A stretch of DNA of 64,000 nucleotides. Origin: a virus. Shown one piece after another: positions 1-64,000 of this stretch. The stretch lies in IMG/VR virus record IMGVR_UViG_3300036766_000806, positions 27,048-91,047 of that record; one strand, 5' to 3'. Both the position numbers and the translations under genes were made by a program. Positions within the stretch are counted from its first letter, which is position 1. Every line of letters starts with the position of its first letter. The notes beneath the pieces were generated by a model that saw only the letters and a program-made list of their open reading frames with translations, was not told where the DNA came from and made no database searches.

Positions 1-78
1 GGCAACTTTGTGGAAGCTTTGACATCTGTTATGGGCAGGGCACCCGGAACTCCAACCGCTACCCCTGTCACAAAATAA
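1..78 (+). CDS. C-terminal end of a protein cut by the window edge
   Basis: An open frame enters from the left edge and stops at TAA (76-78) after 25 codons. The tail is rich in Ala, Pro and Thr, as in flexible C-termini. It cannot be assigned to a family. A promoter for the next gene follows directly. Confidence 0.5.
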   Translation, partial: GNFVEALTSVMGRAPGTPTATPVTK

Positions 79-99
79 GCGTTTAGACGCTATAATAAG

Positions 100-128
100 T
101 TGACTGTTTATCCCCTTCGGTGTATGAT
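100..128 (+). promoter_or_regulatory. promoter for the gene at 176
   Basis: -35 TTGACT (100-105), 17-nt spacer, -10 TATGAT (123-128). The ATG at 176 lies about 40 nt past the predicted +1, so this is one of the few genes with a leader. Confidence 0.6.
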
Positions 129-175
129 AAGTGCATCGGAGGGGATTGTGTTTTTCCCCAAAGGATTTATCAAAT

Positions 176-466
176 ATGGATTATATTCCAACAGTTCAAA
201 CTTCTCCACCAGCAGCACCCGTTGCACCTAGTTACGAGCTTAAAACAGATGTTACGGGGAAACCTCCGCCAAAGCGTGGCCCTCAGATATTAAAAGCGGT
301 GAAGCCTTATGAAGAGGATGGAGAAAAAAAGAATAAAATACTTGAGTTCAAAGTACCATATCCTCCTAAACCAAATTGTAAGTATTGTTACGGCAGAGGA
401 TATATTGGATTTGAAGCTGATACAGAAGAGATAGTACCTTGTAGAAAGTGTTATCCACTGAAATAA
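176..466 (+). CDS. small protein with a CxxC zinc knuckle
   Basis: 96 residues. The N-terminal half is rich in Pro, Ala and Lys and looks disordered. The C-terminal part has a DnaJ-type zinc-knuckle pattern, CKYCYGRGYIG followed by CRKC. An upstream GTG in the same frame (131) would add 15 poor residues, so ATG 176 is preferred. A single zinc ribbon usually points to nucleic-acid or protein contacts, but no function can be assigned. Confidence 0.65.
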   Translation: MDYIPTVQTSPPAAPVAPSYELKTDVTGKPPPKRGPQILKAVKPYEEDGEKKNKILEFKVPYPPKPNCKYCYGRGYIGFEADTEEIVPCRKCYPLK

Positions 467-469
467 GAT

Positions 470-1156
470 ATGGCTAAAAAACTCATAGGAGTCACCGAGA
501 GAGGCGATCCCGCCTTAGACCATAGTTGGCTACCTTGGGTGTGAGATGGTAAGCCTGCGGTTGTTATAACAAAGAATTGTGTAGTGATTGAGAAGTTATT
601 ATCTGAATTGATGATGCCTAATGTAATCGTTCATTGTAGTATTACTGGTTGGGGTGGATCAGTACTCGAACCTAATATCCCGGCTCCAGAAATTACTCTG
701 GCAGCATATAAATCATTAAGTGGTTGGCTCGGTGAGGATAGAATTGTATTAAGAATAGATCCTATAGTGGTAAGTATTGAAGGGTTTACAAAAGCAACAA
801 AAATTGCTGCTCATAAAATAGGAAGGATGAGAATATCATTTTTGGATGTTTATCCTCATGTTAAAAGAATATTTAAGGAGAATAATTTGGCAATACACGA
901 AACATTTCATGCTCCTGAAAATATTCGTAAAGAAATGTGGATCGAACTAGGCAAACCAGAGACATGTGCTGAACCAGGATTGCCAAGTGTAGGTTGTATT
1001 AGTGAAGTGGATTGCAAGATTCTCGGTGTAGAACCCAAACCACTTTTTAAGGGCCAACGTCCTCTATGTACATGTTTGGCCAACAAATTTGAGCTTCTAA
1101 CAAAAAAAGAGCCATGTGGTCATGGTTGTCTCTATTGTTATTGGAAAGGATTCTAA
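470..1156 (+). pseudogene. DUF1848-like protein interrupted by an in-frame TGA
   Basis: The frame starts at ATG 470, runs 24 codons to a TGA at 542-544, and then continues in the same frame to TAA 1156 without another break. The C-terminus has the cysteine pattern of the DUF1848 family (CTC..N, then CGHGCLYCYW), which resembles an iron-sulfur or radical-SAM-like cluster site. The residues before and after the stop (LPWV, then DGKPAV) read as one domain, so the TGA most simply replaces TGG (Trp). TGA ends other genes here, so general recoding is unlikely. A re-start inside the frame would lose the N-terminus. Confidence 0.65.
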
Positions 1157-1157
1157 A

Positions 1158-1742
1158 ATGAACAAGATACTTGAAAAATATTTTATAAAAATATATCCTA
1201 GAATTTTCGTGGATATGTATGGAGACCCAAAGAAAACATGCATGTGGGAAGGCATATCGACCGGCGATGGTTGGTTCTTTCTATTAGATGGTCTTTGTTC
1301 TGAAATCCAATGGCATATAGACTATCGTGCTGAGTTAATTTCCAATGGTTATCAGAACTTCGGTGAACAAATCCCTCAGTTTGTGGCCAAGCAAATAAAA
1401 GAAAAGTTTGGGCGATTAACAATATATTATGATGGCGGCAACGAAACTATTCATGCTTGGGTAGAAATGGCCAGATCTCTTTCTCATAATATTTGCGAAA
1501 ATTGTGGAGCAATGAATCAACATGTCGGGCGAGTAACTAAAGGATGGATTCAATCTTTATGTTCTACTTGTGCTAAAGAATATGGCAAGAAAATTGTTCA
1601 AAGAAAAGACATGTTGAATTTGTGGAATAAAGTAGTAGAAAGCCGTCATAATCCAAAACGTAGCTGGAAAAGTGCAGATGAATTAACTAAAGAAGATTTC
1701 GAACCTTTTAGATCAAAAAAACAAAAGAAAGAAAAAAAGTAA
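1158..1742 (+). CDS. phage protein with a C-terminal zinc ribbon
   Basis: 194 residues, starting one base after the upstream stop. A globular N-terminal region (WEGISTGDGWFFLLDGLC, then IKEKFGRLTIYYDGG) precedes a four-cysteine ribbon (CENCG and CSTC, about residues 113-135) and a Lys-rich tail. I recognise the general look of a conserved phage protein but cannot name a function. The longer frame from 1116 overlaps the upstream gene and is rejected. Confidence 0.6.
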   Translation: MNKILEKYFIKIYPRIFVDMYGDPKKTCMWEGISTGDGWFFLLDGLCSEIQWHIDYRAELISNGYQNFGEQIPQFVAKQIKEKFGRLTIYYDGGNETIHAWVEMARSLSHNICENCGAMNQHVGRVTKGWIQSLCSTCAKEYGKKIVQRKDMLNLWNKVVESRHNPKRSWKSADELTKEDFEPFRSKKQKKEKK

Positions 1743-1743
1743 T

Positions 1744-2223
1744 ATGAATGATGAAGAGAAAAAAGCATTTGATGAATTTTTCAAAGTAGATACATTAAAT
1801 GAAGTATGTGATGAAGTTCTTGGGAAAGAGCTTCCCACGGAAAAGGAGATTAACAAAATGCTAAAGGAAAAGAATGTAGAAATACATTATGAAAATGAAA
1901 ATGAGAATGAAGATCCTGTTGATCTGGATGATCTTCTCAAGGAGCTTGCCGCCGATGAAAAAATGGAAGAATTGGAAGAGAAAGAAGTTAGAGAAGGTGT
2001 AGAATTCAATCGGAAAGTTCAAGAACTAGAAAATTTTGCCGCCAGGGAAAGGAAAAAAGATATAACTCGAAAAGACCCTCTTCGAAAAGGATGCCCCGTA
2101 TGTGGTGAGAAAATGGTGATTATTCGTGGTAGATACTCGGGTAATGATAATAGAATTGTATGCCTGGTTTGTTTAGCAAATCAAATGGATATGATACGAG
2201 AAATATTAGATCCATCTTATTAA
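1744..2223 (+). CDS. acidic protein with zinc ribbon
   Basis: 159 residues beginning directly after the upstream stop. A very acidic, helical region rich in Glu, Asp and Asn covers about residues 1-110. It is followed by a CPVCG/CLVC zinc ribbon near residues 117-142. It is co-transcribed with the gene before it. Function unknown. Confidence 0.6.
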   Translation: MNDEEKKAFDEFFKVDTLNEVCDEVLGKELPTEKEINKMLKEKNVEIHYENENENEDPVDLDDLLKELAADEKMEELEEKEVREGVEFNRKVQELENFAARERKKDITRKDPLRKGCPVCGEKMVIIRGRYSGNDNRIVCLVCLANQMDMIREILDPSY

Positions 2224-2240
2224 CAAGCATATCAAAAAAT

Positions 2241-2453
2241 ATGGATAATATATCTATATATCACTCCCGAAAAAAGTTTTATGGAAAACTGATATATTGG
2301 TATGAGTTTTATGTAGATAAAACGGTTCCCATACCTCCAAAATTTTTACAAGTTCCAGCCACCATTTATTATGAATATGGTGGGACTCATAAGGAAGCAC
2401 TAAAAGATCTAAAAGCAAGCAAATTTTATATTATAAAAGGGGAAGAATTATAA
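2241..2453 (+). CDS. small unknown protein
   Basis: 70 residues, mixed alpha/beta composition with many Tyr and Lys. ATG 2241 is chosen because upstream codons overlap the previous gene. The next gene starts two bases after the stop. No motif recognised. Confidence 0.5.
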   Translation: MDNISIYHSRKKFYGKLIYWYEFYVDKTVPIPPKFLQVPATIYYEYGGTHKEALKDLKASKFYIIKGEEL

Positions 2454-2454
2454 T

Positions 2455-3030
2455 ATGAATTTTGTCGATCTTACAGGAAAACGATTTGGGAGATTGATAG
2501 TATTAGAAAAAAATTCTATCAACAATTCATCTGGTCACATTAGATGGCGATGTAAATGTGATTGTGGCAATGAAAAGGTAGTGACTGGGTATGACATGCG
2601 AATAGGTCATATAAAATCTTGTGGATGTTTTCGAAAAGAAAAAAATTGTCAAAGAAATAACAATTTTCATCCTTCTTGGAATGGGTACGAAGGTATGTCA
2701 GGAACACAATATAATGTAATACGAGCAAATGCACGGCGAAGGCATATTATTTTTAATGTAAGCATAAAATATTTATGGGACTTATTTCTAAAACAAAATA
2801 AAAAATGTGCTTTAACTGGAATCCCTCTTATATTCGAAACTCGTTGTGCTGCTTGTGATGGAAATGCATCCTTAGATAGAATCGACTCATCCAAGGGTTA
2901 TATTGAAGGTAATGTTCAGTGGACTCACAAGGAAGTTAATGTAATGAAATTAAATCATGATTTAGATCATTTTGTAGAATTATGTAGGAAGGTGGTAGAA
3001 TATTATGATAGGAATAAAAAAATCGTTTAG
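2455..3030 (+). CDS. HNH homing endonuclease with N-terminal Cys-rich DNA-binding domain
   Basis: 191 residues. The N-terminus (TGKRFGRLIVLE, CKCDCG, SCGC) is a domain shared with the endonucleases at 3441 and 40245. The C-terminal part has the HNH signature CALTG..., LDRIDSSKGY, GNVQW and NVMK. Such proteins are free-standing homing endonucleases that cut alleles lacking them. The 3' end overlaps the start of the gene at 3005. It sits with a second HNH gene on the other side of that gene. Confidence 0.85.
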   Translation: MNFVDLTGKRFGRLIVLEKNSINNSSGHIRWRCKCDCGNEKVVTGYDMRIGHIKSCGCFRKEKNCQRNNNFHPSWNGYEGMSGTQYNVIRANARRRHIIFNVSIKYLWDLFLKQNKKCALTGIPLIFETRCAACDGNASLDRIDSSKGYIEGNVQWTHKEVNVMKLNHDLDHFVELCRKVVEYYDRNKKIV

Positions 3031-3439
3031 TAAAAAATTACACCGTCAGAACGATCCTGCTTCAAGAAGAATAGTCAAAGAATATTTTTCCAAACAAGGA
3101 ATAATAATCGAGGACAACCCCGATAAATTTGGAGTGGATCTTCTGTCTAAAGACGGAACTCTGAAAATAGAAGTTGAGCATAGATTGGTCTGGATTGATG
3201 ATGATTTCCCTTTTGCCGAAGTAAATGTTCCAGAACGGAAAGCCAAGTTCTTTGTAGAAAACAGCGTGGCTTATGTTATTCTTTCTCGAGATTATTCTCG
3301 TCTTGGGATGATTGATGGAAAAACATTGCGACAATACATTGTTGATTTCAACTTGAAAGAGTCACCCAATAAGTATGTAAAAGAAAATGAATATTTCTAC
3401 AAGATCCCTCGAAATATATTCAAATGGGTAAAATTATAA
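3005..3439 (+). CDS. possible PD-(D/E)XK nuclease
   Basis: 144 residues. GVDLLSKDG followed by LKIEVEHR fits the D-x(n)-ExE/K core of PD-(D/E)XK nucleases, within an alpha/beta fold with a downstream FAEVNVPERK segment. The assignment is an inference from motif shape only. It is flanked on both sides by HNH homing endonucleases and overlaps the first by 26 bases. A housekeeping phage nuclease is the kind of gene that homing endonucleases often surround. Confidence 0.45.
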   Translation: MIGIKKSFSKKLHRQNDPASRRIVKEYFSKQGIIIEDNPDKFGVDLLSKDGTLKIEVEHRLVWIDDDFPFAEVNVPERKAKFFVENSVAYVILSRDYSRLGMIDGKTLRQYIVDFNLKESPNKYVKENEYFYKIPRNIFKWVKL

Positions 3440-3440
3440 T

Positions 3441-3977
3441 ATGGGATTGTTTATAGATAGAACTGGTCAACGATTTGGAAAACTTACGGTGATTAGAAGG
3501 TTACTTAATGATAAAGTTAATCAAGCAGTATGGCTTTGTAAATGTGATTGTGGGAAGGAAAAAACATATCGAGCTTCTAATTTACACAGTAAAACATCTA
3601 TGAGTTGTGGATGTTCTCATAAAAAGAAACCATTTTTATGGATTTACAATAAACTTTTGAAGAGAGCCGAACTCAGAAATCTTAAATGTGATTTAAATTA
3701 TGAAGATTTTATAAGTTTTACGACTATAAATGAATGTTATTATTGTGGATCTCATATAAAGTGGGCGGCAAATCCAATTAGAAAAGTAGCATATACTCAA
3801 AGATATAATATAGATAGATTAAATAACAATTTGGGATATACTAAAAATAATTGTGTAGTATGTTGTTGGGAATGTAATTGTATGAAACGAAATCGCTCAG
3901 ATATTCAATTCATAAATCACTGTAACAAAATAGTTCAATATCGAAAAATATTGACATTTTTTCAGAATATGATATAA
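3441..3977 (+). CDS. HNH homing endonuclease, paralogue of 2455 and 40245
   Basis: 178 residues with the same N-terminal domain (TGQRFGKLTVI, CKCDCG, SCGC) and an HNH core (CYYCGS, NIDRLNNNLGY, NCVVCCWECN). The frame ends at a TAA inside the -10 hexamer of the next gene, so the 3' end carries the whole promoter of the macro-domain gene. This suggests insertion flush against that gene. Confidence 0.8.
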   Translation: MGLFIDRTGQRFGKLTVIRRLLNDKVNQAVWLCKCDCGKEKTYRASNLHSKTSMSCGCSHKKKPFLWIYNKLLKRAELRNLKCDLNYEDFISFTTINECYYCGSHIKWAANPIRKVAYTQRYNIDRLNNNLGYTKNNCVVCCWECNCMKRNRSDIQFINHCNKIVQYRKILTFFQNMI

Positions 3978-3978
3978 T
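3951..3978 (+). promoter_or_regulatory. promoter of the macro-domain gene
   Basis: -35 TTGACA, 16 nt, -10 TATAAT (3973-3978). The predicted +1 is the A of ATG 3985. It lies entirely within the upstream HNH coding region. Confidence 0.8.
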
Positions 3979-3984
3979 GTCCAT

Positions 3985-4443
3985 ATGATAAAAGAAGTGG
4001 ATACAGACCTATTAGAATACTCGTTAGATGGATTTATCCATCAATGTAACTGCTTTCATACTATGGGAGTGGGCATTGCTTTGTGTATTAAAAACAAATA
4101 TCCCGAGTTGTACAAAGCAGATATTCACCACGGTCGTAAAGGAGATATAACTCGTCTTGGCAAGTTTTCTGTTGTAAAATGTCACGATGACAAATATGGA
4201 TACAATTTGTATGGTCAGTACAATTATGGACTACAACAAAGACATACAAATTATGAAGCAGTATATACTGGATTAATAGGCATCCGCAATCATGCCACTC
4301 AAGCAAATATTATTCGATTGGGACTCCCCAAAAATATGGGGTGCCGACTTGGGGGCGGTTCCTGGGGAATAGTAAAAGCCATTATTGATGATATATTCGA
4401 GAAGTGGCCACACGAGTTGTATATCTGTAATTATGATGGATGA
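3985..4443 (+). CDS. macro-domain (ADP-ribose-binding) protein
   Basis: 152 residues. The order DGFIHQCNCFHTMGVGIA, then LGKF, then GCRLGGGSWG matches the macro-domain ADP-ribose pocket (Asn-containing loop 1, glycine-rich loop 2). Family members bind or hydrolyse ADP-ribose derivatives such as ADP-ribose-1''-phosphate or ADP-ribosylated targets. In this phage, NAD-related genes at 9.7-15.8 kb suggest handling of NAD breakdown products or reversal of ADP-ribosylation, which is an inference. It has its own leaderless promoter. Confidence 0.75.
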   Translation: MIKEVDTDLLEYSLDGFIHQCNCFHTMGVGIALCIKNKYPELYKADIHHGRKGDITRLGKFSVVKCHDDKYGYNLYGQYNYGLQQRHTNYEAVYTGLIGIRNHATQANIIRLGLPKNMGCRLGGGSWGIVKAIIDDIFEKWPHELYICNYDG

Positions 4444-4446
4444 AAT

Positions 4447-4722
4447 ATGTTTTTTAGAGTAAATTTTAGAAATCCAAACGAACAAAAACCGCTCCCACAA
4501 AATGATATGAATGAAAAAGTTAAAGAATTAAATGAAAAGCTGGAAAGTCTCAGTAAAGATTTGGCAAGCATAGGAGCTACTAGTGTTATTGATGCCATTT
4601 TGACTTTGAATGATAAAGTTACTAAACTCCAAGAAGAAGTAAAAAATTTAAAAACCGGGCAGAACCATCTTCATGGTCGTTTAAGAGATATAGAACACAG
4701 TTCCGCCTTCATGGTCACTTAA
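4447..4722 (+). CDS. coiled-coil protein
   Basis: 91 residues. Residues about 22-80 show heptads (VKELNEKLESLSKDLA, LNDKVTKLQEEVKNL). The last codons lie in a direct duplication: a segment at 4670-4693 recurs at 4709-4732 with two differences, so the present stop may be recent. Function unknown. Confidence 0.55.
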   Translation: MFFRVNFRNPNEQKPLPQNDMNEKVKELNEKLESLSKDLASIGATSVIDAILTLNDKVTKLQEEVKNLKTGQNHLHGRLRDIEHSSAFMVT

Positions 4723-4745
4723 GAGATATAAATGAAAGGAATAAT

Positions 4746-5090
4746 ATGACTAATACCGAAGCAGTTCAAAACACATTGGATGCAGTTGAAAAAGAATTGC
4801 GGGCTAAACTTATTGCATGTGCCGAAACCAATGATTATGAAGGTGCAGTACTCGATTCTAATTATAAAACAATGGGAGAATCCTTCCGGGGTGGATTATG
4901 CTCTCGATGGCTTAATGTATTACGGCTGAAATCCATGTTGGCAAGTAAAAAAGTTGATTATTTGTGGGTTTGCGTGGAGTTATCTCAGCAAGATATGGAA
5001 ACACTTAAAGCCGTACATAAAGCTATGCCAGAATATCTGCGAATAATAAAAAATGTGATAAATATTTTGATATTAATACAGACGGATTAA
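4746..5090 (+). CDS. unknown protein, tail replaced by a Dam fragment junction
   Basis: 114 residues, helical, no recognised motif. The last ten or so residues run out of frame into sequence that, in another frame, encodes part of a Dam methyltransferase (see 5117). The true C-terminus may therefore have been lost by deletion. Confidence 0.45.
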   Translation: MTNTEAVQNTLDAVEKELRAKLIACAETNDYEGAVLDSNYKTMGESFRGGLCSRWLNVLRLKSMLASKKVDYLWVCVELSQQDMETLKAVHKAMPEYLRIIKNVINILILIQTD

Positions 5091-5398
5091 AACAGGATTG
5101 GAAAGGTGTTTGTTGGATGAATCCTCCATTCAACAAAGAATTAAAAAAATGGGTAATCAAAGCAAAAGACGAATCAATTAAACATCATTCAATTGTCTGT
5201 TGTCTAATTCCTGTAAGAAGTAATACTATTTGGTGGAAAGATGTCTCGAAATATGCCGAGATTCGTTTTATTATAGGTGAAGTAAATTTTAGTAATTTAA
5301 AAAGAGGGTTGTGGCTTCCAATGTGTTTAATGATTTTTGGAACACGCAAGATGGGTCAATTTAGTGTTATAAATTATAAAGAAATTAGAAAAGGTTAA
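5046..5398 (+). pseudogene. dam: truncated phage Dam-type N6-adenine methyltransferase
   Basis: The readable frame gives CDKYFDI, DGLKQDWKGVCWMNPPFN and a C-terminal domain typical of the phage Dam family (PF05869-like), including NPPF, the catalytic motif IV. The part upstream of CDKYF, with the rest of the SAM site, is absent: the frame is closed by a stop near 5018-5020, inside the preceding gene. The only ATG (5117) lies at MNPP, too late for a working enzyme. It is best read as a 5'-truncated remnant fused to the preceding gene by deletion. Confidence 0.65.
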
Positions 5399-5418
5399 GA
5401 AAAATCAAAAATTTTCAC

Positions 5419-5446
5419 TTGACATTTTCTCTTGATGTGCTATGGT
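5419..5446 (+). promoter_or_regulatory. promoter of the DUF3307 gene
   Basis: -35 TTGACA, 16 nt, -10 TATGGT. The ATG at 5456 is 3 nt past the predicted +1. Confidence 0.7.
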
Positions 5447-5455
5447 ACACCCGTT

Positions 5456-5920
5456 ATGGAGCAATTGTTATGTCATTTATTCGGGGACTATTTTTTCCAG
5501 CCCGATTGGTGTGCTCTAAATAAAAGCAAACGTACTTGGCCTTGTCTTGTTCATGTACTTCTTTATACCGCTTGTTTTCTATTTTTAACTTTCAGTTGGA
5601 AAGCATTGCTGGTGATTGGGGCGACTCATTTTATTATTGATCGCTGGCATACTCCATTAAAACGCTTTATCTGGTTAAGAGGGCATCTCGATCCAAAGTT
5701 TCGGTATCCAGACTACAAATGGTGTAATACCACAGGGTTTTATGATGATAGTCCTTACAATATATGTTCAGGCAAAAATCCTGGCGCAGAATATAAAACT
5801 CCTGATTGGTGGGGCAAACCCAGACACTTTTTTATTACAATGTGGCTATACATTATTCATGACAATTTGCTTCATTTGACCATCAACTATTTTGCTTTGA
5901 AGTACTTGAGTAACATTTAA
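5456..5920 (+). CDS. DUF3307 family membrane protein
   Basis: 154 residues. The N-terminal HLFGDYFFQPDW is the DUF3307 hallmark, followed by hydrophobic segments (about residues 30-60 and near the C-terminus) and a His/Trp-rich loop. Family members are small integral membrane proteins of phages and bacteria, of unknown role. ATG 5456 is preferred over upstream TTG 5432 because it fits the promoter spacing and the family start. Confidence 0.75.
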   Translation: MEQLLCHLFGDYFFQPDWCALNKSKRTWPCLVHVLLYTACFLFLTFSWKALLVIGATHFIIDRWHTPLKRFIWLRGHLDPKFRYPDYKWCNTTGFYDDSPYNICSGKNPGAEYKTPDWWGKPRHFFITMWLYIIHDNLLHLTINYFALKYLSNI

Positions 5921-5932
5921 ACTAAACAAAAG

Positions 5933-6187
5933 ATGATTCCGTTTCTTCGATTACCACTCGAATCTTACTGTCGAATGTGGATAAAAAAAGTAAGAATTGA
6001 CTATTTGGATAGAAAAAGAAAAAATGGATATTTTTCATTATCATGTCCATCTTATCAAGGAAGTGTGGAGTGGCTTCGTTATCATAAACCTTTCGGGAAA
6101 TGGCTTTATGCAATTCAAAAAGATCGATTAACTATTCCTCAAATATTGGCAAAACTAGGAAAGAATCCTCTTCGTTATCGCTATTAA
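5933..6187 (+). CDS. small basic unknown protein
   Basis: 84 residues, rich in Lys, Arg and aromatic residues. The start lies 13 bases after the DUF3307 stop, so it is probably in the same transcript. No family recognised. Confidence 0.45.
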   Translation: MIPFLRLPLESYCRMWIKKVRIDYLDRKRKNGYFSLSCPSYQGSVEWLRYHKPFGKWLYAIQKDRLTIPQILAKLGKNPLRYRY

Positions 6188-6199
6188 AAAAATAAGGAC

Positions 6200-6227
6200 T
6201 TGACAAATTGTCTGAACGGTGTATATT
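6200..6227 (+). promoter_or_regulatory. promoter of the membrane coiled-coil gene
   Basis: -35 TTGACA, 16 nt, -10 TATATT. A second TATAAT follows at 6235-6240. ATG at 6247. Confidence 0.65.
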
Positions 6228-6246
6228 ATGGGCATATAATAGTAGC

Positions 6247-6990
6247 ATGAGAAGTGAACTTATTAGAACGTTAAAAGCCACCGCAATTGCCATTATCATA
6301 GTTAGTCTCGTAATTGGAGGGATGGTCGGTGGTATTACATATTCAGCAAAGAAAAAACAGGAGCAGGCTTTAAAACAACAAAAGCAAATTGCCCGAGATG
6401 CTATTCGTCAAGCACTTGAAAATTCCCAAAAAGAAACAGAAAAACTTCGACTTATTGATAGAGAGAAAAAGCAAAAAGAGGCAAAGCGACAAGAACAAGA
6501 ATTTTTCAATGCCAATTTCATAGTAGAAAAAGACGAAGTTAGAGGTCTGAGGTTTATTATGCCTAACCCTGCGAATGATCCTTTAGAACGAGAAGTAACG
6601 GGATGTGCTTTATATATCGGGGACAACTATGACGGAAATCCAGCTTTATTTCTTAGATGTGTATTTGTTGGAGAAAAACTTGATCATTTCGACGAAGTGA
6701 TGTTTAGGGCAAATAATCATACTTTTACGATTCGCAATGAAAACTTTAGGTTAATATCTCATTACAGAAATGAACATCGGCAAAGGGTTATGTATTATGA
6801 TTTTCCGGCATCGAGCGAAATTAATAAGGATGCAATTCGAGCACTAGTGAATATGACCAGCGAAACCAAATTTAGATTCTATTCATCTATCTATAATCAG
6901 GCGGATGATATCACCCTCTCTGAGCAAGATTTACGCCTTCTAAAAGCAGCATACAATAAATGGCTGACTATGAGTATTAGAAATCGTTAA
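6247..6990 (+). CDS. membrane-anchored coiled-coil protein
   Basis: 247 residues. One transmembrane helix (about residues 9-33, IAIIIVSLVIGGMVGG) is followed by a Lys/Gln/Glu-rich coiled coil (35-90) and a globular C-terminal domain with alternating beta and alpha. The topology suggests a single-pass protein with a large soluble part. Function unknown. Confidence 0.6.
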   Translation: MRSELIRTLKATAIAIIIVSLVIGGMVGGITYSAKKKQEQALKQQKQIARDAIRQALENSQKETEKLRLIDREKKQKEAKRQEQEFFNANFIVEKDEVRGLRFIMPNPANDPLEREVTGCALYIGDNYDGNPALFLRCVFVGEKLDHFDEVMFRANNHTFTIRNENFRLISHYRNEHRQRVMYYDFPASSEINKDAIRALVNMTSETKFRFYSSIYNQADDITLSEQDLRLLKAAYNKWLTMSIRNR

Positions 6991-6998
6991 AACGTAAT

Positions 6999-7235
6999 AT
7001 GGAAAAATTAATCGAATATCTAAACACTGGCGGATTCTGGTTTGCCTGTAGTAACGAACAAGATGAATTGGCTCGGGAAGCTTGTCGGCAAGGCATTCTC
7101 CAGCCCATCGAAAACCTTGGGGTTGGTTATCCAAATGTAAAGAAGTCGTATTTCTATGTTCGTGCTCAATTAAAATCCAAGTACGAATTGCCCATCGGCA
7201 TGTGGAATCATTTTATTCTTGGCATTCCGTGTTAA
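6999..7235 (+). CDS. small unknown protein
   Basis: 78 residues, starting eight bases after the upstream stop. No motif recognised beyond a mixed globular composition. Confidence 0.5.
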   Translation: MEKLIEYLNTGGFWFACSNEQDELAREACRQGILQPIENLGVGYPNVKKSYFYVRAQLKSKYELPIGMWNHFILGIPC

Positions 7236-7246
7236 GTGTGTTATTT
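7219..7246 (+). promoter_or_regulatory. weak promoter candidate
   Basis: TTGGCA, 16 nt, TTATTT. The same 16-nt geometry puts +1 at 7253, two bases before GTG 7255. Both hexamers are poor matches. Confidence 0.35.
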
Positions 7247-7254
7247 AGTGAACG

Positions 7255-7440
7255 GTGACGAAGAAGGCGGCGATACTCCCACACATGTGCAGCACATTAA
7301 GGGATATATTTCCGGATACGCATAAGATATCTTCTCACAAAGAAGGTAAGGACATCGTGTTTCTAGCGTTCCCCGATGTTCCTTATCGGGGCCAGACTAT
7401 TCGGGTGGTCTGGCCCCTTTCTTTTTCTACTTATGACTGA
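7255..7440 (+). CDS. doubtful small ORF spanning a terminator-like hairpin
   Basis: A GTG-started 61-codon frame fits the leaderless spacing from the weak promoter at 7219, and its C-terminal half reads like protein (DIVFLAFPDVPYRGQTIR). It runs through a perfect 10-bp hairpin with a T-rich tail at 7388-7427. That hairpin could instead end a short non-coding RNA of about 170 nt. The two readings cannot be separated here. Confidence 0.3.
   Translation: MTKKAAILPHMCSTLRDIFPDTHKISSHKEGKDIVFLAFPDVPYRGQTIRVVWPLSFSTYD
7388..7427 (+). terminator. rho-independent terminator
   Basis: Stem GGGGCCAGAC / GTCTGGCCCC with a 10-nt loop, followed by TTTCTTTTT. Confidence 0.7.
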
Positions 7441-7636
7441 CAAATGTTTCATACATCCTGATAGACAAAAAGTAACTCCCGACGACCCGTGGCATGTTCC
7501 TTTATGTTCTGAATGTGTCAAACCTGAAAATGTCGAATTTGTAAATAGAGAGTACAAACTATTTATGGACAAGTATAATGCTGAGAAAAAAGATTATTTT
7601 AAGAAAACAGGCGAACACTATGTCAACTGGGGATAA
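7433..7636 (+). CDS. small protein with a CxxC-like N-terminus
   Basis: 67 residues from ATG 7433, just after the terminator. Cys/His residues (CFIHPD, then PLCSEC) suggest metal binding. The upstream in-frame extension crosses the terminator and is rejected. Function unknown. Confidence 0.5.
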   Translation: MTDKCFIHPDRQKVTPDDPWHVPLCSECVKPENVEFVNREYKLFMDKYNAEKKDYFKKTGEHYVNWG

Positions 7637-7638
7637 CT

Positions 7639-8121
7639 GTGAAAATACATATTACTAATCAACGGTTTAGTGAAATGGCGACAGATTTGTGTAATCAACT
7701 TCTTCCTTTTAAGAACAAATTTGAGTGGATAGTTGGCGTTGAGCGTGGAGGATTACCGCTTAGCAACTGGCTATCCTATGTAATGGGAAAACCTCACACT
7801 TCTGTTCAAATATCTTTATACGGGGATGGAGATAAAATAAAAATCAATTCTCCATATGTATGGCTCGGCCTCCATCATGAAACATATCTCAAACATCCAT
7901 TTCTTCTTGTAGATGATATTGTGGATAGTGGCAAAACCCTTGCCTTGTTCCGAGATTTGACTTTTTTACATAAACCAAAATTTATGGTCGCTACTCTCCA
8001 TTGGTGCCCCGAGAACAACCCCAATCACAAGCCCGATTTCTACATCGAAACAAAAAAGAAGGAAGATTGGATTGTTTATCCTTGGTCAAGCCCTACTGAG
8101 GGAGAGAGTTACTCTCAGTAA
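7639..8121 (+). CDS. phosphoribosyltransferase (purine salvage type)
   Basis: 160 residues with a GTG start. VGVERGGLPLSNWLS and the PRPP loop LLVDDIVDSGKTLA (about residues 89-102) mark a type I phosphoribosyltransferase close in length to hypoxanthine or xanthine-guanine PRTs. These join PRPP to a free base and release pyrophosphate. The base cannot be predicted from sequence. Together with 13292 and 14654 it points to nucleotide and NAD salvage. Its last codons overlap the end of a convergent degraded HNH gene. Confidence 0.75.
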   Translation: MKIHITNQRFSEMATDLCNQLLPFKNKFEWIVGVERGGLPLSNWLSYVMGKPHTSVQISLYGDGDKIKINSPYVWLGLHHETYLKHPFLLVDDIVDSGKTLALFRDLTFLHKPKFMVATLHWCPENNPNHKPDFYIETKKKEDWIVYPWSSPTEGESYSQ

Positions 8122-8817
8122 TCTTTCTACATATATCTAAAAACTCCTTTTTGGAGAGACCATTTTCATAATATTTATAATGTTACAGCATAACACCACA
8201 TTATCTCTTGTATATCCTTTTGTGGAATCTAGTCTTTCCAAGGATAGCGAATAAGAATCGCTGTTGTTTCTATTTCTATTTTCTATAGTAGTTTTCATTG
8301 GGATTTTAGAATAGTAACACAACCCATTTTAACGATTGTATATTTCCATTAGAAAATCTCTGGTTATGTTTAGCTCTATATTTCTATTTTTAGCTCTACT
8401 TTTTGCTGCTCCAAATCGTTTGACAATGAGATGAGCGGTGGGATCGTTTTTATATTTTTTTATAAAATCCTCTTTCTCTCCTCGTTTGAAATACGTGAAT
8501 GTAATAATCCCCATTTTCTTTGCTTTATATTGGACTTGTTTTTTTGTTTTGTTTAACTTTTTCGCTATCTCCCAGAAGGGGAGTTTATTATCAGTATATT
8601 GTTTTAGAAGGCTATCTTCATCATCTGTCCATTTAGATATGTCAAATGTTCTTTTTGCTAATCCCAATTTTATTCTTTTATAAGAAATACTTTCCACCGA
8701 CCGATTTAATTCGGCAGCGATTTGATAGTTAAAATATCCTTTATTCAATAAGTCTTTAAGTCGTTCTACATCACCGCTGCTCCACGGTTTCCATCTATTT
8801 TTGTCTAACATTTTCAT
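8093..8817 (-). pseudogene. HNH homing endonuclease with a nonsense codon and a frameshift
   Basis: Read leftward, an N-terminal helix-turn-helix-like region with two repeats (residues about 10-110) continues to EIYNR, meets TAA at 8331-8329, and continues in the same frame with NGLCYYSK and the HNH core LERLDSTKGYTRDNVVLCCN. The stop most simply comes from CAA (Gln). A second lesion near 8163-8166 (one A missing in a short A run) shifts the frame; the alternative frame restores the family ending NGLSKKEFLDICRKI. Two independent lesions argue for a dead gene or poor consensus. Confidence 0.75.
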
Positions 8818-8938
8818 AATATTTTCGCATTCTCTTTTTATTTATTTTATCTCTATTTTTGTAGTAATATACACTTCTCCACTTTCTCTTAGCGAGAGTT
8901 AGAGAGTTTTCATCATTATATTTTTTTCTTCTTCCCAT
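8795..8938 (-). CDS. small basic protein, probably the detached start of the HNH gene
   Basis: 47 residues, very rich in Lys, Arg and Tyr (KRKWRSVYYYKNRDKINKKR). This type of sequence is common as the N-terminal extension of phage HNH endonucleases. It overlaps the start of the degraded HNH frame by 23 bases, so the two may once have been one gene or are translationally coupled. Confidence 0.5.
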   Translation of the reverse strand: MGRRKKYNDENSLTLAKRKWRSVYYYKNRDKINKKRMRKYYENVRQK

Positions 8939-8987
8939 ATCTAATAAATATATAACTCCTACGAAAAAACTCCGAAAAAATTATTAC

Positions 8988-9015
8988 TTGGCTTTTTGTA
9001 GGAACGTGGTATATT
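8988..9015 (+). promoter_or_regulatory. promoter of the 9024 gene
   Basis: -35 TTGGCT, 16 nt, -10 TATATT. ATG 9024 is 2 nt past the predicted +1. Confidence 0.6.
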
Positions 9016-9023
9016 CTTGGGAA

Positions 9024-9401
9024 ATGAATGATTACTACAAAGAATATACACAGGAGCAGATTAATAAAATGCTTTCCAATCCGCCAAGAGCAGTAAAACC
9101 TCCAGTAGTAAAAACTATAATCCCTCCTCCACTTATATACCCGAAATAATCCTCAAACTTCACCCGATTTATTACAAAATGGATAATTTTTGTTTGGACT
9201 GGTTTTTGCGGAATTGGGTGCGCTGTTACAGGATTATTGGGAATTCTAAATTCTGCTGCCAGTTATCCCTCCGATCCGTCCCCATCCTTCCAACTTGGAA
9301 CTTTTTTAGGAATAATGTCCCTGTTAGGGGTTTGGGGTATTCTATGGAGTATAATAGCAATTCCATCGATGGTAATATGGATTATTTCCGGGAGAGAATG
9401 A
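9024..9401 (+). pseudogene. two-helix membrane protein interrupted by in-frame TAA
   Basis: From ATG 9024 the frame encodes 41 residues with a Pro-rich end, stops at TAA (9147-9149), and then continues in the same frame for 83 codons to TGA 9401. The continuation holds at least two transmembrane helices (WIIFVWTGFCGIGCAVTG; LGIMSLLGVWGILWSIIAIP). The reading IYPK-stop-SSNF is consistent with CAA changed to TAA. Another frame here (9179-9436) has no membrane or domain logic and is rejected. Confidence 0.6.
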
Positions 9402-9445
9402 ACCTCATCGAGTTTTTAAAGACCAAATGGGCATAAAATAATGTC

Positions 9446-9474
9446 TTGACAATTTCACCGTGTTGGTGTATAGT
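9446..9474 (+). promoter_or_regulatory. promoter upstream of 9497
   Basis: -35 TTGACA, 17 nt, -10 TATAGT. The ATG lies 16 nt past the predicted +1. Confidence 0.65.
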
Positions 9475-9496
9475 ACAGCAGAAAATTTGGGAACCC

Positions 9497-9673
9497 ATGT
9501 CGAGAACCAAAAAGAAAAGCAAAACTATGGTATACGGTTCACATGAAGAAACTTGGGAATATTGGGATGAAATCAGAGAGTTGAGAAAAGTTCTTCGACG
9601 CATTTTGAAGAATCCGTATCGAAAAACTCCTCGTACCAAAGCGAGAAAACTATTAAATTCGTCACGGCGATAA
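9497..9673 (+). CDS. small basic protein
   Basis: 58 residues, strongly basic at both ends (SRTKKKSK; KTPRTKARKLL) with a central helical segment. It may bind nucleic acid. Upstream in-frame codons fall in the promoter. Function unknown. Confidence 0.5.
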   Translation: MSRTKKKSKTMVYGSHEETWEYWDEIRELRKVLRRILKNPYRKTPRTKARKLLNSSRR

Positions 9674-9719
9674 TCCGATGTCAGAAAAACAGTAATCAAC
9701 ATATAAACAACAAAAAATT

Positions 9720-10814
9720 ATGGCAACAAAAAACATACATCTAATCATCATCGATCCGCAGAATGATTTCTGCATCAAAACTGGCCCCGGCGGTGAAATC
9801 GGCGCACTAGTTGTAGCGGGTGCTGATTCTGATATGAAACGGCTCGGCGCTTTCATCACGAAAAACAAAACTCGCATTAATGAATTTCACTGTACCTTAG
9901 ATTCTCACCAAGAAGTACATGTCGCCCATCCAATCTTTTGGTTGGATTCCAAGGGCAATCATCCCGCTCCCTTTACATTGATTACAGATGATGACGTGAG
10001 AAACGCCAAGTGGCGATGTTTTAATCCTAAATGGCAACCTCGTGCTCAGGCTTATGTGGATGCTCTCAAATCAAAAGGTCTCGACCAGCTAAATGCTGGC
10101 AGTGGATACAAATTCAGCGCAACCAGAGTCAAAGATCTGGGTGCGTCTGAATACACCCTCGCAACAATTGTCGTGGATGCATCTGGGTCTGTTGCGGGGT
10201 TTGAGGATCAGCTAAATCAATGTCTCAAAACCGTTTTCAATGCTTGTGCCAAGTCTCCTCGCCGTGATAATCTGATGCTTCGTGTCATTCAGTTCAATAC
10301 AGTGTTGACTGAGTTACATGGATTCAAGTTGCTTGGTTCAATCACCGAAAAGGATTATGACAACATTCTTCAAATTGGTGGATCAACAGCCCTCTTCGAG
10401 AGCATGGATGAAGCAGTTCAAGCTACTGGTACTTATGGCAAGTCTTTAACTTCTCAGGACTTCCTCTGCAATGCAATTGTTGTTGTAGTCACTGACGGAG
10501 AAAACAACGATGGTGCAATTATGGACCCGGCACAAGTCAAGAAATCTCTGCAACAGGTTCGCCGTTCAGAGAATCTCGAATCAATTCTTCTCATTCTCGT
10601 TGGCGTCACCAACGATGATGTAAAGCTGAATACTTATCTCCAGACTGTCAAGGATGACTGTGGATGCGATCAATATGTTTCAATAGGTCGTGCAACCCCC
10701 GGACGTGTGGCAAAACTTGCAGAGTTCATAAGTCAGTCCATATCAAGTACTTCCTCGGCTCTGGCGAATAAGACGCAAAGTACGCCGCTCAATCCGGCAT
10801 CGTTCAAGTTTTAA
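9720..10814 (+). CDS. chimera: N-terminal half of a nicotinamidase fused to a VWA domain
   Basis: 364 residues. Residues 1 to about 118 match a nicotinamidase/isochorismatase-type hydrolase (IIIDPQNDFC with the catalytic Asp; CTLDSHQEVHVAHPIFW with metal ligands). The second half of that fold, with the catalytic Lys and Cys, is missing. From about residue 125 the protein is a von Willebrand factor A domain with a MIDAS motif (VVDASGSV, about 150-157) and VVTDGENND near 260. The enzyme half should be inactive, while the VWA part looks complete. A deletion joining two genes is the simplest origin. It ends in a strong terminator beside an IS element. Confidence 0.75.
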   Translation: MATKNIHLIIIDPQNDFCIKTGPGGEIGALVVAGADSDMKRLGAFITKNKTRINEFHCTLDSHQEVHVAHPIFWLDSKGNHPAPFTLITDDDVRNAKWRCFNPKWQPRAQAYVDALKSKGLDQLNAGSGYKFSATRVKDLGASEYTLATIVVDASGSVAGFEDQLNQCLKTVFNACAKSPRRDNLMLRVIQFNTVLTELHGFKLLGSITEKDYDNILQIGGSTALFESMDEAVQATGTYGKSLTSQDFLCNAIVVVVTDGENNDGAIMDPAQVKKSLQQVRRSENLESILLILVGVTNDDVKLNTYLQTVKDDCGCDQYVSIGRATPGRVAKLAEFISQSISSTSSALANKTQSTPLNPASFKF

Positions 10815-10848
10815 GCGGGAACCTGCTGCTAACCCTAAACGGAAGAAA

Positions 10849-10874
10849 GGGCACCGGATTCCGGTGCCCTTTTT
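10849..10874 (+). terminator. rho-independent terminator after the VWA gene
   Basis: Stem GGGCACCGG / CCGGTGCCC with a 3-nt loop, followed by TTTTT. Confidence 0.85.
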
Positions 10875-10889
10875 GATAATGTCAAAATA

Positions 10890-10930
10890 CACACGACCCT
10901 AAAGGGTCGGTGCTTGCCTCTGACTGACAG
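10890..10930 (-). ncRNA. candidate omega RNA end next to tnpB
   Basis: TnpB nucleases use a guide RNA from the 3' end of tnpB through the element's right end. The hairpin CGACCCTAAAGGGTCG directly downstream of the tnpB stop fits that place. This is inferred from family knowledge; the true RNA would start well inside the tnpB coding region. Confidence 0.35.
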
Positions 10931-12032
10931 AGACGATTGGTGATTTGACTTTCACCTGTCCATCAAGTGCGGAGCACGTAATGGAGTGTTTGTTATACCG
11001 AAGTCCAATATTATTAGAAGCGTTGAGGTCAGCATCTAATACTTTTCCGTCAATGGCATAATACCTACATCCTTTACGCTTGCCATTGTCAAGACCCCGA
11101 TAGTCAAGTTGGCTGGTGTAGTGAGGACAAACGACTTCCACTCTCTTGCCGAGAGCGAGTGCCTTGTAGGTCAATATGGTTTTGAGTGTGAAAAATGGGA
11201 CTTGGGATAATCGGTTGTTGAACCTTTTACCTTTGGATTTGGACTTGATTTTGGAAAGGTCTTCCAAGACCAATATGTTTGCGGAAGTTGTCAATAGGTC
11301 ATTGACAATGTGATGTGTGTAGTTCTTTGAGAAATGATATTCTCTGCGTCTCAACGTTTTGAGTTTGGTTCGGGCAGAGTGAGAAAGTTTGCCTTGAAGT
11401 TTGCGTTTATTCCAACGTATCTTTCGCTTATGCTTATTGAAGTCGTTGCCTTTGACGATGTTTCCTTCGCTTGTAGCGACAAGACGTTTTAGACCTAAAT
11501 CTATACCAATGGTCTTGGTTCCTTTGAGTGGTTTGGTGGTGTCGTTGAAAACAACAGACAGAAATACATCGTTTCCTCTTGCGAATACGGATGGGTCTTG
11601 TAGAGGAAACTTCTCAAATAGTTCATTGACCTTTTGATACTTGGAGAGTTTGGCAGTGATACGTCCATCCATCGTAGTGAGTTTGATGGCATCATTTCCA
11701 ATCCAAGTATAGATACGCTTATCAAGTTGGATGTTGAGACGATTGGTTTTGACTGGTTCCTCAATCTTGTGATGATTGGCACGGATGGTCTTATACTTGG
11801 AGATTACGTCTTGTTCTGCCTTGATTACAAACTGACTTGGAAGGGCTGGAAACTGCTTACGGACTAAATCGTAGGAGCGTTGGTGAAGAGGCATAATGCC
11901 ATTACAGGTCTTCATTCCAAAGCGGATGGTGGATATAACGTTGAATGCCTCACGCTTCAAGGCGAGGGAGTTGATGAGGGACTGCTTATCCTCATCTTTC
12001 TCAAAAATCAACTTTATATTGTATGTTTTCAT
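10899..12032 (-). CDS. tnpB: TnpB RNA-guided nuclease of IS605 family, zinc finger degenerate
   Basis: 377 residues. RuvC-like catalytic motifs are present: GIDLGLKRLVAT (first Asp), ILVLEDLSKIK (Glu) and DADLNASNNIG (last Asp). Family members cut DNA guided by an RNA from the element end and help the IS persist. The usual four-cysteine finger between YTSQ and DADLNA is largely gone: only CPHYTSQ and one more Cys (KGCRYY) remain. The other finger cysteines appear substituted. Whether this variant is active is unclear. Confidence 0.85.
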   Translation of the reverse strand: MKTYNIKLIFEKDEDKQSLINSLALKREAFNVISTIRFGMKTCNGIMPLHQRSYDLVRKQFPALPSQFVIKAEQDVISKYKTIRANHHKIEEPVKTNRLNIQLDKRIYTWIGNDAIKLTTMDGRITAKLSKYQKVNELFEKFPLQDPSVFARGNDVFLSVVFNDTTKPLKGTKTIGIDLGLKRLVATSEGNIVKGNDFNKHKRKIRWNKRKLQGKLSHSARTKLKTLRRREYHFSKNYTHHIVNDLLTTSANILVLEDLSKIKSKSKGKRFNNRLSQVPFFTLKTILTYKALALGKRVEVVCPHYTSQLDYRGLDNGKRKGCRYYAIDGKVLDADLNASNNIGLRYNKHSITCSALDGQVKVKSPIVSVSQRQAPTL

Positions 12033-12059
12033 TTACTGACTGATACATATAGTGAGAAT

Positions 12060-12473
12060 ATGTCAAAAGCACAAAAATCGTATCATTGTTCGTCCCATAG
12101 CAAATATTTGCTACAGGCACATCTTGTATTTGCGACCAAGTATCGCAAGAAACTGCTTGATTGTCAAGTCAAAGAAGACATCAAACAAATCTGCTACGAC
12201 ATTGCGAAGGAGAAGGGTATTACTATTGTAGCGATGGAAACTGATTTAGACCACATACATTTGATGGTGGATTATCCACCTACGAAGTCAGTGTTAGAAA
12301 TGGTTGGGAACTTCAAGTCCATATCCACGTTTAGGATATACAAGAAGCATAGAGCATTCCTAAAGGGTCATTTTTGGAAGGAAAATACGTTTTGGAGCGA
12401 TGGATATTTCACTTGCTCCATTGGTGAGGCATCACCTGAAACCATCAAAAAATACATTGAAACACAAGGATAG
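12060..12473 (+). CDS. tnpA: IS200-type Y1 HUH transposase TnpA
   Basis: 137 residues. The HUH metal site is DLDHIHLMVD, and the catalytic Tyr is in TIKKYIETQ near the C-terminus. HUH Y1 transposases excise and insert single strands at the element hairpins. ATG 12060 is chosen because it matches the usual family length; the longer frame from 11880 overlaps tnpB. Confidence 0.9.
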   Translation: MSKAQKSYHCSSHSKYLLQAHLVFATKYRKKLLDCQVKEDIKQICYDIAKEKGITIVAMETDLDHIHLMVDYPPTKSVLEMVGNFKSISTFRIYKKHRAFLKGHFWKENTFWSDGYFTCSIGEASPETIKKYIETQG

Positions 12474-12530
12474 ATGTCGTTGCTCCTCCCCTACCCTAAA
12501 GGGATAGGGGTTTCCGCAACGAGAAAAAAT

Positions 12531-13295
12531 ATGAATGAAGCACCCGAAATTGCTAACCACGCCGTCTATAATGGAAAAATGGAGCTTTCCATGATGGATA
12601 AACTTTTCTTCGTTGACAAAATCGAGCCAGATGTTGTTGTGGACCTTGGTTGCGCCAACGGCGCTTTGTTACGGGCTATTAGCAGGGCGAAAAATGTCAA
12701 GCTGGTTGGATATGACAATGATCCCAAAATGGCACAGATGACTACAGATTTTTCTGTCTATTCTGATTGGGAAAGTGTGAAATTTGTCATTACTGAATAT
12801 AAGCACCCCGCTTTTGTTCTTTCCTCTGTCATTCACGAAGTTTGCCACTACGGAAGTAAAACGGATATTGATGCTTTCTGGAAACGGGTTTTTGAGTCTG
12901 GATTTGAGTACATAGTCATTCGGGATATGGTGCCGGGGCGAGCGGTTGATCGGATGAGCAATGCGAATGATGTCAAGAAGGTTTATCATAAGTTTCTTGG
13001 CACCAAAGCTCTTGACGATTTTGAACGGGTATGGGGAAGTATTGAAAACAATAAGCAGCTTATCCATTTCCTTCTCAAATACCGCTATCTCGAACCGAAC
13101 TGGGAGCGAGAAGTGAGAGAAAACTATATGCCCATCACTCGTGAAGCATTACTCGCCAAGATCCCAATGGAATATAATGTTATATTTCACGAGCATTATG
13201 TTTTGCCATATTTACTACAAACAGTACAAGATGATCTCGGGGTAGAAATCAAAGATCCAACACACTTAAAACTGATATTGAGGAAAAGCAAATGA
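12531..13295 (+). CDS. SAM-dependent methyltransferase
   Basis: 254 residues. VVDLGCANGALLRAI (motif I) and VGYDNDP (motif II acidic residue) define a class I methyltransferase fold in the first third. The C-terminal half is helical and unassigned. The substrate is unknown; no NPPY-type motif is seen, so it is not an obvious DNA adenine enzyme. The upstream in-frame ATG at 12474 belongs to the IS end and is rejected. Confidence 0.7.
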   Translation: MNEAPEIANHAVYNGKMELSMMDKLFFVDKIEPDVVVDLGCANGALLRAISRAKNVKLVGYDNDPKMAQMTTDFSVYSDWESVKFVITEYKHPAFVLSSVIHEVCHYGSKTDIDAFWKRVFESGFEYIVIRDMVPGRAVDRMSNANDVKKVYHKFLGTKALDDFERVWGSIENNKQLIHFLLKYRYLEPNWEREVRENYMPITREALLAKIPMEYNVIFHEHYVLPYLLQTVQDDLGVEIKDPTHLKLILRKSK

Positions 13296-13744
13296 TCGTT
13301 ATCTATTCAGATCAAGACGTACAAAGGCTTCTTTCGATAAATGTGGACAGCGTTTTTCTCGCTGGTCCAACTTCACGATCCAAAGACGTGCCTTTATGGA
13401 GACCCGAAGCACTGGATATTTTGCGAGCACACGAATACAGCGGGCAAGTATTAGTGCCTGAGTATCTTGATAAGGAGAAACCCTTTGATTTTGATAAACA
13501 AGTAGAATGGGAGTACTATGCACTTGAACATTGCAAGAAGATTATTTTTTGGATACCGAGAAAAATGGACACGATGCCAGCCCTCACAACCAATGTAGAG
13601 TTTGGGCATTATGCTGGTTATTGTAGGGTGTTTTATGGCAGACCTGATGATGCAGAAAAATGTCAGTATCTCGATTGGTTTTACCGAAAGCATGAGTGGA
13701 GACCTATTTACAATAACCTCAAAGACCTATTGAATGCAATATGA
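13292..13744 (+). CDS. nucleoside 2-deoxyribosyltransferase-like protein
   Basis: 150 residues, overlapping the previous stop by four bases. VFLAGPTSRS followed by WRPEALDIL, and a later VEFGHYAG segment, match the nucleoside 2-deoxyribosyltransferase-like family. Members cleave or exchange N-glycosidic bonds of nucleosides; relatives act on nucleotide-derived signals. It is coupled to the methyltransferase and the metallophosphoesterase. Confidence 0.7.
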   Translation: MIVIYSDQDVQRLLSINVDSVFLAGPTSRSKDVPLWRPEALDILRAHEYSGQVLVPEYLDKEKPFDFDKQVEWEYYALEHCKKIIFWIPRKMDTMPALTTNVEFGHYAGYCRVFYGRPDDAEKCQYLDWFYRKHEWRPIYNNLKDLLNAI

Positions 13745-14352
13745 AAACATGGATTACAGCAGATTGGCACCTTGGCGAAGATCGCTTTGAATTGATGGGC
13801 GGGCCATTTTCAAGTGCGAATCAAATGTCAAGTACTTTGATTACTAATCACAATCTCTTGGTTGCGCCCGAGGATAAAGTTATCGTGGTTGGGGATGTTT
13901 GCTATCAAAAAGCACCAGAATATCTTTATCAAGTGGCACATTTCAATGGACACAAAACACTTGTGCGTGGCAATCATGACCGAGTATTTACGGACGAACA
14001 ACTGAAACCATATTTTGATACAATTATTGCCGATGGAGACGGATTTGCTATCACGACAGGCGACGATTTACTTTGTTATGTTACGCATTATCCCACTGAG
14101 GGAAGGGGAGATATATTTAACTTGGTGGGGCATATTCATGCCGCCTGGAAATATCAGTTGAATATGCTTAATGTTGGAGTGGACGTACATCACTTCCAAC
14201 CAGTAGATATCGATAAGATCCCATTTCACCTTGAAGCAATCAAAAGGTATTATGATAAAGATGTATGGGTTGCTTATGACAGCGCAAATACGAAGTGGTG
14301 TGGATTAAGGGGTAAAAAGGGAACGTATTTTCGTCCCCAAGCTGACAAATAA
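13741..14352 (+). CDS. calcineurin-like metallophosphoesterase
   Basis: 203 residues, start overlapping the previous stop. The five metal-binding motifs appear in order: ADWHLG (D8, H10), GDVC, GNHDR, THYP and GHIH. The enzyme hydrolyses phosphoesters; in this small bacterial/phage subfamily the substrate is generally unknown. Placement beside nucleotide genes suggests a nucleotide substrate. Confidence 0.85.
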   Translation: MKTWITADWHLGEDRFELMGGPFSSANQMSSTLITNHNLLVAPEDKVIVVGDVCYQKAPEYLYQVAHFNGHKTLVRGNHDRVFTDEQLKPYFDTIIADGDGFAITTGDDLLCYVTHYPTEGRGDIFNLVGHIHAAWKYQLNMLNVGVDVHHFQPVDIDKIPFHLEAIKRYYDKDVWVAYDSANTKWCGLRGKKGTYFRPQADK

Positions 14353-14357
14353 TCTAC

Positions 14358-14385
14358 TTGACTTTTTATACAAGTATGGTATGGT
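14358..14385 (+). promoter_or_regulatory. promoter of the 14392 gene
   Basis: -35 TTGACT, 16 nt, -10 TATGGT. Predicted +1 is the A of the ATG. Confidence 0.75.
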
Positions 14386-14391
14386 ACAAGC

Positions 14392-14571
14392 ATGAAAGTT
14401 AAAGATCTCATACGCAAATTAAAAAAAGAAGATCCCGAAGTAGAAGTGTTAGTCCGGACACGTACTTGTGTGGGAAATGTGGCTTATGTCCGTAGAGTAG
14501 AAAAATCTACCTATGGATTCTTTGGGAAAAATATTCCTTGTATTCTTCTTAATCACGATGGTCAGGAATAG
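14392..14571 (+). CDS. small unknown protein
   Basis: 59 residues (MKVKDLIRKLKKEDPE... then a beta-rich C-terminus). The opening resembles many small phage proteins with a helix followed by a strand pair. It has its own leaderless promoter, which supports it as a real gene. Confidence 0.6.
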   Translation: MKVKDLIRKLKKEDPEVEVLVRTRTCVGNVAYVRRVEKSTYGFFGKNIPCILLNHDGQE

Positions 14572-14619
14572 TTTGATGTTATGATGGAAAATTGTTGGGG
14601 ATTACCAAAAAGGAACACC

Positions 14620-14647
14620 TTGACATTTTATAGTTCTGTGGTATCTT
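14620..14647 (+). promoter_or_regulatory. promoter of the nicotinate phosphoribosyltransferase gene
   Basis: -35 TTGACA, 16 nt, -10 TATCTT. Predicted +1 is the A of ATG 14654. Confidence 0.75.
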
Positions 14648-14653
14648 CTCAAT

Positions 14654-15832
14654 ATGATAAAAATTGATAAGCCGATTATATTATCTATACTAGACACGGA
14701 TCTTTATAAAGTTACGATGGGACAAATGGTGTTCCATGATTTTCCCGAAGCTGTGGTACAGTATGATTTCATAAACCGTGGTAAAACACCATTTCCTCCC
14801 GGATTTGATAAGGCTTTACAAGAACAAATCAACCATTTGGCATCTCTTCGTTTGACTCCGGATGAGGAGGGGTGGACAAAAACCATTCCATATATTCGCC
14901 CGACGTATATAGAATGGCTTAGAGGATATATTTACGATCCTAACAAAGTTGTGTTTGAGCTAGATTCTAACGGTCAGCTTAGACTTCAAATTCACGGTCC
15001 CTGGTATCGTACTATTTATTGGGAAGTACCTCTCATGGCTATTATTTCTGAATTGTTTTTCAAAATGACAAACCAACAAATGGATAGTAATGCTTATTCT
15101 CGCATTATTACTACGGCAGAAAACCTTAGAAATGCTGATGCTTACTGGATAGATTTTGGTACAAGACGCCGATTTTCATATGAAATACAAAATGCCGTTG
15201 TTAGAACTATGAAAAAATATAAAGGATTTCTTGGAACGAGTAATCCTTATTTAGCTTATATACACGGTGTTACTCCACATGGTACATTTGCCCATGAACT
15301 CGTACAAGGAATTTCGGGAATGTATGGAGTCCGAGGAGCCAATACGATTACAATGAAACGTTGGGCAGAGCATTTCAATGGTAACTTGGGTGTAGCTTTG
15401 TCCGACACTTTTGGAACCTTTTCGTTTTTAAGAGACTTTGATATATATACCGCTAAACTTTTTGATGGAGTTCGCCAAGATTCTGGAGATCCAATTTTTT
15501 GGGGACATAAAATAATAGAGCATTATAAAAAGTTGGGTATTCCAACCAGTAACAAGCGATTGGTGTTTAGTGATAATCTCAATGATGAAAAGTACATTAA
15601 AATTCACAACTTATTTAAGGATATTGCTCAACCCATCGGAGGAATCGGCACTTTTCTTAGTAACAATGTTGGAGTAAAACCATTAAACATGGTAGTGAAA
15701 TTGAAACGTATCAAAAAAACAAAAAATTCGGAGTGGATTGATGTAGTGAAGCTCAGTGATGACCCAGGAAAAGAAATCGGTACTCCAGAGGCAATAGAAC
15801 TTGCTAAAAAAGAATTAGGCATAAGTGCTTGA
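14654..15832 (+). CDS. pncB: nicotinate phosphoribosyltransferase
   Basis: 392 residues, about the length of bacterial PncB. Family motifs: LDTDLYKVTMGQ at the start, FGTRRRFSYE, HGTFAHEL (His region), DTFGTFSFLRDFD, and GVRQDSGDP. It makes nicotinate mononucleotide from nicotinate and PRPP, the first step of the Preiss-Handler NAD route. The partly deleted nicotinamidase at 9720 would have supplied nicotinate. A NAMPT-like specificity is possible but the motifs fit PncB better. The stop TGA is inside the -35 of the next promoter. Confidence 0.85.
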   Translation: MIKIDKPIILSILDTDLYKVTMGQMVFHDFPEAVVQYDFINRGKTPFPPGFDKALQEQINHLASLRLTPDEEGWTKTIPYIRPTYIEWLRGYIYDPNKVVFELDSNGQLRLQIHGPWYRTIYWEVPLMAIISELFFKMTNQQMDSNAYSRIITTAENLRNADAYWIDFGTRRRFSYEIQNAVVRTMKKYKGFLGTSNPYLAYIHGVTPHGTFAHELVQGISGMYGVRGANTITMKRWAEHFNGNLGVALSDTFGTFSFLRDFDIYTAKLFDGVRQDSGDPIFWGHKIIEHYKKLGIPTSNKRLVFSDNLNDEKYIKIHNLFKDIAQPIGGIGTFLSNNVGVKPLNMVVKLKRIKKTKNSEWIDVVKLSDDPGKEIGTPEAIELAKKELGISA

Positions 15833-15856
15833 CTTTTTATAAAAGTGGAGTATAAT
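15829..15856 (+). promoter_or_regulatory. promoter of the 15863 gene
   Basis: -35 TTGACT overlaps the pncB stop; 16 nt; -10 TATAAT. Predicted +1 is the A of the ATG. Confidence 0.8.
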
Positions 15857-15862
15857 GTCAGC

Positions 15863-16276
15863 ATGATTATCAAACTCCATTGCGACTGCGGACAACCCAT
15901 CGAAGTAGAAGCCGAACAACACGGACAATCCTTCAACTGCCCCTCTTGTAATAAGGATTTGATTGTCCCCGATTATAAACCATCCCCGCCCGTTATTCCT
16001 CCACCCATTCCCGTGACAGAACGAGTGAAGATAAAGGAAAAGCAATCCCACGCCGGTCCTATTGCCTTGTTTCTGATTGGTCTAATCCTTACTCCCTTCA
16101 CCTGTGGCATAGGAATACTATTCATTGTCGTCGCCATCATTGCCGACCTACTTACTCCTATCTACAAATCCATTTATGTCTGCGGTCAGTGTGGCAACTC
16201 CATTTCCTCGGTCTCTAAAATCTGCCCAGTCTGCCATATAGAACTCATTGATCCTCGCCCGTGGTGGAAGTTTTAG
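15863..16276 (+). CDS. membrane protein with two zinc ribbons
   Basis: 137 residues. An N-terminal ribbon (CDCG, CPSC), a proline-rich linker, a hydrophobic double segment (about residues 70-100) and a C-terminal ribbon (CGQCG, CPVC) are visible. This layout is typical of small zinc-ribbon membrane proteins. No enzymatic motif. Confidence 0.6.
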   Translation: MIIKLHCDCGQPIEVEAEQHGQSFNCPSCNKDLIVPDYKPSPPVIPPPIPVTERVKIKEKQSHAGPIALFLIGLILTPFTCGIGILFIVVAIIADLLTPIYKSIYVCGQCGNSISSVSKICPVCHIELIDPRPWWKF

Positions 16277-16288
16277 AAAAATAGGGTT

Positions 16289-16624
16289 ATGAGTGTGAAA
16301 ATGGAACACAAATACAAACAAATGAAAAAATCAAAAAAACCAGAACCATTACGGATGTCATATGAAACGTATGCTTATCTCAAATCTCTTCTTGAAAGAG
16401 AAATGAAGTTATTAGACCACGATTTAAAAATAGCGTATAATTTCATTCCCAAAGAACCATATGAGCGTGGAAAACTTTCGGGAGTAGATAAAGCTAATAA
16501 CATCTTTATAACTGAGTATTCCAGATTAAATGCCATGTTAACCGAACTTTGGAAGGTTGCTCAAGCAACTTACAAAGATCACCCAAATCTTGAAATGAGA
16601 AGATTTTGGGGACTAAAAGAGTGA
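16289..16624 (+). CDS. helical unknown protein
   Basis: 111 residues, basic N-terminus then long helices. It is followed by the HAD gene with a four-base GTGA overlap, which suggests coupling. No family recognised. Confidence 0.5.
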   Translation: MSVKMEHKYKQMKKSKKPEPLRMSYETYAYLKSLLEREMKLLDHDLKIAYNFIPKEPYERGKLSGVDKANNIFITEYSRLNAMLTELWKVAQATYKDHPNLEMRRFWGLKE

Positions 16625-17061
16625 ATCTATTCAATATCAGAAATACGTTTGAGACCAAGGAAGCCAAAGGCTGGTCAGAAGTCTATTTCTGTGTTGATCT
16701 GCATGGCACTATAATTCCTCCTGGTAAAGATGCCAGCGATAAAACAGATGCCTTAAAGTTTTATCCAGATGCCAGAATAGTTCTTCAATGGTTGAGTCGC
16801 CGCAAAGACATAGTAATGATTTTGTGGACTTCTACGCCTGTTGATCGGCTTGTTCCGATATGGCAATGGCTAAACAATAATGATGTTTATTTTGATTATC
16901 TTAACAGAAATCCTCACGCTAAAGATACTCCTAGAAGTGACTTCTCCAAAAAGTTTTATGCTAATGTTTTATTAGACGATCATGCCGGCTTTGAACCAAT
17001 GACTGACTGGACTAAAATAAAACAAGAACTGATTGATATTGGAGAGTGGGATAAAACTTGA
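16621..17061 (+). CDS. HAD-like phosphatase
   Basis: 146 residues from GTG 16621. YFCVDLHGTI (HAD motif I, DxxGT), ILWTSTPVDR (motif II) and VLLDDHAGFEP (motif IV) are present. Small phage HAD proteins can be nucleotidases or polynucleotide phosphatases. It ends inside the next -35. Confidence 0.7.
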   Translation: MNLFNIRNTFETKEAKGWSEVYFCVDLHGTIIPPGKDASDKTDALKFYPDARIVLQWLSRRKDIVMILWTSTPVDRLVPIWQWLNNNDVYFDYLNRNPHAKDTPRSDFSKKFYANVLLDDHAGFEPMTDWTKIKQELIDIGEWDKT

Positions 17062-17086
17062 CATTCCCCCGCCAATATGATAAGAT
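17058..17086 (+). promoter_or_regulatory. promoter of the 17094 gene
   Basis: -35 TTGACA (contains the HAD stop TGA), 17 nt, -10 TAAGAT. ATG is 1 nt past the predicted +1. Confidence 0.7.
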
Positions 17087-17093
17087 TGAAAAT

Positions 17094-17243
17094 ATGAATA
17101 ATAGCAATACACCAAATCCAAATGAGCGAACTCCTGTTGTAGAGTTTGAATATCCTGATAGCACCACCGGCAAGATGAAAGTACGTTATCTTCGTGTCAT
17201 TGAAGCCAATGGCCACTTTCAATACTACAGTGCGCTGGAATAG
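17094..17243 (+). CDS. small beta-rich protein
   Basis: 49 residues. A short Asn/Pro-rich N-terminus is followed by strands (VEFEYPDSTTGKMKVRYLRV), an SH3-like look. Function unknown. Confidence 0.5.
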   Translation: MNNSNTPNPNERTPVVEFEYPDSTTGKMKVRYLRVIEANGHFQYYSALE

Positions 17244-17401
17244 GACTTCTAATTCGTCTTTTTACTTATGAAAATCCTTTTGGTCATACAGCAGATAACA
17301 AAGATATAAAGAAATCCACAAAGATGGCCAGATTAATTGGATTGTTAGCTCTTCCTTGGATGTGGCTTCTTACGGGATATATTATCCATAAAATGTTATA
17401 A
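17240..17401 (+). CDS. one-helix membrane protein with an apparent ATA start
   Basis: The frame GLLIRLFTYENPFGHTAD... ends with a clear transmembrane helix (LIGLLALPWMWLLTGYII) and stops one base before the SLOG-like gene. No ATG, GTG or TTG precedes GLLIRLF; an ATA overlapping the upstream stop (ATAG) is at the right place. A later ATG (17324) would leave only 25 residues. Either ATA is used, or the start was mutated. Confidence 0.5.
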   Translation: MGLLIRLFTYENPFGHTADNKDIKKSTKMARLIGLLALPWMWLLTGYIIHKML

Positions 17402-18091
17402 ATGGAAATTTCACTTGCGATAGTAGGAACGGCGGGACGCCAAGATGATGCTAAAAAATTGTCAAAGCAACATTTTGAAGCAATGTATGTTGTAGCAGAA
17501 GGTTTAATAGACCAACTAAAAGAAAACAATTACCCGATTACACATTTAGTTAGTGGAGGCGCTGCGTTTGCGGATCATGTAGCAGTAAGATTATTTCTTG
17601 ATAAGAAAGTTGCTCATCTTCGTCTCTTTATTCCTTGTGAATTTGTCGGCGGTTCTTATAGAGATAATGGGGCGGGAGATCCTTTCAAAAATCCTGGGGG
17701 GACTGCCAACTATTATCACAAACAGTTTCAAGTAACTACTGGGATAAATTCCCTTACTGAAATACAGATAGCAAGTTCCGAAGGAGCAGAACTAATACCT
17801 GTAGCAAGGGGATTTTATGCAAGAAATGCACTTGTGGCAAAATCAGATTTTCTTTTAGCAATGACATTCGGTAAAGGTAGGGAAGTCAAGGATGGCGGCA
17901 CGGCAGATACAGTACGCCGTTATCTTGAACGAGTACGCAAAGAAGGTTTTTTCAATAAAAGTTTCCACTATAATCTGGGTGATGGACAGATTTATGAAGG
18001 ATGTACTACGCCATCAAGGGAAAAAGAAGATAAGGGAGGACCATATACAATACCTCAATATCTTCATAAGTTAAAGAAAGTCAATCCATGA
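17402..18091 (+). CDS. SLOG-like Rossmann nucleotide-sensing protein
   Basis: 229 residues. AIVGTAGR at the N-terminus and THLVSGGAAFADHVAV match the two glycine loops of SLOG/DprA-like Rossmann domains. SLOG proteins bind nucleotides or NAD-derived signals and several belong to defence systems (the ThsA receptor of Thoeris carries one). The ligand is unknown. The location in the NAD block suggests a sensor or sponge for such signals, which is inference. The start directly follows the membrane protein. Confidence 0.6.
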   Translation: MEISLAIVGTAGRQDDAKKLSKQHFEAMYVVAEGLIDQLKENNYPITHLVSGGAAFADHVAVRLFLDKKVAHLRLFIPCEFVGGSYRDNGAGDPFKNPGGTANYYHKQFQVTTGINSLTEIQIASSEGAELIPVARGFYARNALVAKSDFLLAMTFGKGREVKDGGTADTVRRYLERVRKEGFFNKSFHYNLGDGQIYEGCTTPSREKEDKGGPYTIPQYLHKLKKVNP

Positions 18092-18390
18092 GTACTATTA
18101 TCAAAGCACCGTGGTCAAAGGAATTTGTAGATATACTCAATGCTTATCAACAAAATCCCGACGCTCATCCATATACTTGTGAACATTGTCGAAATATTTA
18201 CGGCACCCGTTTTATTATAGATGAAAATGGAAAATTGATAAAAGAACCTTCTGACTTTAAGCCTTGGGAAGGGGATAACTGGAAGAAAGTAATTTTCAAG
18301 GAAAGAAAACTAGTCGCCACTAGAAAGGGATGGGTATGCAAGACCTGTAATAATATCCAAGACTGGTGTTATGATTTCTCAATATTATGA
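18088..18390 (+). CDS. conserved zinc-containing protein
   Basis: 100 residues. The pattern FVDILNAYQQNPDAHPYTC...C, then LVATRKGWVC..C..IQDWCYDF is a conserved small-protein family in bacteria and phages (AYQ..HPFTC... GWVC...QDW). Four cysteines probably bind zinc. Function unknown. It overlaps the preceding stop by four bases. Confidence 0.6.
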   Translation: MSTIIKAPWSKEFVDILNAYQQNPDAHPYTCEHCRNIYGTRFIIDENGKLIKEPSDFKPWEGDNWKKVIFKERKLVATRKGWVCKTCNNIQDWCYDFSIL

Positions 18391-18391
18391 G

Positions 18392-18655
18392 TTATACCAC
18401 CGAAGAAATAATCTTTGCGGCATCCTTCTCAGAAGCATTTTGTCTTGCTATGAATCGGCCAAGGCTCTTCATTCGATGTTCAATTGATTCAAGCATTTCT
18501 TTTACTTCGTTTATATCAGCCTCATAATCCTCTTCGCCCCACCCATAATCCTCTCTATACACATTGAGAATTTCTGGATTAGAAAGAAACTCAGTCAGGG
18601 TTTTCTTTATTGTCTCCAAAGTTTTGAGGCTTCTGATGCGATTTAGATCAATCAT
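18392..18655 (-). CDS. helical unknown protein
   Basis: 87 residues from ATG 18655 (MIDLNRIRSLKTLET). Rich in Glu and Lys, mainly helical. Last gene of a three-gene leftward operon. Confidence 0.55.
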   Translation of the reverse strand: MIDLNRIRSLKTLETIKKTLTEFLSNPEILNVYREDYGWGEEDYEADINEVKEMLESIEHRMKSLGRFIARQNASEKDAAKIISSVV

Positions 18656-18749
18656 ATAGATCGTTATTTTTATAATCCTTCCTCCACCAGATAAGGACAA
18701 TCGGCAAAAGTATGCAAAATGCAAATGCCAAATCAACGAGGTTTTTCAT
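18648..18749 (-). CDS. 33-residue membrane peptide
   Basis: MKNLVDLAFAFCILLPIVLI is a single transmembrane helix, followed by a charged tail. It overlaps both neighbours (17 and 8 bases), which indicates coupled translation. Confidence 0.5.
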   Translation of the reverse strand: MKNLVDLAFAFCILLPIVLIWWRKDYKNNDLYD

Positions 18750-18972
18750 CTTTTCCCACAATTTTTTCATATTTTTCATCCGGCGCTGCGGAAGCAATAA
18801 GGCCAAGTACTACGCCAATAAATATCACAATAATGAAGAAAGCTGGTGAGGGAATTTTAGTCAATACAGAAAGAATGCCTCTCCATAGAACAATCACTAT
18901 TAGACCAAGGACAAGAGTTGAAGCCATTTGATCCGGCACCACCACGAGAACTCGTTTTAGATATTTTATCAT
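18733..18972 (-). CDS. two-helix membrane protein
   Basis: 79 residues with two hydrophobic helices (TLVLGLIVIVLWRGILSVL and AFFIIVIFIGVVLGLIAS) and a charged C-terminus. It has its own leaderless promoter back-to-back with that of 19051. Confidence 0.6.
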   Translation of the reverse strand: MIKYLKRVLVVVPDQMASTLVLGLIVIVLWRGILSVLTKIPSPAFFIIVIFIGVVLGLIASAAPDEKYEKIVGKDEKPR

Positions 18973-18977
18973 ACCAT

Positions 18978-19006
18978 ATTCTACTGTACTTCGAGAAAAA
19001 TGTCAA
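18978..19006 (-). promoter_or_regulatory. promoter of the leftward membrane operon
   Basis: Leftward -35 TTGACA (19001-19006), 17 nt, -10 TAGAAT (18978-18983). Predicted +1 is within 1 nt of ATG 18972. Confidence 0.75.
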
Positions 19007-19014
19007 CTACGGAC

Positions 19015-19042
19015 TTGACTTTTTTCAAAAATGGTGTATGAT
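19015..19042 (+). promoter_or_regulatory. promoter of the 19051 gene
   Basis: -35 TTGACT, 16 nt, -10 TATGAT. ATG is 2 nt past the predicted +1. The two divergent -35 boxes are only 8 nt apart. Confidence 0.75.
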
Positions 19043-19050
19043 ATTCCGCA

Positions 19051-19230
19051 ATGGCAGCAAAATGGCATTTGGCATGTGATGAATGCGGCAAAAAGGAGTC
19101 CTTTAATGACGCCAAGGACATTATCTTTGCCAAATGGAAGATCATTGCCTGGAAAGTTCCATCGGGGGAGCCAAAAGTGCTCTGTCCTGATTGTGAATAT
19201 GGCAAACCGAAGAATAAAAAGAAAAAATAA
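19051..19230 (+). CDS. zinc-ribbon protein
   Basis: 59 residues. HLACDECG and VLCPDCEYG give a four-cysteine ribbon, followed by a Lys-rich tail. First gene of a rightward operon reaching the BCS1-like gene. Confidence 0.6.
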   Translation: MAAKWHLACDECGKKESFNDAKDIIFAKWKIIAWKVPSGEPKVLCPDCEYGKPKNKKKK

Positions 19231-19233
19231 GCT

Positions 19234-19422
19234 ATGAAAACACTTAAACTAATCTATGAATTTTTGTTTGATAGATGGGAACAAACGATTTGTGAAAGGG
19301 GGACAGAAAAAACAGGAGCGTATCGGGGCGGAATGTGGATGGCAAAGATCAAAACTCAAACATATTTAGATAAACTATTTAACCGATATGGTGAAGAAGG
19401 ATTGCAGAAATACGGAGAATAA
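19234..19422 (+). CDS. small unknown protein
   Basis: 62 residues, basic and helical. Starts three bases after the upstream stop. No motif. Confidence 0.5.
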   Translation: MKTLKLIYEFLFDRWEQTICERGTEKTGAYRGGMWMAKIKTQTYLDKLFNRYGEEGLQKYGE

Positions 19423-19426
19423 GTAT

Positions 19427-19633
19427 ATGAAAAATAAATGGATTACAACACAACCCGTATCTCCTAACGATACAATTTTCGATGATGCTCCTCAACCCAT
19501 CAAATGTCCTGAATGTTATGTTGGGTATTTGGATGTAATACATGATCAGTACGGTTTGCATATGAAATGTCCTCATTGCAAATGGGATTCTGCTAGTTTA
19601 TACAAAACCAGAAACAGATACGGAAATAAATGA
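19427..19633 (+). CDS. zinc-ribbon protein
   Basis: 68 residues. KCPECYVGYLD and KCPHCKWD form a four-cysteine ribbon. The upstream extension from 19388 overlaps the preceding gene, so ATG 19427 is chosen. Confidence 0.6.
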   Translation: MKNKWITTQPVSPNDTIFDDAPQPIKCPECYVGYLDVIHDQYGLHMKCPHCKWDSASLYKTRNRYGNK

Positions 19634-19785
19634 ATACTTTAGCTGAAAGTCAAATATCTCTTGTCGCAAGGTTGAGTAGAATATCAAATCTCAGTAACCT
19701 TCTAATGTTTATTGTGCCATCACCCACGGATGTTTCACAAACACGGGATATAAAAGATTATGTGAATCATTCAAGTCGGGAATAA
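19630..19785 (+). CDS. small unknown protein
   Basis: 51 residues; start overlaps the previous stop (ATGA). The N-terminal half is hydrophobic and Ser/Leu-rich. No motif. Confidence 0.45.
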   Translation: MNTLAESQISLVARLSRISNLSNLLMFIVPSPTDVSQTRDIKDYVNHSSRE

Positions 19786-19799
19786 TTAAATATCTATTT

Positions 19800-20015
19800 G
19801 TGTCAAACTCTGTCGACTGTACCGACAGTAAAGTTTGGGATTATTTGGAGTTTCTTCCTAATCCTTTTGATGACGCCACGGGTACTAGCGGACTTAGAGC
19901 ACATACAGAATGGAATTTTAAGAACAAAGTAACTTACGTTGATGTTTCTCCAGTATTTGCCCAAGCAATCAAATCCATTCACATGGACGAAAGTATTAGC
20001 TCGCTATTTGTATGA
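19800..20015 (+). CDS. small unknown protein
   Basis: 71 residues with a GTG start. Asp and aromatic residues suggest a small globular fold. The stop overlaps the next start. Confidence 0.5.
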   Translation: MSNSVDCTDSKVWDYLEFLPNPFDDATGTSGLRAHTEWNFKNKVTYVDVSPVFAQAIKSIHMDESISSLFV

Positions 20016-20338
20016 ATAAAAAACTAATTCTCCTGTACTTAGTCAAGGCAGTTTGTAGAATAAATCGCTGGATAGATGAAACATGCGGTGCTCCCTTGAT
20101 GGTACTTGGTATGTGCGCTCTGCCCGCTCTTCTCGCAGAGGGAATATTGGCTCTGGAGAATGTTGACAATGGAAACGGAGTCACTCTTTTCAGATTTATA
20201 TGGATATGGATCTGGTTAACTATCCGATTAGGATTGTTATTCAACTTTATGTTCTATCTCGGATGGGAAATTAAAAACGGATTTGAAAAAGCAAGTAGAT
20301 GGGCAGGAAAATATGAAGATAAAAATAGAAACGAATGA
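20012..20338 (+). CDS. membrane protein
   Basis: 108 residues with two or three hydrophobic helices (PLMVLGMCALPALLAEGIL; FRFIWIWIWLTIRLGLLFN). Overlaps both neighbours by four bases (ATGA). Likely co-translated with the membrane ATPase downstream. Confidence 0.6.
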   Translation: MNKKLILLYLVKAVCRINRWIDETCGAPLMVLGMCALPALLAEGILALENVDNGNGVTLFRFIWIWIWLTIRLGLLFNFMFYLGWEIKNGFEKASRWAGKYEDKNRNE

Positions 20339-20565
20339 ATTTCCGGCAAGCCAAAAAGATTCTCGACAATGATAAAGAACTCAATCTTGAATTATTAGCA
20401 CAAGCTCACATCGAGGAACAAAAAAGAGCAAATAAGCGTCGAAAAGGAACTCCTGGGGGAATGCAACGTTCTTTCGATGCTTGGATAAAACTAAAAGCTC
20501 GAGAAAAAGCCGAAGAAATTTGGCGGCAAAGGATTGCAAAGGCATGGAAGAGGGTTAAGAAATGA
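20335..20565 (+). CDS. basic helical protein
   Basis: 76 residues, very rich in Lys and Arg. Helical composition with a GTPGGMQRSFD loop. Coupled by four-base overlaps to its neighbours. Function unknown. Confidence 0.5.
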   Translation: MNFRQAKKILDNDKELNLELLAQAHIEEQKRANKRRKGTPGGMQRSFDAWIKLKAREKAEEIWRQRIAKAWKRVKK

Positions 20566-22121
20566 TGGATCTAAAAAACACTTTATTACAAGGCGGCGGG
20601 ATTGCCGCCTTGGTTGCTATTATAGTCGGCGCTTGGGGGTATATCAGATCCATATGGAAATACATTGTAAATATTTTCATAGGAGAATCAATATTGAAAG
20701 ATGATGCTGCAAACGCAACGGTTGCATTTTCATTTAATAAAGCAATTAGATCTCCATTGGGAATGCGAGTATTTGGTGGGTATGAAAGTTATGTGCATCC
20801 TAAAAGATGGTCTGAATCTATCGTGTATGAAGGAATAACCTCTGATCCTATTCTTGTCAAATACAATAAACGATATGCATTAGTATCCCTAGCTGGTGGG
20901 GGAGAAAAAAGTTCCTCGTCGAATATTGGCGAGTACAATGACAACATGGCAAATGTGGTAAAAGTACGTTATTTACGATGGTTCTTTGATATTGAAAAGT
21001 TTATTATTGAAGCTGTAGATTTCTATAACTCGGAAAAACGACAACGAAATGGAGACAATAATAAAAAGAACAAGCACACTCGCTTCAAGATGGTCCGCTA
21101 TTCAGGTCGTGGATATTCCCTTCGTGAAGATGGTAAACCACCCGAACCTACTGCGGGGAACTCACCAGCCACATCAAAAGGTGGTAATAGAATAGAAAAT
21201 TTGATTATGACAGGTGTGTTTCGTTTGTTAAGATGGAACCGAGAAGATTTACAAATGAAACCCGAAGATGGTCAGTCACCTTTTACTGGTTATCCTTTTC
21301 CTGACGAAGTAGGAGAAGCAATCAAAGAGTTAAACTGCTGGTTGAATAATGAGAAGTGGTTTAGATCAAAATCTATCCCGTGGCGCAGAGGATGGTTGCT
21401 TTATGGTCCTCCAGGCACGGGAAAAAGTACGTTAGTGAGAGCATTAGCAATGTATTTCGATTTGCCCGTGTTTATTTTTGACCTTTCTTCTATGACTAAC
21501 GATCAATTTGTAAAGTATTGGGAAGAAATGCTATCAAATACCCCATGCATTGCTCTTATTGAAGATATAGACTCTGTATTTCATGGACGCAAATATGTTG
21601 GTAGCGAAATGCAAGGTATTCCTCACATTACCTACGATTGTATATTGAACTGCATAAGTGGTGTTAAACAAGCCGGTGGCGTATTTATGATAGTCACCAC
21701 CAACTTTGTTGATAAAATGGATACAGCCCTCGGCGTGCTTGATAAAGATGGAAAAAGTTCTCGTCCTGGGAGAATAGATAAAGCAATTCATCTTGGCAAT
21801 ATGGCAGAACCACAACGAAAAGTGCTTGCCAAACATATTCTTTCTGATTACCCCGAGTTAGTTGAAGAAACTGTTAAATTAGGTGATGGCGAAACGGCGG
21901 CTCAATTTCAAAGTCGGTGTGCTCAAATTGCTCTTTCTAGATTCTGGACTGATAGCAAATTTTTGGATAAAAAACCTATCGAAGTGGTACATTTCGAGAA
22001 TAAAGAAGAAGAGGAGGAAGAAGGATATGTAACCATTCCTCCTCCTCCTAATAATCCCTCCGCTGAATTTTATGTTGGTGATGACTATCATGTAGTTCGT
22101 CCCGCTAAAAGAGTCTCTTGA
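20562..22121 (+). CDS. BCS1-like AAA+ ATPase with N-terminal transmembrane helix
   Basis: 519 residues. A transmembrane helix lies near residues 11-30 (GIAALVAIIVGAWGYI). A BCS1-type N-terminal region and a linker follow. The AAA+ core has WRRGWLLYGPPGTGKST (Walker A, about residue 280) and IALIEDID (Walker B, about 332), with MIVTTN and SRPGRID (sensor 1 and arginine finger regions). BCS1 in mitochondria moves folded proteins across membranes; bacterial and phage relatives are of unknown role. The acidic C-terminus (about 465-475) is unusual. The stop lies in the next -35. Confidence 0.8.
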   Translation: MMDLKNTLLQGGGIAALVAIIVGAWGYIRSIWKYIVNIFIGESILKDDAANATVAFSFNKAIRSPLGMRVFGGYESYVHPKRWSESIVYEGITSDPILVKYNKRYALVSLAGGGEKSSSSNIGEYNDNMANVVKVRYLRWFFDIEKFIIEAVDFYNSEKRQRNGDNNKKNKHTRFKMVRYSGRGYSLREDGKPPEPTAGNSPATSKGGNRIENLIMTGVFRLLRWNREDLQMKPEDGQSPFTGYPFPDEVGEAIKELNCWLNNEKWFRSKSIPWRRGWLLYGPPGTGKSTLVRALAMYFDLPVFIFDLSSMTNDQFVKYWEEMLSNTPCIALIEDIDSVFHGRKYVGSEMQGIPHITYDCILNCISGVKQAGGVFMIVTTNFVDKMDTALGVLDKDGKSSRPGRIDKAIHLGNMAEPQRKVLAKHILSDYPELVEETVKLGDGETAAQFQSRCAQIALSRFWTDSKFLDKKPIEVVHFENKEEEEEEGYVTIPPPPNNPSAEFYVGDDYHVVRPAKRVS

Positions 22122-22145
22122 CAAACTCCAAAATTAGTGTATAGT
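22118..22145 (+). promoter_or_regulatory. promoter upstream of the HNH gene
   Basis: -35 TTGACA (contains the upstream TGA), 16 nt, -10 TATAGT. The ATG at predicted +1 plus 3 (22155) opens only a 15-codon frame; the HNH frame starts at 22162 or later. Confidence 0.7.
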
Positions 22146-22161
22146 GTATGGCATATGAAGA

Positions 22162-22611
22162 ATGCCGCATATTTTTGCCATGATGACTCGTTCTCAAGGT
22201 AGAAACCTTAAGTTTTGGACTAACCAGAAAGTTGCCGTAGAAAATCCTCCCGTGACTTCGGCGGCGGCTCTCGTCCTATTGATAAAGAAATATCTTCCTC
22301 TTGACAAATCCATTTACACCGATTCACGAATGTCTCGTTTGCGGAATAGTTGGTTAAAAAAACAAATGAAAACGCCCGATGAAGAAGGCGGACTTACGTG
22401 TGCTATTTGTAAGAGAAAGGGATTAAAGCCTCATTCATCCAATAAAAAGAAACTGGCGACTTTGGATCATATTGTAAATATTCTGGATGGGGGATCATGG
22501 AATGACCCGAGCAATTTTCAAGTAGCCTGTGTTCAATGCAATACGTGGAAAAATGTAGAAAAGCAACGCCGTAAAAAATTGGCCTTGACTTTTTATAAAA
22601 GTGGTGTATAA
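22162..22611 (+). CDS. HNH endonuclease
   Basis: 149 residues. CAICKRKGL, LDHIVNILDGGSW, NDPSNFQ, and CVQCN match the classical HNH with its zinc site. A Met later in the frame (22180) may be the real start (MTRSQGRN). This type differs from the 2455/3441/40245 group. The stop TAA lies within the -10 of the next gene. Confidence 0.8.
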   Translation: MPHIFAMMTRSQGRNLKFWTNQKVAVENPPVTSAAALVLLIKKYLPLDKSIYTDSRMSRLRNSWLKKQMKTPDEEGGLTCAICKRKGLKPHSSNKKKLATLDHIVNILDGGSWNDPSNFQVACVQCNTWKNVEKQRRKKLALTFYKSGV

Positions 22612-22612
22612 T
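22585..22612 (+). promoter_or_regulatory. promoter of the coiled-coil gene
   Basis: -35 TTGACT, 16 nt, -10 TATAAT. Both elements lie in the 3' end of the HNH gene. ATG 22624 is 5 nt past the predicted +1. Confidence 0.75.
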
Positions 22613-22623
22613 GGTTAAAGAGC

Positions 22624-22896
22624 ATGAGCAGTCGGAAAAAATATGACGTAGAGCGTGCTGAATTGGATGTAAAACATGCCGAATCCAGAATGAGAGAAGC
22701 TCAATCTAATCTCGAAGAAGGATATAAAAAAGGACAAGCTCAAATAAAAGAAGCGCAGGCAGATGCAGAACGTGACTATAAGCGATTAAAAGAAGAACTA
22801 GAATGAGCGAAAATTGATTTCGAAAAAGAAAAATCAAATCTCAACTTTTGCAAGGAAGCTTTAGAAAGAGGGTTTGATGACGATTCTGAATCTTAA
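22624..22896 (+). pseudogene. coiled-coil protein interrupted by in-frame TGA
   Basis: Sixty codons of charged heptads run to TGA (22804-22806) and the same fr​ame continues for 29 more codons with the same composition (AKIDFEKEKSNLNFCKEALE) to TAA 22896. A CGA-to-TGA change (Arg) is the simplest explanation. A truncated 60-residue coiled coil might still be made. Confidence 0.6.
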
Positions 22897-22915
22897 TAAA
22901 TGTAAATAGAAACAT

Positions 22916-23074
22916 ATGAAAAGTAAAACTCTTTTTTGGCTCGCCATGCTCGCAGCAGCAGTGTGTATGGTTGCATGTATTGGCAATATACTCGAACACA
23001 AATACTTTATGGCAATAGTAATGGCTGCCTGCATTGGTATCAATTGTTACATCGCTAAAATTAGCTTAAAATGA
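22916..23074 (+). CDS. two-helix membrane protein
   Basis: 52 residues with two hydrophobic stretches (LFWLAMLAAAVCMVACIGNI; MAIVMAACIGINCYIAKI). No SD. Function unknown. Confidence 0.55.
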   Translation: MKSKTLFWLAMLAAAVCMVACIGNILEHKYFMAIVMAACIGINCYIAKISLK

Positions 23075-23088
23075 AAGGATAAAACTAT

Positions 23089-23178
23089 ATGGGCGCATGG
23101 GGTACAACTGAATTCGAAAACGACACTGCATTAGATTGGGTGGGACAAGGGCAATCTCAATACTCCTTTAGTCTGTAA
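23089..23178 (+). pseudogene. DUF4259-like fragment
   Basis: The opening MGAWGTTEFENDTALDWV is the signature start of DUF4259 proteins (MGAWG..FENDDALDW), normally longer than 100 residues. Here a TAA stops it after 29 codons. The same frame stays open into the ORF at 23197, but that sequence does not clearly look like the rest of the family. It is a remnant or a nonsense-interrupted gene. Confidence 0.5.
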
Positions 23179-23196
23179 ATACTGTCTAAGCATATT

Positions 23197-23382
23197 GTGA
23201 TGAACATAGAAGTATTGAGTACCTCCGAAGGTGAGGTTTACGCTTCGGTAGGAGATCTGTTGCTTCTGCTAAAAGATGCCAAAGAACATCCTGAAAAATA
23301 TAATGAAGAAATGGTGACACGATTGGCAGAAGAAATCTTGGGAAAAAGAGAAGTAAAACCAGCAATAGAGAAACCTTTTTGA
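23197..23382 (+). CDS. small acidic protein
   Basis: 60-61 residues, helical and acidic. The frame is continuous with the DUF4259-like fragment upstream except for one stop. No motif recognised. Confidence 0.4.
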   Translation: MMNIEVLSTSEGEVYASVGDLLLLLKDAKEHPEKYNEEMVTRLAEEILGKREVKPAIEKPF

Positions 23383-23400
23383 TACTAATTGAGAAAGTCC

Positions 23401-23429
23401 TTGACTTTTTACAATTAGTAAGGTAGATT
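23401..23429 (+). promoter_or_regulatory. promoter of the 23440 gene
   Basis: -35 TTGACT, 17 nt, -10 TAGATT. ATG is 4 nt past the predicted +1. Confidence 0.65.
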
Positions 23430-23439
23430 GTGGACACAT

Positions 23440-23685
23440 ATGAAAGATCAATCGCCAGAACCAGTCGAGTTGTTGGGAGCAAAATGGATTACGGACTACC
23501 CCGGCACTCCTGCGGGGCGCATTGTACGAGGAATGCTTGTATGTACTAATTGTCATCAATCTATATATCCCGGTGGCGGAAGCGATAGCGTATCAAGCGA
23601 TTGTGCGCTGGCAGTTTATGGAACAAATAATCCGAGGAAGCCGACGAATTTTGTCTGCCCTCAATGTCGAGGCTTATTGAAATAA
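23440..23685 (+). CDS. zinc-ribbon protein
   Basis: 81 residues. VCTNCHQS and VCPQCRG form a four-cysteine ribbon. ATG 23440 fits the promoter; the upstream TTG at 23428 lies inside the -10. Confidence 0.6.
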   Translation: MKDQSPEPVELLGAKWITDYPGTPAGRIVRGMLVCTNCHQSIYPGGGSDSVSSDCALAVYGTNNPRKPTNFVCPQCRGLLK

Positions 23686-23686
23686 T

Positions 23687-24126
23687 ATGAGAATCCCAAA
23701 AAGAATAAAAGCCATTGAACTCAAACCTGGAGATATTCTCCGGTTAAATAAAAGACCAGAATACGGAGTTTATATTGCCAAAGTTGTTTACTCTCCAAAA
23801 GGGAAAGTATTGGCTTATTCCCGTTGTGGCAATAATCCTGTTACTGGTGAGGGACTTTTGGCTAATCAATGGGTTACAATTCTTGTGGATGATGGAAACC
23901 GAAAAAAGAGTATGATGTAGAAACTCTTACTAATTTCTTCTGGGAAATCGCCACGCTTGCTAGTAATTACAATGCAATTACTTCAAATGATTTTGAAAAA
24001 GCATTAAGGAAAGTTGATCCCGAGTGGTGGAGAGGTAATCCCGAAAATAATATGGAGTGTGGTTATGCGGGTATATGTTCTGATACTAATGGGAACCCCG
24101 CCGATTCCTCGCCCGATCCCAACTAA
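23687..24126 (+). pseudogene. protein broken by a one-base frameshift in an A run
   Basis: The first frame gives 77 residues (AIELKPGDILRLNK, a beta-rich N-terminus) and stops at 23920. Adding one A to the A6 run at 23902-23907 restores a single frame through EYDVETLTNFFWEIATL to TAA 24126. The downstream segment has no start of its own. This is either decay, a consensus error, or programmed slippage. Confidence 0.55.
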
Positions 24127-24143
24127 ATAATGACAATTGAAAT

Positions 24144-24488
24144 ATGAAAGAGAAAATCATAATTCATGGAGCCAATTTCAAAGCTTCTGTGATGGTAGAT
24201 CCTTCTATTTGTCAGAATATTTACATGGAAGCCGCCACTCGGGTAATGGAAAATACATTTGGTCACGGACCTGATTCGGAACTATCAGATGAATTCAATA
24301 TTGAAATGGAAGATGATGATTTGCCATCTTTAGGGCCTATTATGTGTTGCCATAAAGAAGGAATTAGTATGGATGATGAAAATAATGCGTATTGGGTATT
24401 TACCGAAAGAGTTGCGGAAAATGCTGGACTTCCAGAAATAGTAAAAATGTGCATAAACGCTCGTGAAAAAATGACAAATGAAAACTGA
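24144..24488 (+). CDS. acidic unknown protein
   Basis: 114 residues, acidic in the middle (DEFNIEMEDDDLP). Overlaps the next start by 11 bases. No motif. Confidence 0.5.
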   Translation: MKEKIIIHGANFKASVMVDPSICQNIYMEAATRVMENTFGHGPDSELSDEFNIEMEDDDLPSLGPIMCCHKEGISMDDENNAYWVFTERVAENAGLPEIVKMCINAREKMTNEN

Positions 24489-24765
24489 TTATAAACATAC
24501 ATTTCATTGTAATTGTGGAAAATCTATCACAGTAGAGCTTTCTTCGAATAATTCATACAATGTAGGAGAAGCCGTTGATAAAACTGGATGGACTTACGGA
24601 AGCTGTGAATATACTCAAAGAGCCGTTTGGTTATGTCCTGAATGTGCTGAGAAAGCGAAAAAATTAGCAAAAGAATTGTATGACTTAACTGGAACTCCAT
24701 ATTATTATGTGCGTTCTCTTTTGGAAAAAGAACTTGTAGACAAATGGTCTGATGAACATAAATGA
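24478..24765 (+). CDS. zinc-binding protein
   Basis: 95 residues. HCNCG early and CPEC later suggest a split zinc site, followed by a helical C-terminus. Function unknown. Confidence 0.5.
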   Translation: MKTDYKHTFHCNCGKSITVELSSNNSYNVGEAVDKTGWTYGSCEYTQRAVWLCPECAEKAKKLAKELYDLTGTPYYYVRSLLEKELVDKWSDEHK

Positions 24766-24776
24766 TAGTTATTTAT

Positions 24777-25007
24777 ATGACAATTGTAGAAACACTTCGC
24801 AAACTGAAAGGAATAGATCCATCTCGAACCTATGGCGTTTCAATTAGACAATGGTGGCCTTACTATCAATCAGATCTCTCAGCAGAGGAGGCAGATATAT
24901 ATGTAAATCCTCCAAGCGACCATTATACTGCTCCTACGCTTGAAGAAGCTTTTATTAAAGCGTCTATTGCAATTCTAAATGCGAAACCGCAAGTCCACGG
25001 TCATTAA
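24777..25007 (+). CDS. small unknown protein
   Basis: 76 residues from ATG 24777; ATG 24762 in the same frame would overlap the previous stop and is an alternative. No motif recognised. Confidence 0.5.
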   Translation: MTIVETLRKLKGIDPSRTYGVSIRQWWPYYQSDLSAEEADIYVNPPSDHYTAPTLEEAFIKASIAILNAKPQVHGH

Positions 25008-25021
25008 GTGAAAGAACAGAT

Positions 25022-25420
25022 ATGAAAAAATATTTCGGTCTGACAATATGGCTGATTGTTGGTTCGGTTATTTCCCATTCATTCTTTCGCCATTATGGGG
25101 TGTCCGCTTCTATAGTGCAAGGATCATCAATGGAACCAACTTATCACAATAACCAAAAGGTGTTTGTGAATGCTTGGACTCTTCTCTGGCGTAATCCTTA
25201 TAAGGGCGAAGTAATTCTTGTTCGGGACTCACAAGATGGTAAAATTGATATGAAGAGGATTGCCGCTGTACCAGGTGATTTGGTAAATAAATCCGGAATA
25301 AACTCATACAAATTGAGAAAAGATGAATACTTTGTCTTGGGTGACAATTCAAAAAACAGTTATGACAGCCGTTATTACGGGCCAGTTACACGCAATCAAA
25401 TCCTTGCTGTTGTAGAATAG
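25022..25420 (+). CDS. lepB: signal peptidase I
   Basis: 132 residues. An N-terminal membrane anchor (about 5-22) is followed by GSSMEPT with the nucleophile Ser36, KRIAAVPGD with the general base Lys78, and the box-E motif LGDNSKNSYDSRYYGPV. All catalytic elements of bacterial type I signal peptidases are present. The enzyme cleaves signal peptides at the outer face of the membrane. A viral copy is rare. It is followed directly by the RNA ligase gene. Confidence 0.9.
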   Translation: MKKYFGLTIWLIVGSVISHSFFRHYGVSASIVQGSSMEPTYHNNQKVFVNAWTLLWRNPYKGEVILVRDSQDGKIDMKRIAAVPGDLVNKSGINSYKLRKDEYFVLGDNSKNSYDSRYYGPVTRNQILAVVE

Positions 25421-25423
25421 TTT

Positions 25424-26581
25424 ATGCACGTAGATATCTCAAAAATAGATACGACTCAATTCATGATTCATGAGCATATCGTGAATGGAGAAATCCTATA
25501 CCTTGTTCAGCCTCAGTTTATAGGAGTAAAATGGACTCAAGCCAACAAAATATTCAGGTCAAGTGTGTGGAATAATGATGGAGAACTTGTTTCTGGTGCA
25601 TTTCCAAAATTCATGAATTGGGGAGAGAATCCCGAACATTTTCCTGTCCCCACTTCTCTCAAAGATGCCGTCATCACCGAGAAAATTGATGGCTCTCTTC
25701 TCATTGTATCAAAATATAAAGGCCAAATCATTCTTCGTACTCGTGGTACTTCGGATGCTCGAAAACTTGAGAAAAACGGGTATGAATTGGAAATCTTTGA
25801 ACAAACCATATTGCCAGTGGTTGAATCAATGATGTTTTGTGAAGTAGCTGGATTAGACACTTGGAGATTTTCAGTTCTTTTTGAATGGGTTTCTCCAAAG
25901 CAAAGAATAATTCTTAATTATGGTGATCAACCCGAATGGTATCTTGTTGGAATTGTAGATCATAATGACTATTCTATATTTTCTCAAGAAATGTTGAATG
26001 GTTATGCCTTGCAGCATAATTTTAGGCGTCCTCCTGTTTATACTTTTCCCACCATTGAGGATTTAATGTCAAATGTGGAAGCATGGAAAGGCAAAGAAGG
26101 AGTTGTTATTTATTCCAATCAAGGACAATCTTTACATAAAGTCAAAGGATTTTGGTATCTTGCTCTGCATCGTATGAAAGAAGCTCTTTCATCAATAGAT
26201 AAAGTTATTGATGTATGGTATGAGCAAGGTGAACCATCATATACTAATTTTGAGGCTTATATTACCGGACAATTTGATTACGAATTATGGACTCAAATTC
26301 GTCCGGAAGCCAGCAGAATATGTGATGCCGCTAAAGATGTTCAACAAATAATTGCTGGTATGCAAAAGTTTGTTGATGAAACTCTAAAACCTTTACCAAC
26401 TCGCAAGGCACAGGCAGAAAAAGTATTATCTAGTTACGGAAAAACGAACAGAAGTCAATTTGTATTCAAACTGCTTGACCGGAAGCCTCTTGGGGACGAA
26501 GATAGGAAGAAACTTTTGTATCAATGCCTCAAAAAACAGTCAGTTAAATTCTTACAGAAGTGTGGTAGAGTTGTCGTATGA
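25424..26581 (+). CDS. rnlA: T4 RNA ligase 1-like RNA ligase
   Basis: 385 residues. Nucleotidyltransferase motifs: ITEKIDGS (motif I, adenylated Lys87), RTRGT, FEWVSPKQRIILNY (IIIa), KEGVVIY (IV) and KVKGFWYL (V). Family members seal tRNA breaks made by host anticodon nucleases. No T4 Pnkp-like partner is nearby; the HAD and metallophosphoesterase genes at 13.7-17 kb could do end healing, which is speculative. Overlaps the next start by four bases. Confidence 0.85.
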   Translation: MHVDISKIDTTQFMIHEHIVNGEILYLVQPQFIGVKWTQANKIFRSSVWNNDGELVSGAFPKFMNWGENPEHFPVPTSLKDAVITEKIDGSLLIVSKYKGQIILRTRGTSDARKLEKNGYELEIFEQTILPVVESMMFCEVAGLDTWRFSVLFEWVSPKQRIILNYGDQPEWYLVGIVDHNDYSIFSQEMLNGYALQHNFRRPPVYTFPTIEDLMSNVEAWKGKEGVVIYSNQGQSLHKVKGFWYLALHRMKEALSSIDKVIDVWYEQGEPSYTNFEAYITGQFDYELWTQIRPEASRICDAAKDVQQIIAGMQKFVDETLKPLPTRKAQAEKVLSSYGKTNRSQFVFKLLDRKPLGDEDRKKLLYQCLKKQSVKFLQKCGRVVV

Positions 26582-29500
26582 ATAAAAACGCTACATCATC
26601 GAATGTATCCTATATCATTGTGTATGGGTGTCCTGAAAATCCTCCTGTAGGTGAGACATCTGCTTTCCTAAAAGTTGGAGTCACGACTGATCACGGAATG
26701 AACAAAAGGTTCGATGACTATCTTGGACACTATCCGGACAAAAAAATGTCTGATATTCATACACGACAAATCAAGTACGATCTCTCCCTATTCAGGCTAA
26801 CAAAAACCAACACTTTCCTGATAGAAAAAGTGGATGGAAAAAATGTCGAGCCAGATGAATTCATTCACAAAATGCTCCGTCTCAAGGGTTACAAAAATCC
26901 AGATAAAGGTGATGCCAAAGGCAAGCACAGGACCAGTGAGGTTTTTATTGATCTTCCGTGGAATGTGGTAGATGATTGTATTACAATCGCTATTAATAAC
27001 TTTTGGAACTGGAAATCTTGTAAAAAGGTTCTTTCTGCAAACAAACCTTCTCTCCATCTTTATCTCTGGCAAGCATGGAATATTGCAAAACGAGCAGATG
27101 TCAGAAGAGCACTCCCGAATGAAGATGTAATCGCAGAGTTTTCATGTCCTCGGTTCGGCAAGACTATCCGAGAGTTGTACGAGTTTTACAAGAGCGATAG
27201 AAACTTGCTTGTCCTTGTTCAATATAACCTCAGTCCTGTGACATCCTTCTTCACTGAGATTGAGTCTTGGGCAGAATTTGCTGAAATAGAGACTTATGAT
27301 GCCACCGATTCGTTGGTGGAGATAAGTAGCCTTCCTCCTGATCTTACGAATGGGAAGAAAGTTATTGCTATATCCTTGTGTGGAGAGAAAGACAGGGATA
27401 AGAATGAAGAATTCTGTAAGTACCTAAAACTTCACGCCGAAGCATCTAAAACTATCATCAAAATGGATGAGGTAGATTTTGGTGCCGCTACAGAGAAGAG
27501 CAAATACAAGCTAGAAAAGATCAAGAATTCACTCAAAGGAGTGAAAGTTGATATTTTCTCTGGAACCGGCGAGGATAAAGTCAATTTTAAGATGGAGTTA
27601 GATGACAGGGTAAAAGCATCTGCTATCAGAACTGGCTATATCGAGTTGCTCCTTATCAAACGGGGCACTCATTATCTGTTTACTCCGGAATACCGACTTT
27701 CTCTCGATCCTTCGAGGAATAAGTTCGAAATTGAATTCCTTGACAAAATTGGTGCCACTAATTATCGCAGTCCCGAGGGGTTGATTAAACCAGTTTTTTT
27801 CGGACTCAGCGTGGGCGATGATATCTGGAGAAATATTGACAAAGTTCATAATGAAAAAGGAGATTATGATCCTCGTCTTGGATTTGCTTATGGCAAGATC
27901 AACAAAATGCCATTCAAATATGTTACTGTCCATCAGAACATATGGAGACAATTTCTTGGTGTTGATAAGTTAGCCGGCGGGCGACTTGACTACAAGCAAT
28001 TTACTGCCGGCAAACCATTGCGAGTTATTCTAACATGGGTAAGTGCTGGTGGTGGGATGACTAAGGAAAAACTACACGATCTTACCGATGTCGTAGGCAA
28101 TGATCCGGATATAGCTAAAGAATGGTTGGTCGTTCCCGTTTGTGGAAAGAAAAAGTGGGGAGCGTTTAGCAAAGGTGGAAAAACTGCCACAAATAATCGC
28201 AATGCAGAGCGATTTGCTAATACCTGGATTGACCGTGCTAAAAAAGAAGGAAAAGGTGTCATTTTCTTTGCTATGATATTGGCTCAACGAAGTTTCAGCG
28301 TATCTCGTATTGATGCCATAATGTTCTATCGTGATGACCTTCCTGCGGACTCTGCCGAACAGAAATTATCACGGGTTCTCACACCTGGTAAAGATTTCTA
28401 TGGAGCAGACAAAAAGTGTGGATATATCTTTGATCTTTCTTTGACACCAAACTCATCTGTCATCGAAAACTATATCTTTAGCGAAATCAATGAGCAGGCA
28501 AGAAATGGCATTTCTGCCAAGGTAGCTGCTACCAAGTTCTTTGAGGTTATTGATGTGTTCCGAATGAACCAGCTTGGCCTTGTTGAGAAACAGGTAACGT
28601 TTTCGGATGCCGACTTTACTTCCTATGCCAAAGCATGTCGTACAATGTATGCTCGGACAGAAATCCGTGATATGGTTCTAGCTATGGGAGATATGGGTGC
28701 TTTCATGGACTTTGTTCGATGGGCGTCTACCAGGAAATCTCTCACCAATCAGCAACGGGATGTGCTCAAAGGGTTTGTTAAAGGTGCCAAGCTTAATGAT
28801 GGAAAGATAACTAAGCATCACCACCCTTCGGATGAAGATGATAATGCAAAGCGTCCTATAGATGGATTTACTCAGGCAATGGTACTTGCCCGTCGCTTGC
28901 TCTATGAGAGCGTTCTTAACATGGCAGCGATTCACTGTTCGGTGAAGAATATCAAGCTGTCAGACATCGAAAAAAATCAGATAAAGTACAGTGACATTCT
29001 TGCTACTATCGAAAGTAATCCGACCGCTTTTGATCTTTTTAAGGATCATTTTAAGTTCGACTCGGACGAACAAGCTACAAAGATATTGGGATACATTCAG
29101 AGGATGCCGCTGGATGATAAGCTTACTGCTAACCTTCATAGTGTCATTCTCGAAACTGCCTTCGGAAAGGATTGGAAAAATGATGATCTGAATGACTATC
29201 TTTACACGGATACTGACGATGGAAAAATCCACACACCAATGAGTCTGGTTGGTGAAATGATGAATAAGTGGATTGCCGTTGCCAGGGGACATAATGACGA
29301 TCCTCGTACAATGAAGTTTCTTGACCCTCACTGTAAGACGGGTTCATTCTTGCGATGGATACACCAGACACTAAAAGACGATGGAGTATCTGAGGAAAAT
29401 ATTCAGAAGCAGGTAATGGGAATTGAGAATGACCCGGTGTATCTGGTGCTTGCTCGGCATATATCGGGGATTGATAATATCCAGTATAAAAACTTGATTG

Positions 29501-30402
29501 ATGACGAGGAACTTGCTATATTTACTAGCGAGAACATGAAGAAGTTTGATGTCATCGTTGGAAATGCCCCCTACCAAGCACCCGCCAATAAGGAACGTAA
29601 AGGCGGTTCTCCCAAGAGCATTTGGGAGAAGTTTGTCCATCTATCTTTATCCTGTTTGAAGGATGGTGGATACCTATGCTATATTCATCCTTCTCGATGG
29701 CGTAAGCCCGAAGACGAGTTGTGGAATGTGCTTGGAAGTAAACAGATAATATGGCTTAAAATCTATGATAACGCCGCCGCCACTGACCTGTTCGGAGTAG
29801 GCACTACGGCTGATTGCTACGTGCTAAAGAATACCCCCTATATCTCTCCCACCACGGTTATTGACTGTGACGGGAAAGAACATACAATTGACTTCCGAGA
29901 GTGGGAGTGGCCTCCCAGTGCTGAGTATGAACTAATCAAATCCATTATTGCCCACGGCGACGATGAAAAATGTGAAGTGCTCTACGATTGCGTTTATCAC
30001 AACCAGCGAAAAGATGTAGTTAATGGAGAAGAACCGAATGGGGCGTTCGTCAACCCATGTGTCAATCACACCAAAAAGAATGGAATAATTGAATATCTCT
30101 ATTCCAACACCAAGGAGCGTGGGCATTTCGGTATTACAAAGGTCATTGTTGCAGATAATGGGCATGTGAGACCGATAAACGACAGTGAAGGAAAATTAGG
30201 AATGACCGAATGTTGCTTCGCTATAACCTCGGTTGGAAAATCTGACTGCGAGCAAGTATGTAATGCCCTTTCCTCGGATAAGTTTGCTAAGGTAGTGTGG
30301 GCAACAAAATGGGGGAATTATAGGACAGAATACAGGATGTTCCGCTACTTTCGCAAAGACTTCTGGAAGGATTTCCTCCCCGCCAATGAGTCACACCCGT
30401 AA
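26578..30402 (+). CDS. fused nuclease-like / helicase-like / N6-adenine methyltransferase
   Basis: 1274 residues, the largest gene. Residues about 10-130 resemble a GIY-YIG or T5orf172-type domain (YIIVYG; FLKVGVTT...KRF; FIHKML; SEVF). A SF2-like ATPase region follows: CPRFGKTIREL (P-loop-like, about 191) and KMDEVDFGAA (DExx box, about 297). The C-terminal third is an adenine methyltransferase: FLDPHCKTGSFL (motif I, about 912) and VIVGNAPYQAP (motif IV, NPPY variant, about 995), followed by a probable target-recognition region. The order recalls single-chain type ISP restriction enzymes, with a different nuclease. It overlaps the next methyltransferase by 17 bases. Confidence 0.7.
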   Translation: MNKNATSSNVSYIIVYGCPENPPVGETSAFLKVGVTTDHGMNKRFDDYLGHYPDKKMSDIHTRQIKYDLSLFRLTKTNTFLIEKVDGKNVEPDEFIHKMLRLKGYKNPDKGDAKGKHRTSEVFIDLPWNVVDDCITIAINNFWNWKSCKKVLSANKPSLHLYLWQAWNIAKRADVRRALPNEDVIAEFSCPRFGKTIRELYEFYKSDRNLLVLVQYNLSPVTSFFTEIESWAEFAEIETYDATDSLVEISSLPPDLTNGKKVIAISLCGEKDRDKNEEFCKYLKLHAEASKTIIKMDEVDFGAATEKSKYKLEKIKNSLKGVKVDIFSGTGEDKVNFKMELDDRVKASAIRTGYIELLLIKRGTHYLFTPEYRLSLDPSRNKFEIEFLDKIGATNYRSPEGLIKPVFFGLSVGDDIWRNIDKVHNEKGDYDPRLGFAYGKINKMPFKYVTVHQNIWRQFLGVDKLAGGRLDYKQFTAGKPLRVILTWVSAGGGMTKEKLHDLTDVVGNDPDIAKEWLVVPVCGKKKWGAFSKGGKTATNNRNAERFANTWIDRAKKEGKGVIFFAMILAQRSFSVSRIDAIMFYRDDLPADSAEQKLSRVLTPGKDFYGADKKCGYIFDLSLTPNSSVIENYIFSEINEQARNGISAKVAATKFFEVIDVFRMNQLGLVEKQVTFSDADFTSYAKACRTMYARTEIRDMVLAMGDMGAFMDFVRWASTRKSLTNQQRDVLKGFVKGAKLNDGKITKHHHPSDEDDNAKRPIDGFTQAMVLARRLLYESVLNMAAIHCSVKNIKLSDIEKNQIKYSDILATIESNPTAFDLFKDHFKFDSDEQATKILGYIQRMPLDDKLTANLHSVILETAFGKDWKNDDLNDYLYTDTDDGKIHTPMSLVGEMMNKWIAVARGHNDDPRTMKFLDPHCKTGSFLRWIHQTLKDDGVSEENIQKQVMGIENDPVYLVLARHISGIDNIQYKNLIDDEELAIFTSENMKKFDVIVGNAPYQAPANKERKGGSPKSIWEKFVHLSLSCLKDGGYLCYIHPSRWRKPEDELWNVLGSKQIIWLKIYDNAAATDLFGVGTTADCYVLKNTPYISPTTVIDCDGKEHTIDFREWEWPPSAEYELIKSIIAHGDDEKCEVLYDCVYHNQRKDVVNGEEPNGAFVNPCVNHTKKNGIIEYLYSNTKERGHFGITKVIVADNGHVRPINDSEGKLGMTECCFAITSVGKSDCEQVCNALSSDKFAKVVWATKWGNYRTEYRMFRYFRKDFWKDFLPANESHP

Positions 30403-30856
30403 ACATGCCAAACAAGCCATTAAGCAGCGTGGGGAAGTATTTACACCGACTCCGCTGGTTAATGAAATGTTAGACAAGCTCCCGAAAGAATTATTCCTAG
30501 ATCCCGATAAGACTTTTCTGGATAATTCGTGTGGTAATGGCAATTTTTTAGTGGCGGTGCTTGAAAGAAAAATGCAGAATGGCATATCCCATAAACAAGC
30601 ACTTAATACTATCTATGGAGTAGAGATAGATGAAAATAATTCCAAAGAATGCAGACAAAGATTATCTCTTGGGAGTCAAACCCCAGAAATATGGACAATT
30701 CTTGAAAATAATATTATCACCGCCGATGGTCTCGATCCCAATCACCCCGGTTGGATTAAAGTAGGTTTCTATTGGGATAGAGAAGGATTACCCAAGATCA
30801 TAATAGACATTATGACTCATTGGAATGAACAAATAAAGAATGGAGAAACATGGTAA
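30386..30856 (+). CDS. small N6-adenine methyltransferase-like protein without catalytic motif IV
   Basis: 156 residues. GEVFTPTPLVNEMLDKLP (start of many type I/IIG MTases) and FLDNSCGNGNFLVAV (motif I) are clear, but no NPPY follows; the chain ends with WDREGLPK...DIMTHWNEQ. It may be truncated or act as a partner of the large upstream enzyme, with which it is coupled by overlap. Confidence 0.65.
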   Translation: MSHTRKHAKQAIKQRGEVFTPTPLVNEMLDKLPKELFLDPDKTFLDNSCGNGNFLVAVLERKMQNGISHKQALNTIYGVEIDENNSKECRQRLSLGSQTPEIWTILENNIITADGLDPNHPGWIKVGFYWDREGLPKIIIDIMTHWNEQIKNGETW

Positions 30857-30885
30857 TAAAATCTTCCACTTGAAGAAATAACTGC

Positions 30886-30913
30886 TTGACTTTTTATAGC
30901 AGTATGATATAAT
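30886..30913 (+). promoter_or_regulatory. promoter of the lipoprotein gene
   Basis: -35 TTGACT, 16 nt, -10 TATAAT. ATG 30921 is 1 nt past the predicted +1. Confidence 0.8.
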
Positions 30914-30920
30914 GTTGAAC

Positions 30921-31886
30921 ATGAAAGCACTAAAAATTGTTGGTCTAATTTTCTTTGTGGGGTTGATAATTCTTGGAATGACGGGATGTAGCAAACCTCC
31001 CCGAGGATTTTACGTATCCCAAAATTCCAAAACAACTTGCTGTTTGGAATTCAAAAATGGTGGAAAAGTTATAATCCGGGATTTGCATTCAATGTTTGTG
31101 GATGTGCAAACGTACACAGTTGAGAAAAACGTTGTCAGAATAAACCAGTTCAGATTAGGAGGAGTATCATCCGTAATTGAATTCAGCATAGATGGAAACA
31201 GACTAATCAGTGCTAATGGATTACAGTTCAAAAAGGATACTTCTGGGAAAAGTTATACCCCAATGGAACGCATTGCGGAACTCAATAAAGTTAGATCCGA
31301 GACTGATAAGATACAATCGCAAATACTTCTTACTAACAAATGGTTAGAAATCAAAAAAGAGGAGCGACGATTATCCGAGATTAGATTTCAACAAGAGTCC
31401 CAACGATTAACATGGGAACAAGTTAAAAGATTCGCCGATGCAAAGCGAGTGGCAGATGAAAAAGAAGCTGCACGACTTAAAGCTATTGCGGACAAAGAAT
31501 ATGCGAAAAGAGTTGCTGCGGCATATCTTCCAGTATTCACTAACCAAATTGTTACTATAATGTGTAATGATGGTATTACTTATAGTAATATTTCGCTTGC
31601 AGGATCAACTTTGGATGGCATCACTTATCGCATTCCCGAAAAAACCGAAGGAGGATGTATTTCTTATTTAAGAATAACTCCTGAAATCTTGGAAGAATTA
31701 CATATCAATACAAATCTTGTTGATGTAGCAAGAGATCGTCTCACTCAAAAAACTAACTCACCCCAAGTAATCGTTGTGCCTGTCCAACGTTTACAAGAAC
31801 GGAGAGCTAATAATGCAGAGAGCAGGGCGGCGGAAGCATTTAGAAAACAATATGGGTTGGATAGATATGGTAAAAGAGTTAAATAA
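30921..31886 (+). CDS. lipoprotein with long coiled coil
   Basis: 321 residues. A lipobox signal peptide (LIFFVGLIILGMTGC, Cys22 the lipidation site) is followed by a beta-rich domain (about 23-115), a Glu/Arg-rich coiled coil (about 118-200) and a beta-rich C-terminus. Phage lipoproteins often act in superinfection exclusion, and this role is only a possibility. The upstream ATG at 30912 lies in the -10 and is rejected. Confidence 0.65.
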   Translation: MKALKIVGLIFFVGLIILGMTGCSKPPRGFYVSQNSKTTCCLEFKNGGKVIIRDLHSMFVDVQTYTVEKNVVRINQFRLGGVSSVIEFSIDGNRLISANGLQFKKDTSGKSYTPMERIAELNKVRSETDKIQSQILLTNKWLEIKKEERRLSEIRFQQESQRLTWEQVKRFADAKRVADEKEAARLKAIADKEYAKRVAAAYLPVFTNQIVTIMCNDGITYSNISLAGSTLDGITYRIPEKTEGGCISYLRITPEILEELHINTNLVDVARDRLTQKTNSPQVIVVPVQRLQERRANNAESRAAEAFRKQYGLDRYGKRVK

Positions 31887-31908
31887 TTCACTTGACTTTT
31901 CCATCATA

Positions 31909-32115
31909 ATGTCCACAGAAAATAAACATTACAAATGTCCTCAGTGCAAGAGCGAAAATACGGTTATATTTGACCGATGCAGTATTTGTGAAGAACAACA
32001 TCTTCATATGGAATGTAAAGATTGTGGATATCATTGGAACGAATGGACAATCACCGACAAAAAAGCGTGGTGTTGTGGAGATCCCGATAGATATCCTTGG
32101 ACACCCTTAAAATAA
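31909..32115 (+). CDS. zinc-ribbon protein
   Basis: 68 residues. Two CxxC pairs (YKCPQCKSE; RCSICEE) and two more (CKDCG; WCCGD). A TTGACT lies at 31892 but only about 11 nt before a TATAAT-like CATAAT, so its promoter looks collapsed. Start chosen at the ATG in CATAATG. Confidence 0.6.
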   Translation: MSTENKHYKCPQCKSENTVIFDRCSICEEQHLHMECKDCGYHWNEWTITDKKAWCCGDPDRYPWTPLK

Positions 32116-32120
32116 TCCAC

Positions 32121-32148
32121 TTGACATTTTATACAGATGTGGTATAGT
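32121..32148 (+). promoter_or_regulatory. promoter of the 32154 gene
   Basis: -35 TTGACA, 16 nt, -10 TATAGT. Predicted +1 within 1 nt of the ATG. Confidence 0.75.
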
Positions 32149-32153
32149 AGTAT

Positions 32154-32303
32154 ATGAAAATGAAACTCGCAAAGAAATGTTTATTTTGGATACTTTTCCT
32201 CCCACTTGGAATGTTGATGTTTATTTTGGACTTTATGGGATGGATAGCTGAATCATACGGTAATTTGTTAGAGGTTTATGAAAGATGGACATTCCTCAAA
32301 TAA
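32154..32303 (+). CDS. 49-residue membrane peptide
   Basis: One hydrophobic helix (CLFWILFLPLGMLMFILDFM) with a basic N-terminus and a charged C-terminus. Its own leaderless promoter supports it as a gene. Confidence 0.6.
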   Translation: MKMKLAKKCLFWILFLPLGMLMFILDFMGWIAESYGNLLEVYERWTFLK

Positions 32304-32312
32304 ATAATTCAC

Positions 32313-32340
32313 TTGACTTTTTATAAACCCGTGGTATATT
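32313..32340 (+). promoter_or_regulatory. promoter of the 32347 gene
   Basis: -35 TTGACT, 16 nt, -10 TATATT. Predicted +1 is the A of the ATG. Confidence 0.8.
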
Positions 32341-32346
32341 GTGGGC

Positions 32347-32913
32347 ATGAATACTAAAGCATTTTGGGTTTCGTATGTTGTGACTGATAGGGGCAGATTA
32401 CTATTTATGCTCGTGATATTGCTTTTATTCCTTATCCCCATCGCATATTTTCTTCACTTAACAGCACATATGAATAGGGACAATCAAATTATCGGCTTAG
32501 CTTCTGCGACTATTGTTTTGTTTATTATTTTTATAGCAAGCTTAATCACTCTTGCCAAAAGCGAAAAACAAACCGAACGACTTCAACGTGATCTGAGTTG
32601 GTATCAAACAAATCATCTCTCGAAACAAGGTGCCACAACTTTATGGCCTGGAGCCAAGGGTCAGATGATCGATTATCATCTTTACAGTCTCGATGCTGGC
32701 AGAAATTGGTACGCTATTGAAAGGAAAGGTGAGGAAATCATTATCAAAGGTGAAACGGAAAAAATCTATCCAGGTTTATTGAAACACTTGGACAACTGGG
32801 ATAAGTTATGGAAACATGTTGAAGCCAATGGCCCGCTCAATCCAAGTAAAAGCGAAGATGTCAAGTTTTTGGAAAGTATTGGGTTTACCGTCACCAACGC
32901 AGAAGCAAAATAA
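32347..32913 (+). CDS. two-helix membrane protein with soluble C-terminal domain
   Basis: 188 residues. Two transmembrane helices (about 19-37 and 49-67), a short coiled coil, then a soluble C-terminal domain. Function unknown. Confidence 0.6.
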   Translation: MNTKAFWVSYVVTDRGRLLFMLVILLLFLIPIAYFLHLTAHMNRDNQIIGLASATIVLFIIFIASLITLAKSEKQTERLQRDLSWYQTNHLSKQGATTLWPGAKGQMIDYHLYSLDAGRNWYAIERKGEEIIIKGETEKIYPGLLKHLDNWDKLWKHVEANGPLNPSKSEDVKFLESIGFTVTNAEAK

Positions 32914-32922
32914 TCATAATAT

Positions 32923-33534
32923 GTGGGTGTTCAACTACATCTTGAAAGTTGTAAAGGATGCAAGCGGGCCATGCATACAAACTCCAAAAGTCAATGTCCG
33001 CATTGCGGATATGACTACTCTATTGAATTAGGTATGAAAAAAGAAACAAAAGAACAAACCGCCGTTATACGTTACGATACAATGGTACTTGGTTTTGCTA
33101 TCGCAGAGCTTGGTGAGGCCATTAGTTCGCAAAAAATGGAGGATTGTTTACGTCATGCTCAAAACGCCCAAAAGTATATCAATGAGTTTGCGAACAATGT
33201 AGCTCCTTCACCAGCTTTGACAGAGAAGGAAGCAGACTATTCGGCATCTTTACATACCTATATGCGAAAAGGTATGATTGACAGTCCTTTGGGTAGTATG
33301 ATGTGGTCTCTTATCAATGAAAGCCGAGGAGAGGCCATTTGGTTTGCTTTTATTAAGGCCGTAGCCAATTCCAAGTATGTTGCCAAGGAAGCCTTTCACG
33401 AGGGTATGAAGGCAGCAAAAGAACAACTACATAAAGGTCATAATACTACCGATGACTGGCTTATGTATAGTTGTCTACAAATGTGGGAAGAAGGTTTTCC
33501 GGATGCGTTAGAATGGATTGGGGAAGAAAGTTAG
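32923..33534 (+). CDS. zinc ribbon plus helical protein
   Basis: About 203 residues from GTG 32923. The N-terminal CKGCKRAMHTNSKSQCPHCG is a ribbon, followed by a large helical domain. An ATG two bases earlier is out of frame (36 codons only). ATG 33033 is the alternative start but would lose the ribbon. A point change at the start is possible. Confidence 0.55.
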   Translation: MGVQLHLESCKGCKRAMHTNSKSQCPHCGYDYSIELGMKKETKEQTAVIRYDTMVLGFAIAELGEAISSQKMEDCLRHAQNAQKYINEFANNVAPSPALTEKEADYSASLHTYMRKGMIDSPLGSMMWSLINESRGEAIWFAFIKAVANSKYVAKEAFHEGMKAAKEQLHKGHNTTDDWLMYSCLQMWEEGFPDALEWIGEES

Positions 33535-33541
33535 TCTAATT

Positions 33542-33751
33542 ATGGACATCAAAAGAGATTTAAATGTTACTTGCACAGAGGGAGACCTTGAAATCCAAAT
33601 GGGCCGGGTTTTAACTACATTTTCATATAAAGGGCAAGATAAGTTTGTATTCCGAAATGTGGAACTTGACTCTCTCATTGCTTTACTTACTACAGCTAAG
33701 AAAGAACTGGATAGTTTCTACAATGAACTGAAAAATCATAAAGAAACTTAA
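33542..33751 (+). CDS. small unknown protein
   Basis: 69 residues from ATG 33542. Beta-rich first half, helical second half. An upstream in-frame TTG overlaps the previous gene and is rejected. Confidence 0.5.
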   Translation: MDIKRDLNVTCTEGDLEIQMGRVLTTFSYKGQDKFVFRNVELDSLIALLTTAKKELDSFYNELKNHKET

Positions 33752-33755
33752 ACAT

Positions 33756-34055
33756 ATGGGTTGGTCAATAGACATCAAAGTAGATAAACCTATCACAGAA
33801 GGAATAATCCAATCTTGCCTGGATGAACTTCCTCCTGTTCTTCGAGAACACTTTGATAATGAGGGTTTAGGAGGATATTCCAAACAATCATGGGGATGGA
33901 GTTGTGCGGTAGATGTTAATTTTCCTACGGAGGATGGTTGGTATATTAGTGGAGCATATTGGAGTTGGAAACTCGGTATGCCTTTTGCCAAAGCATTAGC
34001 AGCATTGTTAGAAAAGTATGGGTACGCAGTAACGTTGGGAGAACAACTATCTTAA
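33756..34055 (+). CDS. unknown protein
   Basis: 99 residues, Trp-rich (SWGWSC; YWSWKLG). Small globular appearance. No family recognised. Confidence 0.5.
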   Translation: MGWSIDIKVDKPITEGIIQSCLDELPPVLREHFDNEGLGGYSKQSWGWSCAVDVNFPTEDGWYISGAYWSWKLGMPFAKALAALLEKYGYAVTLGEQLS

Positions 34056-34072
34056 CAACGAAACAAAATAAT

Positions 34073-34510
34073 ATGAAACAAACATTCAAATTCACGAATA
34101 GCAGAATACTGGAGTTTGAAACCTTTGCTTTAAAAGAAGCCAATTATCGTAAAGTTCGTATTCATAATAATGGCGAAGATAGTGAAGGAATATGGGCCTG
34201 TTTCTCTGACGAAGGAATAAAGGCATATACAAATGATACATTGCCTTCAAATGAACATACTTTTCCAGCTATTCTTGTCAATAGTGCGCTCTTCTTCTAT
34301 CCTCGTAATTCATGGGGATTGTATATTCCTGTAAAAATGATGGGGCCGAATCGTCCAGAATGTAATATTGCAGACCTCGATGGAGCGATGATTTTCTGCC
34401 AAGAACGGCTTGATGCTGATGCCAAGAAAGCGAAAAGTAAGGGTAAGCTGTCCAAAAATCAAACAAAGAATGGTCGCAAAACAACTAAAACCCATTCAAA
34501 ATCGGTTTAA
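34073..34510 (+). CDS. unknown protein with basic tail
   Basis: 145 residues. A mixed alpha/beta core (IWACFSDEGIKAY; FYPRNSWGLYIPVKMM) is followed by a Lys-rich tail of about 30 residues. The tail suggests nucleic-acid contact. Confidence 0.5.
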   Translation: MKQTFKFTNSRILEFETFALKEANYRKVRIHNNGEDSEGIWACFSDEGIKAYTNDTLPSNEHTFPAILVNSALFFYPRNSWGLYIPVKMMGPNRPECNIADLDGAMIFCQERLDADAKKAKSKGKLSKNQTKNGRKTTKTHSKSV

Positions 34511-34515
34511 TTAAC

Positions 34516-34722
34516 ATGAGAAAAATCATTGAATATAAGTTAGTCGAAGTGCCGTCTTACTCGGTACAAACTCTCGAAGTAACTGTGAATAATTTGATAA
34601 AATTGGGGTGGGAACCTTTTGGTAATCTATTCGTAATGAGTAGTGTAGGAGGCAATACTCTTTGTCAGCCGATGGTTAAATGTACAACCATTGGAGAGGA
34701 AACGGTTGGTGGCCCAAGATAA
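34516..34722 (+). CDS. DUF1737-like small protein
   Basis: 68 residues. The pattern IEYKLVEV...LEVTVNNLIKLGWEPFGNL is that of DUF1737 proteins, short alpha/beta domains found in phages and bacteria. Function unknown. Confidence 0.6.
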   Translation: MRKIIEYKLVEVPSYSVQTLEVTVNNLIKLGWEPFGNLFVMSSVGGNTLCQPMVKCTTIGEETVGGPR

Positions 34723-34725
34723 AAT

Positions 34726-34899
34726 ATGCCCAAGGTTTTACTTCGGTACATCTGTTCTCAGAAACAAAAACACTTTGATAAGTTGATAAAAATCATTCGT
34801 GAGCACCATCTATATGTTATAGGATGGGAAATGAATAGCTGGTTGAGCGGCGAGATTGATATGGCAAGCAGCAAGAAATGGTGCCGTAACTATCAATGA
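34726..34899 (+). CDS. small unknown protein
   Basis: 57 residues, basic N-terminus with a helical middle. Starts four bases after the previous stop. No motif. Confidence 0.5.
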   Translation: MPKVLLRYICSQKQKHFDKLIKIIREHHLYVIGWEMNSWLSGEIDMASSKKWCRNYQ

Positions 34900-34936
34900 G
34901 ACTTCACACCCGAATAACTGGACTCAGCATAATATA

Positions 34937-35008
34937 ATGAAAATGGCAGGAGTAATTCAATCCGCTCTTGGCATCCCTCTTTACGAGAAGGATCTAAATC
35001 CTTCATGA
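34937..35008 (+). CDS. 23-residue peptide coupled to the methyltransferase
   Basis: MKMAGVIQSALGIPLYEKDL ends in a TGA that overlaps the start of the 35005 gene. The overlap is its main support; a role as a translational lead-in is possible. Confidence 0.35.
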   Translation: MKMAGVIQSALGIPLYEKDLNPS

Positions 35009-36195
35009 ATAAGAGAGAAAATCTAGGACAAGTTTTCACTCACCCGAAAACCGTCGATTTCATGTTGAGTCTGCGGAAGAACCATGTTAATACTTCTACT
35101 TTAGAACCTGCGGCTGGCAATGGAGCATTCAGTAATAAACTTCCTGGTTGCGCTGCCATTGAAATTGATCCAGATATTTGTCCCAAAGAAGCGTTGGCAA
35201 TAGATTTCTTCACTTATCCTTCCTTCAAATTTCTTACACAAATAGCCAATCCTCCTTATGTAGCTGGAAAGAATATTCTCCTTGACACAAGAATGATTAT
35301 TGAAAGATCTGGTGGGACGTTATTAAATCACGGGAAAACCAATCTTTATCTCTATTTCCTTGAAAAAATGGCCCGAGAACATATGCAAAGACCGGGTTCA
35401 GAGATTATCATCATTATTCCCCGTGACTTCCTCAAAGCAACTTCGGCAATATTATTGAATAAGTGGCTTTATGCGCACGGTACTATTACTCATTATTATG
35501 ATCATGGTGATAGAAAAATGTTTAAAGATGCTTTTCCTAATACTTGCATTATAAGATATGAACTCGGTGACTATTCAAGAAAAACAATCACAAATGATGG
35601 AGTGAAAAATTTTGTTGAAATAGACGGACAACTTCTTTTCTTGAAAGATGATTATAGCGTGCCTTTATCAAATCTATTCACCGTAAAGGTCGGTGGTGTC
35701 AGCGGGGCGGATGAAATCTTTGCTGATAATGTACTAGGAAATGAAGAGTTTGTATTCTCGGAAACAAGAACTACTGGGAAAACTCGTAAAATGATATATA
35801 ACTATTCCCCGGCTATTCCTTACCTAGAATTTTTTTATAAAGAAGATCTCCTCAAAAGAAAGATAAAACACTTTACCGAAGATAACTGGTGGCAGTGGGG
35901 ACGGGATTTCCATCATTCAACTGATAAGAGAATTTACGTTAACTGCAAGACCAGACAAGCCAATCCGTTTTTTACTCATCCTTGTACAAATTACGATGGC
36001 TCTATATTAGCTTTGTTTCTAAAAGACCAATCTCAAGACCCCAAAGCTCTTTGCAATGCCTTAAATAAAGTAAATTGGAAAGATTTAGGCTTTGTTTGTG
36101 GCAATAGATATTTATTTTCTCAGCGAACTCTTGAGCGTATTATACTTCCTTCGTCGCTATTTATAGAGTATGCAAAGAAGATATATTCGCAGTAA
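35005..36195 (+). CDS. N6-adenine DNA methyltransferase (TaqI-like)
   Basis: 396 residues. LGQVFTHPKTVDFML, LEPAAGNGAFSNKL (motif I) and IANPPYVAG (motif IV, NPPY catalytic) give a complete catalytic domain. The C-terminal half would recognise DNA. No restriction partner is adjacent, so it is probably a solitary methylase protecting phage DNA. Overlaps the next gene by 26 bases. Confidence 0.8.
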   Translation: MNKRENLGQVFTHPKTVDFMLSLRKNHVNTSTLEPAAGNGAFSNKLPGCAAIEIDPDICPKEALAIDFFTYPSFKFLTQIANPPYVAGKNILLDTRMIIERSGGTLLNHGKTNLYLYFLEKMAREHMQRPGSEIIIIIPRDFLKATSAILLNKWLYAHGTITHYYDHGDRKMFKDAFPNTCIIRYELGDYSRKTITNDGVKNFVEIDGQLLFLKDDYSVPLSNLFTVKVGGVSGADEIFADNVLGNEEFVFSETRTTGKTRKMIYNYSPAIPYLEFFYKEDLLKRKIKHFTEDNWWQWGRDFHHSTDKRIYVNCKTRQANPFFTHPCTNYDGSILALFLKDQSQDPKALCNALNKVNWKDLGFVCGNRYLFSQRTLERIILPSSLFIEYAKKIYSQ

Positions 36196-36652
36196 AGGAA
36201 AGACATACCTAGTTAATGTAGTTGGATATGAAGATGGAATTGGTGCTGGGTTCGCTGTAGGTCAATTAGTCCTCAAATCCATAAGTGATAATCATTGGTA
36301 TGTAATCACCACGAGCGGATCTATTCCCTCGGTGACGACTTATATAAGCCAAAGTGCTTTGAGTTTTCCCACGAGTTCCTACTTTGATTTGAATTATCCC
36401 TATCAGCTTCTTGCTTGTGCAGATGGGAATACTTATGCTGTTTATTTAAGTGGTTCTGCTCCGAATGCAGCGTTAGTTATAAGTCAATCAATGTATACTT
36501 CGGGAAGTAGTAATGCAAAACCCTATTTATTTCTACAAAACATTACCGATTGCAACTACTATGGAGCATACTTAACAGCTTCGGCGGGACAAATAAGTAT
36601 GAGTGTAAGTCAAACAATGACATCTCAAAGCTGGGTCAGACCGATTTTTTAA
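36170..36652 (+). CDS. three-repeat beta-rich protein
   Basis: 160 residues. A roughly 45-residue unit occurs three times, each ending in a ISQS or VSQT strand (YVITTSGS...YISQSA; YAVYLSGS...VISQSM; YGAYLTAS...SVSQT). Composition is Ser, Thr, Tyr and Asn-rich without cysteine pairs, as in virion surface or fibre-like proteins. No family recognised. Confidence 0.5.
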   Translation: MQRRYIRSKGKTYLVNVVGYEDGIGAGFAVGQLVLKSISDNHWYVITTSGSIPSVTTYISQSALSFPTSSYFDLNYPYQLLACADGNTYAVYLSGSAPNAALVISQSMYTSGSSNAKPYLFLQNITDCNYYGAYLTASAGQISMSVSQTMTSQSWVRPIF

Positions 36653-37008
36653 TCTCTATTACTGTAAAACTCTTCGAGAATTCGTTTATCTAAATCGTCT
36701 AACTTGAATGGTACTAAAATTTTTGCATCCGTTTTTACTGGCCTATCACTTGAATAATCACTGCTTATTCGTATAGGCGGCGGAGAATTTTTCCGTTTAC
36801 TTTTGGCATATTCGATCAATTCCTGCTCCTTCTCTTCTCTGTCTCGCCTCTCTCTGGCTTCTTTCATTATTGCAGCTATTTCTTCGAGTGATTTTGATTC
36901 TTTTTCAATCACCACAGGAGACTTCTCGCTCGGTGAAAAGATGGAATAATAGAGCAATACAATCAGTATCAATACCAAAACAATCAATATTCCCCATTGA
37001 ACTAACAT
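36649..37008 (-). CDS. single-pass membrane protein with charged domain
   Basis: 119 residues. N-terminal helix (WGILIVLVLILIVLLYYS) then a Lys/Glu-rich helical region. Overlaps the end of 36652 by four bases (convergent). Second gene of a leftward pair. Confidence 0.6.
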   Translation of the reverse strand: MLVQWGILIVLVLILIVLLYYSIFSPSEKSPVVIEKESKSLEEIAAIMKEARERRDREEKEQELIEYAKSKRKNSPPPIRISSDYSSDRPVKTDAKILVPFKLDDLDKRILEEFYSNRD

Positions 37009-37011
37009 ATA

Positions 37012-37416
37012 TTATTCATCACACCGTTTCCACCATTCTCCATAATCATCATCATCTTCATCTAAATCAGGTAAGCGTTCTGAAATTTTATGGTTGCCTT
37101 TCATAATCTCTCTATCATAAAATTCATTTGTCCGTTTTCTTAAATCCTCAAAATCAAGTTCCATTCTGATAAGTTTTTCTCTGGTGTTCTGTAAATGCTT
37201 CCACAGCCTTTGAGCATCATGTATTTCTTTTTCACCCTTCTGCCAATCGAGAATAGTTCTGAAATCATCATTCATATATTCTTCTACGTGTTTATCAACT
37301 TTTTTGACATTTATTCCAGATTCTTCCAAAATAGCCTCGGAACGCATCATCAACACCACCGCCTCATCCATTAAAGATTTTTGCTTCTTTAACCATTCTT
37401 TGCTCCATTTTTTCAT
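37012..37416 (-). CDS. helical acidic protein
   Basis: 134 residues, long helices with an acidic DEDDDDYGEWW tail. It has its own leftward promoter. No family recognised. Confidence 0.55.
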   Translation of the reverse strand: MKKWSKEWLKKQKSLMDEAVVLMMRSEAILEESGINVKKVDKHVEEYMNDDFRTILDWQKGEKEIHDAQRLWKHLQNTREKLIRMELDFEDLRKRTNEFYDREIMKGNHKISERLPDLDEDDDDYGEWWKRCDE

Positions 37417-37424
37417 ATAGTAGC

Positions 37425-37453
37425 ATTATACATATAACAAATGAAAATGTCAA
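37425..37453 (-). promoter_or_regulatory. promoter of the leftward pair
   Basis: Leftward -35 TTGACA, 17 nt, -10 TATAAT. ATG 37416 is 2 nt past the predicted +1. Confidence 0.75.
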
Positions 37454-37475
37454 CTTATTATATGATATTTTCGAC

Positions 37476-37503
37476 TTGACTTTTATTCATACTGTGATAG
37501 AAT
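37476..37503 (+). promoter_or_regulatory. promoter toward DnaJ, divergent from 37425
   Basis: -35 TTGACT, 16 nt, -10 TAGAAT. Predicted +1 at 37510; the first ATG (37522) opens only a 10-codon frame. Confidence 0.65.
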
Positions 37504-37547
37504 ATTACTTATTCAATTAAGATGACGCTTATCGTTGGTAAGAATAA

Positions 37548-37781
37548 TTTGTAAATAGCCCAGTTAGAAACACTGTTGTTGAATTTGATGGAGAACAACA
37601 TTTTTTGTGGGGAAGGCATATGAGCGGTCAATATATTACCACCGAAGAAGATTTAGAACTCACACAAAAAAATGATAAAATCAAAAATAAATATGCCAAA
37701 TCTAAAGGTATTAAGATGATTAGAATATCTTATGAGCAAACTTCCAATATCAACAAAATACTCAATGAAAAAATAATATGA
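37548..37781 (+). pseudogene. remnant of an EDxHD-type homing endonuclease
   Basis: The frame has no start. It reads VVEFDGEQHF, then DKIKNKYAKSKGIKMIRISY, which is the C-terminal core of Vsr-like/EDxHD phage homing endonucleases (catalytic D, then D..K..Y, GI.LIRI). The N-terminal half is missing. Between the promoter and this fragment there is only a short peptide (37522-37554). The fragment overlaps the DnaJ start by four bases. Confidence 0.65.
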
Positions 37782-38395
37782 AAAGTTCCAAAATAAAAGA
37801 AAGAGATCCCTACAAAATTTTAGGAGTTGACAAAGATGTTAGTGATGAAGATTTGAAAAAGGCTTATAAAACTAAGGCAAAATTATATCATCCAGATGTT
37901 ACAACAAACGAAATCGAAAAGAAAAAATTGGAAGAAAAATTCAAAGATTTAGGATGGGCGTATGAAATATTAAGCGACCCAAAAAAGAGACAACAATATG
38001 ACTTAGGTGACACAGATTCTTTTGCTAATATGAACGGATTTCCAAACATGGAAGATTTTCTTCGTCAAGCAATGGGGAAAGATATGGGAGGATTTCATTT
38101 TTCTTTTGGGGGGAATCCAAATGTTCACGTTCATACAATGAATGTGATAAGTACTGTGGTAAATGTTTCTCTTCTAAAAGCTCTTTGCGGCGGTGAAGTA
38201 ACTTTTCCCATTGCTTCAATAGGTACTCTAAAGATAGATATTCCTCCCGGTACTCAGCCAGGAACTACACTTCAAGTCCGTCCCAAAACCGATAAGAATA
38301 CTCAAATTATTATAAATCTAACCATTCAAGTAGAACTTCCACCGAATCTGTCTCCTGAACAACTGGAACAATTAAAGAAGATTTTGCCTGAATAA
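37778..38395 (+). CDS. dnaJ: DnaJ-like co-chaperone
   Basis: 205 residues. J domain at about 8-70 with HPD at 38-40. No zinc-finger domain; a Gly/Phe-rich linker and a C-terminal beta domain (VSLLKALCGGEVTFP; IDIPPGTQPGTTL) follow, as in class II J-proteins such as CbpA. J-proteins stimulate host DnaK, which several phages need for replication or assembly. Confidence 0.9.
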   Translation: MKSSKIKERDPYKILGVDKDVSDEDLKKAYKTKAKLYHPDVTTNEIEKKKLEEKFKDLGWAYEILSDPKKRQQYDLGDTDSFANMNGFPNMEDFLRQAMGKDMGGFHFSFGGNPNVHVHTMNVISTVVNVSLLKALCGGEVTFPIASIGTLKIDIPPGTQPGTTLQVRPKTDKNTQIIINLTIQVELPPNLSPEQLEQLKKILPE

Positions 38396-38401
38396 ATGTC
38401 C

Positions 38402-38429
38402 TTGACTTTCCCCTGGAAAGGTGTATAAT
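38402..38429 (+). promoter_or_regulatory. promoter of the hexapeptide-repeat gene
   Basis: -35 TTGACT, 16 nt, -10 TATAAT. ATG 38450 is 14 nt past the predicted +1. Confidence 0.7.
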
Positions 38430-38449
38430 AACCGAGAACTAAATATAAT

Positions 38450-38806
38450 ATGACAACACAAGAATACTACGACATTACTCCAGATAAAGATGGATGGAGA
38501 CTCCTTCCTAATGGGAATAGAATTATGCTTGGCGATTATGCCAAAATTGGCAATTATGCCACAATTGGCAATTATGCCAAAATTGGCGATTATGCCAAAA
38601 TTGGCAATTATGCCACAATTGGCAATTATGCCAAAATTGGCGATTGTGCCAAAATTGGCGATTGTGCCATAATTGGCTATAATGCCAAAATTGGCAATTA
38701 TGCCAAAATTAAAAATAATCAAACAACAGAAGAATTAAATAAGTATTTTATCAGTACCTATCCAGAAAAATCTATTTTTTGGCATCGTTTCAAAAATTAC
38801 AACTGA
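38450..38806 (+). CDS. hexapeptide-repeat (left-handed beta-helix-like) protein
   Basis: 118 residues. About ten imperfect repeats of the type NYAKIG/NYATIG (residues about 28-90) follow a short N-terminus. Such six-residue periods with small hydrophobic residues form left-handed beta helices. The DNA repeats are nearly identical, so the array probably expanded recently. No transferase active site is seen. Confidence 0.65.
   Translation: MTTQEYYDITPDKDGWRLLPNGNRIMLGDYAKIGNYATIGNYAKIGDYAKIGNYATIGNYAKIGDCAKIGDCAIIGYNAKIGNYAKIKNNQTTEELNKYFISTYPEKSIFWHRFKNYN
38530..38710 (+). repeat. 18-bp tandem repeats in coding sequence
   Basis: Repeats of AATTATGCCAAAATTGGC-type units, about ten copies with single-base variants (ACA for AAA, GAT for AAT). 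The period of 18 bp keeps the frame, so copy-number changes by slippage would not break the gene. Confidence 0.85.
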
Positions 38807-38820
38807 AATATTGTTCAGGA

Positions 38821-38970
38821 ATGAAAATTAGTAAAGTTAATTGGCGTCCTTTAGAAACAAAATATGGATTTAGTGAAAGTGGAAATCTCAACTTCTTCCA
38901 TAAGGAAGATAACTTTCGTTGTATAAAAATTGATGTTACTAGAGTTACTTTTGTGGAAAGCAAAGAATGA
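38821..38970 (+). CDS. small unknown protein
   Basis: 49 residues from ATG 38821; the next start overlaps its stop (ATGA). No motif. Confidence 0.45.
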   Translation: MKISKVNWRPLETKYGFSESGNLNFFHKEDNFRCIKIDVTRVTFVESKE

Positions 38971-39203
38971 AAAAGATAGAAAGAGTAAAGAATGCCCTGA
39001 GGGTAATAATTCCTACTTCGTGGGCAATTCTGTACATTGGTGGTGGAGCGTTTGGCTTTGCTGAATTCGCAGCAGCCAATTCGAGCCATGTTCCACCCTA
39101 CATGGCTATACTGATTTTCGCCTGGGTTGTGGGTTTCTTCGTGGGTTATTTCATGCTTGAATTTTTATGTAAAAAAATCGTGAGGTTATTATCAGATGAT
39201 TGA
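38967..39203 (+). CDS. two-helix membrane protein
   Basis: 78 residues with hydrophobic helices at about 12-34 and 43-70. Overlaps both neighbours. Function unknown. Confidence 0.55.
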   Translation: MKKIERVKNALRVIIPTSWAILYIGGGAFGFAEFAAANSSHVPPYMAILIFAWVVGFFVGYFMLEFLCKKIVRLLSDD

Positions 39204-39375
39204 AATTCTAAATCTCAGCAGAAAGCAAATATCCGCCTTTACTCAATGGCTGAGAACTCTGCCCGAAAGGGAAACTGCTTTTTTATACCAATCTTTTGAG
39301 CCGGAGCCGATTCGTATTCAGAAGCTCAAAGACCTTTATCAAAGATATTTGGAAGAAAAGTCAAAACGAATATGA
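39196..39375 (+). CDS. helical unknown protein
   Basis: 59 residues; starts eight bases before the upstream stop and ends overlapping the next start (ATGA). The coupled arrangement supports it. Confidence 0.5.
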   Translation: MIEILNLSRKQISAFTQWLRTLPERETAFLYQSFEPEPIRIQKLKDLYQRYLEEKSKRI

Positions 39376-39680
39376 AAACAAAACTTAGAGTATATTATAA
39401 TAAAAGAAAAAACTATTATACAGTTCAACAAAAGGTGTGGTTGTTCTTCTGGGTTAATGTAAAATTTCGAAGAATATGCTCTATTACAAAAGATGTTGTG
39501 GTATATTTTGAAAACAAAGAAGAAGCTGTGAACTGTTTTTTTCAAAAAATGAGTGAAATCTATCATGAACAGGAACTAAAAAAATTCAGGAAAGAAATAC
39601 TGAAAGCAGAAATAAAAGAGAGAAAAGAGCGTCTCAGATTTCCCAAAGATGATAAAGTAGTCTATAAAGTTGCGGTTTAG
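39372..39680 (+). CDS. basic unknown protein
   Basis: 102 residues. N-terminal beta-rich half, C-terminal Lys/Glu-rich helix. Function unknown. Confidence 0.5.
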   Translation: MKTKLRVYYNKRKNYYTVQQKVWLFFWVNVKFRRICSITKDVVVYFENKEEAVNCFFQKMSEIYHEQELKKFRKEILKAEIKERKERLRFPKDDKVVYKVAV

Positions 39681-39744
39681 AATATATTTTCATATGGCGG
39701 CTAAAACGTAAATGCAGCAAAGTACAAAAATAATATAAAAATAA

Positions 39745-40077
39745 ATGAAAACTCTATATTCCCAATTCCTTCATCTTTGTCATCGCTTATTCTTTGCGGT
39801 GCTTGCCACTCTCGCTGCTCTTTTTCTTTTTTATATGGTCAGCGGCACAGTAGCTTCGGTGGTATTTTGGATTAAAGTTTATGCGGCGGTAGTTATTATA
39901 AATTTACTATGGGATGGATTGATTCTTCTTTGGCGACAGTACAAGAAATATAAAGATAGTGATGATAATAGTGGTGGTTTAAAAGAAGGAAATCAAAAAT
40001 ATGCTGGAGTTAGGCCAGTTCCTACAAATATGAAACGACCATCACCGCCACTACCTCAACGACCGCCTAATATATGA
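39745..40077 (+). CDS. membrane protein with proline-rich tail
   Basis: 110 residues. Two hydrophobic segments (about 14-35 and 42-64) and a C-terminus with repeated Pro (PSPPLPQRPPN). A 14-codon frame (40074-40118) follows in overlap and is too short to call. Confidence 0.55.
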   Translation: MKTLYSQFLHLCHRLFFAVLATLAALFLFYMVSGTVASVVFWIKVYAAVVIINLLWDGLILLWRQYKKYKDSDDNSGGLKEGNQKYAGVRPVPTNMKRPSPPLPQRPPNI

Positions 40078-40209
40078 AATGGGATTATTCCAATCCAAAA
40101 TTCCAAAGACCACGATAAAATAATTTACCTTTTGAAGTTGCCTCTTCTCACCGATGAATTGTTTATAGATATATGTATGTATTCTGTGACGGTACTTCTA
40201 TATAATAAG

Positions 40210-40237
40210 TTGACATTTTTTCATAATTTGTTATTCT
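40210..40237 (+). promoter_or_regulatory. promoter at the third HNH gene
   Basis: -35 TTGACA, 16 nt, -10 TATTCT. ATG 40245 is 1 nt past the predicted +1. Confidence 0.6.
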
Positions 40238-40244
40238 ATTCTTT

Positions 40245-40802
40245 ATGAGTATAGAAACAGAAATGGTTGGGCAATTATTTGGGCGATTGATAATAATATG
40301 TCGGCATAGACCTCAGAGAGTAAAAGGAGTTTTCTTTCAATGTAAATGTAAATGTGGAAATACTACAATTGTAAGAGTAGATCATTTAAGAGAAGGGCGA
40401 GTGAAAAGTTGTGGATGTCTTAGAAAAGAAGTTGCTGCTCAACGGAGTAAGAAAAAACCTTATTTCTGGTTATATGCTATTCTGAAACGAAATGCCAAAC
40501 ACTTTACTAGTAAGAATGTTCAGTTGACATTTGGTGAGTTTTTGGAGTTTATTCACATAAAGAATTGTCATTATTGTGGATGTTCAGTAAAGTGGTATGA
40601 ATATGATATTTGTGAAAATGGAAAAAGGCGATCACATTCTTATCATCTTGATAGAAAAGATAATATTGTGGGTTATATTAAAGAAAATTGTGTAGTTTGT
40701 TGCTCATTATGTAATTACATAAAGGGAGATATGTTGACCTATAGTGAAATGCTTAAACTTGGATCTTTGATAGGAGAAATACAAAGAGACAGAGTTGTTT
40801 AG
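40245..40802 (+). CDS. HNH homing endonuclease, paralogue of 2455 and 3441
   Basis: 185 residues. VGQLFGRLIII, CKCKCG, SCGC at the N-terminus; CHYCGC, YHLDRKDNIVGY, NCVVCCSLCN at the C-terminus. Here the gene has its own leaderless promoter, unlike its paralogues. Confidence 0.85.
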   Translation: MSIETEMVGQLFGRLIIICRHRPQRVKGVFFQCKCKCGNTTIVRVDHLREGRVKSCGCLRKEVAAQRSKKKPYFWLYAILKRNAKHFTSKNVQLTFGEFLEFIHIKNCHYCGCSVKWYEYDICENGKRRSHSYHLDRKDNIVGYIKENCVVCCSLCNYIKGDMLTYSEMLKLGSLIGEIQRDRVV

Positions 40803-41442
40803 TTAATATCCCACCCCGTTAGATTGTTATTTTTTCAGTCCTTTGGTCTGTCTCATATTTATCTGTCCTGCTCTTAATATGTAAGTACAATTATATTCAC
40901 ATACATTTATTTAGGCTTACGGATGATTTGTTATGAAAAGGTTTGGTTAATTGTAAAAGAACTTCTTAACGTTTTATTTTGACTTGTTTTGACCTATCAA
41001 TAGATTATAGTAAAAAGCTAAATCATATATAAAAACTCAATTTTGCCCGTAAAAATAACATATTCAAGTGTATAAATATTCCTAAAATGCTCTATAAGCT
41101 TTAATGTTGCCATATAGCCACTATGAGCCATTTATAGGCTTAATGTGGCTATTAGGCTATTTTAGACATTATAGATAACATATTGAATAATCCTTTAATA
41201 AGCAGTCATTTGGAGAAGTTATTCTTAAAATAAGTCATTTTCACCGAGGGAGTATTTATAAATACATTTTATAAAAATGCTTATTCACCGAGGAAATAAA
41301 TATAAAAATACTTTTCACCGAACATTTTTATTTTTATATTCTGGTATATTTTTAGGACTAAAATTATTCATATGGACATTGAAATACTTTTTATAACTTT
41401 AGGGCTAAATTCACTAATTTCCAAGGGTTTAGAAATAAGAAG
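40803..41442. other. AT-rich intergenic region with repeats; candidate regulatory or origin region
   Basis: About 640 bp without a credible gene. It contains inverted ATAGCC/GGCTAT blocks (about 41112-41165), three CACCGA boxes (41243-41320) and two TTTAGGnCTAAA sites (41351-41362, 41398-41409). The strong AT bias, iterated motifs and absence of genes would fit a replication origin or a control region. Neither is proven. Confidence 0.5.
41351..41409. promoter_or_regulatory. TTTAGnnCTAAA operator-like pair 1
   Basis: Sites at 41351-41362 (TTTAGGACTAAA) and 41398-41409 (TTTAGGGCTAAA), 47 bp apart start to start, upstream of the 41443 promoter. Confidence 0.6.
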
Positions 41443-41470
41443 TTGACTTTTTATAAAAGAGGGGTATAAT
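41443..41470 (+). promoter_or_regulatory. promoter of the 41477 gene
   Basis: -35 TTGACT, 16 nt, -10 TATAAT. Predicted +1 is the A of the ATG. Confidence 0.8.
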
Positions 41471-41476
41471 GAGGCC

Positions 41477-41728
41477 ATGAAAATTGAAGTAGCTTGTTGT
41501 CCTGAATGTAAGGAACCTGCCAAGGGAACATTGGAATTGATTCCTGGGGTAGCCGGCCTGATTGTGAGAGAGGATGGAATGGCTGACTATACTGGATATA
41601 CTGATTTCAATTATGACGGGCAGGAGTCTGTAATCAGAGATAATATGCACGTACTTATTTGTCCAAGAGGGCATGAGTGGAAGTCAAAGATTTATTTTGA
41701 CCATAGTAGAAAAGGTCCATCTTCTTAA
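41477..41728 (+). CDS. zinc-ribbon-like protein
   Basis: 83 residues. CCPECKE near the start and ICPRGHEW near the end give a split metal site. Function unknown. Confidence 0.55.
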   Translation: MKIEVACCPECKEPAKGTLELIPGVAGLIVREDGMADYTGYTDFNYDGQESVIRDNMHVLICPRGHEWKSKIYFDHSRKGPSS

Positions 41729-41736
41729 AAAAACAG

Positions 41737-41764
41737 TTGACAAAAGCGCCTGGATCGGTATAAT
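41737..41764 (+). promoter_or_regulatory. promoter of the 41774 gene
   Basis: -35 TTGACA, 16 nt, -10 TATAAT. ATG is 3 nt past the predicted +1. Confidence 0.75.
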
Positions 41765-41773
41765 AAAGGTATT

Positions 41774-42073
41774 ATGAAACAAGTTGTAAAAAATCTGCCA
41801 AAGAGGGAATTCATAAGCTTTGACCAGTTATCCATTCGGGCACCCATTGGGATACGAGAGACAACCAGCGGGAAGAAATACATTCCTTCTTTTGTTTTGC
41901 AAGACCGCTTGACAACTCCAACTTGGAATGTAAGTTTTGTCAGTTCTTCTAATTATGGATGGGATACCAAAAGGGACGCTACCCAGCTAATGAGAGAAAT
42001 TCTGGATGATAGCAGAATTGAGGTTTTTGCGTTTGATACTTTACAGGAACTAGCCAAATGGCTTTTGGAGTGA
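41774..42073 (+). CDS. unknown protein, paralogue-like of 61665
   Basis: 99 residues. The N-terminus (MKQVVKN) and the C-terminus (FDTLQELAKWLLE) resemble those of the 61665 product (MKKVVQN; FNNSQELFTWL), with similar length. The two may be distant paralogues. No function. Confidence 0.5.
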   Translation: MKQVVKNLPKREFISFDQLSIRAPIGIRETTSGKKYIPSFVLQDRLTTPTWNVSFVSSSNYGWDTKRDATQLMREILDDSRIEVFAFDTLQELAKWLLE

Positions 42074-42077
42074 GAAT

Positions 42078-42239
42078 ATGACTTTTGTAATTGAATTTAC
42101 CGTTAAGCTCAATGGGGGCGTTAATCCAGATGATGTCACCTTTGACATTGATCTTGTAAGGATGACGCCCAAGGATGCCAATAATGAGCCTTGCGGTCAT
42201 GTCACCGGCTATACTACCACTGAGAATTATGAAGAGTGA
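42078..42239 (+). CDS. small unknown protein
   Basis: 53 residues (MTFVIEFTVKLNGGVNP..., beta-rich). Its end overlaps the next start by 11 bases, so the two are probably coupled. Confidence 0.5.
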   Translation: MTFVIEFTVKLNGGVNPDDVTFDIDLVRMTPKDANNEPCGHVTGYTTTENYEE

Positions 42240-43056
42240 TTCTTTCAAGTGCCCGCTTTGCGGTGCTGTAATGGAGTGGAATTACGGTAATCAAATGCAC
42301 CCTCATGATGAAGCCTTTGGGGTTACTGTGTCTTGTTCTAATAATACGGAATGTCACATGGCTGATTGGGGACACGGCAAAAATGAAAAAGCGGCTTATT
42401 CGATGTTCCGGCAGAAATGTGGATTTGATGGAACGTATGTGCCAGAGCCAGGAGAAGATGAGGAGGAAACCACTGTAATAGCGGTTAAAGTGGCTGTACC
42501 CAAAAAAGTGGTTGCAAAAGTAGATGAAGCCGTTATCGTTAACGCCAAGCCTGACAAGAAAATGGCATCGGTTGAAGGGTTTATCCGTATTGCCAAGATT
42601 CCTGACGAGCCGAAAAAAATAATAGACGTGAAAGCAATCGTTATTCCAATCGGGGAGTTCAGTACTAAAGAACTTGCCGAAAAAAATGGGATCGAATATC
42701 CGCAAGCGTTCCTTCATCTTAAAACCTTACTTGCCAGTGGTGCTGTTAAATGGGTTCGGGATGAACGTAGAAATGTTAAGGGAAAACCAACCCGTCTATT
42801 TATCAAAACGGCTGATTATGTGGCTCCCATAAATACAGGAGAAGTAATGTCGACCGTTGCTCCCCCATCGGTAGCAGTGCTTATGATACCGGAAGGAGAT
42901 TTCAGTACAAAAGATCTGGCGGAAAAAAATGTCGTTGAATACATTGCTGCGTCATTGTTTATTAAAGCATCTGTAGCCAATGGCACAGTGAAGTTTTCCC
43001 GTGAAGAACGAAGAGCGGCTAAAGGACCGATGACTAAACTTTATACTAAGGTCTGA
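42229..43056 (+). CDS. zinc-ribbon protein with two winged-helix-like repeats
   Basis: 275 residues. CPLCGAVMEW and further Cys/His near residues 5-65 form a ribbon. Two copies of a helix-turn-helix-like unit follow (IPIGEFSTKELAEKNGIEY...LFIK and IPEGDFSTKDLAEKNVVEY...LYTK, each about 55 residues). The arrangement suggests DNA binding. The upstream in-frame ATG (42175) overlaps the preceding gene and is rejected. Confidence 0.6.
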   Translation: MKSDSFKCPLCGAVMEWNYGNQMHPHDEAFGVTVSCSNNTECHMADWGHGKNEKAAYSMFRQKCGFDGTYVPEPGEDEEETTVIAVKVAVPKKVVAKVDEAVIVNAKPDKKMASVEGFIRIAKIPDEPKKIIDVKAIVIPIGEFSTKELAEKNGIEYPQAFLHLKTLLASGAVKWVRDERRNVKGKPTRLFIKTADYVAPINTGEVMSTVAPPSVAVLMIPEGDFSTKDLAEKNVVEYIAASLFIKASVANGTVKFSREERRAAKGPMTKLYTKV

Positions 43057-43301
43057 GGTATTAAACGCCAGTTTTTAACCGTGTGCCGTTTCCCATGAAT
43101 AACGCCACAAACATCGCTTTTTCGTAATTGAAACTTATGAATGAAGTCGTACTGAGTTCCTGTAAATTGCCCTCCAGTTAGGTCATTGGAAAAATTGTGA
43201 ATAGAAGTATCAAATCGAGGATTACCCTTTCCACTAAACATTTTGCTCTGGTAATAGTCTTTGACAATCCCGCTATTGTGGCGGGATTTTATTTTTAGCA
43301 T
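43041..43301 (-). pseudogene. NUMOD-type remnant of an HNH homing endonuclease
   Basis: Leftward reading gives GKGNPRFDTS, TGTQYDFIHKFQL and GKRHTVKNWRL, a NUMOD-like DNA-binding tail found at the C-terminus of phage HNH endonucleases. The catalytic HNH part is absent. The first codons of the frame overlap a rightward terminator hairpin, so the frame start is arbitrary. Confidence 0.5.
43266..43296 (+). terminator. rho-independent terminator
   Basis: Stem AATCCCGC / GCGGGATT, 7-nt loop, then TTATTTTT. About 230 bp after the zinc/winged-helix gene. Confidence 0.7.
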
Positions 43302-43375
43302 TATATTTGTTTGGTAATCTTACAGTAGCATATCCCGTGCCAAATTCGGTGAAAAAAACTTTTTTTAATTTCCTC

Positions 43376-43403
43376 TTGACTTCCGCCTAAATAAGCATAT
43401 AAT
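43376..43403 (+). promoter_or_regulatory. promoter of the 43413 gene
   Basis: -35 TTGACT, 16 nt, -10 TATAAT. ATG 3 nt past the predicted +1. Confidence 0.75.
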
Positions 43404-43412
43404 AGTCGCAGA

Positions 43413-43853
43413 ATGAAAACGCTATTTCGTCTGGAAAGTTTCCCACAAGCGGGGATATATGCTCTTTGTGGCCTGAGCGGAGAAAAATGGAAGAAAATAG
43501 ATGAAATAAGAAAGCTAATGGAGGAACATTTTGGTAACAACTTGGCCGGCCCGAAACACCCTACTCCTCTTAATGACTCTTTGCTTTTCAACAATATAAA
43601 GGCCAAAGGATATAGTACTGATTCTGTATTTTACGGATTCAGTAGTATGGCTCAATTAAGAGCATGGTTTTATTCAGATCCTCTCCTCGAAAAAATGGAC
43701 GAATTAGGATGCACCCTTGCGGCCTACAATGTCTCTTTGTTAATGAAAGGCAATGCTCAGGCTTGCGCTCCGAAATCAGATTGCAAGCCCGAAAATGTAA
43801 AATGGAGAATATCCATCGGGGAATTTTTGAAGTTTTGTATGGGCACCCAGTGA
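43413..43853 (+). CDS. unknown protein
   Basis: 146 residues. AGIYALCGLSGEKWKKIDEI near the start, and Lys/Cys-rich C-terminus. No family recognised. About 100 non-coding bases follow before the next promoter. Confidence 0.55.
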   Translation: MKTLFRLESFPQAGIYALCGLSGEKWKKIDEIRKLMEEHFGNNLAGPKHPTPLNDSLLFNNIKAKGYSTDSVFYGFSSMAQLRAWFYSDPLLEKMDELGCTLAAYNVSLLMKGNAQACAPKSDCKPENVKWRISIGEFLKFCMGTQ

Positions 43854-43957
43854 AAGGGCTGGGAGAAGCAAGAATACTAGTAGTACCGCCCTCTCGGTCG
43901 TCGGTAAAAGCCCGGCAAGTGCCCAGTCCCAAAAATACGGATTGAGAAAATAATCCC

Positions 43958-43985
43958 TTGACATTTTCGCAAGTATGTGTATATT
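43958..43985 (+). promoter_or_regulatory. promoter of the 43992 gene
   Basis: -35 TTGACA, 16 nt, -10 TATATT. Predicted +1 is the A of the ATG. Confidence 0.8.
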
Positions 43986-43991
43986 GTTTCT

Positions 43992-44348
43992 ATGATTATC
44001 AATAAAATCACTACCGGCTTCGTGATTCAAACCTTCGACACGGAGAAAAAACAATATATCTCCCAGGAATTTATTGCTGGGGATGACGTGGATTATGAGG
44101 ATAAAGAGGAGAATCCAGTTAATTCTAAACTGATGCAATCTCCGGATGGCTCAGAGCCTTATCTGCTTTTTGACATGGTTCAACCGCAAGACATGACCTC
44201 TAACGAGGATACTTGTCCCAAACGTGGATCGTCTATGGAAGATGGGCTTTGCAGTGATGAAACTTGCCCGCTTTCTGATGAGCATTGTCCTTACTGCGGC
44301 AGCGGCCTTCTCAATGACAAAGGAGAATGCCAAATTTGCGGACTATAA
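43992..44348 (+). CDS. acidic zinc-ribbon protein
   Basis: 118 residues. An acidic middle and a cysteine-rich C-terminus with repeated CxxC-like pairs (CPKRG, CSDETCPLSDEHCPYCGSG, CQICG). Function unknown. Confidence 0.6.
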   Translation: MIINKITTGFVIQTFDTEKKQYISQEFIAGDDVDYEDKEENPVNSKLMQSPDGSEPYLLFDMVQPQDMTSNEDTCPKRGSSMEDGLCSDETCPLSDEHCPYCGSGLLNDKGECQICGL

Positions 44349-44358
44349 AAATACCCCC

Positions 44359-44386
44359 TTGACATTTTCCTAAATAGATGTATAGT
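44359..44386 (+). promoter_or_regulatory. promoter of the basic low-complexity gene
   Basis: -35 TTGACA, 16 nt, -10 TATAGT. The ATG at 44430 is 37 nt past the predicted +1, so this gene has a leader. Confidence 0.7.
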
Positions 44387-44429
44387 GTAAAGTGTTAGTG
44401 TAGTTAAAACTCAAAAACCAAAACATAGT

Positions 44430-45011
44430 ATGGCAAAGAAAAACAAGAAAAGCAAGAAAACCAAGCAAGTCAGTTCACCCGAAGCCCGTGGTCCTGGTCG
44501 GCCCCAATACACTCCTACCTATCCCAAGGCCAAGAAGTGGACTCTGGCTGACTTCTGTGTAGCCAACGGAGTTAATCCGGAAACCGGCAAAGGGCCGAAT
44601 TGCTCAAAACTGACCTTGATCAAAAACTTGACCCGAGGTCTGTCTGGTCGCAACTCCCTGATTCTCCAGCTTGACGAGTATCGGGAGCCAAATCATGAAT
44701 CGGGCCTTGGCCGCAAGTGCAACGTTTACAGCCTCCGAGAGAAGGCAAATGTCGACACCAGCGCCAAACCTACCCAGGCCCCCAAGTCCGCCCGGACTGC
44801 CAAGCCTACCAAGAAACCCGCCAAAGTCACCAGTACTACAGCGGAGTATGAGGCCACAAAGGCAAGGTTGCTCGCCCCCGAAACCCCGGCTCCCGTCACG
44901 GTGCCTGCTGTGAAGGTTGTTACCCCGACTCCGGCTCCTGCCGAGACTCCGGTTCCCGCTCCTGCCGAGACTCCTACCCCGGCAGCCGAGACTTCCGTTG
45001 CGGCGTCCTAA
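44430..45011 (+). CDS. basic protein with histone-H1-like tail
   Basis: 193 residues. Lys-rich start, a small domain at about 25-105 (WTLADFCVANGVNPETGKG...LREKA), then a long Ala/Pro/Lys/Thr tail with PAPAETP repeats. Many such proteins coat DNA. GC content is clearly higher than in the genes before it. It ends in a strong terminator and has a leader and its own promoter, so it may be well expressed. Confidence 0.6.
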   Translation: MAKKNKKSKKTKQVSSPEARGPGRPQYTPTYPKAKKWTLADFCVANGVNPETGKGPNCSKLTLIKNLTRGLSGRNSLILQLDEYREPNHESGLGRKCNVYSLREKANVDTSAKPTQAPKSARTAKPTKKPAKVTSTTAEYEATKARLLAPETPAPVTVPAVKVVTPTPAPAETPVPAPAETPTPAAETSVAAS

Positions 45012-45024
45012 GCCGCCCTCTCCA

Positions 45025-45063
45025 AGAGCAGGCCGGTTGTTCCTCCCGGCCTGCTCTCTTTTT
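45025..45063 (+). terminator. rho-independent terminator
   Basis: 12-bp stem AGAGCAGGCCGG / CCGGCCTGCTCT followed by CTTTTT. Confidence 0.9.
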
Positions 45064-45112
45064 GAAGAGCATAAATTGTGCCAAGCCAAAGCCTTTTTCG
45101 CTCTTTTTCCTA

Positions 45113-45140
45113 TTGACTTTTTTTCGGCAATGAGTAGAAT
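45113..45140 (+). promoter_or_regulatory. promoter of the Gp88-like gene
   Basis: -35 TTGACT, 16 nt, -10 TAGAAT. ATG 2 nt past the predicted +1. Confidence 0.75.
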
Positions 45141-45148
45141 GTAAGGCA

Positions 45149-45994
45149 ATGATTAAGCCACAGAAATTGACTTTTGGCATGGGCAATGCCAAACTCGGGA
45201 AGCAGGTGGCCATTTTATCCTTACCAGCGGGACACTCCTGCCTTTTTGCAAAAGTGTGTCAAGCAAAAGCCGATAGGATTACTGGCAAACTTACCGATGG
45301 AAAACATTCCCAATTCCGCTGCTATGCTACCTTATCAGAAAATTTATTTAAGAATGTCCGGGCGTCACGGTGGCATAATCTTAAACTACTTCAAGCACAA
45401 AAGACAGTAAAAGAAATGGCTTATTTGATTGAACGATCTATACCGGACAAAGTAACCTATGTCCGAATAAATGCCTCCGGAGATTTTTTCAATCAAAAAT
45501 ACTTCGATGCTTGGTTACTTGTGGCAAAGCGAAATCCCGACCGTATCTTTTATGGTTACACAAAAGCTCTTCCCTTCTGGATTAACAGAATCAAAGAAAT
45601 ACATCCGAATTTTCGCCTTGTGGCATCGGTAGGTGGTACTCATGATTGGTTGATCGAGCCTCATAACCTAAGACATTCTAAAGTAGTTTTTTCAGAAGAT
45701 GAGGCAAAACAGATGCACTTACCGATAGACCATGACGATAGCCATGTATGGAATTATCACGGCAACTTTGCCGTTCTGCTACATAGTACTCAACCAGGGG
45801 GAAGCCTGGCAGCAAAAGCCTGGCATCAAATCAAGACAAAGGGTAGAGGCGGATATAAGGTAAGCTATTTTGAGCATTATGGGAAATCCAAAAAATCTGT
45901 ATTAGTGTCCGTTATCAAAATTTCAGGAAGAGAAATATTTTCTTCAAGGCGAGTCAAGAATCTTTTCAAGCATAGCAATAAAACTTATGCCTAA
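45149..45994 (+). CDS. phage Gp88-family protein
   Basis: 281 residues. KLTFGMGNAKLG..., SLPAGHSCLFAKVC, FRCYAT, RINASGDFFNQKYFDAWL and YTKALPFW match the phage 'gene product 88' family. Conserved cysteines near residues 31-62 suggest a metal or cluster site. Function unknown. Overlaps the next gene by eight bases. Confidence 0.75.
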   Translation: MIKPQKLTFGMGNAKLGKQVAILSLPAGHSCLFAKVCQAKADRITGKLTDGKHSQFRCYATLSENLFKNVRASRWHNLKLLQAQKTVKEMAYLIERSIPDKVTYVRINASGDFFNQKYFDAWLLVAKRNPDRIFYGYTKALPFWINRIKEIHPNFRLVASVGGTHDWLIEPHNLRHSKVVFSEDEAKQMHLPIDHDDSHVWNYHGNFAVLLHSTQPGGSLAAKAWHQIKTKGRGGYKVSYFEHYGKSKKSVLVSVIKISGREIFSSRRVKNLFKHSNKTYA

Positions 45995-46232
45995 GAAAAG
46001 AATTCCTTATTATGTGATAGCTGGCTTTAGAACAGAAGAGAATGACTATCTTTATTGGAAAAAGGAAGGGGGATGGGGAGGGGTAGAGGAAGCAACCATA
46101 TACTTTTCTATTCATTCCTGTTTACGATCCCCCCTACCCACAGGAGCCACTGAGATTGTGGAGTTCTCCCCCAATGGCGTAAAATCCTTTCCCATTTTTG
46201 AGGCCGAAAAAAATTCTGAAAAAAGTTATTGA
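45987..46232 (+). CDS. unknown protein
   Basis: 81 residues, overlapping the Gp88 end. Beta-rich, aromatic. The stop TGA lies inside the -35 of the next promoter. Confidence 0.5.
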   Translation: MPKKRIPYYVIAGFRTEENDYLYWKKEGGWGGVEEATIYFSIHSCLRSPLPTGATEIVEFSPNGVKSFPIFEAEKNSEKSY

Positions 46233-46256
46233 CAATTTCCACAAAGCATGTATAGT
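46229..46256 (+). promoter_or_regulatory. promoter of 46269
   Basis: -35 TTGACA (contains the upstream TGA), 16 nt, -10 TATAGT. ATG 46269 is 6 nt past the predicted +1. Confidence 0.7.
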
Positions 46257-46262
46257 TGAAGG

Positions 46263-46467
46263 TGCAAGATGAGCGTTGGATCTGGAAAATGGTTCATGGG
46301 TTCATCCGACATAAAGTGTGAAAGCTGGGCGGTACGTGTCGTAAAATAAAGTTAACTGCCTATTCTTAGAAAAGAAAGCGCCACAGGTGATGGCGAGAGT
46401 GATATGAGCGCAATATCCAAGTTGTCAAAAGGAAATACCTGAGACAATATCACCCCGGATTTAAAAT
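46263..46467 (+). other. 26-codon ORF followed by about 120 bases without a gene
   Basis: From ATG 46269 a 26-residue frame (GSGKWFMGSSDIKCESWAVR) ends at 46349. The following 118 bases have no ORF before the next ATG (46468). The whole 200-nt unit could be a small RNA or a peptide gene plus leader. The evidence does not decide. Confidence 0.35.
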
Positions 46468-46746
46468 ATGAAAAGTAAATTTAAACTTGTCGATCAAACT
46501 CCTCAAGAAATTCCCGAAGTAGTTACATGGGATCATGTGAAATCACACGAAGGAATTTGGAAAATTGACGGAAGTTGTTCTGCCAATCTTTTTGTCACTC
46601 TCCGTACAAAAAGCCCCGTCGCATCAATACCTTTGATTACATTGTGGGTTAGTGATTATGCCACATTACCCGCCGATGAAAACTGGCGAGGATGTGATTT
46701 TGTTCCCGTCAGAAATAAATCGCTTTCAATTACATTTTCCCCTTGA
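46468..46746 (+). CDS. unknown protein
   Basis: 92 residues, mixed alpha/beta. The stop TGA is inside the -35 of the ncRNA promoter. No motif recognised. Confidence 0.5.
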   Translation: MKSKFKLVDQTPQEIPEVVTWDHVKSHEGIWKIDGSCSANLFVTLRTKSPVASIPLITLWVSDYATLPADENWRGCDFVPVRNKSLSITFSP

Positions 46747-46770
46747 CAATTTCCGAAAAGTACGTATAGT
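46743..46770 (+). promoter_or_regulatory. promoter of the large structured RNA
   Basis: -35 TTGACA, 16 nt, -10 TATAGT. Predicted +1 at 46777; the ATG near it is followed at once by a stop (ATG ATT TGA), so no leaderless gene exists here. Confidence 0.75.
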
Positions 46771-46776
46771 GGAGAA

Positions 46777-47520
46777 TGATTTGACGGCGGAATGAGTAGA
46801 GAATAGCCAACGGTGAGACGCTACATCGTCAATAATTTATTCTTTGAACGTAAAAGTGCGGTCGTGGCATGGATCGAAAGATTCAATGCGAGGATCGAAC
46901 GTGACTAGTCCCGAAGGGGGCTAAGAAAAAATACATTAGCCTTAAATCGTTTTTACACGTTCATTGTTTTGCTCTTTGATTCTGCAATGGTGAATAATCA
47001 AAAGGGAATGTCGGCAAAGCCCAGGACTAGAAACGCCGCACAAAAAATACTCCCACCGTTGCATTAAACAATTTCGGGTTAGCTCCCGAGACACCGCATA
47101 TAAGGGGTGACAAAATCTGCGAGGCTGAACCTTTGTAGATACAAATCATCCGCCCGTTCAGGGGAAAGCGATCCACTATAGGATCGCCGGTGATTGTAAA
47201 ATTTGCCTCTTGCTCCTTTAGTTAACATAACACCTTCACTTGGGGAGTGAATCTTGAAAAAGAATCCGTAAAAGGATTGGCATTCGTCCATTTAATAGGG
47301 TGTAGGAGTGAGTGCGCTGGCTTGCCGCTCCCTTGAAAGCGAGATAGTTCAAAGCCATAAATAAAAGTACCCTCGCCCCGAAAAATGGATATGGGATTGC
47401 CCGTCGTGGAGTCTGTCAGGGAACGGGCAGTCCCTGGTTATAGTCCTAGGGGTGCATGAAAGCCCGGTGATTACAGACAGTCCTTTGGAAACTGAGGATT
47501 GCCTTTAGTCACCGGGCTTT
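46777..47520 (+). ncRNA. large structured non-coding RNA candidate (about 740 nt)
   Basis: No credible ORF lies between the promoter and the final stem. Local hairpins are dense: GAACGTG/CACGTTC (46897/46956), TCGGG/CCCGA (47072-47090), GCGATCC/GGATCGC (about 47168-47186), TTCACT/AGTGAA (47233-47251), AATCC/GGATT (47263-47278), a 12-bp stem GGGATTGCCCGT/ACGGGCAGTCCC (about 47392-47434), and a closing 12-bp stem AAAGCCCGGTGA/TCACCGGGCTTT (47459-47470/47509-47520). A long-range GCAATGGTG/CACCGTTGC pairing (46985/47055) is also possible. The pattern recalls the large phage RNAs GOLLD, ROOL and HEARO, but no known consensus was recognised. Confidence 0.65.
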
Positions 47521-47529
47521 GGCATTTAT

Positions 47530-47613
47530 TTGACGAAAAATGGACTGACATAAACCTTATCTTACGAAAAGTGGATTGATATAATTCTTATCTTACGAAA
47601 AATGGATTAACTG
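47530..47613 (+). repeat. three tandem repeats of about 31 bp
   Basis: Copies begin near 47530, 47562 and 47593, core ACGAAAAATGGATTGATA with the variants GACTGACA and GATTAACT. They follow the RNA's final stem directly. They look like iterons or a decayed repeat array. Confidence 0.7.
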
Positions 47614-47772
47614 GCTTTCCGTTTATTGGTATGCTTTTTCCTTCAAGTACTAATAAAATAGTACTTTGTACTTATTAAGCAAAAAATTCAAATGTTCAAT
47701 TGATGATTATTTATATTCCTAAAAATGTTCTTCCTTGTGGTATGCTCGGTGAGATATACTACTGGAAGGGTA
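47614..47772. other. AT-rich gap between the RNA and the leftward cluster
   Basis: Nothing gene-like. A stem AAGTAC/GTACTT (about 47644-47664) is present. This is where the rightward RNA unit faces the leftward cluster. Confidence 0.4.
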
Positions 47773-48033
47773 CTACGTAAGTCTGTTTTCTGTTATTTCA
47801 AAGAGAACTGGAGGTGCTGTAAAATAACCAGAATATGGAATTAACTCACTTTCAATATGAATTGGATCAATGTCATTTTTCACAAATCTAGTGGCAATTG
47901 CTGAATTGATATTATCAATTATTTTTCGAGCTTCATCTACATTACTGCATAAAATTCGTTTTGTGTAATCACCATTATCAGCCATACCGCTATTATACTG
48001 ATAATAATAATATTCTACTTCATACCTTTTCAT
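47773..48033 (-). CDS. unknown protein
   Basis: 86 residues from ATG 48033 (MKRYEVEYYYYQYN). Tyr-rich N-terminus, then a helical segment (CSNVDEARKIIDNINSAIA) and a beta region. Last gene of the leftward cluster. GGGAGACATTGATAT precedes it. Confidence 0.5.
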   Translation of the reverse strand: MKRYEVEYYYYQYNSGMADNGDYTKRILCSNVDEARKIIDNINSAIATRFVKNDIDPIHIESELIPYSGYFTAPPVLFEITENRLT

Positions 48034-48103
48034 AGATATCAATGTCTCCCTCTCGTAATTTTATGGCTTCTTTTCAATCACCACAGTTAATCCTCTTACT
48101 GCC

Positions 48104-48295
48104 TTAAAGGTAAATTCCTGACATCCTACCACTTCTTTCAATTCCCACATATTCATGAACATCATCCTTATAAAGATTTGCCATGTTACTATCAGTAGCA
48201 AATCCTTCTTTATATGTGTGGGATAAATTCTTGACTGCCAATTGAATTATGGCTCTAGCCAAACTTACGTCAGTAACTTGAATATAAACTTTCAT
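48104..48295 (-). CDS. small unknown protein
   Basis: 63 residues. Central helix and short strands. Its upstream sequence GGGAGACATCGATAA resembles that before 48033, but here it is also the end of the 48306 gene. Confidence 0.45.
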   Translation of the reverse strand: MKVYIQVTDVSLARAIIQLAVKNLSHTYKEGFATDSNMANLYKDDVHEYVGIERSGRMSGIYL

Positions 48296-48305
48296 GTTTT
48301 GGTTC

Positions 48306-48524
48306 TTATCGATGTCTCCCGTGAGCTAGGACTTGAATTTGAGGATGAGGGTTCTGAGAGTCAAAGGCTTTGTTTGCTGCCTCGGCTTCATATTCGGAGT
48401 TGCTATTACAAATGACAACCTTCAAATTGGCATCAATATTATTCGCCACTGCTCTAACACATCCATATCTGTTAATAAAAACAACAACTGTTGGATTTAT
48501 GGGAACGAATGCGCTTGCGCTCAT
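48306..48524 (-). CDS. unknown protein
   Basis: 72 residues, Asn/Ala/Val-rich, alpha/beta look. Start overlaps the stop of 48521 by four bases. No motif. Confidence 0.45.
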   Translation of the reverse strand: MSASAFVPINPTVVVFINRYGCVRAVANNIDANLKVVICNSNSEYEAEAANKAFDSQNPHPQIQVLAHGRHR

Positions 48525-48730
48525 GATGGTATCTCATCGTTGCTAAATGTCCCGACAGTAGGACGTTTGCCATCTTCCAGTTTCAAATAGAAAATTGCAT
48601 CGCCCTCATGCTGATTAAGATAAACCTTTTGGGCACGTTTTACCATACCCTCATAAGTTTTAAAAGGGCCAATCAAAGGCTCTGGTTCAACACAACGAAA
48701 AACCGGAATAATATAGTATTTAGTATTCAT
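48521..48730 (-). CDS. small unknown protein
   Basis: 69 residues (MNTKYYIIPVFRCVEPEPLIG...). Beta then helix. Coupled with 48306 and 48734. No motif. Confidence 0.5.
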   Translation of the reverse strand: MNTKYYIIPVFRCVEPEPLIGPFKTYEGMVKRAQKVYLNQHEGDAIFYLKLEDGKRPTVGTFSNDEIPS

Positions 48731-48733
48731 ATA

Positions 48734-49177
48734 TCAGTAAACACCACATTTGACGCATCGTTCCGTTAATGTGCTGTAAATATGCTCGCCTTTCCTGACC
48801 CGAATCTTGGGAGTACTCTTGGTCATCTTACCCATTGCCGGGATATTGAATTCAAGAAGCTCCACTAAACCATTAGAAATCTTGCTGCGGGAAAATCGCT
48901 TGAATCGGTTCTTGTCATGGACATCCAAGCCAATAACATAGTCTCGATCCATTGAAATTACCCGGACAACTTTGCCGTAAGTAATCCGAGCAAACGATGG
49001 ATTCTTATACGATCTATCTTTTGAAGGATAACAGAAAAAAACCAATGGATTGTTTTCCACGGGAGGGCGAAGAAGCGAATTGATTTTGGAGACCGTTTCT
49101 CCAACGGCACTCCCACCATATACCCGAAGTCCAGCCAAAGCCTCTTCCAGCAATTGTTTTTCAATAGCAATTTTCAT
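48734..49177 (-). CDS. unknown protein with C-terminal basic region
   Basis: 147 residues. Helical N-terminus, beta-rich middle (KVVRVISMDRDYVIGLDVHD), basic C-terminus ending in ERCVKCGVY. No family recognised. First gene of its operon. Confidence 0.5.
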   Translation of the reverse strand: MKIAIEKQLLEEALAGLRVYGGSAVGETVSKINSLLRPPVENNPLVFFCYPSKDRSYKNPSFARITYGKVVRVISMDRDYVIGLDVHDKNRFKRFSRSKISNGLVELLEFNIPAMGKMTKSTPKIRVRKGEHIYSTLTERCVKCGVY

Positions 49178-49191
49178 AACGTTGCAATCTT

Positions 49192-49218
49192 ATTATACCC
49201 TTTTCTCGAAGTTGTCAA
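49192..49218 (-). promoter_or_regulatory. promoter of the 49177 operon
   Basis: Leftward TTGACA, 15 nt, TATAAT. ATG 49177 is 8 nt past the predicted +1. Confidence 0.65.
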
Positions 49219-49252
49219 CAACTTTCTTGCTTTCGTTCATATTTATTTGAGT

Positions 49253-49882
49253 ATGGAAAAAATAAGCGGTATTTACAAAATAATAAACCAGACTAATGAC
49301 AAATATTATGTGGGAAGTTCGACTAATATTTCTCATCGGTGGCATGAACATAAAAGAATTTTACGAAGGAATTGTCATGATAATCCTCACTTACAAAATG
49401 CTTGGAACAGATATGAAGAACCTAATTTTATATTTTCAGTAATAGAAGGAGTTAGTATTTCTAACCTCCTCAATGTAGAACAAAAGTATTTAGACATAGC
49501 AAAAAGTGAATCTGACAAATGCTATAACATAAGTTTTGTATCAGATAATCCAATGTTTGGGCGTCATCATTCGGTAGGAACAAAATTAAAAATGCAAGAG
49601 TTAAAAATTGGAAAACGACATACACAGGAACATAATCAGAAAATTGCTAAGTCATTGTTGGGTAATACTCGCAATTATGAAAAAATTCATTCTATTGAAC
49701 AAAATATGAGAAGCTTGCCCTTGAACTGGATATCAACCAGCTTGAAAGTATTTAATCGGGTTCGATTGCTTGGAGCATCCCAGGTTGCGCCCACAATCAA
49801 GAGAGCAGGGTTGGCAGCTTGCCCAACGCAAGTCCATTCAATCGGGGGAGTTGAAGAATCGTTTTTGTCTGTGAATACATGA
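49253..49882 (+). CDS. GIY-YIG homing endonuclease with NUMOD3, chimeric C-terminus
   Basis: About 210 residues from ATG 49253. SGIYKIINQTNDKYYVGSS (GIY-YIG), HRWHEHKRIL, and ENPNFIFSVIEG-like EEPNFIFSVIEG, then the NUMOD3 pattern NPMFGRHHSVGTKLKM. After about residue 150 the sequence is the antisense of the convergent gene at 49687-49914, so the last 55 or so residues are not homologous to the family. The gene probably inserted into that gene and lost its own end. Confidence 0.75.
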   Translation: MEKISGIYKIINQTNDKYYVGSSTNISHRWHEHKRILRRNCHDNPHLQNAWNRYEEPNFIFSVIEGVSISNLLNVEQKYLDIAKSESDKCYNISFVSDNPMFGRHHSVGTKLKMQELKIGKRHTQEHNQKIAKSLLGNTRNYEKIHSIEQNMRSLPLNWISTSLKVFNRVRLLGASQVAPTIKRAGLAACPTQVHSIGGVEESFLSVNT

Positions 49883-49914
49883 CCAAGTATGTACTTTTCG
49901 CTAATGTTTAACAT
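49687..49914 (-). pseudogene. gene cut by the GIY-YIG endonuclease
   Basis: Leftward frame MLNISEKYILGHVFTDKND... up to about residue 68, then a few codons read in the antisense of the endonuclease. The rest of the gene is not found on the far side of the endonuclease. Family unknown. Confidence 0.5.
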
Positions 49915-49923
49915 AAGAATAGA

Positions 49924-50172
49924 TTATTCTTGGGTAATGGTGAGTGTTCCGTGGAAAGGTCGAAAATACTTTGCTTCCCACTCATCATGGTAATAATCAA
50001 ATGGATGATAGACAGGGTTTCCTTCAACCATAAATCCCCCGAAAGTATTTCTGTCTTTTCCTGGCTCAGTAATCAATACTAAAATGATATCAGAATTTCG
50101 AGCATACAAAGCGAGGTATGGATAGTCGGGAACCGAAAACAATGGAGGAATAGATTGATATGCAATTTTCAT
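49924..50172 (-). CDS. unknown protein
   Basis: 82 residues, aromatic and Pro-rich (YQSIPPLFSVPDYPYLALY). It has its own promoter. No motif. Confidence 0.5.
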   Translation of the reverse strand: MKIAYQSIPPLFSVPDYPYLALYARNSDIILVLITEPGKDRNTFGGFMVEGNPVYHPFDYYHDEWEAKYFRPFHGTLTITQE

Positions 50173-50184
50173 AGTTTATTGTTG

Positions 50185-50212
50185 ATTATACTCTTGTTTC
50201 AGGAATTGTCAA
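50185..50212 (-). promoter_or_regulatory. promoter of 50172
   Basis: Leftward TTGACA (contains the stop of the 50209 gene), 16 nt, TATAAT. ATG 6 nt past the predicted +1. Confidence 0.75.
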
Positions 50213-50613
50213 GCAGGAAAATGTTTGTCAGCATACTCACTTACTTTGGAACAAAAGTCCTTATAGATAGTATTATCTCTGTCACCGCTTTTCTCCATAT
50301 CCTCAATCTTTTTTCTCAGTGAAGGACTTAGTTTTTTTAGCACTTCCGCACGGGCCTGAACATAGGGATTAGTAGATTTGCTTGCCATCACCGAATCCAG
50401 GCGTTCGCTTTCGTCAACAGCCTCAGCAACCACTTTTACTTCTGGCTTTTTTGCCTTTTCTTCCAGAGCCAGCAATCGTTCTCCCTCAGCCACTAATTCA
50501 GCAATGGTCTCTTCATGATCCGGAATTGGCAGCTTGTTATATCCTTGTTGCAGAATATATTTCTGATAGTTATTTGGGATGCCTTTGATTTTTCCATTAT
50601 CCTTCCTGGCCAT
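50209..50613 (-). CDS. helical protein
   Basis: 134 residues from ATG 50613 (MARKDNGKIKG). One of very few starts here with a Shine-Dalgarno, GGAGGG 7 nt upstream, inside the preceding gene. Charged helices throughout. The extension from 50655 crosses the SD and is rejected. Confidence 0.55.
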   Translation of the reverse strand: MARKDNGKIKGIPNNYQKYILQQGYNKLPIPDHEETIAELVAEGERLLALEEKAKKPEVKVVAEAVDESERLDSVMASKSTNPYVQARAEVLKKLSPSLRKKIEDMEKSGDRDNTIYKDFCSKVSEYADKHFPA

Positions 50614-50737
50614 AAAATTCCCTCCGATTCTGAGGACGACGATAACTGCTACCACGACCTTTCAATGGCCGTTCAACCCGTGTTGGCAGGGGCATCGGCT
50701 TCCTGATTGACTTGTAGACGGCTATCTGTGCTTTCAT
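50597..50737 (-). CDS. 46-residue basic protein
   Basis: MKAQIAVYKSIRKPMPLP then an Arg-rich C-terminus (RPLKGRGSSYRRPQNRRE). It overlaps the next gene by 17 bases and carries its SD. Promoter directly upstream. Confidence 0.5.
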   Translation of the reverse strand: MKAQIAVYKSIRKPMPLPTRVERPLKGRGSSYRRPQNRREFYGQEG

Positions 50738-50743
50738 GAAATA

Positions 50744-50772
50744 AGTATGCCACAAATTGCCGAGAATGTCAA
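50744..50772 (-). promoter_or_regulatory. promoter of 50737
   Basis: Leftward TTGACA, 17 nt, CATACT. Predicted +1 is the A of the ATG. Confidence 0.6.
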
Positions 50773-50780
50773 GGAGAAGA

Positions 50781-50966
50781 TTAGTTCAATTCCTTTTTAG
50801 TTTTTGTTACCTTTGTTTTCACCGAGCCAATTTGCCGATTGAGTCCGCCCATGCGGTATTCCCACGTCCCTTTTTTGATTCCAATCAAGTTGAAAATGCC
50901 ATTACCTACCGAGGTTTTTCTGGCAAATTCAAAGTGATCTCCGATTTTTAGTTGTCCAAATGTCAT
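50781..50966 (-). CDS. small beta-rich protein
   Basis: 61 residues from ATG 50966 (MTFGQLKIGDHFEFARK). The opening is common in small phage proteins. No function. Confidence 0.55.
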   Translation of the reverse strand: MTFGQLKIGDHFEFARKTSVGNGIFNLIGIKKGTWEYRMGGLNRQIGSVKTKVTKTKKELN

Positions 50967-50973
50967 ACCTATT

Positions 50974-51001
50974 ATTCTACACATGGACGGCGGAATGTCA
51001 A
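50974..51001 (-). promoter_or_regulatory. promoter of 50966
   Basis: Leftward TTGACA, 16 nt, TAGAAT. Predicted +1 within 1 nt of the ATG. Confidence 0.75.
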
Positions 51002-51033
51002 CCGAAAAAAAGCAAAAAATTTTCCTTTTTCCC

Positions 51034-51061
51034 TTGACTTTTTATCGAGGATCGGTAAAAT
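51034..51061 (+). promoter_or_regulatory. promoter of 51070
   Basis: -35 TTGACT, 16 nt, -10 TAAAAT. ATG 2 nt past the predicted +1. Confidence 0.7.
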
Positions 51062-51069
51062 AAGGGTAT

Positions 51070-51249
51070 ATGAATGACAAAGAAACTTTGGAACGCATCC
51101 TCAAGCTGATTGGTAGGGATGATGAACTGCTTGAAACGGTTGCCACTTGCATCGAGATTACTCCTGAAGAGTTAGGCGATTTCATTGATTTCGTGGAAAT
51201 TCCCGAATTGACCCGGAGCAACAAACAAGATGTCAAGGTGAACGCATGA
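51070..51249 (+). CDS. acidic small protein
   Basis: 59 residues, helical and acidic (LETVATCIEITPEELGDFID). Coupled with the next gene by four-base overlap. Confidence 0.55.
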   Translation: MNDKETLERILKLIGRDDELLETVATCIEITPEELGDFIDFVEIPELTRSNKQDVKVNA

Positions 51250-51473
51250 AAACTAAACGCCAGATTGCAAAGGCCAAGTACCTCAAAAGCCCATACCATT
51301 GTCCCCGGTGCAACTCGGGTGACATTGAGGCACAACCACAAGCGGGAGAATTTAATGAGGGGTATAAAGGAAAGAAACCTACAGCTTCGATGCCCGTTAT
51401 TTGTCCGGATTGTGGATACCGCTGGATAGAGATTTACAGCCTGACAAACATAAAGGTCGAGCGCAAAGGCTAA
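51246..51473 (+). CDS. zinc-ribbon protein
   Basis: 75 residues. YHCPRCNSGDIE and ICPDCGYRW give a classical zinc ribbon. Rightward island inside the leftward cluster. Confidence 0.6.
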   Translation: MKTKRQIAKAKYLKSPYHCPRCNSGDIEAQPQAGEFNEGYKGKKPTASMPVICPDCGYRWIEIYSLTNIKVERKG

Positions 51474-51548
51474 AGTGCTTCACTAGTCTCGCCTTTTGCA
51501 GTTTGTCACCGAAATATCTCAAACAATTTTAGAACTATATTTATTGGT

Positions 51549-51737
51549 ATGAAGATAAGATTTGTTAAAAATGTGTTAGTAGAAGTATATAAATCCCGAT
51601 TGGATGAAGTGTGGGATAAACAGTACAGAAGATGGGATGAGATAGAAGTTGATTCTATCTCGGAAGGAAAATTTGCCGATGTCCGTACAACAGAAGGGGA
51701 TGCCATTTATGGCATCCCCGAGATTCATTTGAAATGA
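51549..51737 (+). CDS. small basic-acidic protein
   Basis: 62 residues (MKIRFVKNVLVEVYKSRLDEVWDKQY). A TATATT ending at 51541 fits the leaderless spacing, but no clear -35 lies 16 nt before it. A similar small-phage-protein style is common; function unknown. Confidence 0.5.
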   Translation: MKIRFVKNVLVEVYKSRLDEVWDKQYRRWDEIEVDSISEGKFADVRTTEGDAIYGIPEIHLK

Positions 51738-51743
51738 TTCGGC

Positions 51744-52151
51744 CTAGCGGCTAAGACGGAAAGCCTCGATGGGAAGATCGATGATGTTCCGGAGAAACTT
51801 GCCCTCATTGGCATTGAGCCATTTCAGGATTTGTTCACGATCCATTGGAGTATTAGACCATAAACCAAGAACCGTTTTGTTCCCGCCAAGGATATACTTG
51901 AGAGCATCGGGATTGAAGGTAGAATCTTCCCACCGTAATTGAAGAATCACAATATCCTCGCTACTGTGGTTAGGAAAAGTGAAAATATCTCCCACTTTGA
52001 AGTTGGTGATTTTTGGCCGCTCCGGTAGTTTCGGGGGAGTAGGCGGAGCAACTTCGGTAAGCAATCCCAAGAGAGGAAATAGTTTAAAGACTTCTGGTTC
52101 TATTGACATTTGGTAATGCCGGCCATCATGTGTGAAATAAATATTTGCCAT
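51744..52151 (-). CDS. unknown protein
   Basis: 135 residues. A beta-rich N-terminus, a Pro-rich linker (PPTPPKLPERP) and an alpha/beta C-terminal half (FKVGDIFTFPNHSSED). No family recognised. Confidence 0.55.
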   Translation of the reverse strand: MANIYFTHDGRHYQMSIEPEVFKLFPLLGLLTEVAPPTPPKLPERPKITNFKVGDIFTFPNHSSEDIVILQLRWEDSTFNPDALKYILGGNKTVLGLWSNTPMDREQILKWLNANEGKFLRNIIDLPIEAFRLSR

Positions 52152-52160
52152 AGTGCTTTT

Positions 52161-52188
52161 ATTTTACAGGTTTTTGGAGATTTGTCAA
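52161..52188 (-). promoter_or_regulatory. promoter of 52151
   Basis: Leftward TTGACA (contains the stop of 52185), 16 nt, TAAAAT. ATG 3 nt past the predicted +1. Confidence 0.7.
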
Positions 52189-52421
52189 GGGAAAAATTTC
52201 ATCAATTCTTTGGCTGCCGCTCGATCATAAGCAGGATAGTTTTTGTAGTTAAGAAATCCTAATGCTTTTCCTAACCAATTAAGATTAAGACCATTATCAA
52301 TAGCAATAATGGCATTATCATAAGTTATTTCAGCTTTACCAATGGAAAATGTTCTGATAAAGTTTTCGACTTGTCCCGAACAAGCTCCTTTATTTTTTAA
52401 CCATTGCGCCGTAATAATCAT
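52185..52421 (-). CDS. helical unknown protein
   Basis: 78 residues from ATG 52421, one base after the upstream stop. Helices with aromatic residues (FLNYKNYPAYDRAAAKELM). No motif. Confidence 0.5.
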   Translation of the reverse strand: MIITAQWLKNKGACSGQVENFIRTFSIGKAEITYDNAIIAIDNGLNLNWLGKALGFLNYKNYPAYDRAAAKELMKFFP

Positions 52422-52422
52422 C

Positions 52423-52611
52423 TTAAAATCCGTTAATATAGGCATCTCTTAATTCACCGAGCGTAAACCATAAGGGCGTCAAGTGGAGAGGGGCACCTGG
52501 TTTCTCGAAAGCATAAGAGAAATGTTTTCGGAAAACAATATTCCATCCCATACTTTCCAAATAGGTAATGCACTCTTCCACGGTTGGCAGTTTTGTTTTT
52601 TCCTTATTCAT
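52423..52611 (-). CDS. small unknown protein
   Basis: 62 residues from ATG 52611, overlapping the upstream stop. Alpha/beta look (VEECITYLESMGWNIVF). A CACCGA box lies in its 3' part. Confidence 0.5.
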   Translation of the reverse strand: MNKEKTKLPTVEECITYLESMGWNIVFRKHFSYAFEKPGAPLHLTPLWFTLGELRDAYINGF

Positions 52612-52849
52612 CCTCGGCGTCATTTCCATCTTTGGTTAATTGGAAGAATTCCGGATCGGAAGCCTGTTCCAAAAGGGCATCGGCAGCTTGCTTGCCGTCA
52701 AGCGTTTCTTCGGAAACACATTCAACATGCCCGCTCCAATCGCCCTCAGTAATGTTGTAGTCAATATCTCCAAGGGTACATTCTCCAATTGGCTCTTCCG
52801 AGAGGATTGTCACCTGGACTATGGTTTTATGGAATTTTCTGTCAGTCAT
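52604..52849 (-). CDS. acidic unknown protein
   Basis: 81 residues. Beta-rich first half and acidic C-terminus (DGNDAEDE). Coupled with neighbours. Confidence 0.5.
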   Translation of the reverse strand: MTDRKFHKTIVQVTILSEEPIGECTLGDIDYNITEGDWSGHVECVSEETLDGKQAADALLEQASDPEFFQLTKDGNDAEDE

Positions 52850-52854
52850 AACCT

Positions 52855-53063
52855 CTATCCTTTGATTGTATCTTCCGCCGCTTTGTTCAAATCGGCTTCG
52901 ATGGTATTTCGCCTGATTTTAAACCTTCTGCCGTACCAAATTTCGGCCAAACAGATTTTGCGTTTTGAGTTTTGGGCAAACCAATTCTTGATTTGTCTTA
53001 CGGCGGTTTTGGCCTCCTGCCTGATTTGCTCAGGTGGCAACCTTCTATATATATAGCAATCAT
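52855..53063 (-). pseudogene. helical protein with a frameshifting (AT)n repeat at its start
   Basis: The ATG that fits the leaderless promoter is 53063, but its frame ends after 21 codons. Removing two bases from the TATATATATA tract (53046-53055) restores one frame, MIAIYRRLPPEQIRQEA..., through to 52855. As is, translation could start at TTG 53040. The dinucleotide tract makes on/off slippage possible. Confidence 0.5.
53046..53055 (-). repeat. (TA)5 tract at the start of a gene
   Basis: Ten-base dinucleotide tract six bases into the coding region; see the 52855-53063 entry. Confidence 0.7.
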
Positions 53064-53072
53064 AATACCACT

Positions 53073-53100
53073 ATTATACCGATTTTGTGGTTTCTGTCAA
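53073..53100 (-). promoter_or_regulatory. promoter of 53063
   Basis: Leftward TTGACA, 16 nt, TATAAT. ATG 53063 is 3 nt past the predicted +1. Confidence 0.75.
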
Positions 53101-53265
53101 GGGCAAAGGTTCAAAATCTTCTTCCCAAAGACGATAAACGTCATTTAGTTTTTGCTCGGCCAAGACATTCGGCATATCGTCAAAGTAAAAATACCGAATC
53201 CCGTCCTCATCTCCAATGATGGTAAGAATTCTACCGGATTGTTTACTTCTCCACTTAGTATTCAT
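53074..53265 (-). CDS. small unknown protein
   Basis: 63 residues. SGRILTIIGDEDGIRYFYFDD beta-rich core. Its last 27 bases hold the promoter of the next gene. Overlaps 53255 by 11 bases. Confidence 0.55.
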   Translation of the reverse strand: MNTKWRSKQSGRILTIIGDEDGIRYFYFDDMPNVLAEQKLNDVYRLWEEDFEPLPLTETTKSV

Positions 53266-53437
53266 CGGAATTGATTATATCTTTTCTGCTTCTTTCGTCT
53301 CGGATAAGTTCACGATAAGATTCCTGGTCTCCCACCGTTTCTTCCATTTCTTCCCGTGATATGGGAATTTCTCCGAATTCGGCTATCGCAGCTTCCCGCT
53401 CTTCTTTTTTCAGTCTCCGTTTTTCAGTTTTTGTCAT
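53255..53437 (-). CDS. charged helical protein
   Basis: 60 residues, mostly Glu, Lys and Arg. Overlaps both neighbours. Function unknown. Confidence 0.5.
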   Translation of the reverse strand: MTKTEKRRLKKEEREAAIAEFGEIPISREEMEETVGDQESYRELIRDERSRKDIINSDEY

Positions 53438-53766
53438 GGCGCTTTGGAAGTCATAGGTTTAATTATCGCATGATTGCGATAAGGTATGCCCGCTTTAATC
53501 CACCCTTCACAAGTAAGATAATTGCCAGCTACTTGCAGCATTTTGTTGATCTGATTAGTGACTTCCGGATCATAAATATCTTGCGGTCGGCATTCAATAT
53601 GAACTACTGAATGAATGGCACATTTTTCCGGGTCTATCGAAACAACTTCGACGTTTCCAACTCGCAATAGCGGATTCAAAAACGTTTTTCGATCAACTTC
53701 TTTTTTCAGGCGTTTTTGAACCCGCTCATGAAGAGCTTTCCAAAATTCTTCGTTGCCATTTGTCAT
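53434..53766 (-). CDS. unknown protein
   Basis: 110 residues. Helical N-terminus (FWKALHERVQKRLKKEVD), then alpha/beta. No motif recognised. Confidence 0.5.
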   Translation of the reverse strand: MTNGNEEFWKALHERVQKRLKKEVDRKTFLNPLLRVGNVEVVSIDPEKCAIHSVVHIECRPQDIYDPEVTNQINKMLQVAGNYLTCEGWIKAGIPYRNHAIIKPMTSKAP

Positions 53767-53770
53767 ATAA

Positions 53771-53971
53771 TTAGGGATATTCGGTTATTTCGTAATCCAC
53801 TTTGTACTTTAATTTGCGAAGATCGATTTGTTCCCAAAGTTCATAGGGATTGATTTCCTGCCCCTCAAAGAAGTGTGTCGTTTCCGAGGGCATAAGATGA
53901 GAACCACAAGTTTCACAAGGCTCTTGCCATTCTTGCGGCGCTTCACAATCACGCAAAAATTTGATCTTCAC
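53771..53971 (-). CDS. zinc-binding small protein
   Basis: 66 residues with a GTG start at the predicted +1. CETCGSHLMPSETTHFF suggests a metal site. Followed by the 53434 gene. Confidence 0.55.
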   Translation of the reverse strand: MKIKFLRDCEAPQEWQEPCETCGSHLMPSETTHFFEGQEINPYELWEQIDLRKLKYKVDYEITEYP

Positions 53972-53977
53972 ATTTCT

Positions 53978-54005
53978 ATTTTACCGATTTTTATGAAAAT
54001 GTCAA
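53978..54005 (-). promoter_or_regulatory. promoter of 53971
   Basis: Leftward TTGACA, 16 nt, TAAAAT. Predicted +1 is the G of the GTG start. Confidence 0.75.
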
Positions 54006-54007
54006 CA

Positions 54008-54048
54008 GGAAAAATTGAACCTCGGAGGTTACGATTCCTCCTCCGAGG
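54008..54048 (-). terminator. leftward rho-independent terminator
   Basis: 9-bp stem CCTCGGAGG / CCTCCGAGG (54040-54048, 54020-54028) followed leftward by a T-rich run. It separates 54081 from 53971. Confidence 0.75.
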
Positions 54049-54080
54049 CGGTCTAACTGGCATTGCTGTCGTAGCAAAAA

Positions 54081-54275
54081 TTACAACAGTTTCCCCCGCC
54101 GCTCCGGAGGAATGAAAAACCGACTAAGAGTAGCATAAACGCTCCTGGCTTCTCGAAGTCCAAAGCTCATGCGAACGTTAGGAGTCGAAAGAGAAAAACA
54201 TCCTTTTCCCTTTTTACGACTTGACGTGGAGACATATACCGTTATTGCTTTGGTTTTGTTAACTACTGTTTTCAT
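54081..54275 (-). CDS. basic small protein
   Basis: 64 residues, Arg/Lys/Ser-rich. Five bases after 54281. Terminator directly downstream. No motif. Confidence 0.5.
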   Translation of the reverse strand: MKTVVNKTKAITVYVSTSSRKKGKGCFSLSTPNVRMSFGLREARSVYATLSRFFIPPERRGKLL

Positions 54276-54280
54276 AACTA

Positions 54281-54565
54281 TTACTTTCTCTTCTGCTTGA
54301 ACTCTCGTGAATTGATTGATCCATCGGGAGTCAGCAATCCCTGGTCAAGGGCCATTTGGGTTGCGGTGACGTAGGAGTACATTCGGCGTTCTCCTCTGAG
54401 ATTCGGCGGGCCTTGAATAGAAATACCTTTTATCACCACAGACACGTTGGCACCCTTGGTCTCGGAAGCCCTTCGTACAAGGTTGAACGCCGTGCGGAAT
54501 GCATACGGAAAAGTGTCGCAGGGGATTGGCCCCGTGCCCGTATTTAGAATCCAATTCGCATTCAT
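54281..54565 (-). CDS. unknown protein
   Basis: 94 residues, with a basic C-terminus. Thr/Asn-rich beta segments. No family recognised. Confidence 0.5.
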   Translation of the reverse strand: MNANWILNTGTGPIPCDTFPYAFRTAFNLVRRASETKGANVSVVIKGISIQGPPNLRGERRMYSYVTATQMALDQGLLTPDGSINSREFKQKRK

Positions 54566-54573
54566 ACACGATC

Positions 54574-54601
54574 ATTCTACATGGTTTTTGAAAATTGTCA
54601 A
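54574..54601 (-). promoter_or_regulatory. promoter of 54565
   Basis: Leftward TTGACA (contains the stop of 54598), 16 nt, TAGAAT. ATG 2 nt past the predicted +1. Confidence 0.75.
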
Positions 54602-54807
54602 GGGCGAAATTTCCTGTAGTCGGAAGGATGAACTGAGCCTTCCACTTCCGGATTTGCATTCCAAGCCGCCTTGGGAGTTTTATATCCCAACCGATGATGA
54701 AGATCGTACAGTTCCGAGTACATTTTGAACTCGGCAAAATGGGCATAATTCTCTTGTAGATGTCCACGCCATCCCTTTAATCCCGATTGGGCTGTAACAG
54801 TTTTCAC
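54598..54807 (-). CDS. small basic protein
   Basis: 69 residues with a GTG start at the predicted +1. Aromatic and His-rich helix (YAHFAEFKMYSELYDLHHRL). No function. Confidence 0.5.
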   Translation of the reverse strand: MKTVTAQSGLKGWRGHLQENYAHFAEFKMYSELYDLHHRLGYKTPKAAWNANPEVEGSVHPSDYRKFRP

Positions 54808-54813
54808 GGTCTT

Positions 54814-54841
54814 ATTATACTGATTTCATCGAAAATGTCAA
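54814..54841 (-). promoter_or_regulatory. promoter of 54807
   Basis: Leftward TTGACA (contains the stop of 54838), 16 nt, TATAAT. Predicted +1 is the G of the GTG start. Confidence 0.8.
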
Positions 54842-55029
54842 CTTCGTTTTCTAACTTTTTTCACCGAATAATCATATTCCTCTACGGTGGCTGATGTCTC
54901 GCCTGAAAGCGTACCATTATTCACCGCATCCCGTACCACCTGGTACAGATTATGCTCCAAATCCCTTGGATCGGTTCCTTGAGGATCAAATTCCACGTCA
55001 AGAGTTAGTCTGTATTTTAATGTTTTCAT
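54838..55029 (-). CDS. small unknown protein
   Basis: 63 residues, beta strand then helix (LTLDVEFDPQGTDPRDLEHN). Coupled with 55026 by overlap. Confidence 0.5.
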   Translation of the reverse strand: MKTLKYRLTLDVEFDPQGTDPRDLEHNLYQVVRDAVNNGTLSGETSATVEEYDYSVKKVRKRS

Positions 55030-55256
55030 CGCATGGAAGTAAGTTTGTTAATACCAGTACGTGCCGCCCCGTCAAGTCCCTTGCCTTGCGTCCGGAGCAG
55101 TCCACCATTTACAAGGACCGCAATTCGCTGTGCCGTTTCAACTCCCCCGGGTACAGGAGTAATGAATTCATATCCCTTGCCATTACCGAAAACCCACTTG
55201 CGATATTTTGGTGAGAAGCCAAAGGTGATTGTCGCAAACGTGTATGTCTTTTTCAT
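55026..55256 (-). CDS. beta-rich small protein
   Basis: 76 residues, Gly- and aromatic-rich. No motif. Confidence 0.5.
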   Translation of the reverse strand: MKKTYTFATITFGFSPKYRKWVFGNGKGYEFITPVPGGVETAQRIAVLVNGGLLRTQGKGLDGAARTGINKLTSMR

Positions 55257-55281
55257 ATTTAGATAGGTGGTTGTAGTTATT

Positions 55282-55416
55282 TTATGCCGACAGTTTTAGC
55301 GGCCATGAAATACGCTCTCGCCAGTACTGAAGTGCCCGGCGTGCTTTTGCCTCGCTGGGATGAATTTCCCAGATTGCCCATTCGCCAAGAAACTTGATGA
55401 TAATAGTTTTCTTCAC
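55282..55416 (-). CDS. 44-residue protein
   Basis: GTG start one base past the predicted +1. WAIWEIHPSEAKARRALQYW suggests a small amphipathic fold. Leaderless promoter supports it. Confidence 0.55.
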   Translation of the reverse strand: MKKTIIIKFLGEWAIWEIHPSEAKARRALQYWRERISWPLKLSA

Positions 55417-55423
55417 GGTCTCT

Positions 55424-55451
55424 ATTCTATTGATTTCATCGCAGATGTCAA
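55424..55451 (-). promoter_or_regulatory. promoter of 55416
   Basis: Leftward TTGACA (contains the stop of 55448), 16 nt, TAGAAT. Confidence 0.75.
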
Positions 55452-55690
55452 GAACGATTTAATTCATCCGCTCGCCTTTGGGCCGATTCCCGGTATTTGT
55501 ACCATCCTTGCCATTTGACGGTAACTTGTTTCGGAGGATTAAAGGGCACCCATCCGACACCTTCAACGTCATCCCCCTCTATAGTGATTTCCCGTGGGGG
55601 ATTGAGCGCCAGGGTGTATCCATAATGTCGGGGAGCGTCGCCCAATTGTTTCTTGGCTCTTCGGCATGTAATGACTGTATAAGTTGTCAT
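55448..55690 (-). CDS. unknown protein
   Basis: 80 residues. Beta-rich with a C-terminal helix (YRESAQRRADELNRS). No family recognised. Confidence 0.5.
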   Translation of the reverse strand: MTTYTVITCRRAKKQLGDAPRHYGYTLALNPPREITIEGDDVEGVGWVPFNPPKQVTVKWQGWYKYRESAQRRADELNRS

Positions 55691-55696
55691 GCTCTC

Positions 55697-55724
55697 ATTT
55701 TACCTATTTAATCACTGGTGTTAA
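55697..55724 (-). promoter_or_regulatory. promoter of 55690
   Basis: Leftward TTAACA (contains the stop TAA of 55721), 16 nt, TAAAAT. Predicted +1 is the A of the ATG. Confidence 0.7.
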
Positions 55725-56020
55725 GAACGATTTGGGCGCATTATCTTACGAAAAGAATATGATTCGTCGTAAGTAATAAGTTTTTTGCTCCCATCTTCCT
55801 TGGGTTCAACACAACAAATCGTTCCCCACCGGCGATCTTCAAGCATAGATTCTTGTTGCTGTCGCTTTGACCATTTAAGTTCACACCAGTAACGATAAGC
55901 GGCGTTAAAATTAGTTGTCACCATTTGGACATTAGCCCCAAGAGAAACGAAAAACGTATTGGGCTTGCCGCCATCGCCAACCATTTCAGTTGCCAGTTTA
56001 TTCAGTGCTTTTACTTTCAT
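55721..56020 (-). CDS. unknown protein
   Basis: 99 residues, helical with basic ends. No motif recognised. Confidence 0.5.
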   Translation of the reverse strand: MKVKALNKLATEMVGDGGKPNTFFVSLGANVQMVTTNFNAAYRYWCELKWSKRQQQESMLEDRRWGTICCVEPKEDGSKKLITYDESYSFRKIMRPNRS

Positions 56021-56028
56021 ACGCTCTC

Positions 56029-56056
56029 ACTTTACCGATTTATTAAGTTTTGTCAA
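56029..56056 (-). promoter_or_regulatory. promoter of 56020
   Basis: Leftward TTGACA, 16 nt, TAAAGT. ATG 2 nt past the predicted +1. It lies in the 3' end of the 56043 frame. Confidence 0.7.
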
Positions 56057-56256
56057 GTGGTTTCACTTGCCAGGGTGAAAAAACATTGTCGGGGTAATAA
56101 TCTTCTACCCACCGATGATCATCCATCCAACGGAATAGTCCCACTAAACCATAAAAAAATTGGGGATAAAGCATTAAACGTGCCATCCTGGATAAAATCA
56201 CCGAACGCACCTGACTTTTTATCGTGGCACTGAATCGCCATAAAATGCTTTCTCAT
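56043..56256 (-). pseudogene. small protein broken by an indel in an A7/T7 run
   Basis: ATG 56256 sits at the predicted +1. The first frame (MRKHFMAIQCHDKKSGAFGDF...) reaches a stop at about 56118. Another frame after the T7 run (56153-56159) continues with FRWMDDHRWVEDYYPDNVF to TAA 56043. One-base slippage in the run would join them. First gene of the leftward cluster. Confidence 0.55.
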
Positions 56257-56262
56257 GGTTTT

Positions 56263-56290
56263 ATTCTACCGATTCACCGAGCAAAAGCAA
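56263..56290 (-). promoter_or_regulatory. promoter of 56256
   Basis: Leftward TTGCTT, 16 nt, TAGAAT. Predicted +1 is the A of the ATG. Confidence 0.6.
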
Positions 56291-56381
56291 GAAAAAAGTT
56301 GAAAAAAGTTTTATCACCGAGTACCACCGAATATCACCGAACCTATTTTTAGGGATAAAAATGAGTATCTTTAGAACTAAA
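56272..56381. promoter_or_regulatory. composite element 2: CACCGA boxes and TTTAGnnCTAAA pair
   Basis: Four CACCGA boxes between 56275 and 56340, then TTTAGGGATAAA (56348-56359) and TTTAGAACTAAA (56370-56381), 22 bp apart. It lies between divergent promoters. Confidence 0.65.
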
Positions 56382-56440
56382 CTTCTCTGTCATCAGGATA
56401 TGGTTTCGGTAATTCCTCAAAAGATTTTTGAAAAAAGTTG

Positions 56441-56468
56441 TTGACTCCTTTCCTGATATCAGTATAAT
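56441..56468 (+). promoter_or_regulatory. promoter of 56477
   Basis: -35 TTGACT, 16 nt, -10 TATAAT. ATG 2 nt past the predicted +1. Confidence 0.8.
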
Positions 56469-56476
56469 GGGGCAGA

Positions 56477-56753
56477 ATGAAAAAAGTAAAAATGCGATTA
56501 GTAGGGCAGGATGGTAACGCTTTCAGCATTGGCAAAGGTGCCTATTTTCCTGGATGCGATAATCTCCGCACACTTCTTCAAGGGATCAAAGCAAGTATTT
56601 GTGCGTCCTACTGGGCCTAGCTATCGTTTCCTCAATGGAACATGGAGGAATATGTATGGCAATGCCTACGCTGCCATTGAAACGGTGATGGGAAGGAATT
56701 ATGAGGGGTCAATCCATTTTCGCTTACTCAAAAGCAAACCGATTTCCTTTTGA
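56477..56753 (+). pseudogene. small protein probably broken by a +1 frameshift
   Basis: From ATG 56477, MKKVKMRLVGQDGNAFSIG is a start seen in many small phage proteins, but the frame closes after 47 codons (56620). In the next frame, sequence from about 56590 (VRPTGPSYRFLNGTWRNMYG) looks coding and ends at TGA 56753. A shift somewhere between 56511 and 56617 would join them. Confidence 0.5.
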
Positions 56754-56777
56754 CAACTTCCTTCAAATCGGTATAAT
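56750..56777 (+). promoter_or_regulatory. promoter of 56787
   Basis: -35 TTGACA (contains the upstream TGA), 16 nt, -10 TATAAT. ATG 3 nt past the predicted +1. Confidence 0.75.
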
Positions 56778-56786
56778 GGTGACAAT

Positions 56787-56861
56787 ATGAAACATGTTTT
56801 CGTTTATCTCAGCGGTGCCGCCACTGCTTCGGGCTTGACATCCGGCCCTAATTCGGTATAA
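56787..56861 (+). CDS. 24-residue ORF holding the next promoter
   Basis: MKHVFVYLSGAATASGLTSG; its stop TAA is inside the next -10 and its codons include the next -35. The tightly placed promoter supports it, but it may be a cassette reduced to almost nothing. Confidence 0.4.
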   Translation: MKHVFVYLSGAATASGLTSGPNSV

Positions 56862-56862
56862 T
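56835..56862 (+). promoter_or_regulatory. promoter of 56873
   Basis: -35 TTGACA, 16 nt, -10 TATAAT. ATG 4 nt past the predicted +1. Confidence 0.8.
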
Positions 56863-56872
56863 TGCTATCATT

Positions 56873-57109
56873 ATGGGCAAACAGAAATATCCAAATACCA
56901 GAGCGGCAAGCACGGGATCGCCATCATCAAAGCCTCACGATCCAACAACGGAAATGGCCTATGAACAATGGCTTGAAAAACAACGACGGGAAAAACTAAA
57001 CCATCGGTGTATTATTTGCGGGGGTCATGTACCAGATTCATTCTCAGGAGAAGATCGTAAATGCTCCGATTGTGGGTACAATTATTTTCAAAGAAAAGTT
57101 CTCTCTTGA
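56873..57109 (+). CDS. zinc-ribbon protein
   Basis: 78 residues. HRCIICGG and KCSDCGY form a ribbon after a basic, disordered N-terminus. The stop is inside the next -35. Confidence 0.6.
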   Translation: MGKQKYPNTRAASTGSPSSKPHDPTTEMAYEQWLEKQRREKLNHRCIICGGHVPDSFSGEDRKCSDCGYNYFQRKVLS

Positions 57110-57133
57110 CAATTCATCGAAAATCGGTAAAAT
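57106..57133 (+). promoter_or_regulatory. promoter of 57140
   Basis: -35 TTGACA, 16 nt, -10 TAAAAT. Predicted +1 is the A of the ATG. Confidence 0.8.
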
Positions 57134-57139
57134 AAGGGT

Positions 57140-57463
57140 ATGATTATTAGAAAAGATAGAAACGGCAATCTCGAAATGACTGCCGATGTTAATGAGCAGG
57201 AGGATATTCAACATAGATTGAGTCATCCGGAAGGATTAACAATGATTAGCCTGGAAGCAAGTTTCATTTCTGATTTTCTCAGCGATGATCCAATGGGCGA
57301 TGGAATTTCTTATGAACAAGTGCCTCCGGCAGAAGTAGGCGCATTGACGGGCGCTCCTTTGATTTCCGATGGAAACAATATTTATGGATATATGGAATAT
57401 CAAGTGAATAATTTCCTGGAGAATTTAGCTACTGGTCGAACGGTTATTTGGAAAAAGGGTTGA
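57140..57463 (+). CDS. acidic unknown protein
   Basis: 107 residues. Glu/Asp-rich with a helical core. The stop is inside the next -35. No family recognised. Confidence 0.55.
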   Translation: MIIRKDRNGNLEMTADVNEQEDIQHRLSHPEGLTMISLEASFISDFLSDDPMGDGISYEQVPPAEVGALTGAPLISDGNNIYGYMEYQVNNFLENLATGRTVIWKKG

Positions 57464-57487
57464 CAATCCTCTCAGGATCGGTATAAT
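57460..57487 (+). promoter_or_regulatory. promoter of 57497
   Basis: -35 TTGACA, 16 nt, -10 TATAAT. ATG 3 nt past the predicted +1. Confidence 0.8.
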
Positions 57488-57496
57488 AATAACAAT

Positions 57497-58270
57497 ATGG
57501 GCTTAACCATTCACTACTCATTAAAGGCCGGAGGCAGCGATGCCCAGGCCAGAAAACTTGTCCAAACACTGCATCAAAGCGCCCATGACTTGCCTTTCAA
57601 GCAATTAGGTCAAGTCGTGGAACTCTCCGGCGACCAGTGCGATTTCAACAAGGTAGATCGGGAAACCCCTCTACATTGGCTTTTGATTCAAGCCCAGGGC
57701 GATGTAAAGCTCAGTCTTAATTGCTCTGCCAGTGTATCGCCATCCCATATTATCGCTTTCACCGCCTGGCCGGGCGAGGGTTGCGAGGAGTCCAACTTTG
57801 GTTTGTGCAAATACCCTGTTGTCATCAAGACATCTGAGGGGCCACGGAAAACAAAGCTCTCTGGCTGGTGCTGGCATTCATTCTGCAAAACCCAATATGC
57901 CAGCAACTCGGATTGTGGCGGTATCCCCAATTTCTTACAATGCCATTTGACGGTTATCGCCTTACTCGATAAAGCCAAGGAATTAGGCTGTTTGGAAGAA
58001 GTACATGATGAGGGCCATTTTTGGGAAAAGCGCAATATCAAAGCCCTGGTAAAAGAAATTGGCTCTTGGAATGAAATGATTGCCGCATTCGGCGGAGCGT
58101 TAAAAGACCTCACCGGAGACGGGCCATTTGAAGTCGAATCGGCCATTGCCCGATATCCAGATTTTGAACGGCTGGAGGCCGCTGGTCAAAATAAAATACC
58201 ACCTGGATTTAAGAAGATCGCCAAGCTCATCGGGCGATTGGGGCAGAAAATTGTTCAAGAAAAGAATTGA
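57497..58270 (+). CDS. conserved-looking unknown protein
   Basis: 257 residues. MGLTIHYSLKAGGSDAQARK opens an alpha/beta domain; a Cys/Trp-rich middle (WPGEGCEESNFGLC; SGWCWHSFCKTQYAS) and a helical C-terminal part follow. I recognise the MGLTIHY start from bacterial and phage hypothetical proteins but know no function. The stop is inside the next -35. Confidence 0.6.
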   Translation: MGLTIHYSLKAGGSDAQARKLVQTLHQSAHDLPFKQLGQVVELSGDQCDFNKVDRETPLHWLLIQAQGDVKLSLNCSASVSPSHIIAFTAWPGEGCEESNFGLCKYPVVIKTSEGPRKTKLSGWCWHSFCKTQYASNSDCGGIPNFLQCHLTVIALLDKAKELGCLEEVHDEGHFWEKRNIKALVKEIGSWNEMIAAFGGALKDLTGDGPFEVESAIARYPDFERLEAAGQNKIPPGFKKIAKLIGRLGQKIVQEKN

Positions 58271-58294
58271 CAATTTTCTCAAAATTGGTATAAT
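58267..58294 (+). promoter_or_regulatory. promoter of 58304
   Basis: -35 TTGACA, 16 nt, -10 TATAAT. ATG 3 nt past the predicted +1. Confidence 0.8.
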
Positions 58295-58303
58295 GATATC
58301 AAT

Positions 58304-58504
58304 ATGAAAATAATTTGTCATTACTGCGGAACTGAATATGAAAGCGAATCACAATCCTGTCCGCTTTGTCATCATAAGCCGATGGATAAATCCGGAGCGA
58401 GCAATGGATTGAAGCCTCGACCAATCAAGGCCCAGAAAAGCGGTTTTCCCTTTTCCTCAAAACTTTCCCCCCGCCCGCCTCTCATGGGCCTTATTATAAA
58501 ATAG
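58304..58504 (+). CDS. zinc-ribbon protein
   Basis: 66 residues. ICHYCGTEY and CPLCHHKP make a ribbon; basic, Pro-rich tail. Confidence 0.6.
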   Translation: MKIICHYCGTEYESESQSCPLCHHKPMDKSGASNGLKPRPIKAQKSGFPFSSKLSPRPPLMGLIIK

Positions 58505-58507
58505 GTG

Positions 58508-58535
58508 TTGACATCTTCGGCCAAATCGGTATAAT
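58508..58535 (+). promoter_or_regulatory. promoter of 58545
   Basis: -35 TTGACA, 16 nt, -10 TATAAT. ATG 3 nt past the predicted +1. Confidence 0.8.
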
Positions 58536-58544
58536 GATATCAAT

Positions 58545-58796
58545 ATGAAACAATCAGCCTCAATGCCGACTACTCCTATGTCTCGGATGATTTATATCCG
58601 TGACGGTGTGACTTACTCAACGGTAGTCCCGACGCAATCCTCAGTGAGCGAGCTACAGCGGTATATGCTCTTTAAGCGTAAAATCGGCCTCAGAACGGAA
58701 GCAATCCTGTCGGTATCGCCTATCCAACCAGCGGCGGATTTTCAGCGGCCCTCGCCAGCGGCAAAACAATTTGCTCGGTACGTAAGTGTCGAGTAA
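58545..58796 (+). CDS. unknown protein
   Basis: 83 residues, Ser/Pro/Arg-rich. The following 79 bases hold no gene but include a GGTAGCT/AGCTGCC hairpin (58842-58864). Confidence 0.5.
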   Translation: MKQSASMPTTPMSRMIYIRDGVTYSTVVPTQSSVSELQRYMLFKRKIGLRTEAILSVSPIQPAADFQRPSPAAKQFARYVSVE

Positions 58797-58875
58797 TCGG
58801 CTGGCCCACTAGTCGTCAAGCCCTGATAGCGGGACGTGGCGTTAGGTAGCTTACGAAAAAGCTGCCAACCAATTT

Positions 58876-59082
58876 ATGAAAAATGTTATTCTTAATCTCA
58901 CTCCGGCAGAAGCCAAAGTCCTTCGTTCTATCCTGTGGAACATTGGCGGACCTCCCGCTGGCACTCGTGGCCACGCTGATAGAATACAGGACAAGTTAAA
59001 GAGACAAGTGAATAAGTTCGAGGAGGCAACAGTGAATTTGATCACTAATCCCGCCCAGGATGCAATATATTTCCTGTATTAA
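58876..59082 (+). CDS. small helical protein
   Basis: 68 residues (MKNVILNLTPAEAKVLRSIL...). Alpha-helical with a TPAEAKVL motif common in small DNA-associated proteins. No function assigned. Confidence 0.5.
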   Translation: MKNVILNLTPAEAKVLRSILWNIGGPPAGTRGHADRIQDKLKRQVNKFEEATVNLITNPAQDAIYFLY

Positions 59083-59088
59083 CCAACG

Positions 59089-59328
59089 ATGAAAGTCACA
59101 ATCAATCTTGTTAAAGTCCAAGGGAGAGAACAATCATTCTGGGTTATCCAGAGAGGAGATTACTTTTGGAGTGAAGAAGGTTATTGGACAACCGTTCTTG
59201 AAAAAGCTGCTTTTCATCTGACATACACAGAGGCAAATGGAGAAGCTTTTCGCCTTGGATTTTTCAATCCTTACCAACTTCCAGAATTGATTTTCGGCGG
59301 TAAAGAAGTACTCTTTTTCTCAATCTAA
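59089..59328 (+). CDS. beta-rich small protein
   Basis: 79 residues, Trp- and Tyr-rich (FWVIQRGDYFWSEEGYW). Starts six bases after the previous stop. No motif. Confidence 0.5.
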   Translation: MKVTINLVKVQGREQSFWVIQRGDYFWSEEGYWTTVLEKAAFHLTYTEANGEAFRLGFFNPYQLPELIFGGKEVLFFSI

Positions 59329-59361
59329 TCTTGGTTTCTCCTGTTAGAATTTTTTTGTTTT

Positions 59362-59408
59362 CACCGAACCTAAATATAGCCCTAAACTTGAATATTTTTA
59401 GCACTAAA
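59362..59408. promoter_or_regulatory. composite element 3
   Basis: CACCGA (59362-59367), TATAGCCCTAAA (59375-59386) and TTTAGCACTAAA (59397-59408), 22 bp apart, upstream of the 59451 promoter. Confidence 0.65.
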
Positions 59409-59450
59409 CTTATTCCTGCCAACGGCGATGAAAGAAGTTAAAAATAATCG

Positions 59451-59478
59451 TTGACTATTTTCTCAGAATCGGTATAAT
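59451..59478 (+). promoter_or_regulatory. promoter of 59490
   Basis: -35 TTGACT, 16 nt, -10 TATAAT. ATG 5 nt past the predicted +1. Confidence 0.75.
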
Positions 59479-59489
59479 GAAGTTGTGAT

Positions 59490-59768
59490 ATGAGAAAAAT
59501 CAAGTACAGCGACAAAGCCAAATGCCCTAAATGCGGCGGCATGTTATCTTATGACGCAACCATAACCGAGAAACTCCCTTTGGGATTTGGCTTTGCTCCC
59601 GGTAGCAGCAAGTTTCAAGTGGATATACTGGTTAGCAAAGGCTGGCGGGGTGAATGTATGGAATGCGGCGAAAAAGTGTTTGCAGTCGAGTCTCAGCGGC
59701 ATGTTACCCGTCACCCCCGAAATATCAATCGCAAAATCAGCCCCATACTTCAAGAGGCAACAGCATGA
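59490..59768 (+). CDS. zinc-ribbon protein
   Basis: 92 residues. KCPKCGGML and GECMECGEK flank a beta-rich middle; basic C-terminus. An 18-codon frame overlaps its stop (59765) before the next gene. Confidence 0.6.
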   Translation: MRKIKYSDKAKCPKCGGMLSYDATITEKLPLGFGFAPGSSKFQVDILVSKGWRGECMECGEKVFAVESQRHVTRHPRNINRKISPILQEATA

Positions 59769-59792
59769 GTACAAAAAGTCCCTGGTCAAACC

Positions 59793-59981
59793 ATGAACGC
59801 AACCATCGCAAAGCTGATTAAGGATTACAAGCGGGAATATCTGCGGGTGAATGGTCGTACTCCTGATATAACCGTCAAAGGTGGCTGGATTACCTTGAAC
59901 GGGTGCGAACATTATCGCAAAACCGAGATTGATCAGGCATTGATAGTGCTTCAGGGTCGAAAAGATTTTTGGAAAAAGTGA
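59793..59981 (+). CDS. small basic protein
   Basis: 62 residues, helix-beta-helix look (LIKDYKREYLRVNGRTPDIT). No function. Confidence 0.5.
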   Translation: MNATIAKLIKDYKREYLRVNGRTPDITVKGGWITLNGCEHYRKTEIDQALIVLQGRKDFWKK

Positions 59982-59990
59982 AAATTTCTC

Positions 59991-60018
59991 TTGACTTCTC
60001 TATCTAAATCGGTAGAAT
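59991..60018 (+). promoter_or_regulatory. promoter of 60030
   Basis: -35 TTGACT, 16 nt, -10 TAGAAT. ATG 5 nt past the predicted +1. Confidence 0.75.
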
Positions 60019-60029
60019 GAAGTCACGAT

Positions 60030-60302
60030 ATGAATAAGTTTAAGATTCAAGTTGTGGCTGGAGCCTACCAGATTCAAGTACGGAAGTACGCTGCCGGAGA
60101 GAATCACCATTCGACTGACAAGTTTGAACTAGTGGAAGTTGTTACTTGCCGGGTATGGGCAGAACAGATTGGCAATTTCAATCCTCTCTTTTGCCGCTAT
60201 AAAGGCAAGCGGATTATGGTTCATTCGGACGCTGGCGACTTGTCCGATCCTTTCCAGCGAACTGAGGATTATGCCAAGACTTTTTTCATTGAAATTGCAT
60301 AA
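60030..60302 (+). CDS. beta-rich protein
   Basis: 90 residues. IQVVAGAYQIQVRKYAAGEN start; mostly strands. No family recognised. Confidence 0.5.
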   Translation: MNKFKIQVVAGAYQIQVRKYAAGENHHSTDKFELVEVVTCRVWAEQIGNFNPLFCRYKGKRIMVHSDAGDLSDPFQRTEDYAKTFFIEIA

Positions 60303-60593
60303 AGCATAACGCTCTTTGAGAAACGATTTCACGTGTCTCCGGTGTAGCTAAAATACGCAAGGGCATTCGGCGCTGAAAAGAGCCTTGTTAGCCTTTGTGG
60401 TGTATGGCATCCGGAGCGTGATTAGCAAGGTTGCCTTAGTACTGGGCAATGGTGATTGTTACATGACCCCTTCCAGAGCTTGTGACGTGTGACTAGGCTT
60501 GTCCTGAAAAAGACCAGGGGCCGAAACTAAAATAAAAGGTGCTTGACTTAGCATTGGATTCCCGGGCTGTGAAATTGGCCCGGGAGTTTTTTT
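60303..60593 (+). ncRNA. candidate structured RNA or attenuated leader
   Basis: 290 bases without a gene, ending in an intrinsic terminator. A CTCCGG/CCGGAG pairing (about 60338/60411) and several short stems are possible. No separate promoter was found, so it may be the 3' part of the 60030 transcript. Confidence 0.35.
60560..60593 (+). terminator. rho-independent terminator
   Basis: Stem TCCCGGGC / GCCCGGGA followed by GTTTTTTT. Confidence 0.85.
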
Positions 60594-60598
60594 ATTTT

Positions 60599-60646
60599 CA
60601 CCGAACTGTATTTAGGACTATAAAAGTAAATATTTTTAGGACTAAA
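60599..60646. promoter_or_regulatory. composite element 4
   Basis: CACCGA (60599-60604), TTTAGGACTATA (60611-60622) and TTTAGGACTAAA (60635-60646). Confidence 0.65.
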
Positions 60647-60675
60647 TTTATTGGCACTTATTATCATAGCAATCT

Positions 60676-60712
60676 TCGTGCCAAGTAAAGAAAAAAACTG
60701 CACTTGGCACGA
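60676..60712. repeat. TGCCAAGT/ACTTGGCA inverted repeat 1
   Basis: TCGTGCCAAGT / ACTTGGCACGA with a 15-nt spacer, just upstream of the 60734 promoter. Related copies at 62185 and 63552. Confidence 0.75.
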
Positions 60713-60733
60713 AAAATGTTTTTTACTTTTATA

Positions 60734-60761
60734 TTGCAATCCGCTGTGATATCGGTAGAAT
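60734..60761 (+). promoter_or_regulatory. promoter of 60811
   Basis: TTGCAA, 16 nt, TAGAAT. The gene starts 43 nt later; the leader holds a GGGCA/TGCCC hairpin (60778-60792). Confidence 0.55.
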
Positions 60762-60810
60762 AGAGTTGAAAATAAGAGGGCATAGTTGCCCTTAGCGAAA
60801 GCGACAAAAC

Positions 60811-61389
60811 ATGAAAAATATAAGCACGATTCTAATGGTCAGTCAATTGGAAATGCTTGGCTTTCTCAAAACAAACGGTACGGCGTGCCGCTTTGTCTCC
60901 CTGGTAGCCGACACTCTGGTTGACAAGATCCGGAAGGGCAATCCCTTTCCTGGTCTCCGCAAGGTCTCGAAAATATCAGGACTCCTTAACGCCAATTACA
61001 ACACCAGCGTCCGGCGGCGGATTGCCGAAACTCTCGGAGTTGAATTGAAGGATGTCGAGTACGAGTCCGGGACTACCTGGTATCAGCATCTTACCACTAC
61101 CGAGGGGAAGCCCCTGCCGGTTGTGGTCAACAAGCGCACTCCGGATAATGGCAAACACTATCTGCAATTCTTCCCGCACAAGTCCAGGTACGAGTACGTC
61201 ACCCCCGGCGGCGAAGTTATCCCGGAAGAGCAAGTCCAGCCTTGGCTCTATGCCAAGCCCGAGCGCCCGGATTACAAGCCCGTTGTGGTCACAATCGGGC
61301 TTGAAAACGTCAAACAACTCAAAGCCTCCGGCATCATCATCGAATTTCCGGGCTTCGATGAAGCCGAGCAACTTTTAGCCGAACAGTAG
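60811..61389 (+). CDS. unknown protein, GC-rich codons
   Basis: 192 residues. Helical N-terminus, then basic and beta segments (TTWYQHLTTTEGKPLPVVV; HYLQFFPHKSRYEYVTPGG). Composition is richer in G and C than the left half. A full regulatory module precedes it and a hairpin follows, suggesting a well-expressed single gene. No family recognised. Confidence 0.6.
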   Translation: MKNISTILMVSQLEMLGFLKTNGTACRFVSLVADTLVDKIRKGNPFPGLRKVSKISGLLNANYNTSVRRRIAETLGVELKDVEYESGTTWYQHLTTTEGKPLPVVVNKRTPDNGKHYLQFFPHKSRYEYVTPGGEVIPEEQVQPWLYAKPERPDYKPVVVTIGLENVKQLKASGIIIEFPGFDEAEQLLAEQ

Positions 61390-61414
61390 GATCGGCGTGT
61401 CGCCCGCATAAGCA

Positions 61415-61450
61415 CCGGGGAGCGTATCTTAAATGTGGTACGCTCCCCGG
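61415..61450 (+). terminator. hairpin after 61389
   Basis: Perfect 12-bp stem CCGGGGAGCGTA / TACGCTCCCCGG without a T tract. It may be a processing site or RNA stabiliser. Confidence 0.5.
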
Positions 61451-61471
61451 CATAGCATACATAAGCACAAT

Positions 61472-61633
61472 ATGAATTTAACCTACTCCAAACTCATTTG
61501 GGGATTTGAAAAATGGTTCAAGGCCAATCTCGAAGAGCTAAAAACCCTATTTACTGCTGAGATAGCAGAACTATTCGAGAGCCTAGAGGATTTCGCTGTC
61601 GAATTGTTTGCCGAGATTCATTTTTCCACTTGA
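61472..61633 (+). CDS. acidic helical protein
   Basis: 53 residues from ATG 61472. Amphipathic helix rich in Glu and Phe. The stop is inside the next -35. Confidence 0.5.
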   Translation: MNLTYSKLIWGFEKWFKANLEELKTLFTAEIAELFESLEDFAVELFAEIHFST

Positions 61634-61658
61634 CAAACCCTTACAAAACCCATAAAAT
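61630..61658 (+). promoter_or_regulatory. promoter of 61665
   Basis: -35 TTGACA, 17 nt, -10 TAAAAT. Predicted +1 is the A of the ATG. Confidence 0.75.
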
Positions 61659-61664
61659 GGCACT

Positions 61665-61970
61665 ATGAAAAAAGTAGTCCAAAACAAGAGCACAACGGAA
61701 GTCGAAGTATCTGCTGTCACTCTGGAAAAGTATTATGGTATCCAATCGGGCCGGGGCACTGATGACAAAGGATTCATTACCCGAGAAAAATTTGGAAACG
61801 GTAATTTCCAGGCTCTTGCGGCATATAAGCTAACGGACGGTAATGGATGGGATGGTTTTTTGTCAAGTGATTTGAAAGGTCTCATCCAATCTCTCTTGGA
61901 TAACGGCAACTTTCTCGTTTTCGAGTTTAACAATTCCCAAGAACTGTTCACCTGGCTGGGTCAGCCTTGA
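61665..61970 (+). CDS. unknown protein related to 41774
   Basis: 101 residues; ends match those of the 41774 product. Thr/Gly-rich middle. Followed by a terminator. Confidence 0.5.
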   Translation: MKKVVQNKSTTEVEVSAVTLEKYYGIQSGRGTDDKGFITREKFGNGNFQALAAYKLTDGNGWDGFLSSDLKGLIQSLLDNGNFLVFEFNNSQELFTWLGQP

Positions 61971-62020
61971 TTGATTTCGGCAGAGTAAATACGCCAAGCA
62001 CGGCGTTCAAAGGTTACTCG

Positions 62021-62055
62021 ATTCCCGGGACAAGTGCTCCGGGAATTTTGTTTTT
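62021..62055 (+). terminator. rho-independent terminator
   Basis: Stem ATTCCCG / CGGGAAT followed by TTTGTTTTT. Confidence 0.75.
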
Positions 62056-62129
62056 CACCGAATCTAATAATAGCCCTAAATTCACCGAATCCATTTTTAG
62101 GGATAAAAATAAGTATCTTTAGGACTAAA
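62056..62129. promoter_or_regulatory. composite element 5
   Basis: Two CACCGA boxes, AATAGCCCTAAA (62069-62080), TTTAGGGATAAA (62096-62107) and TTTAGGACTAAA (62118-62129); the last two are 22 bp apart. Confidence 0.65.
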
Positions 62130-62184
62130 TTCATTCTAACTCGGGATTTTAACTTTAACGTTAAAGTTATTACAAAACAAGTTT

Positions 62185-62218
62185 TATGCCAATCGCCTGA
62201 AAAATCATACTTGGCATG
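62185..62218. repeat. TATGCCAA/TTGGCAT inverted repeat 2
   Basis: Same module as at 60676 and 63552, preceded by ATTACAAAACAAG as at 63533. Confidence 0.75.
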
Positions 62219-62250
62219 AAAATTGTTTCTTGGAATAATTCATTTCGTTA

Positions 62251-62278
62251 TTGACTTTTCAAGCCAAATGGATAAACT
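62251..62278 (+). promoter_or_regulatory. promoter of the DUF932 gene
   Basis: -35 TTGACT, 16 nt, -10 TAAACT. Leader of about 37 nt contains GTGACGGTA, also seen before the 63673 gene. Confidence 0.5.
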
Positions 62279-62321
62279 TGTAAGTGACGGTAACAGTATA
62301 GAACAAAAACAGAATCAAATC

Positions 62322-63323
62322 ATGAGTGCAAACATATCAGTAGTAAATGGCAAGACTGAAATGTTCAGCGGCCTAGGTCAAGTCCCGTGGCACGGGTTAG
62401 GTCAAATAGTCTCCGGATTACTTACGGCAAAAGAGGCAATCGAAGCGGCCCATTTGGGATGGACTGTTAAAACGGTGCCTGTTTTTGTCAATGGCAAGCA
62501 ACTCCGCTTTCCCACCGGCGAGGACTCAACGGATTGCTGGCAGGGAATTATCCGAGAGGATACCGGCGATGCTCTTAGCGTTATGAAAGGGCGTTATAGC
62601 CCCATTCAAAACGTGGAATGCTTTGACTTCCTCGATACTCTGGCCGGCGAGGGCAATCTGAAATATGAAACCGCTGGCGCTCTTAAAGGCGGGCGGATTG
62701 TATGGATGATGGCCCGTTACAACGGCGACATCGATATCAACGGAGACAATCACCAACAATGGTTGCTTCTCTGTACTTCCCATGACGGCTCTTACAGTCT
62801 CATGGTTCAATGGGTAACGGTGCGGGTCGTATGTGCCAATACCCTCTCAGTCGCCCTCAAAGACGCCAAAAACCAGGTCAAAATCCGGCATACTACCACA
62901 TGGGAAAGCAAGGCAGAAGAGGCTCGCCGGGTACTCTGTTTGACTCGGAATTACTTCTCCACTGTGAAAGAAACTCTTGTTGGAATGAACAAGCAACTTG
63001 TCACCCCGGGAGTGGAGATTGAATTCGCAAAGTTCCTTTTCCCGGCCAAAGACGAGAAGGAAGTGCCAACCCGGACACAAAATTCCCGTCTTAGTATCCA
63101 GGCGCTTTTCAATCGCCCGGCCACCGGCACTTTTGGCCAATCCCGATGGGATTTGCTGAATGCTGTAACCGATTATGCCGATCACGAGCGGAAACTTCGG
63201 GGCGATAATTCTTCCCGGCTTGAAAGTTCCTTGCTCGGCTCCGGGGCGGTCCTGAAACAGTCGGCCTACGACTACCTGACTAACGACAAGTTCATGGCAG
63301 ACCTTGCCCTTGCCGTTAACTAA
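62322..63323 (+). CDS. DUF932 family protein
   Basis: 333 residues. MFSGLGQVPWHGLGQIV, then ALSVMKGRYSPIQNVECFDFLD, GALKGGRIVWMMAR, MVQWVTVRVVCANTL and a C-terminal TGTFGQSRWDLLNAVTDYADH match DUF932, a family found in phages, plasmids and bacteria and related to phage LGT-type proteins of unknown mechanism. ATG 62322 is chosen; ATG 62268 in the same frame is possible but the family starts near VNGKTEMF. Ends before a strong terminator. A likely abundant protein. Confidence 0.85.
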   Translation: MSANISVVNGKTEMFSGLGQVPWHGLGQIVSGLLTAKEAIEAAHLGWTVKTVPVFVNGKQLRFPTGEDSTDCWQGIIREDTGDALSVMKGRYSPIQNVECFDFLDTLAGEGNLKYETAGALKGGRIVWMMARYNGDIDINGDNHQQWLLLCTSHDGSYSLMVQWVTVRVVCANTLSVALKDAKNQVKIRHTTTWESKAEEARRVLCLTRNYFSTVKETLVGMNKQLVTPGVEIEFAKFLFPAKDEKEVPTRTQNSRLSIQALFNRPATGTFGQSRWDLLNAVTDYADHERKLRGDNSSRLESSLLGSGAVLKQSAYDYLTNDKFMADLALAVN

Positions 63324-63342
63324 CGGTCTATTTTTCAACAAA

Positions 63343-63370
63343 CCCGGCCTCACAAGGGCCGGGTCTTTTT
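63343..63370 (+). terminator. rho-independent terminator after the DUF932 gene
   Basis: Stem CCCGGCC / GGCCGGG followed by TCTTTTT. Confidence 0.9.
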
Positions 63371-63440
63371 ATGTACGGATTTACTCCCTATTTGGCACAG
63401 ATATTGCTGGCAACACTTTGACACGAGAAATGCTGTGCTT

Positions 63441-63491
63441 TCACCGAATGCATTTTTAGCCCTAAAGTTATACGACATTTTTAGGGCTAAA
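63441..63491. promoter_or_regulatory. composite element 6
   Basis: CACCGA (63442-63447), TTTAGCCCTAAA (63455-63466) and TTTAGGGCTAAA (63480-63491), 25 bp apart; the two sites are reverse complements. Confidence 0.7.
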
Positions 63492-63551
63492 CTTATTCGT
63501 CGTTTGTCGGCCCGGCCAGGATTATCGGCGGTGCCATTACAAAACAAAGTC

Positions 63552-63585
63552 TATGCCAAATAAGGATTTATTTCTACTTGGCATA
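63552..63585. repeat. TATGCCAA/TTGGCATA inverted repeat 3
   Basis: 8-bp inverted repeat with an 18-nt spacer; flanks match those of copies 1 and 2 (AAAACTTGTTTTTTAG-like downstream). Confidence 0.75.
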
Positions 63586-63607
63586 AAACTTGTTTTTTAG
63601 AAAAAAA

Positions 63608-63636
63608 TAGACATTTTTAGTCGACTCTGGCACAGT
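63608..63636 (+). promoter_or_regulatory. weak promoter candidate of the last gene
   Basis: TAGACA, 17 nt, CACAGT. Position matches the DUF932 promoter when the GTGACGG leader motifs are aligned. Confidence 0.35.
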
Positions 63637-63672
63637 AGGGGTGACGGTAGAAAATTAAACTATCAAAAGACA

Positions 63673-64000
63673 ATGAATAGCATTGAAACGAAAACAGTCC
63701 GCAAGCTCGCCCGTGAGTTACAGGGCGAAGCTCGCAAGCTACAGGGCGAAGCACGGTCCACGACAACGGACAAAAACGGAATTTACACTGCGGCAGGCAA
63801 TGTCAGTCCTATGTTTATGGATCACGCTGTAGATATGGCAACCGGCAAAAATGGAATTGCTTTCCTAATTGCAGAAGTCCTACAGGAGCGGGAAGCGGTT
63901 TTTCCTGCCAACGTTGCCAATACTCAATTCCGGCAGACTGCGATTGCGGCGGCGCTCTACACCCGGGAAATTGAAGAAGCGGTCGACGCCAAAATGAGAG
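63673..64000 (+). CDS. N-terminal part of an unknown protein cut by the window
   Basis: 109 codons from ATG 63673. A short repeat (ARELQGEARKLQGEAR) opens a helical protein. It has the complete upstream module, so it probably belongs to the same regulon as 60811 and 62322. No family recognised. Confidence 0.6.
   Translation, partial: MNSIETKTVRKLARELQGEARKLQGEARSTTTDKNGIYTAAGNVSPMFMDHAVDMATGKNGIAFLIAEVLQEREAVFPANVANTQFRQTAIAAALYTREIEEAVDAKMR

Follow-up and report, generated by a model that had tools for sequence, protein, structure and literature searches.

A phage gene cassette predicted to encode an ATP-dependent restriction-modification enzyme with a GIY-YIG-like domain and a split methyltransferase

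The 64,000-nucleotide stretch of viral DNA analyzed here (the window; positions 27048-91047 of a virus record that is 91,047 bases long) encodes at 26578-30402 (+) a protein of 1274 residues in which a GIY-YIG-like domain, an SF2 motor, a helical coupler and a methyltransferase/target-recognition module follow one another in a single chain. We predict, with a probability of about 0.5, that this protein and the product of the small gene behind it make up a phage-borne ATP-dependent restriction-modification enzyme with a split methyltransferase and GIY-YIG cutting, based on the layout, the motor, the split methylase and the swapped target half taken together. In the mechanism that we infer, component C (the SAM-binding half) would complement the B module (the NPPY half plus target recognition) in trans to form one split N6-adenine methyltransferase, which would mark the DNA of the phage itself at a sequence that the C-terminal half of B specifies. 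At an unmethylated site the SF2 motor would translocate on the DNA, and its nicking or cutting would fall to the N-terminal GIY-YIG domain, which has Asp in place of Glu. Unmarked DNA would be the target, whether from a rival phage or plasmid or from the chromosome of the host.

The gene and the cassette family

The reading frame at 26578-30402 begins with ATG and has no internal stop, and there are many stops on the opposite strand. By these signs and by the substitution pattern given below, it is a real gene under purifying selection. An earlier note, made from the letters of the sequence, had described it as a nuclease-like/helicase/methyltransferase chain, and this description was confirmed by the intact frame, the located motifs and the selection. 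The gene for component C (30386-30856, +; 156 residues) overlaps it by 17 nucleotides and is part of the same cassette. On the upstream side it overlaps by 4 nucleotides a gene (25424-26581, +) for a T4 Rnl1-like RNA ligase/tail-fibre attachment catalyst (phrog_562), which is preceded by a small gene (25022-25420, +) that by eye resembles an S26-type signal peptidase (QGSSMEP, MKRIAAVPGD, GDNS) and is unusual for a phage. Elsewhere in the window are a transposase-like gene on the strand opposite to the cassette (10899-12032, −; phrog_506), a nicotinamide phosphoribosyltransferase-like gene (14654-15832, +; phrog_448) and another, separate DNA methyltransferase gene (35005-36195, +; 396 residues, LEPAAGNGAF and NPPY; phrog_5172/1600). 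Given this last gene, the phage is predicted to encode at least two methylation activities.

Used as a single-sequence query, the window protein found no relatives in viral contigs, genome contigs or the PDB, and the family was thus reached by alignments only. Pfam recognized the methyltransferase part only (Eco57I, 5.8e-12; N6_Mtase, 9.2e-9), PADLOC and NCBIfam returned generic methylases only, and the PADLOC type IIG REase-MTase model PDLC03626 gave no match to the window protein up to E 1. The name MADS2 (mad2) was rejected for the protein, as the match was to a generic N6-methyltransferase only. The leads into the family were a 484-kb uncultured phage with the same order, found by pairwise comparison, and cyanophage S-CAM7. 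A helicase alignment built from these leads yielded 11 loci, and a better alignment yielded 75 relatives in viral contigs. The same method, which reaches close relatives only, gave one weak match in 84,980 bacterial and archaeal species genomes; given this reach and the existence of distant plasmid relatives, the result speaks for a virus bias of the window lineage and not for absence from bacteria.

The relatives define a cassette of three components: A (GIY-YIG-motor), B (NPPY methyltransferase plus target recognition) and C (small, with motifs X and I). HMM mapping of all ORFs placed it on 76 distinct viral contigs, with all three parts in 59 of them, B in 67 and C in 63; several of the incomplete cassettes are truncated by the end of the contig or of the sequence stretch. 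A is encoded either by one gene or by a pair whose border falls behind the motor's N-lobe. Five contigs have a full or partial fusion of A and B, among them the window, where C follows the fusion, its sibling L006/L007, whose protein is 61% identical to that of the window, and L083. More than one B gene was found in 11 contigs. Given these 76 contigs, the idea of a protein found in this phage alone was rejected, and the claim that its architecture is peculiar to this phage is contradicted by them and by the more distant relatives on plasmids.

In the human-gut phage MT835780, C, B and A are separate genes, and the best matches to the A protein among 79 plasmid records have 51-71% identity to it along almost its full length. 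The plasmids that carry these A relatives come from Treponema, Bifidobacterium, lactic acid bacteria, enterococci and Arthrobacter. C adjoins a fused A+B on plasmids of Pediococcus, Enterococcus and Loigolactobacillus, and separate A and B genes on those of Arthrobacter. The plasmid products are annotated as 'DEAD/DEAH box helicase' or 'Eco57I restriction-modification methylase domain-containing', and the plasmid relatives with C beside A+B match PDLC03626 (E 1e-117), with C matching a methyltransferase model. Two strains of S-CAM7 have related B and C but a very different A at the same locus, and the A gene of one of them is annotated as 'type II restriction-modification system restriction subunit'. 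We found no study of the cassette and no experimental work on any member in the open-access literature searched. As judged by these comparisons, the cassette is a widespread family of virus-borne, predicted restriction-modification systems in which the target module is swapped between relatives.

The N-terminal domain and the motor

Residues ~1-160 (26578-27057, +) form a T5orf172-type GIY-YIG domain with the pattern Y16, K32-x-G34, R44, D93 and E121. Over 55 relatives, most of which share only 10-22% identity with the window in this domain and still keep the active-site pattern, Y16 and G34 are invariant (both 55/55), K32 is present in 51 and R44 in 42, and the position of E121 is always acidic (49 E, 6 D). 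The position of D93 (codon 26854-26856, +), which corresponds to the catalytic Glu of GIY-YIG enzymes, is Asp in 54 relatives and Asn in one. The active-site residues agree one-to-one with those of the T5orf172 proteins of phages T5 and ICP1, with the exception of the residue four before the His, which is Glu in the T5 and ICP1 proteins and Asp in this family, plasmid members included. Since the other residues match, the active site is kept but for one conservative change. ICP1 Odn, a T5orf172 protein, is a proven nuclease and requires the corresponding Glu for cutting (PMC8263062). The strict change of the catalytic Glu to Asp within an otherwise kept T5orf172 site looks like a new feature.

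The assignment of this domain rests on several comparisons. The window domain alone scored 15.9 bits against Pfam T5orf172, below the 20-bit cut-off; among the 55 relatives, T5orf172 was matched in 11 (best 2.5e-6) and MUG113 in nine. A profile of the window, phage and plasmid members matched the T5/ICP1 T5orf172 profile with a probability of 94.5 (E 7.6e-8), and the more divergent 55-row profile did so with a probability of 25 (E 7.5e-4). An AF2 model of the domain, a check proposed in the earlier note, had a pLDDT of 80 and the order beta-beta-alpha-beta-alpha-beta. In a Foldseek search of the BFVD viral models its top match was a T5orf172 protein (E 1.2e-3, probability 0.99), with a low TM-score of 0.33; against the PDB there was no match, only noise (E above 0.1, rmsd near 20). 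No clear GIY-YIG pattern was apparent in L063, L089 and L002. The conserved pattern, the Pfam matches of the relatives and the profile match support the earlier suggestion that the N-terminus is of the GIY-YIG/T5orf172 type instead of an Mrr nuclease.

The motor (residues ~161-640; 27058-28497, +) resembles SF2 dsDNA translocases and carries the Walker A sequence CPRFGKT (residues 190-196; 27145-27165, +), a DEVD box, SGTG, RSFSVS and Q-KLSR-LT. In a 25-row alignment C-x-RFGKT was invariant, and DExDxG, the GT motif, RS and Q..SR..T were invariant or nearly so. A reading of CPRFGKT as a sign of decay was rejected on account of this invariance. Pfam gave weak Helicase_C/ResIII matches to the motor part of relatives. 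Between motor and methyltransferase lies a coupler (residues ~641-870; 28498-29187, +) that matched no Pfam domain and that in the AF2 model is mostly helical, with parts at low confidence. The model of residues 1-881 (pLDDT 68) had as its best Foldseek match in the PDB the type ISP enzyme LlaBIII (4xqk; E 4.3e-9), with chromatin remodellers, ZorD, SauUSI and EcoR124I HsdR also among the best matches. As judged by this model, the motor belongs to the dsDNA-translocase branch of SF2, and the closeness to LlaBIII upholds the proposal that the helicase-methyltransferase order is like that of type ISP enzymes.

The proposed split methyltransferase and its target half

The N-terminal half of B (residues 874-988; 29197-29541, +) is a C-like domain, which the HMM of C matches as well, with a degenerate SAM motif, DPHCKTGSFL (residues 916-925; 29323-29352). 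The catalytic motif IV, NAPY, follows at residues 996-999 (29563-29574, +). In the window, these two altered motifs in A+B are accompanied by an intact motif I in C (DNSCGNGNF; 30521-30547, +). C itself has motif X (GEVFTP) and motif I only, without motif IV; across relatives, the E..TP of motif X and G50 of motif I are both conserved in 52 of 52. Among B sequences, the Asn of motif IV is present in 68 of 69 and NPPY or NPPF in 63 of 69, and motif I is degenerate. Ten B ORFs have NPPY within their first 70 residues and so can hold no motif I. The genome of cyanophage ACG-2014f has a B of this kind, without room for motif I, at 135 kb and a C at a distance from it, at 36 kb. We infer a single N6-adenine methyltransferase composed of C and B, with the SAM half in C and the catalytic half in B. 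Such a split, in which the SAM motif is intact in C and degenerate or absent in the NPPY-bearing B, looks new as judged from the sequences.

These results bear on two further points of the earlier note. The phage setting and the coupling to a methyltransferase-like gene both stand, but that gene is probably the SAM-binding half of the same methyltransferase and not a second one; as a complete second methyltransferase it was rejected, given that it has neither motif IV nor a target domain. Of the motifs that had been called variant, two are truly unusual, namely K920 in the glycine-rich SAM loop (DPHCKTGSF), found in the window and L006 only (2/69), and NAPY, found in the window only (1/69; L006 has NPPY), whereas CPRFGKT is ordinary for the family. 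C was also found in 99 cultured-phage records (cyanophages, Aeromonas and Klebsiella phages and Prevotella Lak phages), while tblastn detected the motor in only two. By these counts the split methyltransferase can exist without A, and the C-bearing cultured phages without a detected motor look like carriers of motor-free split methyltransferases.

The divergent part of B is its C-terminal half, the target-recognition region (residues 1046-1274; 29713-30399, +). In contig L035 (3311-9817), five tandem B genes are 92-97% identical before motif IV and 13-41% identical after it, an apparent set of target specificities; L050, L051, L058 and L061 have the same pattern, with alike N-terminal and divergent C-terminal halves. 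Compared with L006, the window is 65-76% identical in the N-domain, motor, linker and N-terminal half of B and 77% identical in C, but only 33% in the target half. For all parts other than motif IV and the target half, pN was 0.14-0.22 and pS 0.67-0.87 (0.22 and 0.87 for the N-domain), synonymous differences being near saturation. These values and identities indicate that the putative cutting domain and the motor are kept by selection, and that the target half either is swapped or changes rapidly. The modularity of B, with variation confined to the target half, looks like a new feature of these sequences. Elsewhere in the family, a split motor gene of L061 (2073-9996) has three B genes between its two parts and more B on both sides, as if modules had been inserted, and the 484-kb phage LR756508 has an orphan B (L002:6004-6837; 277 residues, 34.5% identical to the B part of the window) beside its fused A+B.

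Relation to known systems and alternative readings

The closest known counterparts are the type ISP enzymes LlaBIII and LlaGI, which likewise combine in a single chain an N-terminal nuclease, an SF2 motor, a helical coupler, a gamma-type N6-adenine methyltransferase and target recognition. The presence in the window protein of an SF2 translocase after a nuclease-type domain, and of a gamma-type methyltransferase with target recognition in the same chain, speaks for an enzyme that may work like type ISP, though by its nuclease type it is not a member: its N-terminus is T5orf172/GIY-YIG and not Mrr-family PD-(D/E)XK. The family also differs in that the SAM half apparently comes from a second protein, C, and in that A, B and C are separate genes in most relatives, several of which have more than one B. 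The conserved partner C and the degenerate motif I of B argue against one-chain working as in type ISP. Type I systems (HsdR/HsdM/HsdS) similarly unite a motor, methylation and exchangeable specificity, and HsdR is among the structural matches, but in the window target recognition is in B with motif IV and the nuclease is not PD-(D/E)XK; no HsdS-like specificity gene was recognized in the cassettes. The plasmid PDLC03626 family (Pediococcus pentosaceus pRS5, WP_012660355 + WP_012660354) shares the T5orf172-like domain with its D-x-x-x-H signature, the RFGKT motor, the NPPY methyltransferase and an adjoining C-like gene, but is far diverged (AKPRFGKT, DEAH; 1417-1445 residues) from the window protein, which the PDLC03626 model does not match. 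The T5orf172 nucleases (the phage T5 protein and ICP1 Odn) have Y, K-x-G, R and E-x-F at the same places; they differ in their canonical Glu, for which the window family has Asp, and the window protein carries the domain in one chain with a motor and methyltransferase. DarB of P1 may be a helicase-methyltransferase analogue.

The main rival to the restriction-modification reading is a purely protective enzyme, in which a motor-assisted split methyltransferase shields the phage DNA at one or several sites from host enzymes and the GIY-YIG-like domain has no nuclease activity and persists as a relic for DNA binding or structure sensing. Asp at the catalytic Glu position throughout the family and the many cultured phages with B+C in which no motor was detected favor this rival and count against restriction-modification, as do, on the latter side, the NAPY motif of the window, the lack of a PDB match and the low BFVD TM-score of the N-domain, and the three loci without a clear GIY-YIG pattern. 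Tandem B genes with different target halves would also fit protection against many host enzymes, and a review of jumbo phages attributes multiple phage methylases to the overcoming of host restriction (PMC7824862), which fits as well. However, conservation within the domain is highest at the remaining active-site residues, with strict Asp in 54 of 55 and only Glu or Asp at the E121 position, the N-domain has a pN far below its pS, and the motor is like those of restriction translocases. We regard protection alone as less likely on balance.

Two further explanations appear weaker. The enzyme could have restriction-modification chemistry with the degradation of the unmethylated host chromosome as its main job, the phage DNA having been marked since the previous cycle. 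This would follow from the restriction-modification reading if the host lacks the mark, and the virus-biased spread (75 viral-contig relatives against the single weak genome match) agrees with it, but plasmid-borne relatives would have no role in host degradation and the genome-scan patterns reach close relatives only; we consider such a main job improbable. Least probable, and very much so, is that the 1274-residue protein is a complete single-chain enzyme and C a separate small methyltransferase or regulator. B does keep a C-like domain and a motif X (IHTP) and could bind SAM by itself; against this, C has no motif IV or any target domain, it occurs together with A and B in 59 of the 76 contigs, and K920 falls within the glycine-rich SAM loop of B.

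If the restriction-modification reading holds, there are phages that bring along a multi-target restriction-modification system of their own, which they could use against rivals or the host. More tentatively, and with somewhat less than even odds, the cassettes may represent a phage-specific class of ATP-dependent restriction-modification systems, with an Asp-type GIY-YIG nuclease on a translocase, a constant SAM subunit and interchangeable catalytic/target subunits, in which up to five target modules per phage would distinguish its own DNA from that of the host and of rivals. The strict Glu-to-Asp swap in an otherwise intact GIY-YIG site poses a clean question for that nuclease superfamily. 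A constant SAM half with swappable catalytic/target halves would, if true, be an uncommon way to build an N6-adenine DNA methyltransferase, and the tandem B arrays would constitute a natural set of new DNA-target specificities.

Follow-up and report, generated by a model that had tools for sequence, protein, structure and literature searches.

A probable new family of structured non-coding phage RNAs with a conserved pseudoknotted core

A gap free of credible coding sequence in a 91-kb viral contig (G000), of which the right-hand 64 kb (64,000 nucleotides, hereafter "the window") was analyzed, probably specifies a phage-encoded non-coding RNA of a new family, a trans-acting structural RNA with its own promoter and a pseudoknotted core. 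The gap begins behind a promoter sequence, lacks coding capacity and folds with a clear bias towards the sense strand. A core of ~105 nt within it has homologues, with compensatory base changes, in three related metagenomic phage contigs (G002, G027, and G024), where the gap that contains it is always located among or next to tRNA genes.

A promoter-led gap with sense-biased folding

ORFs of at least 75 aa are absent from 46744–47775, the longest such interval in the window, and the short antisense ORFs of the gap have no PHROG match. On the plus strand, a sigma-70-type promoter (TTGACA-16-TATAGT, 46743–46770) agrees with the consensus at 11 of 12 positions and belongs to a recurring type: a near copy of the 28-base promoter is found at 46229, and three instances with at most three mismatches occur in the window vs. 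none expected by chance. Promoters of this type are widespread in the phage and usually lie a few tens of bases 5' of an ATG, unlike the one at 46743, which has no ORF downstream. The initial annotation had proposed a good promoter leading into a region without a credible ORF, and both points are borne out. We thus delimit a predicted non-coding structured transcript at 46777–47525 (plus strand, ends approximate), the 3' end of which is not fixed since no intrinsic terminator was recognized for the window RNA. As a separate observation, the promoter at 46229 precedes a non-coding leader of ~205 nt followed by a 92-aa ORF (46468–46746), an unusual arrangement for this phage, and this leader (46229–46467) folds with a z-score of only −1.4.

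The gap is predicted to fold strongly, with an MFE of −261.8 kcal/mol for 46777–47530 that none of 60 dinucleotide shuffles equaled, and with a z-score of about −6.3 on the plus strand vs. −3.3 antisense (a separate run gave −5.2). The stem density had been described as unlike that of the other gaps, and this is what we observed, as the z-scores of the other long window gaps that we tested went no lower than −4.0. Near the 3' end, where two 12-bp stems had been noted, one stem of 12 perfect pairs (47393–47404 with 47423–47434, plus strand) carries GTCTGT in its loop, and a long hairpin (inverted repeat I2, 47459–47484 with 47495–47520, plus strand) has 26-nt arms that are 85% complementary. 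Two long-range pairings had been suggested as well: the complementarity between GCAATGGTG and CACCGTTGC is present (9 pairs), and so are GTCTGT (47411) and ACAGAC (47473), the latter being part of the long 3' hairpin, with which a pairing of the two would compete. Taken together, the promoter, the lack of an ORF, the strong folding and the reality of the 3' stems therefore confirm the original observation.

Several other repeated or well-folding sequences were seen in the window. A 31-nt direct repeat of the TTATCTTACGAAAAATGGATTGATATAATTC type occurs in three tandem copies at 47526–47618, immediately 3' of the RNA, and a 12-base part of it, CGAAAAATGGAT, recurs at 47379 within the RNA. The second-best folding gap of the window (60300–60810) has z-scores of −4.0 and −3.6 on its two strands. 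Strong hairpins on both strands also occur at 38452–38806, in a very regular hexapeptide-like coding repeat (IGNYAK/IGDYAK), and reflect coding rather than RNA structure.

Architecture of the conserved core

The conserved part of the window RNA is its middle (47092–47196, plus strand), not its 3' end, and includes three helices (P1, P2, and P3) and a pseudoknot. P1 is formed by CACCG (47092–47096) and CGGTG (47188–47192), and shows double changes in five of five pairs. The pseudoknot pairs GGGTGA (47105–47110), within the conserved AGGGGTGACAAA, with TCATCC (47146–47151), which lies in the P2 loop within the conserved AAATCNNNCGC; it is 100% paired in the four sequences, with double changes in three of its six pairs. 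P2 (CTGAAC, 47125–47130, with GTTCAG, 47156–47161) is also 100% paired, with double changes in all six pairs, and the P3 hairpin (GCGATCC-ACTATA-GGATCGC, 47168–47187, arms 47168–47174 and 47181–47187) is 95% paired, with double changes in three pairs. The 3' strand of P1 directly follows P3, and our model has P3 stacking directly on P1. Likewise, the pairing of GGNYGA with UCRNYC in the P2 loop is modeled as an H-type pseudoknot; an alternative version, which contained a bulge and GGG:CCC, was given up in favor of a continuous six-pair helix that suits all four sequences.

The plan common to the four members is a closing P1, AGG-N-Y-GA-YAAA, P2 with AAUC-RNN-CGC in its loop, GAAA, and P3, the two longer motifs being joined by the six-base-pair pseudoknot. 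Conserved letters outside the helices are A-G before and Y-AAA after the 5' strand of the pseudoknot, AA before and GC-Y after UCRNYC, and GAAA before P3. We define the new family by P1, P2, P3, the pseudoknot, AGGNYGAYAAA and AAUCRNNCGC, all of which were found in the four members. Just 5' of the core, a CGGG/CCCG hairpin is predicted at 47072–47091 (plus strand), and G002 has a hairpin at the same place (by eye, locus L054).

Homologues beside tRNA genes

Used as a blastn query against phage and plasmid records and against the genome it comes from, the RNA matched nothing other than itself. Relatives were sought through GP88, a 1274-aa protein, TROVE, and DUF932, and TROVE alone led to the right clade. 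In G002, whose TROVE protein is 56% identical to that of the window phage, an unannotated gap adjoins tRNA-Ile and two tRNA-Gly genes and folds with a z-score of −6.8 on one strand vs. −2.3 on the other, over a stretch that includes tRNA-Ile; the portion past tRNA-Ile has a z-score of −2.9. The best local alignment of G002 with the window RNA is weak (8 of 100 shuffles were as good), and its blocks (GACAAAA...CGAG...AAATCNTNCGCCC...GGAAA) are surrounded by three helices in the same places but of different sequence. A covariance model of the window alone (R1) finds this domain with 17.3 bits (E 3e-4 in 1.4 kb), an optimistic E-value given that the place had already been seen beforehand, and it is the paired changes that carry weight: 17 of 18 pairs are kept, and 10 are changed on both sides.

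The model of window plus G002 (R2) finds G027 with 26.8 bits (E 5.5e-6 in 15.5 kb, or an estimated ~0.003 when scaled to the ~9 Mb of contigs searched), the core lying upstream of five tRNAs. A first genome-wide look had missed G027, which was detected because a nearby chance match brought in the flanking DNA. The three-member model (R3) in turn finds G024 with 24.8 bits (E 0.0015 in the 179 kb of that genome), a match that is marginal on its own and fails correction over the ~100 contigs searched. This core lies between tRNA-Gly and tRNA-Pro, keeps six of six pairs in P2 with new base pairs and six of six in the pseudoknot, and folds unaided into P1 (GGUCUG:CAGACU), the P3 hairpin and the pseudoknot helix, all closed by a long outer helix.

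In the alignment of all four sequences, 96.6% of cells are paired, compensatory double changes affect 17 of 24 pairs, and 24 cells are changed on both sides. In 500 shuffles, none of the pair-count measures was ever reached, and sliding the partners by 1–3 columns lowered pairing to 31–44% (maximum 43.8%). These counts lean towards structure because the alignment was fitted to the model; the helices had nevertheless been read from the window alone at first. P1 of G024 is misplaced and its P3 deleted in the alignment, so both helices rest there on G024's own fold. The G002, G027, and G024 cores fold with z-scores of −4.4 to −5.6, and folding of the window core is sense-biased too. Covariation in homologues, which the initial annotation had named as a check, is thus seen for the ~105-nt core in a family of only four sequences, and does not extend to the flanks, for which no homologues are detectable.

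The distribution of the core is narrow. None was found in the searched genome parts of closer kin (G001, G016, G018, G020, and G021), which suggests that the core is dispensable or patchy. Scanning degenerate core patterns against the viral collection and 84,980 prokaryote genomes gave no further member beyond G002, the other matches being coding sequence or unrelated regions, and the family is thus either rare or fast-diverging. We discarded weak model matches in G004, G022, G034, G059, Bacillus phage PJN02 and T4, in which P2 or the motifs were missing, and large gaps in other relatives turned out to be tRNA clusters.

Comparison with known RNA families

No match to Rfam 15 was obtained at curated thresholds over the whole window, and at E ≤ 10 the surroundings of the gap gave just two chance microRNA matches. 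Over the window and the homologous loci, gathering and lax thresholds returned tRNAs and chance matches to small-family models (miRNA, snoRNA, and sRNA). The GOLLD and ROOL models matched none of the four loci even at E up to 5–10, and no Rfam covariance-model match was obtained for group I/II introns, HEARO, OLE, or known ribozymes. The initial annotation had considered membership in GOLLD or ROOL, which these models do not support, or a new class, for which the lack of an Rfam match together with the strong covariation of the core argues. Judged by Rfam 15 and the literature searched, the RNA family is undescribed; it is of the same kind as the large phage RNAs, with a different core.

GOLLD and ROOL form RNA nanocages of unknown purpose, homo-oligomeric for GOLLD and homo-octameric for ROOL. 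GOLLD is a large non-coding RNA of phages that often lies close to tRNA islands and has both a conserved and a variable part, and ROOL is a phage RNA near tRNA islands with multiple pseudoknots and unknown function (PMC12286853). The window RNA is similar to GOLLD in size, and the family shares with it a phage origin, the combination of conserved and variable parts and, for three of the four members, a tRNA-island setting. However, the conserved part of GOLLD is a universal 3' region of ~400 nt, whereas here ~105 nt at the center of the window RNA are conserved, and some members seem to measure ~290 nt. With ROOL the likeness lies in phage origin and, for the three homologues, tRNA-island setting, and the difference in that no conservation is detectable here outside the core. 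The proposed resemblance in setting is seen in three of the four members, G002, G027, and G024 all having the core in or beside a tRNA island; the window's 91-kb contig contains no tRNA genes.

We know of no function for rnaC and rnaD of T4, which resemble the present RNAs in that they are small and stable and that a large phage encodes them among its clustered tRNA genes. These T4 RNAs (species 1 and 2; annotation of NC_000866) are 119–139 nt long and by eye lack the conserved motifs of the core, and the R3 model did not match the T4 stable-RNA genes. Another pseudoknotted stable RNA carried by some large phages is tmRNA, of which ARAGORN found none in the window. ARAGORN did predict a tmRNA gene in relative G017 (365-kb contig; L212:388–791, tag ANLNRLVNADFAFEVNTFEEVAVAA), a contig with >40 tRNA genes, one of them with a CTA anticodon.

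Extent of the RNA and alternative explanations

On either side of the core, the window RNA has parts with a stable predicted fold: a 5' part (46777–47060, plus strand; z −3.07 sense, −1.3 antisense) without an alignable counterpart, and a 3' part (47197–47525, plus strand; z −6.9 sense, −4.8 antisense) without a homologue. No convincing flank similarity was found between any two members (1 of 15 pairs reached p 0.02). A terminator-like hairpin lies ~120 nt past the core in G027, and only ~290 nt separate the flanking tRNAs in G024, so that member lengths would range from ~290 to ~750 nt, with the G024 and G027 RNAs appearing, from these landmarks, to span only ~290 nt around the core. Of the large structured RNA of about 740 nt first proposed, the promoter, the non-coding character and the structure hold, but not its status as one conserved unit, only ~105 of 750 nt being shared; because the 5' and 3' parts have no detectable homologues, a single 740-nt molecule would be a presumption, and the flanks may be separate elements. 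It is possible, if somewhat doubtful, that the core alone is functional and its flanks are transcribed separately or represent unrelated elements, which would be compatible with the fold and mode of action that we favor. The dissimilar flanks and the hairpin in G027 speak for this, whereas the sense-strand folding of both window flanks, and the fact that no strong second promoter or terminator was recognized between the window parts, speak for a longer unit.

With regard to function, a catalytic or processing element, i.e., a self-cleaving ribozyme or a nuclease-recognized structure that separates the core from adjoining tRNAs, is unlikely. Such an element would be consistent with a compact pseudoknot of two helices in which unpaired AAA/GAAA and AAUC segments are invariant, and with the position of homologues next to or between tRNAs that have to be processed, but Rfam ribozyme families have no match in the window at E ≤ 10, the window copy has no tRNA nearby and no cleavage site is apparent. 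All four core phages encode TROVE, and Ro proteins are known to bind structured non-coding RNAs, which could make the RNA a Y-RNA-like scaffold, as ligand or partner of the phage's own Ro/TROVE protein. We consider this quite unlikely: the phages were found through TROVE (and GP88), so the co-occurrence was built into the sample and is no evidence; the core is missing from most of the TROVE phages searched; the Ro gene lies far away from the RNA; and Rfam Y-RNA families have no match. A cis-acting leader or riboswitch is highly improbable, although a promoter lies upstream and pseudoknotted three-helix junctions are common among riboswitches, because the next gene downstream in the window (47773–48042) is on the opposite strand, and because the core is followed in G024, G027, and G002 by tRNAs or non-coding sequence and by no shared gene. 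Finally, a divergent GOLLD or ROOL RNA would account for the size of the window RNA, the phage origin and the tRNA-island setting, and for a conserved domain with a variable rest as in GOLLD (PMC12286853); we regard it as very unlikely given the failure of both Rfam models in the four loci and the apparent length of only ~290 nt of two homologous RNAs.

The Ro/TROVE-like RNA-binding protein itself is encoded at L037:7356–8906, in the same genome but outside the window, and its neighbors include, by eye, a WGR-PARP-like protein (L037:1698–2972) and a Thg1-like tRNA-His guanylyltransferase (L037:16280–17101).

Proposed role

Under the favored reading, a trans-acting structural RNA of a new family, 46777–47525 would be transcribed from its own promoter as a non-coding RNA whose core forms a knotted domain, with P1 closing the junction, a pseudoknot to the P2 loop, and P3 stacked on P1. 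The core family would carry different decorations in each phage, in or beside tRNA islands, and the RNA would be made during infection and act in trans as a stable, abundant and architectural molecule, alone or with protein. It may interact with the translation apparatus or act as its scaffold, a role also suspected of GOLLD, ROOL, and the T4 stable RNAs. Transcription, length, abundance, action in trans and the link to translation are here what we infer from sequence and genomic setting. A plausible though tentative elaboration is that the pseudoknotted core of ~105 nt, extended by phage-specific decorations to as much as ~750 nt and with a fold unrelated to those of GOLLD and ROOL, forms RNA-only or RNA-protein particles that engage tRNAs or ribosomes during infection.

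Very few large structured phage RNAs are known to us. If the proposed reading is true, this would be an independent further family in a tRNA-island setting, and such RNAs would be recurrent in large phages. The short and well-defined core offers a small target for structure determination and pull-downs.

Elsewhere in the window (10899–12473), a TnpB-like protein (minus strand) was seen by eye beside an IS200/IS605-type TnpA-like protein (plus strand), and the left end of this TnpB/TnpA-like element folds well.
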